From Thermoproteota archaeon (GTDB taxonomy: Archaea > Thermoproteota > Thermoprotei > Thermoproteales > Thermocladiaceae): 46,112 nt of DNA. Of this stretch, positions 1-46,112 are shown in pieces. The stretch spans positions 1 through 46,112 of the forward strand of contig JAADDN010000005.1 of assembly GCA_013153895.1 (NCBI GenBank), given 5' to 3'. Position numbers and translations under genes: made by a program. Within the stretch, counting starts at the first letter, position 1. Each line of letters opens with the position of its first letter. The notes beneath the pieces are model-generated. The model did not search any database. It was not told where the DNA came from and saw nothing but the letters and a program-made list of their open reading frames with translations.

Positions 1-50
1 GTTTGTGGGTTAGTGTTTTTATGTGGGTTTTTTGTGTTTTTGTGTTTAAT

Positions 51-1415
51 ATGCGTGTTGTTGTTAAGTTTGGGGGGTCTCTGCTTAGGGGAGGTAGTGA
101 TTTTCTGAGGATTGGTAGGGAGGTGTGTAGGTTGTTGAGTGAGGGTTTGGAGGTTGTGGTTGTTGTTTCTGCTGTTAAAGGTGTTACTGACATGTTAGAA
201 GTTCTGTCTCGTCCTGTTGATAGGTGGCAGGACATGGTTCTACAGCTCAGAGAGCTTCATGAGAAGATAATTAGGGAGCTTGGTCTCAGCTCTACGCTTG
301 AGAAGGAGGTTATAGCTAAGGTGAACTCTCTCTTTGAGGAGCTTTATAGGACTGTAGAAGCCATAAACGTGTTGAAGGAGACTTCTCCACGCATTAGAGA
401 TCTAGTACTCTCATTTGGTGAGAGACTTAGCGTTATACTTATGTGGGCTGCATTAACTAAGCTTGGCGTAGAATGCATACACTTAACAGGGAGAGAAGCA
501 GGAATAATAACAAACGAGAGATATGGAGAAGCTAAACCAATATACGACCTATCACGAAAAATGGTAAACGAGAACCTACTAAAATACTTGAAGAACGGTA
601 TAACACCAGTAGTAACAGGATTCATAGCTGGAACAATAGATGGAAAGATAACGACCCTAGGAAGAGGAGGAAGCGACTACACAGCAACACTCCTAGCATA
701 TCTAATAGATGCAGACGAAGTCATACTATACACAGACGTACCAGGAATAATGACTGGAGATCCAAAATTCGTGAAAAATGCTAGAGTAGTACCAGAACTA
801 AGCTACGAAGAAGCAATAATGAGCGCACAGCTAGGAGCAAAAAGACTACACCCAAGAACATTCGAGCCCGTGAGAGACACAGACATAAGGACAGTCATAA
901 CATCGATAGGAGCATCAGAGAGAACGATAATACAGAGAGAATTGAAGGATCCTCCACTCAAGATGACAGCAGTAAGCACAGGAGATGTACTACTGAGAGC
1001 AAGAGTACCAGAAGAGACATTCCACGACTTCCTGATGGAGCTATCATTAGGATTATCAAAACTAGGAATAGAAGATGTTAGATATATGACATACTCAGAC
1101 TATGAGTCACAGTTATATATCATAGTTCGAGGAAGAGCACTAGATCACACACTAAAACTAATATCAGGACTACAGTCAAAGAGGCTCATAGAAGAGGCAA
1201 AAATGTATAAGGACATAGCAATAGTATCAGTTATAGGACATGGATCAAGAGATCCATCACTGCTAGCACCATACTTAGAGAAATTGAAAGATACTCCAAC
1301 GCTAGCAACAATACAGATGAAGAACGCGTTCGCAGTAGTAGTACCATCAGACAAGGCAGCAACAGTTATGTATAGATTTCACGAAGAACTACTCAAACAA
1401 TGGGAGAAGAGATAG
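51..1415 (+). CDS. lysC: Aspartate kinase
   Basis: N-terminal VVKFGGSLL, internal GRGGSDYTATLLA and DVPGIMTGDPK, C-terminal ACT-like region. The ORF track begins at 3, but ATG at 51 (MRVVVKFGGS) fits the family N-terminus. Confidence 0.93.
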   Translation: MRVVVKFGGSLLRGGSDFLRIGREVCRLLSEGLEVVVVVSAVKGVTDMLEVLSRPVDRWQDMVLQLRELHEKIIRELGLSSTLEKEVIAKVNSLFEELYRTVEAINVLKETSPRIRDLVLSFGERLSVILMWAALTKLGVECIHLTGREAGIITNERYGEAKPIYDLSRKMVNENLLKYLKNGITPVVTGFIAGTIDGKITTLGRGGSDYTATLLAYLIDADEVILYTDVPGIMTGDPKFVKNARVVPELSYEEAIMSAQLGAKRLHPRTFEPVRDTDIRTVITSIGASERTIIQRELKDPPLKMTAVSTGDVLLRARVPEETFHDFLMELSLGLSKLGIEDVRYMTYSDYESQLYIIVRGRALDHTLKLISGLQSKRLIEEAKMYKDIAIVSVIGHGSRDPSLLAPYLEKLKDTPTLATIQMKNAFAVVVPSDKAATVMYRFHEELLKQWEKR

Positions 1416-2476
1416 GAAGAGAACTAGCAGAATTAAGAAGAAAAATAGACGAGATTGATGAAACAATACTCAAATTAATAAAGGAGAGAGCAGAATTAGC
1501 GAAAGAGATAGCGAGAGAGAAGATAGCGAGAGGATTATCAATAATAGATAGAGATAGAGAGGAAACAGTACGAAGAAGATGGTTAGAGAAGGCAGAGAAG
1601 CTTGAGCTTCCTAAAGAAGTTGTAGAACCTGTACTAGAGGCAGTAATGAAATACGCAATAATGATGCAGGTAGCCGAGACAGTAGAAAGAAAGTGGAAAG
1701 ATAGGATAGAGATAACCATAATTGGAGCAGGAGGAATGGGAAAAACAATGTATAGACTATTCACAACATTTGGAATAAGAAGCACAATAATATCAGCGAG
1801 AGAGCTAGCAGAGAAAGATATAGAGATACCACAGGGAAGACTACTCATATTTGCAACACGTCCAGAATTCTTTAAAGAGAGAACATTTCTGAAAGTGTTA
1901 GATAAAGTTAGACCTGGAACAGTAATAATGGATGTATTATCTGTAAAAGAGAGAATGTTCAACATAATAGATGAAGAATGCTTAAAAAGAGACCTAGAGT
2001 ACGTAAGTGCACACCCACTCTTCGGACCAACAATGCTCGTATTTGGAGAAAATATAATACTCATAAAAGGTAGATCTTGTAGAGAAGAGACATTCAACAT
2101 AATACGTAACCTATTCTCAGACATGGGACTACACGTCATAGTTCTCGATAGCGCAGAGACTCATGATAGATACATGGCTATAGTACAGGTACTACATCAC
2201 TTTCATCAGTTATCTCTGATGAGGAGCCTCGAGAAATGTTCTAGAGATGCTGGGATTGATGTAAGAAAATTATGTACTAAGAGTCTCAGAATGACTTTAA
2301 AAGTTCTAGATAGGTTGAGAGATGTTCTGAGAGCTGTAATAGAGATACAACTATATAATAAATATGCACGAGATGTAAGAAGAATAAGCATAGAGAACAT
2401 GATTAAGCTTGCTGAGTGTTTAGAATCCTGTGAGGAGGATATTGATAAAGCTATGAGATGTGTAGAAGTTGAGTGA
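1400..2476 (+). CDS. tyrA: Fused chorismate mutase (AroQ) / prephenate dehydrogenase (TyrA)
   Basis: N-terminal AroQ pattern LRRKIDEIDETILKLIKERAELAKEIAREK, then Rossmann ITIIGAGGMGKTMYRLF and SAHPLFGPT. Overlaps the lysC stop. Confidence 0.9.
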   Translation: MGEEIGRELAELRRKIDEIDETILKLIKERAELAKEIAREKIARGLSIIDRDREETVRRRWLEKAEKLELPKEVVEPVLEAVMKYAIMMQVAETVERKWKDRIEITIIGAGGMGKTMYRLFTTFGIRSTIISARELAEKDIEIPQGRLLIFATRPEFFKERTFLKVLDKVRPGTVIMDVLSVKERMFNIIDEECLKRDLEYVSAHPLFGPTMLVFGENIILIKGRSCREETFNIIRNLFSDMGLHVIVLDSAETHDRYMAIVQVLHHFHQLSLMRSLEKCSRDAGIDVRKLCTKSLRMTLKVLDRLRDVLRAVIEIQLYNKYARDVRRISIENMIKLAECLESCEEDIDKAMRCVEVE

Positions 2477-3300
2477 TGCTGCTCTTTGGTCTGCTTGGTA
2501 GAGGTATAGGATACACGTTATCTCCATACATACATAACACGGTCTTCAAGATGTATAACATTGATGCTGAATATCATGTTCTAGACATACCTGAGCACGA
2601 GCTTGATACAAAGATAAGAGAGATCTTTGAGAGGTATGTAGGATTGAACGTTACGATACCATACAAGGTAACGATAATTAAGTACCTAGATGAGCTTACT
2701 AGAGAAGCAGAAGTAGTCGGTGCTGTAAATACTGTAAAGATAGGTGATAGAAAGATAGGACACAATACTGATATAGTGGGAATAGAACTCTCTCTAAAAA
2801 AGAGAAACGTTAACATAAGTGGGAAAAAATGCCTAGTTCTTGGAGCTGGCGGTGCTGCTAGAGCGGCAGTCTACGTATTTTATAAGGAGGGTGCTGAGAA
2901 GATAACAGTCTGTAATAGGACCAGGAGCAGAGCGGAGGAGTTGAAAAAACATTTTGAAAGTTATGGTATAAGTATTGAGTTAGCAGAGTGGGAGAATAGG
3001 AACCAGATTGCGAAACGTTGTGACGTAATCATAAACTGTACTCCAATAGGCACATTAAGTGAGGAGTCTCCACTAGATCCTGAGGTCATAGATAGTAGCA
3101 AGATAGTGATAGATATGGTATATAGACCACGCTATACAAAACTGTTAAGAGACGCTATCAATAGAGGTGCAATAATCATAGATGGTTTAACAATACTGAT
3201 ATATCAGGCACTAGCAGCAGACGAGTTCTGGCTAGGAATAAAACCTAGCGATGAGCTCTTTAACGCTGTAGAGAGAGTACTAGAAGACCTAGCGTGGTAA
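2473..3300 (+). CDS. aroE: Shikimate dehydrogenase
   Basis: GLLGRGIGYTLSPYIHN, NVTIPYK, GAVNTV, VLGAGGAARAAVY, NCTPIGT. Confidence 0.95.
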   Translation: MMLLFGLLGRGIGYTLSPYIHNTVFKMYNIDAEYHVLDIPEHELDTKIREIFERYVGLNVTIPYKVTIIKYLDELTREAEVVGAVNTVKIGDRKIGHNTDIVGIELSLKKRNVNISGKKCLVLGAGGAARAAVYVFYKEGAEKITVCNRTRSRAEELKKHFESYGISIELAEWENRNQIAKRCDVIINCTPIGTLSEESPLDPEVIDSSKIVIDMVYRPRYTKLLRDAINRGAIIIDGLTILIYQALAADEFWLGIKPSDELFNAVERVLEDLAW

Positions 3301-3301
3301 C

Positions 3302-3718
3302 ATGTGTAAGCTGATATATAGAACTGAAGGAAATAAAATATGCGGAAGAGTAATCAAGCTAGATTATGTAACACTCCTCGGAGACATAGATCCAGATAAG
3401 GGAGCTCTCAGAGATGGAAGAGAGTTAAAGAATAAGATTCTCATGTACATAGAAGCTACAGGATCAACAGTAGGATCATACATCCTCTATGCACTATCTA
3501 AGAGAGATAAGAGTCCTAGAGCAATACTCTGCGTAGAGATAGACAATTTAACATTAGTAGGATGCGTTCTCGGTGGAATACCTCTAATAAAGATAAGTAG
3601 AGAAGAGTACGATTCTATTAGAGATGGAGCTAACATATGTATCGAATTTGATAACACTGATATAGATGAGTGCCACATAGATCTAGTAGACCTAGATGAG
3701 CGAGAACTTCATACTTAG
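3302..3718 (+). CDS. DUF126 / aconitase X swivel-domain protein, probable small subunit of phosphomevalonate dehydratase
   Basis: GDIDPDKGALRDGRELKNKILMYIEATGSTVGSYILYAL and GCVLGGIPLI match the DUF126 pattern. Confidence 0.75.
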   Translation: MCKLIYRTEGNKICGRVIKLDYVTLLGDIDPDKGALRDGRELKNKILMYIEATGSTVGSYILYALSKRDKSPRAILCVEIDNLTLVGCVLGGIPLIKISREEYDSIRDGANICIEFDNTDIDECHIDLVDLDERELHT

Positions 3719-4853
3719 ATACAGGAACGATATATATTTCGGAACTAACATACTTGAGCAAAGTTTGAAAGAGATAATTAACATGCTTAAATGTAAACGT
3801 GTTCTCATAGTTACTGGCAAGAAAAGTGCAAAAGTATCAGGAGCCTTAGATAGAGTCTTGAAAGTTCTTCAAGAACAGAATATAGAGCATGAGCATGTAG
3901 ATTATGTTCTTCCCAACCCATCACTCAGCATTGCAGAACAAGTATTAGAGAGATGTTACAACTATAGACCTGACACTATTATAGCTATTGGAGGAGGATC
4001 TGTTATAGATACTGCTAAGGTAGTCTCAGCAGCATACTTCTCAAATATGAGAATAATAGACATATTTAGAGGAGAACAACCAAAAGGCAAGATACCTCTC
4101 ATCGCAATAAACTTAACACATGGATCAGGAACAGAAGCTGATAGATATGCTGTAATAACTGACGAAGCTACAAAAATAAAGAAGGGTCTTGCAAGTGAAG
4201 TATTTTACCCAACATACTCCATAGATGATCCTACACTAACATTAACACTACCAAGAAACCAGACAACATATACAAGCATCGATGCACTATATCACTGTCT
4301 AGAATCCTCATCAAGCATAATGTCATCTCCATTCACTAGAACACTAGCTATTGACGCAATGTTTAAAATATTTGAGTACTTACCAAGAGCATACATAGAT
4401 GGATCAGATCTAGAGGCAAGATACTGGCTACTCTACGCATCACTTCTAGGAGGAATATGTATAGATAACTCAAGAACACATATAGTACATGCTGTAGAAC
4501 ATGCTATCAGTGGACTTAGACCAGAGATACCACATGGACTAGGTCTAGCGGTAGTAGGTCCAAAACTTATAGGATTCGTCTACAGTAAAGTCCCAGAGAA
4601 GTTTCTAATTCTTAGAGAATTCATACCAGACCTAAAATTGAGAAGTGAAGAGCATAGAAGAGTAGAGTTCTTTCTAAAGTACATAGCTGAGCAGTATGGT
4701 ATTGAACCTAAATTATCAAGTCTAGGAATAGGTAAGGATGATATAAGAGAGATAGTTAAGTTAACAATTGAAGGTTCACCACATCTTCTTGCATTATGTC
4801 CCTGTAAGGTTACTGAGGATGATCTTGAAAGACTATTATTAGAGCTAGTCTAG
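3696..4853 (+). CDS. Iron-containing alcohol dehydrogenase family protein
   Basis: IGGGSVIDTAK, LTHGSGTEADRYAVITD, DPTLTLTLPRNQTTYTSIDALYHCLES, HAVEHAISG..IPHG: Fe-ADH signature. Confidence 0.88.
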   Translation: MSENFILRYRNDIYFGTNILEQSLKEIINMLKCKRVLIVTGKKSAKVSGALDRVLKVLQEQNIEHEHVDYVLPNPSLSIAEQVLERCYNYRPDTIIAIGGGSVIDTAKVVSAAYFSNMRIIDIFRGEQPKGKIPLIAINLTHGSGTEADRYAVITDEATKIKKGLASEVFYPTYSIDDPTLTLTLPRNQTTYTSIDALYHCLESSSSIMSSPFTRTLAIDAMFKIFEYLPRAYIDGSDLEARYWLLYASLLGGICIDNSRTHIVHAVEHAISGLRPEIPHGLGLAVVGPKLIGFVYSKVPEKFLILREFIPDLKLRSEEHRRVEFFLKYIAEQYGIEPKLSSLGIGKDDIREIVKLTIEGSPHLLALCPCKVTEDDLERLLLELV

Positions 4854-6193
4854 CTTCTCCTCTTTCTATACATTACTGCCATAACTATGATAATTATTAT
4901 CAATATAATGATTATTCCAAGCTCAATATAGACTAAATATGGTAAGTATGAGGATAATCTAACAGATTTAGATACGCTTGTGATTGTTGAAGTCTTGTTT
5001 ACATGAATTATTCCGAGAGCAACATAAGGATCTACTCCCGCTCTACCAAGCTTGTAGAATAGTGATGGATATCTCCATACATGACCTCTGAAATCTATTA
5101 CTTTAAGAATCTTAACAAAATAGTCAGGATCATTAACATACTTGAGCATGTAGATGTCAGCTATCATTCTAGAGACCCACCATGAAGGACCATGAAAGCT
5201 CGTGTGATACTTCTTCAAGTATATGTGAACTTTAGTCCAATTGAAAGCTAGTACATATGCTGTTCCTGAATCTGTTGAAGGATCATACACTATTACTATA
5301 CCTGCAACATTTCCTCCAAGTATCTTAGAGATCTCATCCTGCTCACTCCAGGGAAGCAGTTTCACGATTATCCTTCTCTTTCCGGGAGATGCATCAAATA
5401 GTTGAACATATACGTCATCTTTACAGTATACTGGAGATGCTATTATGTACACCTTATCTTTAGGAGGTATGAGATTGTGCTCCATTAAGTACTTATACAT
5501 CAAGTATCCTGAAAGTAGACCAGGACAAACATGATTATGTAATTCAGCAGCAAGGAGGAGTAGTGGAGGAGCATTATGAGACCATACTGTTACGAGAGTA
5601 ACTATTGAAAATGCTGCATACTCATTCAAGTTTCTTGTAAGATAATTCCACATCTTTGAAGGTTCTTTAAGTCCTCTCTCAATTATGTAATTAATATCGA
5701 ACTTTAGGATGCTCATCTTAGATATACACTTACTAACTATCATGTGACTAGCTTCAGAAGGCTCGATACTTCCTGAACATAGACTATCGATAATATTTTT
5801 TAGACATTCTCTACTAAACTCAATAAATATGCTCATTTTCGTATCATTATCATATATAAATATCCAGGGTATAGAATATACAGGAGCATGAACAGGAACA
5901 GCATTGTACGGTATCACGAATCCATGAGATGTGAAGTAATATGCTAGTGGATAGAGATCATAACCTTCTACTTCACTATATTTCAAGTTTGTTAACAGTA
6001 GTGCATGATATGTATCTTTAATCTTCAGTTTACTCATTATTGTGGTATATAAGTACTTGCTTGCTTCCTCTAGAGCATTTACTATCTTCCACTTACATTG
6101 AGGAGAGAAGCATAATGCTGAGTTAAGTATTAATGTAGTGAGTACTATCATCGTTATGATTAAGCAATATTTTAATGCTTGTCTCATATTCAT
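4850..6193 (-). CDS. FmdE-domain protein with N-terminal signal/TM segment and C-terminal TM anchor
   Basis: LLAAELHNHVCPGLLSGYLMYKYL resembles the FmdE HGHxCPGLxxGY motif; CKDDVYVQLFDASPGKRRIIV resembles the downstream FmdE block; hydrophobic N-terminus and IIIILIIIIIVMAVMYRKRRS C-terminus. Confidence 0.7.
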   Translation of the reverse strand: MNMRQALKYCLIITMIVLTTLILNSALCFSPQCKWKIVNALEEASKYLYTTIMSKLKIKDTYHALLLTNLKYSEVEGYDLYPLAYYFTSHGFVIPYNAVPVHAPVYSIPWIFIYDNDTKMSIFIEFSRECLKNIIDSLCSGSIEPSEASHMIVSKCISKMSILKFDINYIIERGLKEPSKMWNYLTRNLNEYAAFSIVTLVTVWSHNAPPLLLLAAELHNHVCPGLLSGYLMYKYLMEHNLIPPKDKVYIIASPVYCKDDVYVQLFDASPGKRRIIVKLLPWSEQDEISKILGGNVAGIVIVYDPSTDSGTAYVLAFNWTKVHIYLKKYHTSFHGPSWWVSRMIADIYMLKYVNDPDYFVKILKVIDFRGHVWRYPSLFYKLGRAGVDPYVALGIIHVNKTSTITSVSKSVRLSSYLPYLVYIELGIIIILIIIIIVMAVMYRKRRS

Positions 6194-6278
6194 ATATTAA
6201 GTGTTACGTGATTGGTTAATAAGCATTCTCATGATCGAAGAACATATTTAATAACTGTGAAAGTAGTATAGTAACTAT

Positions 6279-6328
6279 ATGATGAGCCGCGTGCTTCTTG
6301 AGTGATGAAGAGTAGGTAACCCGGCTGA
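6279..6328 (+). ncRNA. C/D-box sRNA candidate upstream of radA
   Basis: C box ATGATGA 6279-6285, D'-like TTGA 6298-6301, C' GTGATGA 6302-6308, D box CTGA 6325-6328; guides gccgcgtgcttc and agagtaggtaacccgg; TATA-like atatttaata about 25-30 nt upstream. Confidence 0.72.
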
Positions 6329-6378
6329 TTATTTTATAAATTGGATATATATTTCATAGACGTGTACTAAATGTAGGT

Positions 6379-7344
6379 ATGGGTGGAAAATCAACATCAG
6401 GATATGATCTAGAGGATGTTGATGGTATTGGACCAAAGACAGCACAGATGTTGCAGTCTCGTGGAATAATATCTGCAAGACATCTAGCACTCTTCACACC
6501 TGAGGAGCTCGTAGATATAACTGACATGACTCCTGATAGAGCAGAGAAGATACTTAGAAATGCTAGAGAACTAGTATTTGGACAGAAGCGTATACTGAAG
6601 GGAAGTGAGCTAGTGAAGACTATGCAGGACATGCCTAGACTAACAACTGGAGTAAAATCTATAGATAAGTTACTAGGTGGTGGACTAGAACCAAAAGCAA
6701 CATACGAGTTCGCTGGAGAATTTGGTACAGGAAAGACACAGCTTTGTCATCAGCTAGCAGTGACAGTACAGTTACCAAGAGATAAGGGTGGTGTAGCAGG
6801 AGCATGCGCATACATAGATACTGAAGAAGCATTCTCACCATCTAGAATAGAAGCGATAGCGAAAAGGTTTGGCCTAGATCCACAGCAGGTTCTAGACAAC
6901 ATATATGTGATGAAGGTAGTGAATGCTGCAGATCTAGAAGATAGAATAAAGTTTGATATAGTTAAGCTAGTAGAACAGTGTAATGTTAAGTTAATAATAA
7001 TAGACTCCATAATAGCACTATATAGAGCAGAATTTAAAGGAAGAGAGAGACTAGCAGAGAGACAGCAGAGACTAAACTACATACTCGACTGGCTAATGAG
7101 AATCGCAAAAGTATATAACATATACATAGTAATGACAAACCAGGTACTAGATGTACCATTAGGATACATAGAAGTTAAGAGACCAGCTGGAGGAAACGTT
7201 CTAGCACACGCAGTAACACATAGACTATTCTTGAAGAAGTCTAGAGATGATGTTAGAGTAATGGAGGTTCTAGATAGTCCTAGACTACCACATAAAGCAA
7301 CAGCAACATTCAGAATAACAGATAAAGGAGTAGAAGATACGTAA
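6379..7344 (+). CDS. radA: DNA repair and recombination protein RadA
   Basis: HhH N-terminus DVDGIGPKTAQML, Walker A GEFGTGKTQLCHQLAV, Walker B KLIIIDSIIALYRAEF, PAGGNVLAHAVTHR. Confidence 0.97.
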   Translation: MGGKSTSGYDLEDVDGIGPKTAQMLQSRGIISARHLALFTPEELVDITDMTPDRAEKILRNARELVFGQKRILKGSELVKTMQDMPRLTTGVKSIDKLLGGGLEPKATYEFAGEFGTGKTQLCHQLAVTVQLPRDKGGVAGACAYIDTEEAFSPSRIEAIAKRFGLDPQQVLDNIYVMKVVNAADLEDRIKFDIVKLVEQCNVKLIIIDSIIALYRAEFKGRERLAERQQRLNYILDWLMRIAKVYNIYIVMTNQVLDVPLGYIEVKRPAGGNVLAHAVTHRLFLKKSRDDVRVMEVLDSPRLPHKATATFRITDKGVEDT

Positions 7345-7351
7345 GAGCAAG

Positions 7352-7399
7352 ATGATGAGAGTCCCGTAACAGAATAGTGAAGAAGGTTTCCGGCACTGA
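7352..7399 (+). ncRNA. C/D-box sRNA candidate just downstream of the radA stop
   Basis: C ATGATGA 7352-7358, D'-like CAGA 7370-7373, C'-like GTGAAGA 7377-7383, D CTGA 7396-7399; guides gagtcccgtaa (11 nt) and aggtttccggca (12 nt). Confidence 0.65.
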
Positions 7400-7559
7400 G
7401 CATATGTGAACACTAAACTCTTAACATAATACAAACGATATACAACATATTTCAACGTTATTATTGGTCATATACTTAGCATTATAGTACACTCAAGTTC
7501 AGATATGGTAGGTAACCATGTAGATAGATCTTAAAAGTCTAGGAAGATAGAGAAAAGCT

Positions 7560-7955
7560 ATGTATGGCGCAGAGATGTCATCATCAGATTTTTGGAGATA
7601 TACGTTCACTAATAATGATCTCTCAACTATACCTGCTGAAAAGTATAGGAATCTGATGGTTGATATTCAGAAACTGCTTGCAGAAGATATGAGTAATAGA
7701 AAGATCTCTGCAAAAATAGATATAACATATTCAAAAGATCTAGGCATGCATGTTCTACATTTCGAAACTGAGGATCAGTTATTAAGCATATACGTTAGAC
7801 CACAAGGTGTTGATATAAGGATAAATAGGGTAGGAATGAAGAGATATCATGACCTAGTAACAAAATTATTCTATCTTCTTCGTAATTACTCGCTAGTGCT
7901 TGCTGAGTCTGTATTTTTTATCAAAGTTAGAGTGAGAAAACTATCTCTAAGTTAA
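7560..7955 (+). CDS. Hypothetical protein
   Basis: 131-aa ORF with TATA-like atcttaaaag about 25 bp upstream; no family recognised. Confidence 0.6.
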   Translation: MYGAEMSSSDFWRYTFTNNDLSTIPAEKYRNLMVDIQKLLAEDMSNRKISAKIDITYSKDLGMHVLHFETEDQLLSIYVRPQGVDIRINRVGMKRYHDLVTKLFYLLRNYSLVLAESVFFIKVRVRKLSLS

Positions 7956-8000
7956 TGATATAAGTCTACAAGTGGCGTCTTGTCGTTAACTGTTATATAG

Positions 8001-8792
8001 GTGCGTATGAGTACATCATGTGTGAGACTTGGCTTGTTTGGATATGGTAAGATGGGGGAGGCGTTTGCAGATATTCTTAAGGAGAAGTGTGAGGTATATG
8101 TGTATGATATTGTTGAGGAGAGGCTTAAGGTTGCTGAGAGTAGGGGTCTAAAGGTCTCCCGTTCTGCGAGAGAGATCGCTGAGTTGTGTGATATATGGTT
8201 CATTTCTGTTCGTCCTCAAGATGTTGAGGATCTTGCAAGAGAGATTGGGAGTCTTGCATCTGGTAGGTTAGTGATATCTATTGTTGCTGGTCTTGAGACT
8301 TCTAGACTTGAGTCATATTTTCCAGGTAGTAGAGTTGTCAGGTTGATGCCTAACATAAATGTTCGTGTTAGACATGCAGTGATAGCTCTATGCCCTGGAA
8401 AGACTGCTTCACGAGATGATGTTGAGCTTGTTAAGAAGCTTCTTGAGGGTGGTGGTATAGTTATTGAGATTCCTGAGAAGCTAATGCCTGCCTACACAAT
8501 GATTGGTGGTGTTACTCCTGCTCTTGCTGCATATTTTGCAGATGCATTAGCTTGGAGTGGTGTTCTGCTAGGTCTAGATAGGTCAACTTCTCTGAAGATT
8601 GTTGCACATATCTTGATAGGTACTGGAAAACATCTACTAGAGAAGAAGCCTGATGAGATAATTGAGATGGTTGCGACTCCTGGTGGAGTAACTATAGAGA
8701 GCATAGAGTATCTTGAGAAGGAGGGTGTTAAAGGAAAGATCATGGAGTCTATTAAGCAGGGTCTAGAGAAGGAGAGGAGATTGAAAGGTTAG
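8001..8792 (+). CDS. proC: Pyrroline-5-carboxylate reductase
   Basis: VRLGLFGYGKMGEAFADIL, VRLMPNINVRVRHAVIAL, IGGVTPALAAYFADAL, MVATPGGVT. The true start may be ATG 8007 or GTG 8022. Confidence 0.9.
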   Translation: MRMSTSCVRLGLFGYGKMGEAFADILKEKCEVYVYDIVEERLKVAESRGLKVSRSAREIAELCDIWFISVRPQDVEDLAREIGSLASGRLVISIVAGLETSRLESYFPGSRVVRLMPNINVRVRHAVIALCPGKTASRDDVELVKKLLEGGGIVIEIPEKLMPAYTMIGGVTPALAAYFADALAWSGVLLGLDRSTSLKIVAHILIGTGKHLLEKKPDEIIEMVATPGGVTIESIEYLEKEGVKGKIMESIKQGLEKERRLKG

Positions 8793-9220
8793 CCGAACCA
8801 CCACTCCTCGAGCTGGTCTGGAGTAAGCTCCTCAATCTTCTTCAATGTTGCTTCCTCTCTCACAAGATCTCTTATAGATATCACACCTACAGGTCTTCCA
8901 GATGAATCAACAACTACGAGATGCCTTATCCTGTGTCTTCTCATGAGCTTAGCAGCTTCCTGAAGTGGGGCATCCTCCTTGATAGTTATGACCTCTCTAG
9001 TACATACATCACCAACCTTGGTACTGTTCACATCCTTTCCTTCAGCTATACAACGTACAATATCCTTCTCTGATAACACTCCATATAGCTTACCATTCTC
9101 CATCACTACTAGAAAGCTTACACCATTCTTAATCATTGTCTCGGCAGCCTCCTTCAATGTTGCTGATGGTGTTATAGTTATGAGTTTCTTTGATGCTACA
9201 TCACCTACCTTTACTACCAT
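8789..9220 (-). CDS. Two-CBS-domain protein
   Basis: VASKKLITITPSATLKEAAETMIKNGVSFLVVMENGKLYGVLSEKDIVR followed by a second CBS repeat (VCTREVITIKEDAPLQEAAKLMRRHRIRHLVVVD..PVGVISIRDLV). Confidence 0.93.
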   Translation of the reverse strand: MVVKVGDVASKKLITITPSATLKEAAETMIKNGVSFLVVMENGKLYGVLSEKDIVRCIAEGKDVNSTKVGDVCTREVITIKEDAPLQEAAKLMRRHRIRHLVVVDSSGRPVGVISIRDLVREEATLKKIEELTPDQLEEWWFG

Positions 9221-9290
9221 GTTATAACTGTTATTACTACCTAATTAACGGTTTGTGCAATATTGTAACTGTTATACACTACAGAAAGTT

Positions 9291-9617
9291 CTAATAACTC
9301 AGTGCCACAAGTATCCATAAGGCAGCAACAGCTATGCTAAATATTATGATGCCTCTTCTACCTATATTGAGCATCTTCCTAGCATTCTCAACATGCATAT
9401 ACCTTTCCCTAACTCTCCTCTCAAAAGCTAGGAAGGATACTAGAAACGTCACGTATATTAAGGTAGCACATGATGCCCATAATAGTCTAAGAACGTACCT
9501 GCTTAGGGAGAACTTAACCATTATTAGTAGGAATATCGCTGGTATGATACCTATAGCAAATAATGTAGGAGCAAACAACATTCTAAGCATATCTAACTTA
9601 AGATCTCTCTCAGACAT
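9291..9617 (-). CDS. Small hydrophobic membrane protein, hypothetical
   Basis: About three predicted TM segments in 108 aa. Confidence 0.6.
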   Translation of the reverse strand: MSERDLKLDMLRMLFAPTLFAIGIIPAIFLLIMVKFSLSRYVLRLLWASCATLIYVTFLVSFLAFERRVRERYMHVENARKMLNIGRRGIIIFSIAVAALWILVALSY

Positions 9618-9705
9618 GTCAACTATGGTTACAAGACCTAGGTTTTATGTTTTCAGTCAGGACTAGGCTATGGATTATAAGTCTCTTAAGTACGTGAGTT
9701 ACGGA

Positions 9706-10134
9706 ATGGAGAGAAGGAGAGGAGTAGCACCTATATTAGCAAGTTTAATGCTTGTATCACTGTCAATAGTAGCATGTATCATACTTTCGTTCTGGATCCT
9801 CATGTTATCGTCAAGCTCGTCCATGGTTGTACAAGCAGTCTCACATGTTCCACGATCTCTCGTTATTGCAGCATACTTAAACAAGACTAGCAGCAGCATA
9901 GACATATTTTCCCTCGATGAAGGATCGTTAGGAAAGTTCATAATATGCGTAGACTCTGAGAATAGAGTAGTCTTTTACGAAGGTACTGATAAAGGATGGG
10001 TACCAAAATATGTTGGGGGTGGAGTATACCTCTACACTATACCCATAAACAAGGAGCTGGAGAATGGTGTATATTATTGTAAGCTTCTCCTGAGCGACGG
10101 AGAGCTTATAATATTCAAATTAGTAGTATATTGA
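9706..10134 (+). CDS. Archaeal type IV pilin/archaellin-like protein (class III signal peptide)
   Basis: MERRRG|VAPILASLMLVSLSIVACIILSFW resembles a PibD-processed prepilin N-terminus. ATG 9706 is preferred over the ORF-track start 9670 (TATA-like attataag lies about 30 bp upstream of 9706). Confidence 0.7.
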   Translation: MERRRGVAPILASLMLVSLSIVACIILSFWILMLSSSSSMVVQAVSHVPRSLVIAAYLNKTSSSIDIFSLDEGSLGKFIICVDSENRVVFYEGTDKGWVPKYVGGGVYLYTIPINKELENGVYYCKLLLSDGELIIFKLVVY

Positions 10135-10136
10135 AA

Positions 10137-10186
10137 GTGATGAACGCGTTGGTAACTGAGCACTGATGAGCGATGGGCGAGCCTGA
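10137..10186 (+). ncRNA. C/D-box sRNA candidate between the pilin-like gene and guaA
   Basis: C GTGATGA 10137-10143, 12-nt guide acgcgttggtaa, D' CTGA 10156-10159, C' CTGATGA 10163-10169, 13-nt guide gcgatgggcgagc, D CTGA 10183-10186; TATA-like ttataatat 10107-10115. Confidence 0.82.
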
Positions 10187-10229
10187 GCACAACATGCTTA
10201 TTAATACCTTCTTCAACAGTCAAAGCGAG

Positions 10230-11396
10230 ATGTCGACACTACAGGAAGAGGCTGGATTTGATGTTGATAAGTTTATCGAGGAGAGCGTAAGGAGAATAAG
10301 AGAGTTGAACATAGATAGAGCACTAGCAGCGGTTAGCGGTGGTGTTGATTCTACTACGGCAGCAGTGTTAGTATATAGGGCGATAGGTGACAAGCTTGTT
10401 CCTGTGTTCATGGATACTGGCTTCATGAGGTTAAATGAGCCAGAACATGTATGTTCATTATTGCGTAAAGTTCTTCCTCATATAGAGCTTATAGACGTTA
10501 AGGAGGAGTTTTATAGAGAGTTGATCAATATTGATGATGCTGAGACAAAGAGAAAGATCTTTAGAAGAGTATTCTACACCATACTCTCGAGGATAGCTAA
10601 GGAGAGAGGATGCTCCTGGCTTGTCCAGGGAACAATAGCTCCAGACTGGATTGAGACTCGTGGAGGAATAAAGACTCAGCATAACGTGCTTGAGCAGATA
10701 GGTCTAGATCCTAAGAGAGAGTTTGGTTTCAAAGTTGTTGAACCATTAAAAGAACTGTACAAAGATCAGGTGAGAATGGTCGCTAGAAGATTAGGAGTAC
10801 CTGAAGAGATAGTTAAGAGACAACCATTTCCAGGACCAGGACTACTAGTAAGATGTGTTGGAAGATTCTACCCAGAGAAGCTGAGTATTCTCAAGATAGC
10901 GAACAACATTGTTGAAAAGATGCTTGAAGATGTAGGTGCTAGCCAGTGGTTCGCAGCTATATGGGAAGATGAGCTAACAATAGATGAGGAACTTACAAGA
11001 TTTGTGAGAGAGAAGACAGGAAGAGACGTTGAAGTATACTTATTCTCTAAGGCTCGTGGAACAGGAGTTAAAGGAGACTCAAGAGTCTATGGTCCAATAG
11101 CCTTAATCAGAGGAAAACTACCTGAAGACCTGCTCTATAGAGTATATCTATACGTGACGACTAGGAGACCCGATATCGCACATGTAATATATGAGCTAGA
11201 TAGAAGAAGCAGTGGAAGGTTCTTCATTGCTATTAGAGCAGTAATCACGAGCAACTTCATGACAGCACGAGTAGCAAAGATCCCCTTAGATAAGTTATAT
11301 AAGATATGTGAAAAAATATTTGAAAATTGTAATGAAGTTTCAGCAGTAGGATATGATGTGAGTCCTAAGCCTCCAGCAACTATAGAGTTCGAGTAA
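10230..11396 (+). CDS. guaAB: GMP synthase ATP-pyrophosphatase subunit (subunit B)
   Basis: AAVSGGVDSTTAAVLVYRAIG, VFMDTGFMRLNE, LVQGTIAPDWIE, KRQPFPGPGLLVR. Start moved from 10173 to ATG 10230 because 10173 lies inside the sRNA candidate and TATA-like ttattaat sits at about 10199-10206. Confidence 0.92.
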   Translation: MSTLQEEAGFDVDKFIEESVRRIRELNIDRALAAVSGGVDSTTAAVLVYRAIGDKLVPVFMDTGFMRLNEPEHVCSLLRKVLPHIELIDVKEEFYRELINIDDAETKRKIFRRVFYTILSRIAKERGCSWLVQGTIAPDWIETRGGIKTQHNVLEQIGLDPKREFGFKVVEPLKELYKDQVRMVARRLGVPEEIVKRQPFPGPGLLVRCVGRFYPEKLSILKIANNIVEKMLEDVGASQWFAAIWEDELTIDEELTRFVREKTGRDVEVYLFSKARGTGVKGDSRVYGPIALIRGKLPEDLLYRVYLYVTTRRPDIAHVIYELDRRSSGRFFIAIRAVITSNFMTARVAKIPLDKLYKICEKIFENCNEVSAVGYDVSPKPPATIEFE

Positions 11397-11435
11397 CCTT
11401 ACCTAGCTTTTATATCTTTTAAGACTATACTTAAC

Positions 11436-12560
11436 GTGGTACTTCCTAGATGTCTCGTAGATGATTATGATAGGTTTGTACTTAAGTACCCATTTACGAG
11501 AGAAGCTAAACAGAGAGTCTCAGATATAGTTCTAGAAGATGTTCTTCGAGATAGAGACTTCTTAACAAGCTGTCTAAATTTTATAGAAGAGATCTTACGT
11601 AAAGGAAAGATAGAGATAGATTATTCACAGGATGTTGAGAAGATTCTCTTAACAATCTACACATCAATATTAATAATTTCCTGTCTAGATAAGAGAATAT
11701 GGAACAGATTTGCAGATATATTAAGCAAATATTTTAGCTCTAACCTAGAGTCAGAGGTTGATAGAGAATGTATTGTATATATTGCAGAGGAGTTCGGTAT
11801 TAATGTTAAGAATGTTAGAAAGGTTGTTCATTCAGATAAGCTTCAAATATTTTTTGATATAGCAGTACCTCTTCACATATATTTAAGATACTGCCCTAAA
11901 AATGATCCAAATTGGAAATTAGTTAACAGATATGTTGCTAGAGGTCACGTACTACTCACATATAGAGAACTTGCGAGACTTGTGGAGGAAGCTGTTGAAA
12001 GACAGATATTGAACATGATAGAGAATGCTTCAAAAAACGAAATAGTTAAAGATATCATAAGGGAACAGATAGGTGAGGAGTTAAAGAAGTTGGAGGTTAA
12101 GCTGTTACCTAAAGCATTAGCTAGAATAAGTAAGATAACGAGGAAGGTATCTGAAGATCAGCTATTTCCACCATGTATAAATCTCATACTTGAAGATGTC
12201 AGGTCAGGTGGAAATCCAAGCCATATGGCAAGATTCACATTAGCGAGCTTCCTATTGAACTATTATGTTAAGATACTTAAGATACCTGTAGAAGAGGCTG
12301 TTGAGAAGGTTGTTGATATTTTTCGCACTGTTGCTGATTTTGATGAGAGGAAGACTCGTTATCAGGTTCAGCATATTGCTGGTCTCGTGGGTGGTCGTAA
12401 GTTCTATCTACCACCAAACTGTGATGAACTAAGAAGCCTAGGACTATGCCCAACAGAAGGAAAATGCGGAGTAAAAAACCCACTAGCATATGTTATAAAG
12501 AAATTGAAGAGTATGGGTAGAAGCGTTAAGAGGGAGGAGAAGGCCTTGAATGAGGCTTAA
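11436..12560 (+). CDS. priL: DNA primase large subunit
   Basis: PPCINLILEDVRSGGNPSHMARFTLASFLLNYY and C-terminal Fe-S domain pattern YLPPNCDELRSLGLCPTEGKCGVKNPLAY. Confidence 0.9.
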   Translation: MVLPRCLVDDYDRFVLKYPFTREAKQRVSDIVLEDVLRDRDFLTSCLNFIEEILRKGKIEIDYSQDVEKILLTIYTSILIISCLDKRIWNRFADILSKYFSSNLESEVDRECIVYIAEEFGINVKNVRKVVHSDKLQIFFDIAVPLHIYLRYCPKNDPNWKLVNRYVARGHVLLTYRELARLVEEAVERQILNMIENASKNEIVKDIIREQIGEELKKLEVKLLPKALARISKITRKVSEDQLFPPCINLILEDVRSGGNPSHMARFTLASFLLNYYVKILKIPVEEAVEKVVDIFRTVADFDERKTRYQVQHIAGLVGGRKFYLPPNCDELRSLGLCPTEGKCGVKNPLAYVIKKLKSMGRSVKREEKALNEA

Positions 12561-13250
12561 CTATCTTTCTATTCCTAGCGAATTCTCAATATATGTGAGA
12601 ACCTTAGATACTATCACTAGAGTAGTGTACGTGAATCTACCGAGCCTCACTACCTTATCAACTATCTTATAAGTATCTTCACTGAACTGACCATGTGGGA
12701 AGCCTCCAACTATTATGCAAGGATTCTCATACCTTATTAACTCATCTACGAAGTCTCTAAACGTTGATTCAACTCCCTTAACATCGTCTAATAGTACTGT
12801 TATGTCAGGTTTAATATTATTTAAGAGATCCTTAAGAGAACCTTTCCTGAGCCATATTAGAGGATCACCGTAGGGTGGAACTCTTCCTATCTCAAATAAC
12901 TGTTCAAAAAGTCCTATAAAATTGTAATAGTTATGTGGAATTCTTGTACGAGGATCAATAAATATTACATAATCATTCAAAGTATGTACATAAGTTCTCA
13001 ACATTCCAACCTCATTTAGAGGAGTATACTGAGTAACTTGAAGAGTCAAATAAACTATGTCTGGCCTACCTCTCTTATGAGCATTTTCTAGAAATTTCAT
13101 AGCTTCATGATGTCTTGAACGATCTAGCAGTATCTTACGAGGATCTTTTCCTCTCTTCTTAGCATCTCTCCTAATGACAGGATGATTAGCTATCTCTTCT
13201 GGAACAGTCTCTAGAGAACTTTCAGCAATTATAAGATGAAGAACTTTCAT
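12561..13250 (-). CDS. nep1: Ribosomal RNA pseudouridine N1-methyltransferase Nep1 (Emg1)
   Basis: LHLIIAESSLETVP, LLDRSRHHEAMK, GRPDIVYLTLQ, FIDPRTRIPHNYYNFIGLFEQL. Confidence 0.92.
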   Translation of the reverse strand: MKVLHLIIAESSLETVPEEIANHPVIRRDAKKRGKDPRKILLDRSRHHEAMKFLENAHKRGRPDIVYLTLQVTQYTPLNEVGMLRTYVHTLNDYVIFIDPRTRIPHNYYNFIGLFEQLFEIGRVPPYGDPLIWLRKGSLKDLLNNIKPDITVLLDDVKGVESTFRDFVDELIRYENPCIIVGGFPHGQFSEDTYKIVDKVVRLGRFTYTTLVIVSKVLTYIENSLGIER

Positions 13251-13278
13251 AAGATCAGGATAGACGAGAGGTACTAAT

Positions 13279-14100
13279 ATGCCTAAGCTCTACATAATTG
13301 GCCTAGGAGTATATCCTGACTATCTCTCACTAAGAGGTATTGAGGTATTGAGGAAAGTGTCAAAAATATTTGTAGAACTTTACACATCACCAATACCATA
13401 CGACACTCTTAAAAATATTTTAGAAAAATATGTGAAAGATATTCATGAGAAACTTGAAATACTCACAAGAAAAGATATAGAAGACGAAGATTGTAGGAAA
13501 ATAATTAGAGAGTTAGAGAAAGGAGAAGATGTTGCATTACTTGTTCCTGGCGATCCAATGTTTGCTACAACTCACAGTATTGTGAGGATCATAGTTAAGA
13601 AGAGAGGATTTGAGAGTGAAGTTATTCATGGAGTTTCTATATTAAATGCTGTGATAAGTCTACTTGGCTTAAGTCCATATAGGTTTGGACCAGTAGCTAC
13701 AATAGTGTACCCAAGACTAAATGTTCTTCCAGAGAGAGCTTACGATGTTACTTTAGAAAATCTTAAGAGAAGTCTTCACACGCTCTTACTATTAGACATA
13801 AGAGATGATGGAGGATTCATGACTGCGAGCGAAGCTATAGAAATTCTAAGAGTACTTGAAGGTAAGAGGAGAGAAGGAGTATTTATTGATGATAGAGTCA
13901 TAATAGTGCTCGAGAGAGTAGGATTTCCAGATCAGAAAGTACATATATTAACTCTAGGAGAAGCTAGAGAAATCTCTTATGGAGAACCACCGCACAGTAT
14001 AGTAGTTCCAGGAAGACTCAACCCTGTTGAACAAGATCTTCTTCATGTTGAGTTTGGAGCTGATTATGAGATTCTTCAGAAAGCTGGATTGCTTCTCTAG
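13279..14100 (+). CDS. dphB: Diphthine synthase
   Basis: KLYIIGLGVYPDYLSLRGIEVL, VALLVPGDPMFATTHS, HGVSILNAV..LGLSPYRFG. Confidence 0.93.
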   Translation: MPKLYIIGLGVYPDYLSLRGIEVLRKVSKIFVELYTSPIPYDTLKNILEKYVKDIHEKLEILTRKDIEDEDCRKIIRELEKGEDVALLVPGDPMFATTHSIVRIIVKKRGFESEVIHGVSILNAVISLLGLSPYRFGPVATIVYPRLNVLPERAYDVTLENLKRSLHTLLLLDIRDDGGFMTASEAIEILRVLEGKRREGVFIDDRVIIVLERVGFPDQKVHILTLGEAREISYGEPPHSIVVPGRLNPVEQDLLHVEFGADYEILQKAGLLL

Positions 14101-15571
14101 TACATGCAATCACACATGCTTGACACCTAGTACAAGATTGAAAATCTATAGATACACCATCTCCCGATATAGATATAGATTTACAATATATTTTAACACA
14201 GTTTCCACATCTATCACATAACTCTCTAACTATTCTTAAGTTCTTTGAAGAATCTCTAAATATTATTATAACCTTTACATCAGTTTCTAATAACTTCCTA
14301 ACACTATCAACTATATGATTATTAATGTCTAGTATCATGAACTTAATGTTAAACATCTTTAACATGTTTACAATATTTAACATATCTTCAAGATTGTCTA
14401 CCAATATTATGAACTTAGTACTCTTAAGCTCAGGAATATTATTTAAATTTGTTATCAACATTTTATAATCTGTTATACATATTATTAAGAAGTTTTTAGG
14501 TAATTTATCTTCAAACAGTTTTAAAGACTTTACACAGTTCTCAAGAACTATATCAACAGTATCAAATATGTTGACAGGTACTCTCGTGACAAGTCTCATA
14601 TCGTACTTTCCTTTAGACGGTATAACAGGTACAAGGTAGCTTGAACATACTATGATATTCTTATCTCTATATATGTTTAGTAATGTATACAAAAGTGTTA
14701 GGAGAGGTCTCAAATATTTTGAACATTTTTCCCATATGTAGTTCATGTACTTTTCTAAGCATTTGTAAGCTATGTCGATACGTTCTCTTTTCACTGAGAG
14801 TTCTGTTACTTTTTTCGATGTTGAGATCACTATGTCAGATTCTTTGTTAACAATCTTTTTAAGTGAGGTAAGCGTGTATATCTTGGGTGATAGAATAGTG
14901 TAGTCGGGTACAATATCTCTAACTAGATCATGAAGCTGATAATCAATAACAATCCTCATAGGTGAACTACCATTAACAATTACCTCCATAACTTTCTCAC
15001 GAATGTTAGATGAGTCCTCTCTAAGTATCAAGTGTCCTGTAATCCATGCATACTTTATCTTCCAATCTCTATAGAAGAGTCCTGACGACCTGTAATACTG
15101 TGCTGTATCATTATCTTCAATTTCTTTGAGCGAGTATAATGGTACTCTAACTAGTACGGGTTCCTCCAATGTCTCGCTTATGTCTATGCTTTTCTTAATG
15201 TCTCTCACTATTTCTATACCTCCTGACTCAATAATGAGTTGATCTTCAGGAACCTGATCTCTACAGTCCTCGTAATCTAGCACTAGTATAGATAAACCTC
15301 CTCTTATCACTAATCTTCTAAGATAGTTAATTAATCTACATAATGTGAATGTGTCAGTTATGAGCAATGTCCTCTGAAAAAGTGAGGTTGAAGATCTTAC
15401 CATGCTTATAATTAGGTCACTATCTTCATATTCCTCTAGTGTATACGTGAGCAATACGTCTACATGTTTAGAGAGTACTCTCTTAACTAGGTCTAGTGTA
15501 GACGAGAGATCTACCTTGTCTAAATAAGATTCTATTCTTCTTGAAAGCTCTTGAGCTAGGTTTATGACCAC
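14018..15571 (-). CDS. Divergent IorA-like protein with C-terminal two-cluster ferredoxin domain
   Basis: C-terminal CDRCGNCVKIYC and CTRCQACVIACTREAI; the N-terminal half (LITDTFTLCRLINYLRRLVIRGGLSILVLDYEDCRDQVPEDQ..EPVLVRVPLYSL) resembles the IorA PYR domain but lacks canonical residues. Confidence 0.55.
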   Translation of the reverse strand: MVINLAQELSRRIESYLDKVDLSSTLDLVKRVLSKHVDVLLTYTLEEYEDSDLIISMVRSSTSLFQRTLLITDTFTLCRLINYLRRLVIRGGLSILVLDYEDCRDQVPEDQLIIESGGIEIVRDIKKSIDISETLEEPVLVRVPLYSLKEIEDNDTAQYYRSSGLFYRDWKIKYAWITGHLILREDSSNIREKVMEVIVNGSSPMRIVIDYQLHDLVRDIVPDYTILSPKIYTLTSLKKIVNKESDIVISTSKKVTELSVKRERIDIAYKCLEKYMNYIWEKCSKYLRPLLTLLYTLLNIYRDKNIIVCSSYLVPVIPSKGKYDMRLVTRVPVNIFDTVDIVLENCVKSLKLFEDKLPKNFLIICITDYKMLITNLNNIPELKSTKFIILVDNLEDMLNIVNMLKMFNIKFMILDINNHIVDSVRKLLETDVKVIIIFRDSSKNLRIVRELCDRCGNCVKIYCKSISISGDGVSIDFQSCTRCQACVIACTREAIQLSEESHNQLQTQHEEDLVQQG

Positions 15572-15598
15572 TCTCGTTAATTACTTCTAAGATTTTTA

Positions 15599-16663
15599 AT
15601 GTTGCTTGGAGAATTTCTCGCAGATGAGCTAAAGAAGAGGAACATTACTGATCTCCATGTTGATAAGAGAGTTTTAAGGAAGCTCGTAGAATCGAAAGTA
15701 GATTATCTTCAATGGTTAGCAGTTCTACTTTTACAGGGCAGAGCTAAAATTTGTATAGGAGAAGACAAGGACGGTGATGTAATATATGAACGTCTTGGAG
15801 TAAGATTATTACATGGAAGAGGGAATGTGATCTCAAGATTTTATGCTAAATGGAAAGATTCTGAATGTATTACAGAGTTAGAAGATATTTATAAGTCTCT
15901 TAGAAATTATGTGATTAATCTTAGAAAGAAATTGTTATTCATAATTGATTTATCGTTCTGGAATGAGCATACTGAGATAGAGAAGAAGGAGCTTATAGAA
16001 CAGGTCATAATGTGTATAAAATTAATAAGATCTTACCTATATGATACCTGTCTCGTATTAACATCCTGTTGTGAAGATTTTCTTCAGTATTTCAATAAGT
16101 TAAATAGAAATATGTATCATGAGGTTGAGATGACCTCGCTAGACCTCAGAAAATATCTTAAGAACATTATTAAACATCATAGAATAGCTATGCTAGATCC
16201 CGAAGGAGATCACGTGCTCACTGAGGTAGATGCTAGATCGTATACTGCTTATATAATTGGTGGAATTATTGATAAAGAGAGAGTAGATAAATATGGTACA
16301 TATAGACTATACAACTTATATAGGTTGTATGAGTTAAATATACCTAGATTTAAAATATGTTTAGACTGTTCTACGATAGGTGTTCCTGATAGAATTAATA
16401 GGATTGTTGAGATAATAATCAAATGCGTTCTTTATAGAAAAAGTATTAGAGATGCCATACTTGAAGCTCAATCTAAGAAGGATAGAATATATAGGTGGTA
16501 TTATGAGATTCAGAAGAATTCTAAGAAAGTTGTTAAAGATGGTAAAGTTGTGAAACATCTAGTAAGTAGAGATCTTCTTAATAAGTTGATGAGTCTATAC
16601 CCTATATCTGATAAAGATGTTAGTAGGATATTTAGATCTCTTAATGTTGAGGTAGTTGACTAG
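15599..16663 (+). CDS. Trm10-like SPOUT tRNA (position 9) methyltransferase
   Basis: C-terminal AYIIGGIIDKERVDKYGTYRLYNLYRL..IPRFKICLDCSTIGVPDRINRIVEIII resembles archaeal Trm10. Confidence 0.7.
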   Translation: MLLGEFLADELKKRNITDLHVDKRVLRKLVESKVDYLQWLAVLLLQGRAKICIGEDKDGDVIYERLGVRLLHGRGNVISRFYAKWKDSECITELEDIYKSLRNYVINLRKKLLFIIDLSFWNEHTEIEKKELIEQVIMCIKLIRSYLYDTCLVLTSCCEDFLQYFNKLNRNMYHEVEMTSLDLRKYLKNIIKHHRIAMLDPEGDHVLTEVDARSYTAYIIGGIIDKERVDKYGTYRLYNLYRLYELNIPRFKICLDCSTIGVPDRINRIVEIIIKCVLYRKSIRDAILEAQSKKDRIYRWYYEIQKNSKKVVKDGKVVKHLVSRDLLNKLMSLYPISDKDVSRIFRSLNVEVVD

Positions 16664-16735
16664 TTAGAATCTTATTAGAGTCTCATGCTCCTGAGAGTAT
16701 GTGAAATATTTTAAACATGTCTTACGCGTAGTCTC

Positions 16736-17683
16736 ATGAGTATGGAGCGATGTTGGCATGGTAGGGACGTTATTTCTATTCTTGATTTTGATCGTGAGTG
16801 TTTAGAGACGTTATTCAACCTGACTTTAGTAATGGAGAAGTACTCTCGTTCTCGTTTAAATATTCTTGAGGATAAGGTTCTAGCATTAGCATTTTTTGAA
16901 CCAAGTACGAGAACTAGACTCAGTTTTGAGACTGCTATGAAGAGGCTTGGAGGTATGACAATAGGGTTCACAGGTGAGGAGGCTATATCTGTATCTAAGG
17001 GTGAGTCTATAGCTGACACCGTGAGGATGTTAGATTCTTATGCTGACGCCATAGTCATAAGACATAGCTTGGAGGGTGTTGCTAAGTATGCAGCAGAGAT
17101 AGCTAACAATCCTGTAATAAATGCTGGAGATGGTACTCAGAATCATCCAACACAGGCAATGCTTGACCTATATACAATATGGAGAGAGCTTGGCGAGATT
17201 GATGGAATATGTATAGGAATATTAGGAGACTTAAAATATGCTAGAACAGTGAAATCACTAATAGAAGGCTTAACATTATTTAAACCATCGAAGATTTATC
17301 TAATATCTCCACCTGCATTAAGACCTAGGAAGGAGGTTCTCGCAGTATTAGACAAGGCAGGACTAAAGTACGAGCATGTTGAGAATATTGAAGAGGTCAT
17401 AAGAGAGCTAGATGTTCTCTATGTTGTCAGGATACAGAAGGAGAGATTTCCTGATGTTGTAGAGTATGAACGTGTTAAGGGAAGTTACAGGATTACTGTT
17501 GATACTCTTAAAAATGCTAAAGATACCTTAATCATACTTCATCCATTACCTAGAGTTGATGAGATTGATCCACAGGTAGATAATACTAAGTATGCCAGAT
17601 ACTTTAAACAAGCAGCATATGGAGTACCTCTACGTATGGCTTTACTAACATTAATATTTGGGAGAGAAGACAAGGTCAAGTAA
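16736..17683 (+). CDS. pyrB: Aspartate carbamoyltransferase catalytic subunit
   Basis: [65 protein letters not shown]. Confidence 0.97.
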
Positions 17684-18165
17684 TGATGGAGAAGGAGCTC
17701 ATAATTAGGAAGATAAGGGATGGAATAGTTATAGATCATATTCCTGCTGGAAGAGCATTAACAGTACTGAAACTTCTAGGAATAACAGGAAAAGAAGGTC
17801 TCAGAGTAGCATTAGTGATGAACGTAGAGAGCAGGAAGCTTGGACTGAAAGATATTATAAAGATTGAAGGTAGAGAACTATCGAAAGATGAGCTATCAAT
17901 TATAGCATTAGTAGCTCCAACAGCAACAATAAATATAATAAGAAATTACGAGGTTGTTCAGAAGTTTAAGGTTGAGATACCTGACGTAATAGAGGGTGCT
18001 CTAAAATGTATAAATAGTAAATGCATAACAAATAAACCTAGAGAACCAATAAAGACTCGATTCATAACAATATCAAAGGATCCACTAATGATAAAATGTG
18101 ATTACTGTGGAACAGTATATACAGCACAAGATATCGAGAACATGTTATTAAGAAGCAGAGAATGA
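17683..18165 (+). CDS. pyrI: Aspartate carbamoyltransferase regulatory subunit
   Basis: [24 protein letters not shown]; zinc site [14 protein letters not shown]. Confidence 0.97.
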
Positions 18166-19100
18166 GAAGACTGAGAATATTACTCAAGTATGCTCATCCA
18201 GAGGTCACTCATAAGCTAGCTCACATAGCAATGAAATACTTAACACCAACACATGACTTATCTGAGCCTCATGTAGAGACTGAACTACTAGGTATAAAAT
18301 TTAGATGCCCAGTAGGAGTTGGAGCTGGAATAGACAAGAATGGTGACCTTATAAGAACATTTCAAGCAACAGGAGCAGGATTTCATGTTATAGGATCAGT
18401 CTTATTAAGAAGACGTGAAGGCAATCCTCATCCAAGATTGTATAGATATCCTGAGAGACTCGCAATGATAAATGCTATGGGATTACCTTCAAAAGGTGTT
18501 AAATATGTTCTACAGAACATAAATAAGATTAATATAAAGACTAATCTGATAGTTAATATTGCAGGCTTCGATATAGGGGAGTTTGTCTCTCTCTGCAAGA
18601 TATTTGATAAAGTAGATAAGGTGAAGGTTATAGAGTTGAACATAAGCTGTCCTCAGTATAGAGGTATAGATCTACATGAGCCTGATCTTTTAGAGAAGCT
18701 TTTAACAATGGTTAGAGAAGTAACATCTAAACCTTTACTAGTCAAGATTAGGCCTAGAAACATAGATATTAGGAAGATAGTTCATATATGTGAATCTTTC
18801 AAAAATGTTGGATTAACAATATCAAACTCTTTTCCTGTTAAGGCAAGTTTCTTATCCTCAGGTATTGGTGGTGTAAGTGGATTACCATTATACAAACTTG
18901 TCTGTAAGCTAATAAAACTGGTACGTGATATCAGTGATATAGATGTAGTAGCATGTGGAGGAGTATTCACGAGTAGACAAGTGATAGAGCTAATGAAGAT
19001 GTTTAAGGTATCTCTAGTACAGGTTGTGACTGCGATAGCTTATGAAGGACCTTTCGCAATTATGAGGATTGTACGAGATCTAGAATCTCAGTATCAGTAG
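18162..19100 (+). CDS. pyrD: Dihydroorotate dehydrogenase
   Basis: [57 protein letters not shown]. Confidence 0.9.
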
Positions 19101-19967
19101 TATAATCATGGTTAATAATGCTGATAATGGTATAGAGCCGTATAAGACAGTTAGAGCACGCTTAACATATCTAGTATCTATTATCCTTATAGAGTATCCA
19201 TAGCTTACGCCGACTATAGAACATACTAGGAGAACTGAGAAGCTTACTGGAATACCTAACAATGTTGCTACTTGAGCAGCAAGATAGGAGAATAACATTG
19301 CAGTTAAACAACCTGTCAACGTTAATGCATACACTCCAGCTAACTTACGGAGCGTCCTCTTTCCTGTTATGAATGTTCCTATCATTGATGCAACAATTAT
19401 GAGGACTAGTGCTATGGTATCTCTCCCCTCTATAGACCATAAGTACCCTATGTTATTTGCTCCAAAGCTCATACATAAGAGAAATGATGCTACATATGAA
19501 GCAAGCCTATACACTGACGCCGTTAATGTAGGTCTTCTGCTACCAATCTTATGTAGAGTCTTTAAGAGGAGAGGAGATAATACCAATATTATTAATGATG
19601 ATACAGTCCAGTAAGTTATTGCATAAAGTAGTTTAGGATCTCCATACGTTATTAAGCCGTAAGTCATTATGCTTGTGGAGAGTATGTACATTAGAGATAC
19701 AGGAACCTTAAATAGTTCTCCTAATAGGACTAGAATCAACGTAACTGATAATGCAATGTTTAGAAAGCTTAATGGTACCGTGATAGGTACCATACGGTGG
19801 CTCTGCAGTACTAATCCAATTATGTAGCTAACATAAGCAAATATGGGAGCAGTTCTCTCATTAAGCATCCTAGTACTCACAAGAGGTCCAACACACACGG
19901 AGAGATTATTACTACTAATCAAGTATGTTAATAGGGTTACCAGGATCAAAGTTACTAGTGACCTCAT
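19080..19967 (-). CDS. Divergent PiT-family (phosphate permease-like) transporter
   Basis: Two PiT-like half motifs, SSNNLSVCVGPLVSTR and SFGANNIGYLW, multiple TM segments, next to two DUF47/PhoU-like genes. Confidence 0.7.
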   Translation of the reverse strand: MRSLVTLILVTLLTYLISSNNLSVCVGPLVSTRMLNERTAPIFAYVSYIIGLVLQSHRMVPITVPLSFLNIALSVTLILVLLGELFKVPVSLMYILSTSIMTYGLITYGDPKLLYAITYWTVSSLIILVLSPLLLKTLHKIGSRRPTLTASVYRLASYVASFLLCMSFGANNIGYLWSIEGRDTIALVLIIVASMIGTFITGKRTLRKLAGVYALTLTGCLTAMLFSYLAAQVATLLGIPVSFSVLLVCSIVGVSYGYSIRIIDTRYVKRALTVLYGSIPLSALLTMIILLILRF

Positions 19968-19971
19968 CTAA

Positions 19972-20640
19972 TCAGGAAATTGATATTAATAGGAGTAGTG
20001 TGAGCTCTGCAAGATCTCGTAACTTATCTACGACAGTATCCATCATATATGTTATCGATACTGCAGAATGAAATTCTACTAACGACATGTTGTCAGCATA
20101 GCTATATATGTTGTCTAGCATCCTCTCCTTCATCTCATCAACCTCTTCTTCAATCCTCTCGATCTCTATCATACGACTTCTAGACTCGCTAAGAGACCCA
20201 TTTATAACAGTAGTGTATATGTCCTGAAGGTTCTTTATTGCTTGTGAAGCTTTTCTTCCTGCCTCAGTTATGTACATGTGCACCTTAGCTACTATGTCCC
20301 TATTCCTGGAGTATCTTACTAATCTCTCAAACTCTTTAGAGAGCACATAGATCTCGTCAAGAACATCATCTATCTTGTTAGCCATTATCTCGATAATATT
20401 TAAGGCATGTGCAGTCACAGCACCGCGAGAAAGAAGTTCAGAGATCTCTCTAGATATTTCATCACCTCTCTTCTCAAGCTCAGCTATCTTCTTTAGACAT
20501 TGATTACCTAATCTACACTCTGGAGCTGTTAATATTTCGAGAGCTTTCATAGATAGTGATAGATGTTCTCTAAATTTGTCAAATATGATCTTCTCCTGAC
20601 CTCTAATTATGTTAAGTATCTTATCTAGAATTCTCATCAA
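19972..20640 (-). CDS. DUF47/PhoU-like protein
   Basis: CLKKIAELEKRGDEISREISELLSRG, MANKIDDVLDEIYVLSKEFERL, RIEEEVDEMKERML: PhoU/DUF47 helical repeats. Confidence 0.8.
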   Translation of the reverse strand: MMRILDKILNIIRGQEKIIFDKFREHLSLSMKALEILTAPECRLGNQCLKKIAELEKRGDEISREISELLSRGAVTAHALNIIEIMANKIDDVLDEIYVLSKEFERLVRYSRNRDIVAKVHMYITEAGRKASQAIKNLQDIYTTVINGSLSESRSRMIEIERIEEEVDEMKERMLDNIYSYADNMSLVEFHSAVSITYMMDTVVDKLRDLAELTLLLLISIS

Positions 20641-20677
20641 GGTAACATGTCTCTACAGGGTTATAATACTATTTGTG

Positions 20678-21376
20678 TTAGGAACCTGGAAGCATAGTAT
20701 ACAATGTCAATAACATGTTTGCTAGATCTTGCGCAGAATCTGCTAAATTATCTACAAGCTGTACTATCATCCTGACATGTAGAAGCTCGTGACAAGTAAT
20801 CTCATTAGCCTTCCTAGATAATTCTAGAAGTATCTTATTCTTCAGAACATCAACATCATGCTCAATATTGTTAACCTTAGTTATATTATTAGTGAGATCA
20901 TCAAGCTTCATAGACTCAGCTATGCTTGATCTCAACGTTCTCACAGCCTCCTCACAGAGTTGTAGAGTAGTGTTTAAATAAGATGCTAAACTACTCCAAA
21001 CCTTACAGTGATTCTCAGGAAGTGCAAGATACCTCTCGATCTCTAACGTGAGAACGTTAACAGTATCTAACATATCATCAAGCTTGTTCATTAAAGTTGA
21101 TAGTAGAGGTATAGATATTGGATGTAATGTTCCTGACTTTATTATAAGTGCCCAAGCCTCCTTCATAAGATCATCACCCTTCACTTCTAGACACTTAACC
21201 TTATAAACGACATCACCAATCTTATCACATAGTTCAGATCGAGTAGAACATTCATTAACGAAATTTCTAACTATCCTTATAGCCTCCTCCGTAAGAGAGA
21301 GGTGACTAGATAAACATTCGAGAATCTTCCTATCTAGTGCAAGCTTACCAACTAATCTTGCAAGTATGTTCCTCAT
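20678..21376 (-). CDS. DUF47/PhoU-like protein (paralogue of the adjacent gene)
   Basis: VKCLEVKGDDLMKEAWALI, LMNKLDDMLDTVNVLTLEIERYL, KVNNIEHDVDVLKNKILLEL. Confidence 0.78.
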   Translation of the reverse strand: MRNILARLVGKLALDRKILECLSSHLSLTEEAIRIVRNFVNECSTRSELCDKIGDVVYKVKCLEVKGDDLMKEAWALIIKSGTLHPISIPLLSTLMNKLDDMLDTVNVLTLEIERYLALPENHCKVWSSLASYLNTTLQLCEEAVRTLRSSIAESMKLDDLTNNITKVNNIEHDVDVLKNKILLELSRKANEITCHELLHVRMIVQLVDNLADSAQDLANMLLTLYTMLPGS

Positions 21377-21377
21377 C

Positions 21378-22373
21378 TCAGAGCTTCTCCCTCAAGTATA
21401 GTTCTATACTCTTCGCAGCTTTTAAACCAGTACCTACTGCCTGACCTATACTAGATGGACCAAGCACGACATCACCAGCAGCATAGATCTTCGGATTTCT
21501 TGTTCTAAAGTTCTCATCTACCTTTATCCTCCCCCTATCTATATCTATATTGAACATTGATGCAACCTTCTCATCAATTGGTGGTGTTGGTTCTTCACCT
21601 ATAGCCTCTATAACGCTATCACACTCTATGATGATCCTATCCTTCTCATCTATCTGAAACCTATCACCTACACGCACCACTTTTCCTACTTCGATACCTG
21701 TAACTTTTCCTCTACTAGTGACTATTTTTGTAGGATTCCTCTCTTCATATAGCTCAATATTGTACTTACGTACTAGCTCTGAGAGCTCTCTATACGCTCT
21801 AGATTCTGATAACTTACGTCTATACACGAGAATAACCTTCTTACTCCTCAAGCATAGTTCTTCAACAACATCCACAGCTGTCCTACCAGCACCAACAACT
21901 ACAACTCTATCACCAACGTCAGGTTCTTGAGACACATAGCCAAGCTCTCTCAATCTTATCTTAAAGATGTATTCAAGTGCTGGATATACTCCAGAACTGT
22001 CTTCTCCCTCTATTCCAAGCATTCTACTTCTCCAAGCACCTGTACATATCAGCAGAGCATCATACTTATCAACAAGCTCTCTAAAACTTACTACTCTACT
22101 TGCAAGTTCATCTCCCTCGCACTTTACATTACCTTCCTGAACTTTTATCCCAAGATTGAATACTACTCCCCTCTTCTCAAGCTCAATCCTCCTCTGTATG
22201 AGTCTCTTCTTTGGAACTCTTCTCTCAGGTATTGCAAACATCATCATTCCTCCAATCTCAGGAAGTCTATCATAGACATGTACTTCAATTCCTCTACTAG
22301 ATAAGTAGTCAGCAGCTTGAAGACCTGCAGGACCTGACCCAAGTATGGCTACCTTACGACCTAGCTTCTCCAT
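21378..22373 (-). CDS. GltD-like NAD(P)/FAD-dependent oxidoreductase
   Basis: KVAILGSGPAGLQAADYLSSRGIEVHVYDRLPEIGGMMMFAIPERRVPK, VVVGAGRTAVDVVEEL, IYAAGDVVLGPSSIGQAVGTGLKAA. Start moved from 22469 to ATG 22373. Confidence 0.9.
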   Translation of the reverse strand: MEKLGRKVAILGSGPAGLQAADYLSSRGIEVHVYDRLPEIGGMMMFAIPERRVPKKRLIQRRIELEKRGVVFNLGIKVQEGNVKCEGDELASRVVSFRELVDKYDALLICTGAWRSRMLGIEGEDSSGVYPALEYIFKIRLRELGYVSQEPDVGDRVVVVGAGRTAVDVVEELCLRSKKVILVYRRKLSESRAYRELSELVRKYNIELYEERNPTKIVTSRGKVTGIEVGKVVRVGDRFQIDEKDRIIIECDSVIEAIGEEPTPPIDEKVASMFNIDIDRGRIKVDENFRTRNPKIYAAGDVVLGPSSIGQAVGTGLKAAKSIELYLREKL

Positions 22374-23241
22374 ACTGTGAATACGTTCGAGCTCTAAAAT
22401 TAATATAATCCGATGTAGCAATAACTCCAGAACCCTTTTCAACTCCAAGAAACCTCGCGATAGGTCCACATTTAGCTACTAGAAGAAACAGAATAGGGCA
22501 TGAATGTTCTTCTCTACACCAGTCAATATATGCTTCCAGGTTAGCTATTCCCTTACTAATTATTACTGTACCAGGTTCATCAAACTCCTTCACAGCATAA
22601 AGTATTGGCGGACATCTTCCACATACCTCAATCATCTCAAACTTCATGTTAAGTCTCATTAACGTAGCTTCAACAATCTCTCTAGTAACATCTATCTCGT
22701 AGGGATACTCTCTAACTAGTAGTATTACATCATGATCTTTCTTCAACATATCTGCAAGAGCAATATCAAATATATGCTCTCCAGAGTTATCTAGGACATA
22801 GCATACTCTCCTACACTTCTTAAGTACATCTCTAACCTTAATATCACGTTCAAGAGTCTTAACGTCTCTCATCAATATGTTATACACATTTGAGAGGTCT
22901 GGTCTATAATCATGCATCTCAACATCTAGAAGATTAGCATTTACTGCGAATCTAATTGCATCATCTATACTTCTTATGCTCTCACGAACTACCTCGTAGA
23001 TCTTCATAAATTTCTCACATATATTCAATTTCTCTTCTCTATGAGGATCCTCTTTACCTGAAAGTTTCACCACAAGATCGAAACTATGTATAAAAACGTT
23101 TGTTCTCTTCTCAAGATCGAGCTCTGATAACTCTCTTAGAAACCTCTTAACAATATCTGGACATAGACCACATGTCTTATATAGTTCTCTAAGTCTAGAC
23201 TCCAGTAAGCATAGTAGACAGTTCAAGCTATCTAAAAACAC
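22354..23241 (-). CDS. DUF89 family protein (metal-dependent damage-control phosphatase type)
   Basis: N-terminal CLLC pair, VCYVLDNSGEHIFDIALADML, VIISKGIANLEAYIDW, FLLVAKCGPIARFLGV. Confidence 0.85.
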   Translation of the reverse strand: MFLDSLNCLLCLLESRLRELYKTCGLCPDIVKRFLRELSELDLEKRTNVFIHSFDLVVKLSGKEDPHREEKLNICEKFMKIYEVVRESIRSIDDAIRFAVNANLLDVEMHDYRPDLSNVYNILMRDVKTLERDIKVRDVLKKCRRVCYVLDNSGEHIFDIALADMLKKDHDVILLVREYPYEIDVTREIVEATLMRLNMKFEMIEVCGRCPPILYAVKEFDEPGTVIISKGIANLEAYIDWCREEHSCPILFLLVAKCGPIARFLGVEKGSGVIATSDYINFRARTYSQYGEARS

Positions 23242-23299
23242 TCTCGACCACTTAGAACCGCATTATTAAGCTTTTTAATCTGATCCTCACACATGTCCT

Positions 23300-24607
23300 G
23301 TGGGAAAGCTCCTAGTAAAAGTGCTAGGAGGTGCGGGAGAGGTAGGGAGAGCTGCAGTACTCGTGAAATCTCTAGAAAGTGGAACTGCTGTACTTCTTGA
23401 CTATGGTGTGAACTTTGATGAACAAGATAGACCACTATTCCCACAACATGTGAGACCAAGAGACATAACATGTGTAGCACTCTCACACGCTCACCTAGAT
23501 CACTGTGGATCACTACCAAGCTTGTTCGTAAGTTACGAGCTTGCACTCTATGCAACACCACTCACTATAGAGCTTAGTGACCTCTTAATAAAAGATCTTC
23601 TCAAACTTAGTGGATACTATCTACCATATGAGCATAGAGAGGTCTCAAAGATGCTTGAGTGTACAGTACCTGTAACATATGGAGAAGTTGTTGAGGTGAC
23701 ACGTGACCTAACGCTCACATTTCTCAATGCTGGACATGTACCAGGAAGCTCAATGATACTCATAGAGATGGATGGATGGAGAATACTATATACAGGAGAC
23801 TTCAATCCAATGCCTACCTGCCTACTTAATGGTGCTGATCTCTCAAACATACCTAAAGATATTGATCTAGTAATAATGGAGGGAACATACGTGAATGGTA
23901 CTCACCCACCAAGAGAGGTACTTGAGAGACAGCTAGTAGAGATAACACTTTCAGTACTTGAGGAAGGTGGATGCGTATTAATACCTAGCTTCACGGTAGG
24001 TAGATCACAGGAGGTGCTCTCAATACTTGTTAAATATGGTATCGATACTTACCCCATAATTGTTGATGGATTAGCAAGAATAGCTAACGAGATAATAGCA
24101 AGATACCCACACTACCTAAGAGACTACAAGCTGTACAAGAGAGCTATGGAGGTTGCTATAGAAGTTCCAAGTGAGTACTTTAGGAGAAATGTTGGTTCAG
24201 AACCATGCATAATAATATCACCAGCAGGAATGTTGAAAGGTGGAGCAGTGATACAGTACCTCAAGAAGCTATCTAAGAATCGTAAGAACGCTATCATACT
24301 ACCAAGCTTTCAAGCACCAGGAACGCCAGGCTTTCAGATTCTGACGAGGGGCAAGGCCATAGTAGACAACAAGGAGATAAAAATAGATGCACAGATATAC
24401 TGGCTCGACTTGAGCGCACACGCGGGAAGAAGAGAACTTGAAGAATTCATAAGAAGATTTGATACAAACACTAGAATAATCATGGTACATACAACACTAC
24501 TAAATGCATTAAAGTTTGTAACAAGATTAAAACAGAAGTACGATATAGATAACGTGCTCGTACCACGAAACCTAGGCGAGACTCTAGTGCTCGAGAAAAC
24601 GGCTTAA
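23300..24607 (+). CDS. Beta-CASP metallo-beta-lactamase ribonuclease (aCPSF2-like)
   Basis: LSHAHLDHCGSLP, ILYTGDFNP, VLIPSFTVGRSQEVLSIL, ISPAGMLKGGAVIQYL, LSAHAGRRELEEFI. Confidence 0.9.
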   Translation: MGKLLVKVLGGAGEVGRAAVLVKSLESGTAVLLDYGVNFDEQDRPLFPQHVRPRDITCVALSHAHLDHCGSLPSLFVSYELALYATPLTIELSDLLIKDLLKLSGYYLPYEHREVSKMLECTVPVTYGEVVEVTRDLTLTFLNAGHVPGSSMILIEMDGWRILYTGDFNPMPTCLLNGADLSNIPKDIDLVIMEGTYVNGTHPPREVLERQLVEITLSVLEEGGCVLIPSFTVGRSQEVLSILVKYGIDTYPIIVDGLARIANEIIARYPHYLRDYKLYKRAMEVAIEVPSEYFRRNVGSEPCIIISPAGMLKGGAVIQYLKKLSKNRKNAIILPSFQAPGTPGFQILTRGKAIVDNKEIKIDAQIYWLDLSAHAGRRELEEFIRRFDTNTRIIMVHTTLLNALKFVTRLKQKYDIDNVLVPRNLGETLVLEKTA

Positions 24608-24639
24608 GTAAGTCCTCCTATAATTATAATCTAAGACTC

Positions 24640-25818
24640 ATGTTAAAGAGGAAAGCAATATCGAACATTGTAGCAGTATCACTTCTCCTAGCAATAATGT
24701 TCGTAATATTGTCAATATTGTACATATATGTTTGGAAAAACATGTCAGCTACAACAACAGTACAGAAAGCAGCAAATATGCCACTAATAATAACAGGAAT
24801 ACATTACACAGTTGATGGTCTCATAATTGATGTTAGAGCAACAACAACTCCAGCATATGTAAAATACGTCTACATATTCACATATCCTAATAGAGCACTA
24901 GTAGACGTTATAACGCTTAACCCACCAGTATATGTACCACTTGGAAAAACAGTATCAATACTAATCAACATTGGATCAATATTAAACAAGATTGGATCTA
25001 AATATATAATTGTAGCAGTTGGTTCAGAAGCAGGAGCTACATTAGCAATGTATGGAACACCAATACCAATAAAACAGATACAGCAGTACTTATCTAAGAG
25101 CACAGAGTTCGTACTTCTAGCAGCAAGAACAGGAACAGGACTAGAAGTAGATCCATCATACATACATTTTGTGATCATTAACCCAGCATTAGATACATAC
25201 AAGTTCTACTATATTGATGGATCAACAGTAGAGACAGCAAGTGGACAACTAACAATGTTAACCACAAATGTGCTATATCTAAATGAGACTACTCTCCAGC
25301 AGAGGTATGATCTAGGTCCTGTCGTAGTCTTCGTAGATCCATATAATGCAGCTAAGACCTATACTGTGACTATAGTAGACATATATGGTACACCTCACAC
25401 ATTCACGTTAACTAAACTTGTAAATGATCCCTCAGAAGTCGTAGCTGACTATCTAATATGTTGGGAGGACCTATGGTGGCCTGGTACTACAGCAAACTTA
25501 GACAACTATATAGATGAGGTAATTAGAGTAACAATATTCATAAATGGTACAGTAAGGATACAGCCTCTACATGGTTCAGGAGGATTCCTTCACATGTTCA
25601 TGTTAGGATCATTAACTAAAGATCAGATACTAGCTGCAGTTAATGCATACGTAAACCTCAACTACTGTCTTAAGGGAACTCAGTACACGTTCATAGTCTT
25701 CGTCAAGCCTCATAACACGGAGTACTCTGCTACTGTAAGTGCACAATTATGGGATCCAAACACGTGTACTTACATAACTGTGCCTCCACTACCTGTGTTC
25801 TATAGGTTAGCTGGGTAA
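24640..25818 (+). CDS. Pilin-like secreted protein with class III signal peptide
   Basis: MLKRKA|ISNIVAVSLLLAIMFVILSILYIYVWK N-terminus followed by a long Thr/Tyr-rich extracellular-type domain. Confidence 0.65.
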   Translation: MLKRKAISNIVAVSLLLAIMFVILSILYIYVWKNMSATTTVQKAANMPLIITGIHYTVDGLIIDVRATTTPAYVKYVYIFTYPNRALVDVITLNPPVYVPLGKTVSILINIGSILNKIGSKYIIVAVGSEAGATLAMYGTPIPIKQIQQYLSKSTEFVLLAARTGTGLEVDPSYIHFVIINPALDTYKFYYIDGSTVETASGQLTMLTTNVLYLNETTLQQRYDLGPVVVFVDPYNAAKTYTVTIVDIYGTPHTFTLTKLVNDPSEVVADYLICWEDLWWPGTTANLDNYIDEVIRVTIFINGTVRIQPLHGSGGFLHMFMLGSLTKDQILAAVNAYVNLNYCLKGTQYTFIVFVKPHNTEYSATVSAQLWDPNTCTYITVPPLPVFYRLAG

Positions 25819-25851
25819 GAGTTATTAGAGACCGTTATCGGAAGTTAGATA

Positions 25852-26676
25852 ATGATTGCTCGACGCAGAATAATCATAGTAATATCAATAATTGTGGCAA
25901 CACTACTCATCTTAGGAGGGTACTTGACGTATCTACATAATGTTAAGAATGCTTATAGAGAACATACGTTAGTTGTCTTATGTGGAGCTGGCTTGATGAA
26001 GCCTATGAATGAGCTAGTAAAGATGTTCGAGAACAAGTATCATGTTAAGATAGAGGTAGACTATGGTGGAAGTGGTGAGCTATTTGCGAAGCTTGAGATG
26101 GGTATAGGAGACGTTTTTGTGCCTGGATCCTACTACTATATTAAGATAGCTCAGAAAAAGGGCCTAGTGATTCCGAACACGATAGTGAACATAACACTTC
26201 ACATACCTGTGATAGCAGTACCAGCAGGCAATCCAGCTCACATACGTTCGCTAAAGGACCTTCTTAGACCTGGAGTACGCATAGCTATAGGTAATCCTAA
26301 TGCTTGTGCTATAGGTAGGGTAACCATAAAGATATTTAAGAAGAATGGACTCTACAGTCTCTTCCTAGAGAAATTGAAACATGGCGAGATCGTTGAAGCA
26401 CCAACAGTAAATCAGCTTCTACTATACGTAGTGACAGGTCAGGTAGATGCTGCAATAATATGGGAAGATCTAGCAACATGGCCTCAGTCAAGAGGAAAGA
26501 TAGAGATCATACATATACCAGCAAAAGAAAACATTATAAAGACGATAGCTGCTGCAGTAACAATATATGCTGAGAAGAATGGAAACTTGAAAATTGCTGA
26601 GGAATTTGTAAGATTCATAAGCAGTTCTGAAGGATTAAAGATCTGGGAGAAGTGGGGTTTCAGACCATGCAGATAG
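25852..26676 (+). CDS. modA: ABC transporter substrate-binding protein, molybdate/tungstate type
   Basis: TLVVLCGAGLMKPMNELVKMFENKY, GSGELFAKLEMGIGDVFVPGS, GNPNACAIGRV, GQVDAAIIWEDLA. Confidence 0.85.
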   Translation: MIARRRIIIVISIIVATLLILGGYLTYLHNVKNAYREHTLVVLCGAGLMKPMNELVKMFENKYHVKIEVDYGGSGELFAKLEMGIGDVFVPGSYYYIKIAQKKGLVIPNTIVNITLHIPVIAVPAGNPAHIRSLKDLLRPGVRIAIGNPNACAIGRVTIKIFKKNGLYSLFLEKLKHGEIVEAPTVNQLLLYVVTGQVDAAIIWEDLATWPQSRGKIEIIHIPAKENIIKTIAAAVTIYAEKNGNLKIAEEFVRFISSSEGLKIWEKWGFRPCR

Positions 26677-27443
26677 GATTTAAACATCTATGCATAATGA
26701 TAGCTATCGTAATAGCACTAATACTATTCTCATCATTCCTATGCTTAATTGTTCTACCATCACCTAAAGAGATTATAGAATCATTAAGAAGTAGCGAGAT
26801 GATGTTCTCTCTCAAGTTAACGTTAATATCAGCACTCATATCAACAATACTGGTGATGATAGTTGGAACACCAGCAGCATATGCATTAGCTAGATTCTCC
26901 TTTCCTGGAAAGAAGATAATAATGACCATACTTGACCTACCAATAGCAATGCCTGAAGTCGTTCTTGGACTAGCTCTACTACTTCTCTTTGGAAAAACTC
27001 CTCTAGGAACGTTTCTCAAATATCTTGGAATAAGGGTAGTATTCACCAAGATTGGTGTTGTAGTAGCAGAGTTCTTTACAGCTCTACCATATGCTATGAG
27101 AACTCTCTACTCTACATTTGAGACCATAAGCGCTCGATATGAGCTAGTTGCAAGAAGCTTAGGATATGGAGCATTTGAAACTTTTATGAAGATTACTCTA
27201 CCTATGGCGAGAAGCGGTATCATAGCTGCACTAGTAATAGCATTTGCGAGAAGCGTAGGAACATTTGGAACAGTGCTCATACTTGCGGGAGGCACGTACA
27301 TGGTTACTGAGACTCTACCAGTGACTCTGTACCTGAACATGTCATATGGTAACCTAGGAATGGCAATAACGAGTGGTCTACTACTACTAGGAGTATCATT
27401 CATCACAATATACATGGTAGAGAGACTTGGAGGAAGAACATGA
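26652..27443 (+). CDS. modB: ABC transporter permease, molybdate/tungstate type
   Basis: SLKLTLISALISTILVMIVGTPAAYALARFSFPGKK, ARSLGYGAFETFMKITLPMARSGIIAA (EAA loop). Confidence 0.88.
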   Translation: MGFQTMQIGFKHLCIMIAIVIALILFSSFLCLIVLPSPKEIIESLRSSEMMFSLKLTLISALISTILVMIVGTPAAYALARFSFPGKKIIMTILDLPIAMPEVVLGLALLLLFGKTPLGTFLKYLGIRVVFTKIGVVVAEFFTALPYAMRTLYSTFETISARYELVARSLGYGAFETFMKITLPMARSGIIAALVIAFARSVGTFGTVLILAGGTYMVTETLPVTLYLNMSYGNLGMAITSGLLLLGVSFITIYMVERLGGRT

Positions 27444-28507
27444 AGAGCATCCTTCTAGTCAAGGATCTACACGTAGATCTAGGAGAGTTCAAGATTGAGG
27501 ACATAACGTTCACAGTAGATAGAGGAGACTATGTATGTGTGATAGGTCCAACAGGTTCAGGAAAGACCATACTCATAGAAACTATAGCAGGTCTCTATAA
27601 ACCAAAGAGAGGATCAATAATCTTAGATGGTGAAGATATAACAGATCTACCACCTGAGAAGAGAAATATTGGAATAGTATATCAAGACTATGCATTATTC
27701 CCACATATGACAGTGTTTGACAATATAGCATTTGGCCTAAAGAAGAGAATAAGCAAGAAGAGTGAGATAATTAGAGAAGTGAAGACGATAGCTCAAAAAT
27801 TAGGAATAGAACATATTCTTCATAGAAGACCAACTACTTTAAGCGGAGGAGAACAACAGAGAGTAGCATTAGCAAGAGCTCTCGTTGTCAGACCAAAATT
27901 ATTGTTAATGGATGAACCTTTCAGTGCACTAGACTTCAAAACTAGATCGAGATTAAGAAAGCTAGTTAGAGACGTAGTCTCCGAATATAATACGACAGTC
28001 ATACATGTTACTCACGATTTTGAAGATGTGTGGAGTCTAGCTAACAAGGTAATGGTGATGTATAGAGGAAGAATATTACAGTACGATACTGTTGAGGAGG
28101 TCTTTAATAGACCTTGTTCTGATTTTGTTGCAGATTTCATAGATATTAATGTTATGGAAGGTGTAGTCACATGTAGTAATGATAAAACTATAGTAAGAAT
28201 AGGGGATCTAGAGATAATGAGTAAGGACAAAGTTTATGAAGGAAGTAGAGTTAAAGTATTTATAAGACCTGAACGTGTATTAATTCTCAAGTATAGACCT
28301 GATAAAAAGTTTGAAAACATATTAGAAGGATTTGTGGAGAATATTGAGAATAGAGGAAGCATGATCTATGTATGGGCAAGAGTTAACAATATTCTCATGA
28401 AGTGTGCATTTACGCCCAATATTTTGAATATTGTTGATTTCAGGATAGGTGATAAAGTTTACCTATGTTTTAGAAGCGATGATGTGAGGCTGTTTGTCTT
28501 CTCTTAA
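27440..28507 (+). CDS. modC: ABC transporter ATP-binding protein, molybdate/tungstate type
   Basis: Walker A IGPTGSGKTILIETIAG, LSGGEQQRVALARAL, LLLMDEPFSALD, plus C-terminal TOBE-like domain. Confidence 0.92.
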   Translation: MKSILLVKDLHVDLGEFKIEDITFTVDRGDYVCVIGPTGSGKTILIETIAGLYKPKRGSIILDGEDITDLPPEKRNIGIVYQDYALFPHMTVFDNIAFGLKKRISKKSEIIREVKTIAQKLGIEHILHRRPTTLSGGEQQRVALARALVVRPKLLLMDEPFSALDFKTRSRLRKLVRDVVSEYNTTVIHVTHDFEDVWSLANKVMVMYRGRILQYDTVEEVFNRPCSDFVADFIDINVMEGVVTCSNDKTIVRIGDLEIMSKDKVYEGSRVKVFIRPERVLILKYRPDKKFENILEGFVENIENRGSMIYVWARVNNILMKCAFTPNILNIVDFRIGDKVYLCFRSDDVRLFVFS

Positions 28508-29839
28508 GCTTTCTCTAGCTCTCTTCATCACTTCTGATGCATATTGTATAGCTCTCTCTATAAGATCTCTATAGTTTCCTAGATAGTTCTCAGGTCTTAT
28601 CATCTCTATCTCCTCTCTAGTAAGAATCTTACTTATCTCCTCATCTTCGAGAAGTGCTTCCTGTAGAGACTTCCCCTCTATGTACTTTCTCGTTATCTTT
28701 CTAAGCATCTCATGAGCTTTTCTTCTAGGTACTCCCTTCTTAATTAGAATATTCATCACCATCTCTGTGAGAGTAAAGTTTTTCAAAAGTTCAAGATTCT
28801 TCCTAATATTTTTCTCATTTATTGCAAGATTCTTCAATACCTTAATCATAGATATCAACATCTCGTCCAGTATCAGGAAGGCATGAGGTATGAGTATTCT
28901 CTCACAGCTGCTATTGGTCAAGTCTCTCTCATGCCAGAGTGGTATGTTCTCTAGTGCAGGTATTACGAGTCCTCTCAACATTTTTGCAAGTCCAGAAACT
29001 TTTTCTGATGTTACAGGATTAGCTTTATGAGGCATTGCTGAACTCCCAACTCTCTCAAAAGCTTCATACATCTCTCCTATCTCAGGTCTCGATAACTCTC
29101 TTATCTCGAGTGCAAGCCTATCAAGCTGTGAACCTATGATAGCTATTGCAGATATCAGGAAAGCAAAACCATCTCTCGGAGCTACTTGTGTAGATATTGC
29201 ATGAGGCTCTAGACCAAGCTTCTCTAGAGTCCTTCTTTCAACCTCTAGACCTTTCCCTTCCCAAGCAGCCATGGTTCCAACAGCTCCAGAGATCTTTCCA
29301 CGTACTACCATTCTCTCAGCATACATGAGTATCTCTAATCCTCTAGAGATCTCATACACGTAATTAGCAAATTTGAAGCCTAGAGTTATTGGAAGAGCGT
29401 GCTGTCCATGAGTTCTACCGATCATGACTAGGTCTGAGTACTTTCTAGCCTTATCAATCAACTCTTCTAAAAGCTCTATTACACGCCTCTTTATTATTCT
29501 TAATGCATCTCTTATAAGTAATGCCCATGTTGTATCAACTATATCGTAGCTTGTTGCACCATAATGAACAAATCTACATCCTGACTTCTCCTCTAGTAGG
29601 AAGGCTAGTCCAGCTATATCATGCCCTATCTTTCTCTCCATCTCATATACTTCTTCTGGTTTTACTTCAACATTTTTGACCTTCTCGCAGCATCCTTTTT
29701 CTGCTATTCCAAGCTCCTCTAGAGTACATACTAGCGCTCTTTCAACTTCAACGTACTTTCTCACTATATTTTCAACTCTAAATATGTTACGCATCTCCTC
29801 TGAGCCGTAACGCCAGTCTAGTGGACATACGTAGTCCAT
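28463..29839 (-). CDS. purB: Adenylosuccinate lyase
   Basis: PLDWRYGSEEMRNIF, GATSYDIVDT, GRTHGQHALPITLGFKFANYV, GSSAMPHKANPVTSEKVSGLAKMLRG. Confidence 0.97.
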   Translation of the reverse strand: MDYVCPLDWRYGSEEMRNIFRVENIVRKYVEVERALVCTLEELGIAEKGCCEKVKNVEVKPEEVYEMERKIGHDIAGLAFLLEEKSGCRFVHYGATSYDIVDTTWALLIRDALRIIKRRVIELLEELIDKARKYSDLVMIGRTHGQHALPITLGFKFANYVYEISRGLEILMYAERMVVRGKISGAVGTMAAWEGKGLEVERRTLEKLGLEPHAISTQVAPRDGFAFLISAIAIIGSQLDRLALEIRELSRPEIGEMYEAFERVGSSAMPHKANPVTSEKVSGLAKMLRGLVIPALENIPLWHERDLTNSSCERILIPHAFLILDEMLISMIKVLKNLAINEKNIRKNLELLKNFTLTEMVMNILIKKGVPRRKAHEMLRKITRKYIEGKSLQEALLEDEEISKILTREEIEMIRPENYLGNYRDLIERAIQYASEVMKRARESLREDKQPHIIASKT

Positions 29840-29985
29840 ATCTCGTCTAGACGTTGAGCATGTACTTATCGTTTAATTACTAAATTAAAAAGAGAAAGAG
29901 ATATGTAACATACTAATCAAAAAGTAGACCTTGACATAGTTCAACGGTTAAATATAGTTTAAGAAGAGATACTCACGGAAGAATC

Positions 29986-30822
29986 ATGTACAGTTGCACA
30001 GAACTCAAGACCCCAGACCTACCTAACTCCGCTCGATACATCATTACGTACCTCAAGTATAAGCATCTCGTCGAATGCGTTGACTCCGTAACATTTAGAG
30101 AATTAGTAGAAGGTACAGGTCTGTCCCCTAGAACCGTTAGAAAAGCAATATCCATGCTTCGTGATCTAGGTCTCATAAGAATAGTCAGAGATGTATCTCA
30201 TGGTAGAAGACACCTCTATCAGCTCAACTTTAAGAAATTAAGATCATTTGATGGAAATGGTGAGAGATCTGTTAACGCAGGAATATACTTGATAGATGTT
30301 GGGATAGGCTTAAGAAAGTTCATGAACCCTAAAGCTCTATCGGTACTATTCAATAGTGAGGTAGTGTTCCACACAGATAATGTTCCAGATCAAGTTCTAG
30401 ATCTTGTACCTGAAGGTACAGAAATATATCATGTATCTAAGCTTCAGAAGATGCTTCAGTCGATAGATGGTAAAGTTGCAACTATACTCATAGATGGTAT
30501 ATTAGATGAGGAGTATGCTAGAAGAATACCGGAGCTAGTTAAGTCAGTGTCAATAATAACATGTACATCACCTATCACATATGCTGCTGAGCTTCTAAGA
30601 TGTGGTAGATCTTGTAGAGTAATATTTAGGAGGACCCCAATACAGCTTCAGATACTATCAAGAAGACCTCTACGTCAGATTAATGGTGAGATCATAAAAT
30701 GTATAAAAGTAGAGTTATGTGGACCTAATAATGATAAGATATGTATTGAGGAGTGCTCTGTAGATCAATGTTTTACGTGTAATGACAATGTTGCTTACGT
30801 AATCTACGTGAGACCCTCATGA
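29986..30822 (+). CDS. HTH protein with C-terminal tetrapyrrole-methylase-like domain and Cys-rich tail
   Basis: wHTH VTFRELVEGTGLSPRTVRKAISMLRDLGLIRIVRDVSHGRRHLYQL; IYLIDVGIGLRKFMNPKALSVLFNSEVVFHTD..VLDLVPEGTEIYHVSKLQ..SITYAAELL-like layout resembles TP-methylase; tail CIKVELC..KICIEECSVDQCFTC. Confidence 0.6.
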   Translation: MYSCTELKTPDLPNSARYIITYLKYKHLVECVDSVTFRELVEGTGLSPRTVRKAISMLRDLGLIRIVRDVSHGRRHLYQLNFKKLRSFDGNGERSVNAGIYLIDVGIGLRKFMNPKALSVLFNSEVVFHTDNVPDQVLDLVPEGTEIYHVSKLQKMLQSIDGKVATILIDGILDEEYARRIPELVKSVSIITCTSPITYAAELLRCGRSCRVIFRRTPIQLQILSRRPLRQINGEIIKCIKVELCGPNNDKICIEECSVDQCFTCNDNVAYVIYVRPS

Positions 30823-30915
30823 GATCATTATTTTACGAACTTTACATATCTGACAGATCTCTAATATTTTAGGAAATATTTCTTAAGTTCTCTACATACT
30901 TATTCTAGGGAGATC

Positions 30916-31932
30916 GTGCCTGCAACAGTTGTAGTAGGTGGAGCATTTGGAGACGAAGGTAAAGGTAAGGTTGTTGCTTATCTAGCACTTGCAGACAAGC
31001 CCGCTGGAGCTGTGAGAACAGGAGCCATAAATGCTGGTCATACGGTAGTACATAAGGGAAGGATGTGGAAGCTCAGAATTGTTCCTTCAGCCTTCTTATC
31101 AGAGAACACTAAGCTATTTATTGCACCTGGAGCATTAACTAGAATAGACGTGTTTCTAAAAGAGGTTGAAGAGACAGGCGTTGAAGGTAGGATAATGATA
31201 GATGAGAAGACTGGAATAATAGAGGATAAGCACGTGAAGATGGAGAGAGAGAACGAGTATCTCATGAAGGTCATCGGATCAACAGGGCAGGGAGTTGGTG
31301 CAGCAATGGTTGAGAGAGTTCTAAGAGTTCTAAAACTTGCAAGAGACTTTCCTGAGCTTAAGAGATATGTTGGAGATACAGTAGCAATAGTGAACGATCT
31401 TCTTGATAAAGGTGAGATAGTTCTCGTAGAAGGTACTCAAGGAACATTCCTAAGCCTCTATCATGGAACATATCCATACGTTACATCTAGAGATGTCACA
31501 GCATCAGCTGTACTGAGCGAGGCAGGTATAGGACCTAGAAAAGTTGGAGACATAATACTCGTATTTAAAGCATATTGGACAAGAGTAGGAGCAGGAGAGC
31601 TGCCAGGAGAGCTACCACCAGAGGAGGCAGCAAAGAGAGGATGGGTAGAATATGGAACAGTTACAGGAAGACCGAGGAGAGTAGCACCATTTAACGTAGA
31701 GTGGGCTAAGAGAGCAATAATGTTAAACACACCTACACAGATAGCAATAACGAAGATAGATGCATTATTCCCAGAAGCTAAAGGTAAACGTAGATGGGAG
31801 GATCTACCAGTAGAGGCTAGAAGATGGATAGAGGACCTAGAAGACAAGTTGAAAGTTCCCATAACTCTGATAGGCACAGGAGAGGACGCCGAGGACATGG
31901 TAGATAGGAGAAGAGAGATATTCGGAAAATAG
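30916..31932 (+). CDS. purA: Adenylosuccinate synthetase (short archaeal form)
   Basis: VVVGGAFGDEGKGKVVAYLAL, GAINAGHTVVHKGRMWKLRIVPSAFL, STGQGVGAAM, VEGTQGTFLSLYHGTYPYVTSRDVTAS. GTG start. Confidence 0.97.
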   Translation: MPATVVVGGAFGDEGKGKVVAYLALADKPAGAVRTGAINAGHTVVHKGRMWKLRIVPSAFLSENTKLFIAPGALTRIDVFLKEVEETGVEGRIMIDEKTGIIEDKHVKMERENEYLMKVIGSTGQGVGAAMVERVLRVLKLARDFPELKRYVGDTVAIVNDLLDKGEIVLVEGTQGTFLSLYHGTYPYVTSRDVTASAVLSEAGIGPRKVGDIILVFKAYWTRVGAGELPGELPPEEAAKRGWVEYGTVTGRPRRVAPFNVEWAKRAIMLNTPTQIAITKIDALFPEAKGKRRWEDLPVEARRWIEDLEDKLKVPITLIGTGEDAEDMVDRRREIFGK

Positions 31933-31998
31933 TATTCAACCTGCATGGAACATGCACATACTCTTTTAATAATTCTTACATCATTACTAGACTAGGAG

Positions 31999-32586
31999 AT
32001 GGCATTAACAGTATTAAGAGGCTCAGCAAAGACCTGCATACCCGTAGAACGTTTCATAGAGGTCTTGAGAGATCATGGTATTGACTGCTCTATGATAGGT
32101 AACGTCATAATATGCGTAGGAGAGAACATATTCCTCTGGAGCTCAGGTATAGAGAGAACCTTAGAAGAGAGTAAGATCATTCCCGTTTTAGAGGATGGTC
32201 ATGCAAAGATAATGCATTTAATAACAAACCTCATAGAATCTGTAGATAAAAGAGATCATCTATCAAATATAAAGACTGTGAAAGAGATGATAAGCTACTG
32301 TACAAGCAATGTAGAGAGCGCACTTCTGTTAGATATTGCATTAAAAGAGCTTGAAGATTCTCTTAAATCTAGCTTAAACTCATGTATAATACTTCAGAGA
32401 ACAGATAACAACTTTTTAAGAATATTAGTTAAGAAGTGTTGTAGAGTTAAGAGAGTTGAGTTCTTACTAGTACTCGACTTAAAGAATAAAGATAATTCTA
32501 AAATGATATTAGACAAAATTTCTAACATTTTTAGAGATCTTGGTATTAAAGATATAAGATTCTTGAGAATTAAAGCAGAACTGTAG
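31999..32586 (+). CDS. Hypothetical protein
   Basis: 195-aa ORF with TATA-like cttttaataat about 30 bp upstream; no family recognised. Confidence 0.55.
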   Translation: MALTVLRGSAKTCIPVERFIEVLRDHGIDCSMIGNVIICVGENIFLWSSGIERTLEESKIIPVLEDGHAKIMHLITNLIESVDKRDHLSNIKTVKEMISYCTSNVESALLLDIALKELEDSLKSSLNSCIILQRTDNNFLRILVKKCCRVKRVEFLLVLDLKNKDNSKMILDKISNIFRDLGIKDIRFLRIKAEL

Positions 32587-32648
32587 CTTTTACACATATA
32601 GGAAACCTTAATATTTAGCTAGTGCGAGTTTTCTTCATGGTCGATTAG

Positions 32649-34106
32649 GTGAAGTATGATGTAGTTATAGTAGGCGCAGGACCTGCCGGTCTCTTCGCAG
32701 CTTATGAGCTATGTACGAATCTTGAGAAGTCTTCTAGAAAGTTATCGATACTGCTCATAGATAAGGGAAGAAGAGCACTTGAGAGACAGTGTTATCTGAA
32801 GATTAAGGGTAAATGTATGAAGTGTAGGCCCTGTAACATAATGTGTGGTATTGGTGGTGCAGGTACTCTAAGTAGTGGAACTATAAATCTTAGACCTGAC
32901 ATAGGAGGAGATCTTCATGAGCTTATTGGTAGCTGGGATGTTGCTGAGAAACTTGTATACTATGTTGACTCAATATTTGTGAAATTTGGTGCACCTGATA
33001 GAGTATTTGACCCCAGCTGTGAAGAATTTAGAGAACTTCAGAGGAGGTTCGTTAAGGTTGGTGCTCAGCTCGTAAGAATAAGACAGAGACATATAGGTAC
33101 TGACAATACTCCCAAGATAATAGAGAACATGACCAGATACATAGAGTCTCATGACGTTAAGATAGCTACCTTAACAGAGGTGTTTGATGTAGAGAAGAGA
33201 GGAGATACAATAATAGTGAAGACTAGCAGAGGTGATGTAGAGTGTAATGTTGTTCTCATGGCTCCAGGTAGGTCAGGTGCTGAGTGGTTTAAGGAGGTTG
33301 CTAAGAAGCTTGGAATACAGCTTGAGCCTAATCCTCTAGACATTGGTGTTCGTGTTGAAGTACCATACTACGTAATGGAGCCTCTAACAAAGTTCTTCTT
33401 TGACCCGAAGATAATAATATATACTAAGACCTATGATGATAAGGTTAGAACATTCTGCACAAATCCTGGAGGTTTCGTCATAAGAGAGAACTATGATGAT
33501 GGTACTGTAGGAGTTAACGGTGAGACATATACAGACAGGAAGTCAAAGAACACAAACTTCGCTCTCTTAGTCAGCTTAAGATTAACAGATCCTCTAAGTG
33601 ATACTATTGAGTATGGTAAAGCTATTGCGAGAATGGTCACCAAGCTTGGTGATGGTAGACCAATAATACAGAGGCTAGGGGACTTGAGAGTAGGTAGAAG
33701 ATCTACCTGGGATAGAATACGTAGAAGCATAGTAGAACCAACATTGAAGGAGGTCGCTCCAGGAGATATAGCTCTAGCACTTCCTCATAGAGTAGTGACA
33801 GATCTCTTAGAAGCCTTAGATAGGATCGATGAGGTTATTCCAGGAGTAGCATCAAGCCATACTCTTCTCTATGCACCAGAGATAAAGTATTACAGTATGA
33901 GAGCAGTAGTAAACAGGTTTATGGAGACTACTGTAGAAAACATATTTGCTGCAGGTGATGGTGCTGGATTATCGAGAGGAATAAATATTGCAGCTGCTAC
34001 AGGAATAATAGCGGCATGGGGAATATTGAACAAGTTTGGTATTGAGATTACAAATCCACTATACGATGAATATGAGAAGGTAACTGCAGGAGTAGAGAGG
34101 ACTTAA
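32649..34106 (+). CDS. FAD-dependent dehydrogenase (COG2509-like)
   Basis: [84 protein letters not shown] start. Confidence 0.88.
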
Positions 34107-34133
34107 AAATACCCTCAGAAACTATCACACGCC

Positions 34134-34508
34134 ATGCCAAGCTCTAGACCACCAACGGGACCAACAAACGAGAGATTGAGAATGTTAATTCGATTTCTCA
34201 GAAAAGCATCTAAAGAGAACAAAGCAAAGATATGGAGATACGTAGCTGAGCTACTTGAGAAGCCTAGGAGGAAGAGGATCGAGGTCAATGTTGGAAAACT
34301 TGAGAGACTCTGCACAGATGGTGACGTAGTAGTAATACCAGGAAAGTTGCTGGGAGACGGCGTCTTAACTAAGAAGATAACTGTTGCAGCATACGCATTC
34401 TCTAAGTCAGCATATGAGAAAGTTCTTCGTGCTGGTGGTAGACCAATATCAATACCTGACCTAGTTCGAGAGAATCCTAAAGGAAGTAACGTTAAAATAA
34501 TAATATAA
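34134..34508 (+). CDS. rpl18e: 50S ribosomal protein L18e
   Basis: TGPTNERLRMLIRFLRKASKENKAKIWRYVAELLEKPRRKRIEVNVGKLERL..VVVIPGKLLGDGVLTKKITVAAYAFSKSA. Confidence 0.96.
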   Translation: MPSSRPPTGPTNERLRMLIRFLRKASKENKAKIWRYVAELLEKPRRKRIEVNVGKLERLCTDGDVVVIPGKLLGDGVLTKKITVAAYAFSKSAYEKVLRAGGRPISIPDLVRENPKGSNVKIII

Positions 34509-34523
34509 AATTCACTTAAAGTA

Positions 34524-35513
34524 GTGACAATTATATACGTGATAGCGGGCGCAGTAGCCGTAATAGTAGGTGGATTACTCTTTACTAGATCTATAGAGTA
34601 TCTCGCTTCTAGATTTGGATTAACAACATCATTAGTAGGTGCAGTTATATCACCAATACTCACATCCCTACCTGAATTAACAGTCATAGTTGTAGCTCTC
34701 ATACATGGCGGCTTATCAGGAAGTGAGATAAGTATAGGCACTGTCATAGGAGAGCCTTTCATGGCTTCTACAATAATATATCCGATGCTCATAATAGTTG
34801 CATTATTCTCATATTTTAGAGGTAGAAGAGAGAGACCATATTTGTCTCCAGGTAAAGAAGTAGTAATACCCTTCATAGTTTTCACAGTACTTTTCCCATT
34901 TGTGCTCATACCTCACTATATTAGATCGTTATTCATGAGATATATTATTGGTACCTTCCTAATATCATCATACGTTACCTATGTCATAGTGATGTCTAGA
35001 AGAGGAATGCTTCTCGAACATGAGGAGCATAGTTCAGTAGTATTTAATAGATTTCTTAAGAATGTCTCACTTGCAGCATTTCTACAATTAGCATTATCAG
35101 TGATCTTAATATACTTTGGATCTGAGCTTCTAGTTAATGGTGTAATATTTTTATCTAAAATGTTTAGAATAGATCCTCAACTACTATCTATAGTCATAGT
35201 TCCCTCAGTATCTGCCCTGCCTGAGTCTGTGGTTGGTCTTCACTGGGCCTATGAGGGGAAGGATACTCTAGCTATAGAGTCAATAGTTGGTGAGAAGGTT
35301 CTATACTCAACATTTTATCCAGGTATGACTTTAATGATTACTGACTGGGTTCTTAAGGTTAGTGCAATCTTCTGTGTACTAGTTACCGTTCTTGTATCAT
35401 TAGCAATGATATACTACGTATACAAGGGAAGGATAGGTTATGAGATAGCTGGTATTGGTCTTGCTGGTTACGTGATCTATGTTCTTCTCATGGTTCACGT
35501 TCTCTCTATATGA
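34524..35513 (+). CDS. Divergent sodium/calcium exchanger (CaCA) family membrane protein
   Basis: Two alpha-repeat-like blocks: VISPILTSLPELTVIVVALIHGG..ISIGTVIGEPFMAS and VIVPSVSALPESVVGLHWAYEGK..IESIVGEKVLYS. Confidence 0.78.
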   Translation: MTIIYVIAGAVAVIVGGLLFTRSIEYLASRFGLTTSLVGAVISPILTSLPELTVIVVALIHGGLSGSEISIGTVIGEPFMASTIIYPMLIIVALFSYFRGRRERPYLSPGKEVVIPFIVFTVLFPFVLIPHYIRSLFMRYIIGTFLISSYVTYVIVMSRRGMLLEHEEHSSVVFNRFLKNVSLAAFLQLALSVILIYFGSELLVNGVIFLSKMFRIDPQLLSIVIVPSVSALPESVVGLHWAYEGKDTLAIESIVGEKVLYSTFYPGMTLMITDWVLKVSAIFCVLVTVLVSLAMIYYVYKGRIGYEIAGIGLAGYVIYVLLMVHVLSI

Positions 35514-35560
35514 GTATCATAGTGCTTAAATATCATGTAGATGAGACATGTGTCTGCTAG

Positions 35561-36646
35561 ATGGAGAGGGAACTATTAAAGAAATTGAAAGCAAGAGCAG
35601 TAGTTCTAGCTGAAGGAAAGTTCGGAGACTTGACAGGTAAGACCTGTAACATATTAGTCATGTACAGTGGATGGAGGAGGGTGACTGTGTTATCAGTAAT
35701 TGACTCAAGATATGCTGGAATGGATGCTGGAGAAGTATTGAAGATCGGTAAGCTAGGGATACCAGTAGTATCGACATTAAGAGAAGCCTTGAAGATTTGT
35801 GATCCTGATACTCTCATTGTTGGTATATCTCCTGTAGGTGGAAGATTACCTGAACACTATAGGAAGATCATAATTGAAGCAATAGACCATGGATTAAACA
35901 TTTGGAGTGGTCTTCATATTTTTCTAAGTGATGATCCTGAGATCTCGAAGTTAGCTGAGTCTCGTGGAGTATCGATAATAGATTTCAGGAAGCCTCCAAG
36001 AGACTTGAGGATATGGTCAGGACAGATCTATAATACTAAAACTGTTAGGATACTTGTAGCTGGGACAGACTGCTCAGTTGGGAAGAATGTTACATCTATA
36101 GAGCTTGTGAGAGAGCTTGAGAGGAGAGGTCTCAAGGTTGGGCTGGTAGGGACAGGTCAGACAATGCTCATGGTGGGAGCAGATGCAGGAACAGTAGTGG
36201 ACGCTGTTCCTGCAGACTTCGTTCCTGGAGAAGTAGAGAGGCACATAGTTGAGCTAGATAAAGAGAACATGGATGTAATAATAATAGAAGGACAAGCATC
36301 ACTACTACATCCAGCGTACTCTCAAGTAACCTTAGGAATATACTACGGCTCCATGCCTCATGGAGTAGTACTATGTCATGATCCATGGAGAACATATAGA
36401 GAAAGTTTTGAACATTTAAAAATTAGAGTACCAAGCATAGAGGAGGAGATTAATGCTGCAAAAGCACATATAAGCAACATAAAGTTCATAGCAATATCAA
36501 TCATGGGTAGAGGTAGAACAAGAAACGAGATTGAAGAAACTTGTAGAATGATAGAGGAGAAGTATCAGATACCTGCGGCAGACCCTAGACTAGACATAGG
36601 CAAGATCGCTGACAAGGTTGAGGAGCTAATTAGATCTCTAACCTGA
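35561..36646 (+). CDS. DUF1611 family P-loop protein (DgcN-like)
   Basis: RILVAGTDCSVGKNVTSIELVRELERRGLKVGLVGTGQT, VVDAVPADFVPGEVE, DVIIIEGQASLLHPAYSQVTLG. Confidence 0.85.
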   Translation: MERELLKKLKARAVVLAEGKFGDLTGKTCNILVMYSGWRRVTVLSVIDSRYAGMDAGEVLKIGKLGIPVVSTLREALKICDPDTLIVGISPVGGRLPEHYRKIIIEAIDHGLNIWSGLHIFLSDDPEISKLAESRGVSIIDFRKPPRDLRIWSGQIYNTKTVRILVAGTDCSVGKNVTSIELVRELERRGLKVGLVGTGQTMLMVGADAGTVVDAVPADFVPGEVERHIVELDKENMDVIIIEGQASLLHPAYSQVTLGIYYGSMPHGVVLCHDPWRTYRESFEHLKIRVPSIEEEINAAKAHISNIKFIAISIMGRGRTRNEIEETCRMIEEKYQIPAADPRLDIGKIADKVEELIRSLT

Positions 36647-37712
36647 CACCTAGACCTGGCTCTGATGGCAAAATAATTCTATCTTGATCATATGTTACAC
36701 CACCACTAACCTTCACATCTATGGACTCTATAAGCAGAGGAGAATCTAGGTCAACATAATCTACATCACATGCAGCAGCTATACATGCAGCAGCAGTTAT
36801 AGACACCTGCGTCTCAAGCATACACCCAATCATAACTTTTAACCCAAGCTCCCTAGCTAATCTACATGCTTGAAAACCATCGATAACACTTCCAAACTTC
36901 ATCAGCTTCATATTAATACCATCACAAGCACCTCTACACCACACGTATGATATATCTCTAATACTCATAACAGACTCATCAAGTATAATAGGAAGACTAG
37001 TCCTCTCCCTCAATATCCTCAACTCATCAATCATCATTCTAGGAAGAGGTTGCTCAATAATTTCCACATTATCGTAACTCTCTAACACTTTTACAAACCT
37101 TATAGCAGTCTTAAGATCTCTCCAACCTTGATTTGCATCTATCCTCACTCTTATCCTACTAGGAATATTATCAAGTAATATTCTTATTCTCTCAAGATCT
37201 CTCTCGGGTTCTCCAAGCTTCACCTTCAGTATTCTGAATCCTCTCGAAATGTATTCTTTAGCTTCCTCAATCATGTTATACGGATCTCCAAGACTTACAG
37301 TAATATCTGTAATAAGATCCTTTTTCTCAGATCCAAAGAATCTCCATAATGGTAATCCAATCTCTCTACAAGATAGATCTAGAAATGCCATTTCTATACC
37401 TGTTAAAGCATCTTTAGGACTCTTAACATAAGTCTCAAATATCTTCCTAACCTTACATAGATCAAGACCTGTCAGCTCCTGTTTTATAGCATGCTCGAGA
37501 AATAGTTCAATTCCATCAATTATGGATGATAATGATGAACCTACAACTGCCCTAGATGGTGATGATTCTCCATAACCAATATTACCTTTCTTATCTATTA
37601 CACATATATATACAATATTCTCAACTTCACGTTCACCGAGAGCAGTTCTGAAGGTTCTTCTTAACTTAACGCAAGCTTTTTTAACTCTTATCTCAGATAT
37701 AGGATAGGACAT
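36630..37712 (-). CDS. Enolase-superfamily dipeptide epimerase-like enzyme (MLE subgroup)
   Basis: FKILKVKLG-type ILKVKLGEPERDLERI, RIDANQGWRDLKTAIRF, EIIEQPLP, PIILDESVMS, INMKLMKFG, MLETQVSITAAACIAAA. Confidence 0.88.
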   Translation of the reverse strand: MSYPISEIRVKKACVKLRRTFRTALGEREVENIVYICVIDKKGNIGYGESSPSRAVVGSSLSSIIDGIELFLEHAIKQELTGLDLCKVRKIFETYVKSPKDALTGIEMAFLDLSCREIGLPLWRFFGSEKKDLITDITVSLGDPYNMIEEAKEYISRGFRILKVKLGEPERDLERIRILLDNIPSRIRVRIDANQGWRDLKTAIRFVKVLESYDNVEIIEQPLPRMMIDELRILRERTSLPIILDESVMSIRDISYVWCRGACDGINMKLMKFGSVIDGFQACRLARELGLKVMIGCMLETQVSITAAACIAAACDVDYVDLDSPLLIESIDVKVSGGVTYDQDRIILPSEPGLGVRLEI

Positions 37713-37741
37713 AAATTATTCTAACAATTTCAAGTATATAA

Positions 37742-37801
37742 GTGATGAGGGTGCGGTCAGTGGACCCGCCTCAGATAGGTGAAGAAGCTAGACTACGCTG
37801 A
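37742..37801 (+). ncRNA. C/D-box sRNA candidate
   Basis: C GTGATGA 37742-37748, D'-like CAGA 37772-37775, C'-like GTGAAGA 37779-37785, 12-nt guide agctagactacg, D CTGA 37798-37801. Same variant D'/C' boxes as the 7352 candidate; the first guide is unusually long (23 nt). Confidence 0.55.
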
Positions 37802-37805
37802 ACAA

Positions 37806-38795
37806 CTATATTAACAGACACTCACAAGAGTTCTCTATAATACTTCTAGGAGCATTAAAGAACCTTAAGACAAGTCTCATCTGTCTTCTACTAAATATTA
37901 GTATTCTGTTATCACCAAGATATGAACTACATGCTTGAGATAATGGACAAGTTATTAGACCTTTAACAGGACAGTAATCATCTCTTGCTTTAACATCATC
38001 ATTAAATATGCAGAATCTTCTACCAATCATTGATAAATATATTGATAACGCTATCTGACTCATATTTAACGAGTCTCTTAACATTCCAAAAACATCTATA
38101 CACTTTCTTCTCAATACATCCCAGATAGTTTTAAAAGGTTCATCAGGAGCTAACTTCGCACATACTGGTAATATTCTAACAATATACTTGCTCTCTCCAG
38201 CATATCTATTCAATACTTCTCTCACAGGTACTATAATACCCATTCTTAGAAACACTTTAATTATGTGAATATCTATGTGAGGAGGAACCTTCTCTATTGA
38301 TGCAAGCTCCAACTCTGTACCTCTAAGTACTCTATCGAGAACATATACAAACATCTGCGAGATCCTATCCTTCAATCCTATCCTCCTAGCCTCATCAAAT
38401 ATCTTTACACAGTTACGAGATGTTATGAGTATGTCACTCACCTTTTTTGCATCATCCTTGATCTTCTCTCTATCTTTAATAGATAGTTTTGTACTTAATT
38501 CAGATTTTATGTTATCTAGAGTAATATTATGTTCCTCTATGTCTGAAATCTTATTAATGACGTAGAACAGTTCCAGCATGTTACACATAAGCTCTCTCAC
38601 TCCTCCTCTACGTATCATTTCTCGTACTTCTTCCTTAAAACTGTCAATTATCGATTTAATTAGTCTAGCCTCATTTGAAAATGGTAATAAAACTTCAAAT
38701 ATAAGCTTATCTTCACTATCTGCTACATCCTTCCTAATTATTTCACATAGTTTACTTATCTTATCCTCATCTATCCTGAACGCATTTATCAGCAT
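37806..38795 (-). CDS. Hypothetical protein, possible divergent HhH-GPD/Fe-S DNA glycosylase-like protein
   Basis: VPPHIDIHIIKVFLRMGIIV resembles the HhH-GPD VDxHVxRVxxRLG segment; CPVKGLITCPLSQAC resembles an EndoIII-type cysteine loop. Weak. Confidence 0.35.
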   Translation of the reverse strand: MLINAFRIDEDKISKLCEIIRKDVADSEDKLIFEVLLPFSNEARLIKSIIDSFKEEVREMIRRGGVRELMCNMLELFYVINKISDIEEHNITLDNIKSELSTKLSIKDREKIKDDAKKVSDILITSRNCVKIFDEARRIGLKDRISQMFVYVLDRVLRGTELELASIEKVPPHIDIHIIKVFLRMGIIVPVREVLNRYAGESKYIVRILPVCAKLAPDEPFKTIWDVLRRKCIDVFGMLRDSLNMSQIALSIYLSMIGRRFCIFNDDVKARDDYCPVKGLITCPLSQACSSYLGDNRILIFSRRQMRLVLRFFNAPRSIIENSCECLLI

Positions 38796-38840
38796 AGTAT
38801 CAACGTACGGTAAATAAGTTAGCTACTTATAATCTCTAGC

Positions 38841-39110
38841 ATGTGTTGGGCTGTTCCAGGAATCGTGGTTGAGATTGATAGAGAGAACAATATTGCAACA
38901 GTAGATTTTGGAGGTGTACAGAGGCAAGTTATTATTGCTGTTGAGGACATAAATGTGGGAGATATAGTCCTAGTACATGCTGGATTAATAATCTCTAAAT
39001 TAGATGAGAAGGAGCTTGAAGAATATAGGAAGCTCATTGAAGAGTTTGAGAGAGCTATTGAATCTCAAGAAGAGCATATGCGTCAAGAGTATTTAATCGA
39101 AAGCTCTTAA
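38841..39110 (+). CDS. hypC: HypC/HybG/HupF-family hydrogenase maturation chaperone
   Basis: MCWAVPGIVVEIDRENNIATVDFGGVQRQVII..VGDIVLVHAGLIISKLDEKE. Confidence 0.88.
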   Translation: MCWAVPGIVVEIDRENNIATVDFGGVQRQVIIAVEDINVGDIVLVHAGLIISKLDEKELEEYRKLIEEFERAIESQEEHMRQEYLIESS

Positions 39111-39252
39111 TGGAGTTACAGTTGAGTACTGCTGCTTCTCTTAGAGATGTATCTTTCAGAATTAGCTTTCCATCCCTATACTCTATCATTATTATGTCCT
39201 TAATAATCTCCTCTTTTCCATCTTTCACTATTCTAACAGTTAAGATACACAT
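39055..39252 (-). CDS. CooT-like small protein (putative nickel accessory protein)
   Basis: 65 aa beginning MCILTVRIVKDGKEEIIKDIIMIEYRDGKLILKDT, similar to CooT-type proteins with conserved Cys2; overlaps the cooC-like stop on the same strand. Confidence 0.68.
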   Translation of the reverse strand: MCILTVRIVKDGKEEIIKDIIMIEYRDGKLILKDTSLREAAVLNCNSIKSFRLNTLDAYALLEIQ

Positions 39253-40037
39253 CTGCTAGTTACCTCACTAAGCATCTTATCTACAAGCTTCTTAACGTTT
39301 TCATAAGCTACCGAGCTCTCAAGCTTTGATCCTAGTAGACATGATTGAAAAATCTTCTCATCATATGGTATCACTATGTCTGGCGTTAATCCCTCTTTCT
39401 GAAATAGTTCTCTAACAGTATTCTCAATTTCTTTAGGAACCTTGTTAACTATTATATAGAACCTCTTACCTAGCTTATCAGCAACCTTCTTAAGATTCTT
39501 CACAATATTTATGCTCTCTCTAGTAGGATCAGCCACGGCTATAATAGCATCAGCATACTCTTCAACTCCTCTACCTACATGCTCAACACCTGCATCTGTA
39601 TCAACTATGATTACCTCCCTATCATCAAGCTTAAGATTCTTTAAAAGAGTTCTAGTAAATATGTTTAGAGGACAAGCACAACCTTCACCTAGCTCTCTTA
39701 TCTTACCAACAACTAGTATTCCTATACCATCATCAGTATACGATATGTATGGTCTCTCTATCTCAGAAACCTTGAAAGTTCTCTTAGAGATCTCTCCTAT
39801 AGCCTTCACAAGCCTATCCTCACCATCTCTGAGAGCTTGCATTACTCCTCTCCTACCACCAAAATAGTCTGCTAATGTTCTAGGTTTCTCTGCTCCTGCT
39901 AAGACTGGTAGAAGCTCGTTAGATTCATCCATATCTATGATATATGGTCTATAACCCTTCTCCCTAAATGCACGTGCAAGAAGGATACTTATCACAGTCT
40001 TTCCTGAACCTCCTTTACCACATACCATTACTCTCAT
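39240..40037 (-). CDS. CooC-like nickel-insertion ATPase (MinD/ParA family)
   Basis: MVCGKGGSGKTVISILLARAF deviant Walker A, MDESNELL, ACPLNIFTRTLL, VIIVDTDAGVEHVGRGVEEYADAIIAVADPT. Confidence 0.85.
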   Translation of the reverse strand: MRVMVCGKGGSGKTVISILLARAFREKGYRPYIIDMDESNELLPVLAGAEKPRTLADYFGGRRGVMQALRDGEDRLVKAIGEISKRTFKVSEIERPYISYTDDGIGILVVGKIRELGEGCACPLNIFTRTLLKNLKLDDREVIIVDTDAGVEHVGRGVEEYADAIIAVADPTRESINIVKNLKKVADKLGKRFYIIVNKVPKEIENTVRELFQKEGLTPDIVIPYDEKIFQSCLLGSKLESSVAYENVKKLVDKMLSEVTSRCVS

Positions 40038-40099
40038 AAATGTTGAGTAGTGATATTGTTTAGAAGTATTTAAAGATTCTTCACTATTGAAGAATGTTT

Positions 40100-41146
40100 T
40101 TAGAATCTGTACTTCTTACCCTCCATTATAAGTCCTAGAACCCTATCCGTCTTCTCTATAGAGGTCCACTTATCAGCAAGCTTGAACATTGCTCTCAAAG
40201 CATCAATGTTTTCTGGAATAACTATGCTCTCCTGATGAATACCCATCATTAGGTAGACTTCTCTTCCATCTATTACTGTTATAGATCCCTCAAATATGCA
40301 GTTCTCCATAACATCGTTTCTGTATCTTCCCATGTCTCTAGCCCACTCAATTATGTGAGCAAGACTATCCATTCTCTTTCCATGAGGTATCAACATTATT
40401 CTAGGAGTCTCTGACAATATTCTTATAATATCTTCTCTCGTTACTTGACTCTCAAGCTCTATGTTTACCATATGCATGTGCATTATTGTTACAGGTACAG
40501 CAACAGCCATCGTAACAATATCTATCTCTGGTATAACAGTCTTCACGTCTGGACCATGATGACTTGGCACTGTTACTGGATCTGGAACAACATCGTTTAT
40601 AGGTCCTCTCTTATGCTCCTTAGGATCAGCACCTCTCCTGACAAGGCACACTCTAACTCTCCTTATCTTTAGACCATGTAATAGAAATGCTGAGAGTAGT
40701 CTACAGAGTCCAGTAGTATTACAGCTCACTACTCTAACATATCTTGCACCTATAGCTTTCTCATAATTTGCGAGAGAGCTAAAACTTACATCTGCTACAT
40801 CAGCCTTCTCTCCACCCTGAAATATTGCTGGCTTGTTCTTAGGTAGGTAATACTTCTCTTTCATTTCCTTACCAACTTTTGCTGGTGTTGCATCAACTAT
40901 GACGTCAGATTTCTCAACAAGCTCATCTATCGTTCCAGCTACAGGTATTCCAAGCTTCTCAAAATCTTTCAACTTCTCCGGATATGTATATACTTTATAT
41001 CCCTTCTTCACTGCGATCTCAGCCTCATAGTCTGGCGTGGTCTTAGCTACACCAACAAGCTCGAACTCATCAGGAAACTTCACTACAGCATCAGCAATTC
41101 TTTTACCAATCGTTCCATATCCAACTACACCTACCTTAATGGGCAT
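40100..41146 (-). CDS. gap: Archaeal-type glyceraldehyde-3-phosphate dehydrogenase (phosphorylating)
   Basis: [54 protein letters not shown]. Confidence 0.96.
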
Positions 41147-41161
41147 AGTTATCTCACCTTC

Positions 41162-42442
41162 CTAGTATTTTGCTGTTTTACCCGGTTCAACAGTTTTTGA
41201 GAATAGTTCTCTAGATTTTGCTAAAGCTACAAGACCAGGAAGCTCCTCGCCAGCTAACGTGTACAGGAATGCTCTTCCTCCAGTTGATACATGACTAATC
41301 TTATCTAGGAGACCTAGCTTTCTAGCAATCATCACAGTATGACCACCACCTATAGCAGTGAACTTACATTTCGATATCATTGTCATAAGTATCTCAACTG
41401 TTCCTTTAGCAAACTCCTCATTCTCTATCCATCCTACAGGTCCAGTCATGATCACATTCTCATACTGTGCTACAAGGTCTTTATAGAGGTCGAGAGTCTT
41501 TGGACCTATGTCAACAATCTCATCATTAACGTTCTTCACATCTACTACATGTGAAGTACCGTCTTTCCTAAGGACAACATGGTCTAGTGGAGTAATTATT
41601 CTATCAGAATACTTGTCTAGAAGTTTTCTAGCAGTCTCAACCTGCTCCTGAAGTTTCTTGCTCTCAATGAACTCCTTAATCCATCCTGATGCACCATGTT
41701 TAGCAGCAGTGAAGACAGTACTAACTAGACCACCTGTAACGATCTTATCAGCAATATTTCTCTCCAAGATCTTAGCAATAACTTTCACTGTGTCGGGGAT
41801 CTTAGAGCCTCCAGCAATTATGAGAGTATTACGAGGATCTGACTGAAGAACGTACTTGAGAGCATCAATCTCTTTCTGAAGTATAAGCCCCATACAGCTT
41901 GGAAGCTTACATGTGAAACCTACTATGCTTGCATGTGATCTATGGATTGCAGCAAAGGCATCAAGAATGAACTCGTCAAAGAGATTCCAAAGCTTTCTTA
42001 CGAGATATGAGTTACTATGCTCTTCAGGACTTCTCTCGAGAGTCTCCTCACTGAGAAATCTGACATTCTCGAGCATAAGTATCTCACCATTCTTGAGCTT
42101 CCTTATCTCTTCTCGAGCAGCAGGACCAATTATATCATCGATGAACTTGACCTCTTGACCAACATATCGTGACATGACTTTTGAGTGAGCTTCAAGTGAT
42201 GAGAACTCTTTATCTCCAGGTCTACCTTGGTGAGCTATTATTACTACTGCACAATCTAGATCAACTAGCTTACGTATAGTCTGAGCATGAGCATATATTC
42301 TAAAGTCATCTAGTATCTGACTCTTAGACTTATCTAAGGGAACATTTATGTCAACTCTCACTAGTACCTTCTTTCCTTCGTGTTTCAAGTCCTCGAACCT
42401 GGGTACCTTAGATACGAGCTCGAGAAACTTCGCAACTTCCAC
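41162..42442 (-). CDS. pgk: Phosphoglycerate kinase
   Basis: KKVLVRVDINVPLDK, VVIIAHQGRPGDKEF, AFAAIHRSHASIVGF, IIAGGSKIPDTVKVI, MTGPVGWIENEEFAKGT, GGGHTVMIARKLG. Confidence 0.96.
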   Translation of the reverse strand: MEVAKFLELVSKVPRFEDLKHEGKKVLVRVDINVPLDKSKSQILDDFRIYAHAQTIRKLVDLDCAVVIIAHQGRPGDKEFSSLEAHSKVMSRYVGQEVKFIDDIIGPAAREEIRKLKNGEILMLENVRFLSEETLERSPEEHSNSYLVRKLWNLFDEFILDAFAAIHRSHASIVGFTCKLPSCMGLILQKEIDALKYVLQSDPRNTLIIAGGSKIPDTVKVIAKILERNIADKIVTGGLVSTVFTAAKHGASGWIKEFIESKKLQEQVETARKLLDKYSDRIITPLDHVVLRKDGTSHVVDVKNVNDEIVDIGPKTLDLYKDLVAQYENVIMTGPVGWIENEEFAKGTVEILMTMISKCKFTAIGGGHTVMIARKLGLLDKISHVSTGGRAFLYTLAGEELPGLVALAKSRELFSKTVEPGKTAKY

Positions 42443-42520
42443 ATGATATCTAGATTTAGAGAAAATATTTAAAAGTATTATTACACTACATTTTTCGCTC
42501 TATCTCAATAGTAACCCACA

Positions 42521-42557
42521 TAACCTATATAGACATGACCTAGGCCTATATAGGTTA
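42521..42557. repeat. 12-bp perfect inverted repeat with 13-nt spacer, upstream of pgk
   Basis: TAACCTATATAG (42521-42532) and CTATATAGGTTA (42546-42557); each arm contains the palindrome CTATATAG, 21 bp apart. Confidence 0.85.
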
Positions 42558-42562
42558 CGTAG

Positions 42563-43555
42563 CTACGTGCTGACGCTCTGTAGTATAACGTAGCTACCTA
42601 GAAGTCTCACATAGCTACATTTACTCTCAAACTCTCTAATTAAGTCATCATCTATAGAACCCTCATACTCAAGGTAGAAATAGTAGCTCCAAGGCATCTT
42701 GCGAAGAGGTCTTGAGTATATCATTGTCAGGTTTATACGTCTCTTAGCAAAACACTCTAAAGCATTGTATAAAGCTCCTGGAACATGTTTAACTGTGAAT
42801 ATTATTCCAGTTCTATCACCATGAGTGAACATTATTCTCGATACTATGATGAACCTCGTATAACTTTCAAAATCTTCAACATGTTCTAAAAGTATTTTCA
42901 ATCCTCTCATCTTTGCGCCAAGCTTAGATGCAAGACATCCACATTTACGACCATTCTTAACTAGATCTAGAGATCTTGATGTAGATTCTGTAAATATTAT
43001 CTCCTTAACGTTCCTTAACCTCCTATTAACAAAGAACTTACATTGCGCGAGAGCGTAAGGCTGAGCATAGAGAACCTCTACATCTTCTAGTTTCTCTACG
43101 TCCTCACTAACTACTAGGCACATATTTATCCTCTTCTCAATACAGAGATTAACATATAGGTTAGACAATGTTTCTAAAGTATCGAGAGTCTCGTGAACTA
43201 TGCCTTCAAGACTGTTCTCGAATGGTACTATCCCAAGCTCGACATCACCTCTACTTACAGCTTTCAAGACGTCGCTTATCCTGTCATATGACACATATGT
43301 GACATGTTGACCAAAAAGTTCTAGAGCTACCTCATGAGTGAACGTTCCTTCAGGACCTAGAAATCCTATCTTGACATCACCTGATACTGATAAGGGAAGT
43401 AAAGATGAGAGTAAGATTCTGCTCTCTTTACTTAATCCTCTAGCTAAGTCTGATAATAGTTTAACAGCATCTACTATCGTTAGACCCTCCATAATGTTTC
43501 TAATCTTCTCACGTAGGTCTTGCACACTTCTTTCTATCTCTCCAAGCTTATTCAC
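42563..43555 (-). CDS. pheA: Prephenate dehydratase with ACT domain
   Basis: IGFLGPEGTFTHEVALELFG, GIVPFENSLEGIVHETLDTL, SRSLDLVKNGRKCGCLASKLGA, ESYTRFIIVS, FTVKHVPGALYNALECFAKRRINLTMIYSRP. Confidence 0.95.
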   Translation of the reverse strand: MNKLGEIERSVQDLREKIRNIMEGLTIVDAVKLLSDLARGLSKESRILLSSLLPLSVSGDVKIGFLGPEGTFTHEVALELFGQHVTYVSYDRISDVLKAVSRGDVELGIVPFENSLEGIVHETLDTLETLSNLYVNLCIEKRINMCLVVSEDVEKLEDVEVLYAQPYALAQCKFFVNRRLRNVKEIIFTESTSRSLDLVKNGRKCGCLASKLGAKMRGLKILLEHVEDFESYTRFIIVSRIMFTHGDRTGIIFTVKHVPGALYNALECFAKRRINLTMIYSRPLRKMPWSYYFYLEYEGSIDDDLIREFESKCSYVRLLGSYVILQSVST

Positions 43556-43631
43556 TATCTCCTTCAGAATTGGCTGTACATGCTCACCAATAATGTAAGA
43601 TTAAGAAGATAGTATTAAGCTATTACCCTCT

Positions 43632-44288
43632 TCACCTCTCAATTAAGTAATGAAGAACAACACAGTTACCACACTCACATATTACTACATCCTTCAACAA
43701 GAATCTAGGGCACTCACTAGTATCTTTATAACCATCGCCATTAAATATTGAAACACCACTCCCAAACACGTATGGTGTAACAGTCACATATATCTCATCT
43801 ACTAGACCCTCTCTCAGAAGATTAATGTTCAAATTACCACCACCTTCAACAAGAAGCTTTCTTACACCATACCTAGAGTATAAGATCTCTAGAGCAGCTT
43901 TAAGATCAACCTTCTCATGACCAACAACTTCAACATTAACTCCAAGATCCTTCAACTCCCTAATCTTACCAGGATCTGCTCTCTCAGAAGTGAATACTAT
44001 AGTAGGAATCTCTCTAGCAGTCCTAAACAATCTCAGACTAGTTCTACAGGATAGTCTACCATCAACTACTACCCTGATAGGCTGCCTTTTAGTAGGAACA
44101 AGTCTCACAGTTAGCATAGGATCATCAATCTCAGCTGTTCTAGCACCTATCATGACAGCATCACACTCAGCTCTATGCATGTGAAGTCTCTTCAGATCAT
44201 ATTCACAGGATAATCTAGAGAACCCAGTAGAGCTAGCTATCCTCCCATCTATCGTACATGCAGATACAATACGAACCCAAGGTCTCAT
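43632..44288 (-). CDS. arfC: Riboflavin-pathway pyrimidine reductase (RIB7/ArfC-like, RibD C-terminal family)
   Basis: SACTIDGRIAS, HRAECDAVMIGARTAEIDDPMLTVR, IRVVVDGRL, KLLVEGGGNLNINLLREGLVDEIYVTVTPYVFG. Confidence 0.92.
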   Translation of the reverse strand: MRPWVRIVSACTIDGRIASSTGFSRLSCEYDLKRLHMHRAECDAVMIGARTAEIDDPMLTVRLVPTKRQPIRVVVDGRLSCRTSLRLFRTAREIPTIVFTSERADPGKIRELKDLGVNVEVVGHEKVDLKAALEILYSRYGVRKLLVEGGGNLNINLLREGLVDEIYVTVTPYVFGSGVSIFNGDGYKDTSECPRFLLKDVVICECGNCVVLHYLIER

Positions 44289-44818
44289 CTTCTAAACTGA
44301 GCTAATAATTTAAGAGCTGCAAGCTTATATAAGCCTACCGTTGGAATAGCTGTTAAACAATTCCTAAAATAATTCCCATATACAACTAGACCCCTATCAA
44401 TATTAAGTATTAACAATATCGCTAACACATCCTCCTCACCATCAACAACAATTAACACATTCCTACCCTTATCAACAAGCTTAACAGCAGTCTCAATTGA
44501 ATCAAAACTTCTATCACTAATAGTAGAAGGTTCATTATGAAGTCTTATAATATCTTTAAAAAGTACTGAAATAGCTGAGAGAGTATCAATCTTCTTTTCT
44601 CGAAGAGTCTTATTATCAATAATAGCAATATTAGGAACTCTCCAATACTTTATAACATTGAGAGTAACTACATCACCAACTGTGGCTAAGGTTCTTAAGT
44701 TAAGAGATTCAAAAGCTATTCTGAGCTTTCTAATACTTTTCGGAACATCATCAAATATACATATACCTATTGGCTCTCTTAGGAGCTTTACAGCTGTGTT
44801 CAACAACCTGAAAGCCAC
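44285..44818 (-). CDS. DUF359 GTP-dependent dephospho-CoA kinase
   Basis: LREPIGICIFDD, ATVGDVVTLNVI, PNIAIIDNKTLR, NEPSTI, VLIVVDGEEDVLAILLIL, GLVVYGNYFRNCLTAI. Confidence 0.88.
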   Translation of the reverse strand: MAFRLLNTAVKLLREPIGICIFDDVPKSIRKLRIAFESLNLRTLATVGDVVTLNVIKYWRVPNIAIIDNKTLREKKIDTLSAISVLFKDIIRLHNEPSTISDRSFDSIETAVKLVDKGRNVLIVVDGEEDVLAILLILNIDRGLVVYGNYFRNCLTAIPTVGLYKLAALKLLAQFRR

Positions 44819-44859
44819 ATGTAACAGTATAACACTACTTAAATACTATTACTCTAGAT

Positions 44860-45819
44860 ATGAGCAGAGTATTAATATACCTCGACTATGGTCCCTCAAG
44901 AGAGCTAGTAACCAGAATAGAAAGGTATCTAGAGCTCCTAGAGAAAGATAATAAGGCACTAATATCAACTTTACCATATATAGTAGACTTAGACGAAGAA
45001 ACTAAAAAGAAAATTATAATTAAACTAGCAGAGATATGGGCTAGAATAACAGCATCAACTAGATTAGCAGAGTCTACGGTATCAATAATATATCAATACA
45101 TTACTAGATCAATAAACGATAAAACATTAATGTTAAATATAGTGAAGGAAATATCGAAAATAGAACAGATAGAGGATCTATTAATAATGAATACATTACT
45201 AAAGATAGGAACAGGAAAAGCTCTTCCAGATCTCGGACTGATAGCATTATATGAGGATCCTTTATCAATAGAGCAAGGTCGTAGGGTTGGTAGGATTGAA
45301 ATATCTAACATATTAGTAAGAAAGATGGTATCTCTTCAATATGAATCTAGAATAATGAAAACTATAAGAAAACTAGAACTTGAAATTGTACTATGTAGGA
45401 AAAAGTTTAAGAGTTATGATAATATTAAAATAATTGATTGGAGATGCCTTGGAATATATCCATATAGTGGTTATACTAGAAGTATCAGTAGTGAAGGTAT
45501 TGAGCTTGCAGAACCTGTTCTCTGTGCCTATCTTAGACATAATGTTGACATTAGTACTATAGTTGGTGAACGTAGTAGTTGTAAGGTGATTATATCACAT
45601 TATAGGATACCTAAGATATCTCTAGACTATGAATGTATTAATAATATTCTTCATGATCGAAGTTTTAAATATCATATTCTATGTTTACCTTCTTCTATGA
45701 CCTTGAGAGATCGTGATATTGTTGTTAATTTTTTGAAAAGTATTGGGATTGATGTTCATAAGGTTCTTGATGTTCCTGTTGATGTTCTTCTTGACTTGTT
45801 TCCCTTCTGTAACACTTGA
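44860..45819 (+). CDS. Hypothetical protein
   Basis: 319-aa ORF divergent from DUF359 gene; no family recognised. Confidence 0.6.
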   Translation: MSRVLIYLDYGPSRELVTRIERYLELLEKDNKALISTLPYIVDLDEETKKKIIIKLAEIWARITASTRLAESTVSIIYQYITRSINDKTLMLNIVKEISKIEQIEDLLIMNTLLKIGTGKALPDLGLIALYEDPLSIEQGRRVGRIEISNILVRKMVSLQYESRIMKTIRKLELEIVLCRKKFKSYDNIKIIDWRCLGIYPYSGYTRSISSEGIELAEPVLCAYLRHNVDISTIVGERSSCKVIISHYRIPKISLDYECINNILHDRSFKYHILCLPSSMTLRDRDIVVNFLKSIGIDVHKVLDVPVDVLLDLFPFCNT

Positions 45820-45863
45820 CTTGATCTAATATAAATATCTCCTGAGAATGATTATACTAGAGG

Positions 45864-46112
45864 ATGAGTGGGAGAGCTCCGAAAGTTTCGGGAAAGTATT
45901 TCACCTTCCTATCAACAGGCTCGTACGTTATAGGAATAGAAGATGATGATATACTGATAGGAGAGGAGGCTCTAGATAAAGTTCTAAACTACATTTCTAA
46001 GAAGTTTGTAGCAAAGTGTGACAAGTGTGGTCGACTGGTATCTATAAATTCTATAGGACTTCTAAAAATTATTGATGGTAGAGTAAGAACAATATTATGT
46101 AGAGACTGTGTT
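45864..46112 (+). CDS. Partial ORF truncated by window end; small zinc-ribbon-like protein
   Basis: Open from ATG 45864 to window end: MSGRAPKVSGKYFTFLSTGSYVIGIEDDDILIGEEALDKVLNYISKKFVAKCDKCGRLVSINSIGLLKIIDGRVRTILCRDCV; paired CxxC motifs. Not in the supplied ORF track. Confidence 0.6.
   Translation, partial: MSGRAPKVSGKYFTFLSTGSYVIGIEDDDILIGEEALDKVLNYISKKFVAKCDKCGRLVSINSIGLLKIIDGRVRTILCRDCV

Follow-up and report, generated by a model that had tools for sequence, protein, structure and literature searches.

What is the role of a gene that lies between purB and purA in an archaeon of the Thermocladiaceae and appears to join a DNA-binding domain to a decayed methylase? We addressed this question in a window of 46,112 nucleotides, i.e. 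the whole stretch of contig JAADDN010000005.1 that was analysed, and the features of the locus are collected in Table 1. The open reading frame at 29986-30822, stop codon included, starts with ATG and encodes 278 amino acids. It is found in the order purB<-HTH->purA in all five genomes of the source genus, although the identity of the protein drops to 51% and 39% in the two most distant members, and hence a chance reading frame or an assembly artefact can be ruled out. The preliminary description of this DNA had placed the reading frame at exactly these positions, with purB divergent and purA directly downstream, and our comparison confirms both points. The gap between the gene and purA is so short in one relative (G002) that both genes may be co-transcribed there.

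Table 1. Features of the purB-purA locus in the window (positions on the forward strand; residues refer to the 278-residue protein)
Feature	Position	Strand	Basis or remark
purB (adenylosuccinate lyase), transcribed divergently; putative target	28463..29839	-	
AAAAGAGAAAGAGAT, 15-bp candidate cis element in the intergenic region next to purB	29888..29902	.	
TTGACATAGTTCAA, weak candidate operator immediately 5' of the putative TATA box; imperfect inverted repeat, as a repeat no better than chance	29931..29944	.	
TTAAATATAG, candidate TATA box ~30 nt before the ATG of the regulator gene	29948..29957	+	inferred from sequence
wHTH-TPM regulator gene (predicted), A copy, 278 aa	29986..30822	+	ORF and orthologues in 5/5 genus genomes
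Winged helix-turn-helix, residues ~13-88	30022..30249	+	Pfam HTH_24/MarR_2, AF2
Degenerate tetrapyrrole-methylase Rossmann domain, residues ~99-205	30280..30600	+	hhalign, controls, Foldseek
Asp104, where TPMs have the first Gly of their GxGxG loop	30295..30297	+	invariant 32/32
Residues 170-174, DGILD instead of the catalytic/SAM-binding GDP loop	30493..30507	+	Asp174 invariant 32/32
C-terminal beta domain, residues 210-276 (second TPM domain, probably in shrunken form)	30613..30813	+	AF2 strands
Cys-rich stretch C239-C265	30700..30780	+	lineage-specific, no family feature
purA, adenylosuccinate synthetase, downstream neighbour	30916..31932	+	93 bp from the regulator gene, against 15 bp in G002

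Some further features of the locus were observed. The window purB is 54-60% identical to the purB of Thermoproteaceae and ~30% identical to that of Vulcanisaeta-like genomes; purA, unlike purB, is closest to its own family, and a replacement of the purB gene is possible. A gene for a FAD-dependent oxidoreductase-like protein with a clustered Cys motif (32649-34106) lies 3' of purA, and its place is conserved in the genus.

The protein begins with a winged helix-turn-helix (wHTH), as had been described. It passes the gathering score of Pfam HTH_24 (22.1 bits against 21.9), and the AF2 model has the helices at residues 14-28, 37-44 and 48-60 and the wing strands at 64-69 and 75-80. The recognition region of this wHTH, TGLSPRTVRK, is invariant among the purAB-linked copies of the source genus, which we call A copies.

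The C-terminal half was proposed to follow the layout of tetrapyrrole methylases (TPMs; PF00590), and several comparisons bear this out. The window protein alone stays below the cut-off of Pfam TP_methylase (17.0 bits, E 0.006, cut-off 27.8) and matches the NCBIfam SUMT model with E 9e-4. In our family alignment of 32 sequences, TP_methylase is matched by 23 members, and the other members for which scores were shown reach 18.8-23.0 bits, likewise under 27.8. The best PDB matches of the family profile are precorrin-4 methyltransferase and SUMT, with E from 2e-4 to 7e-4. An hhalign comparison of the domain profile with 22 ordinary TPMs from the same archaeal order gave a probability of 97% (E 1e-10, residues 100-201); 28 unrelated families encoded in the surrounding loci served as controls and gave 0.0-3.4%. 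Modelled alone, the domain has a pLDDT of 94.9 and a pTM of 0.90, and all 50 matches listed by Foldseek for this model are TPM-type enzymes, not proteins of an unrelated fold; the top one among them is CbiF (E 5e-7, query TM 0.51, rmsd ~11 A). With the hhalign result and Foldseek in agreement, the likeness to TPMs is far beyond chance. The layout YxxGxGxxxxxLTxxAxxxLxxADVVxY..VP of the known TPMs (SUMT/CysG, CbiF/CobM, Dph5) is common to the Rossmann domain of our family, and so is the Ser motif after the GDP region. The C-terminal half is homologous to tetrapyrrole methylases, its first domain sharing their fold and ancestry, and we regard the reading of the whole protein as a wHTH followed by a TPM-derived domain (wHTH-TPM) as nearly certain.

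The second domain has just ~67 residues, mostly in strands (210-215, 220-225, 235-245, 251-256 and 269-276 in the AF2 model), and the Foldseek alignment spans it with an rmsd of 10-13 A. The modest TM score together with the high rmsd suggests that mainly the first domain superposes on the TPM structures and that the second is shrunken or turned.

A profile search detected the family throughout two archaeal families of one order (about 41 of 44 genomes), which we infer to be Thermocladiaceae (Vulcanisaeta-like and Caldivirga-like genomes and the source genus) and Thermoproteaceae; the named close relatives of the source genome are metagenome-assembled 'Thermoproteota/Thermoproteales archaeon' genomes. 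At E <= 1e-12 the 36 remaining genomes of the class yielded no member, and none was found in the one genome that represents a third family of the order. In a sample of 349 genomes of the phylum, the matches outside the two families were almost all to the wHTH only, plus one ordinary TPM, and a search for viral relatives found none. The wHTH-TPM gene is vertically inherited, and the two archaeal families separate in the protein tree. The A copies and a second group of copies in the source genus (B copies) form sister clades with support of 99/98 (99-100 for each clade), and hence one duplication took place in this genus.

The family stands beside different genes in different lineages. The Vulcanisaeta-like copies follow a thioredoxin-reductase-like gene and face a cluster of DUF1641, SQR-like and TusA-like genes; purA lies 5.5-9.5 kb away from them where the contig allows, and is not adjacent. 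The Caldivirga-like copies adjoin a HIT gene. Conserved synteny with purA and purB had been suggested as a check, but homologues outside the source genus, and the B copy within it, lie away from pur genes, so pur synteny as a trait of the whole family was rejected and is limited to the source genus. It follows that purine control is not the general job of the family and could be at most that of the A copy. A common neighbour across genera, the GltD-like gene of the window against the thioredoxin-reductase-like gene of the Vulcanisaeta-like genomes, was also considered, and it proved merely a generic Rossmann match.

Other observations on the family are as follows. The B copy (L031:4585-5436; also L036, L038 and L067) is followed by a Nudix hydrolase gene and by a short gene that is conserved and encodes a metalloprotease-like motif. 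A ThiF/MoeB-like E1 gene adjoins the wHTH-TPM gene in nearly all Thermoproteaceae (L055:7344-8081, L057:7487-8245 and other loci), and in the Thermoproteus-like genus it overlaps the start of that gene. Several Thermoproteaceae genomes have more than one copy; short paralogues of ~190 residues in this family end after the Rossmann half (L060:7027-7605, L063:7012-7581). In two draft genomes the gene is split between frames with stops (G022:C5:116697-117522, in L169, and G042:C13:5996-6662), either by decay or by sequencing error.

The 146-bp region shared by purB and the A copy was examined for candidate operators. The 15-bp element AAAAGAGAAAGAGAT is found exactly at this place, and nowhere else, in four of the five genus genomes and is absent from G004; its one-mismatch matches are as rare as those of a reversed control pattern. 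It lies ~50 bp before purB and consists of purines only except for the last base. It may be an operator or simply a portion of the purB promoter, the latter being suggested by its purine composition and its absence from G004. The candidate TATA box TTAAATATAG is conserved in G001 and G003, and the upstream regions of the family genes in other genera show TATA-like conservation only. Palindromic operators were rejected, since TTGA-N6-TCAA (G000, G001 and G003), TTGAGG-N5-CCTCAA (G002) and TACGTAA-A-TTACGTA (G004) do not occur above the level of shuffled sequence. The region is 81-89% identical to that of two relatives, compared with 44-66% at the four-fold degenerate sites of the three genes of the cluster; this conservation is real against the four-fold sites but ordinary among the promoter regions of the window, and a special status of the region was rejected. 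The gap between the A copy and purA is among the least conserved intergenic regions compared, and a special purA operator is therefore unsupported.

Outside the family, most of the nearest relatives of the wHTH lie at the C-terminus of NAD-kinase-like proteins. Most Thermoproteales have two NAD-kinase-like genes, and only the stand-alone one was found in the source genus. Among the sequences inspected, GGDG(T/S) is retained by the stand-alone kinase and reads GxD(R/K) in the fused one, so the fused protein may be another retired enzyme. Examples of the fused genes are L075:2705-3628, L077:3208-4131, L078:4201-5094, L079:3901-4791 and L091:2405-3298, among others. The NAD-kinase-like proteins resemble wHTH-TPM in having the nearest wHTH, an enzyme fold without its signature loop and a place beside purB; they differ in the sensor fold, in carrying the wHTH at the C-terminus and in missing a ~6-residue insert that our family has. 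In one other genus the NAD-kinase-wHTH gene lies beside purB in five of six genomes, divergently in four. By a rough, post hoc estimate, 0.03 such purB adjacencies are expected by chance at the genus level, with P(>=2) ~5e-4. That two unrelated sensor folds with the same type of wHTH are found beside purB, which is unlikely by chance, is the best independent hint at a link between this wHTH type and purB; no purB promoter motif common to the two genera was seen by eye. We speculate, with considerable doubt, that Thermoproteota joined one wHTH type to cofactor enzymes (TPM, NAD kinase) whose signature loops were then lost, and that two of these proteins, with unrelated sensor folds, each came to act at the purB promoter in a genus of its own, thereby tying AMP synthesis to a cofactor signal, e.g. 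SAM or NADP.

Our analysis suggests that wHTH-TPM is a DNA-binding regulator, which we hold with good confidence. The reading we favour, as a probable one, is that of a one-component regulator which uses a retired methylase fold as its sensor and dimerisation domain, with the A copy being local to the cluster of purB, its own gene and purA. This best explanation is backed by the wHTH and the TPM homology, the degenerate yet constrained pocket, the presence of the family in nearly all genomes of two archaeal families and its duplication in the genus, the locus kept in five of five genomes, the conservation of the region shared with purB relative to four-fold sites, the exact AAAAGAGAAAGAGAT in four of five and the parallel of the NAD-kinase-wHTH gene beside purB. 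Against it stand the inverted repeats at the level of shuffled sequence, the ordinary rank of the region among promoters of the window, the poorly conserved gap before purA, the absence of AAAAGAGAAAGAGAT from G004 and the neighbours of the family outside the genus. The N-terminal wHTH would bind DNA, and the TPM fold, having lost methyl transfer, would serve ligand sensing and dimerisation. After the duplication of the ancestral gene in the genus, the A copy would have become the local regulator of this cluster, acting from the shared promoter region on purB, on itself and possibly on purA. That the A copy controls purB locally has, in our view, about an even chance. The preliminary description had proposed a SAM-binding fold reused as a ligand sensor, possibly for adenine nucleotides/SAM or redox state, that controls the AMP branch; what stands of this is the TPM fold without its catalytic loop, fused to a DNA-binding domain beside purA and purB, while control of the AMP branch could apply to the A copy of the genus at most.

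The strongest alternative accepts a wHTH-TPM regulator but takes its place between purB and purA as an inherited order without function, the real targets being elsewhere, e.g. among sulfur, cofactor or redox genes. It is in keeping with the thioredoxin-reductase-like, SQR-like, TusA-like, ThiF, HIT or Nudix genes beside the relatives, with the poor conservation of the gap before purA, and with the distance to purA in Vulcanisaeta-like genomes, which means that the proximity may be old. Against it are the tight arrangement, invariant in all five genomes at a protein identity as low as 39%, the exact occurrence of AAAAGAGAAAGAGAT only between purB and the regulator gene, and the position next to purB, in a second genus, of another protein that carries this wHTH, given the post hoc expectation above. 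We consider this alternative possible though somewhat unlikely.

A different view of the sensor half would make the protein a redox or metal sensor that works through C-terminal cysteines. The Cys-rich tail that had been noticed is present, and the window protein has eleven Cys; other lineages of the family have CxC or CLTCG motifs of their own. But the tail cysteines (239, 245, 253, 257, 262 and 265) are limited to three genomes, the source genome and the two nearest to it, and the remaining two members of the genus have not kept them, so that no tail position is conserved across the five A copies and no Cys position across the family. Redox sensing by the tail is disfavoured since the tail is not conserved, and intracellular disulfides are common in hyperthermophilic archaea anyway; a Cys-based sensor is thus very improbable.

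Could the protein still be an enzyme, i.e. a SAM-dependent methylase tethered to DNA or RNA? The fold and the remnants of a SAM site in one of the two families (the VGIG loop, the VP motif and Ser/Pro after the next strand) would fit. We judged the degeneration against real TPMs, including the diphthine-synthase-like TPM of the window itself (13279-14100). The GDP loop, whose absence had been correctly noticed, is missing in all 32 members, which have (D/N)-x-x-(L)-D at this position; in GxGxG the first Gly has given way to an invariant Asp, and the other two Gly are retained in one family and lost in most of the Thermoproteaceae, where the loop is lost or shortened. In addition, the D/R of YDRLVP is changed to T-x-x-V, where T130 and V133 are invariant or nearly so. 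The protein also has an N-terminal wHTH and a second domain that seems shrunken, and no member reaches the TP_methylase cut-off of 27.8 bits where scores were shown. The loss of the GDP loop and the Asp at the first Gly position make methyl transfer very unlikely; we hold it as highly probable that wHTH-TPM is non-catalytic, and a remaining enzyme as extremely unlikely.

According to the DSSP strings of the models, D104, T130, V133 and D174 lie at the C-terminal ends of parallel Rossmann strands. This is the usual small-molecule binding edge of a Rossmann sheet, so these invariant or nearly invariant residues likely mark a rebuilt pocket rather than a dead scaffold. In the favoured regulator this pocket would receive the ligand, for which a nucleotide type is our guess.

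A CARF/Csa3-type CRISPR regulator, whose sensor is likewise Rossmann-like, can be dismissed with near certainty: the wHTH of 25 of the 32 members is matched by profiles of Csa3 (best E 1.7e-6), but the match of the window protein is confined to the wHTH, the domain order is reversed against Csa3 with its CARF sensor at the N-terminus, the sensor domain finds TPM structures in Foldseek, and no CRISPR genes were seen nearby. The sensor domain alone matches no CARF model. The wHTH sequence type is common to Csa3, to other MarR/ArsR-like archaeal wHTH regulators and to wHTH-TPM, whose sensor is TPM-derived. Enzyme-derived regulators are known, e.g. Bacillus PurR, which has a phosphoribosyltransferase fold and controls purine genes, and BirA. 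Like wHTH-TPM they combine an HTH with a retired or moonlighting enzyme domain as sensor, but their sensor folds are unrelated to that of wHTH-TPM and no common ancestry is implied. No paper on TPM-HTH or NAD-kinase-HTH regulators was found in the open literature, most subscription journals being outside the scope of the search.

If our reading is true, wHTH-TPM would be a probable transcription-factor family in nearly every sequenced genome of two families of Thermoproteales, with a sensor from an enzyme fold for which we found no earlier description as a regulator in the open literature. It would be a clear example of enzyme-to-sensor evolution, and the A copy would be a testable candidate for a regulator of AMP synthesis in archaea on whose gene regulation little work has been done.
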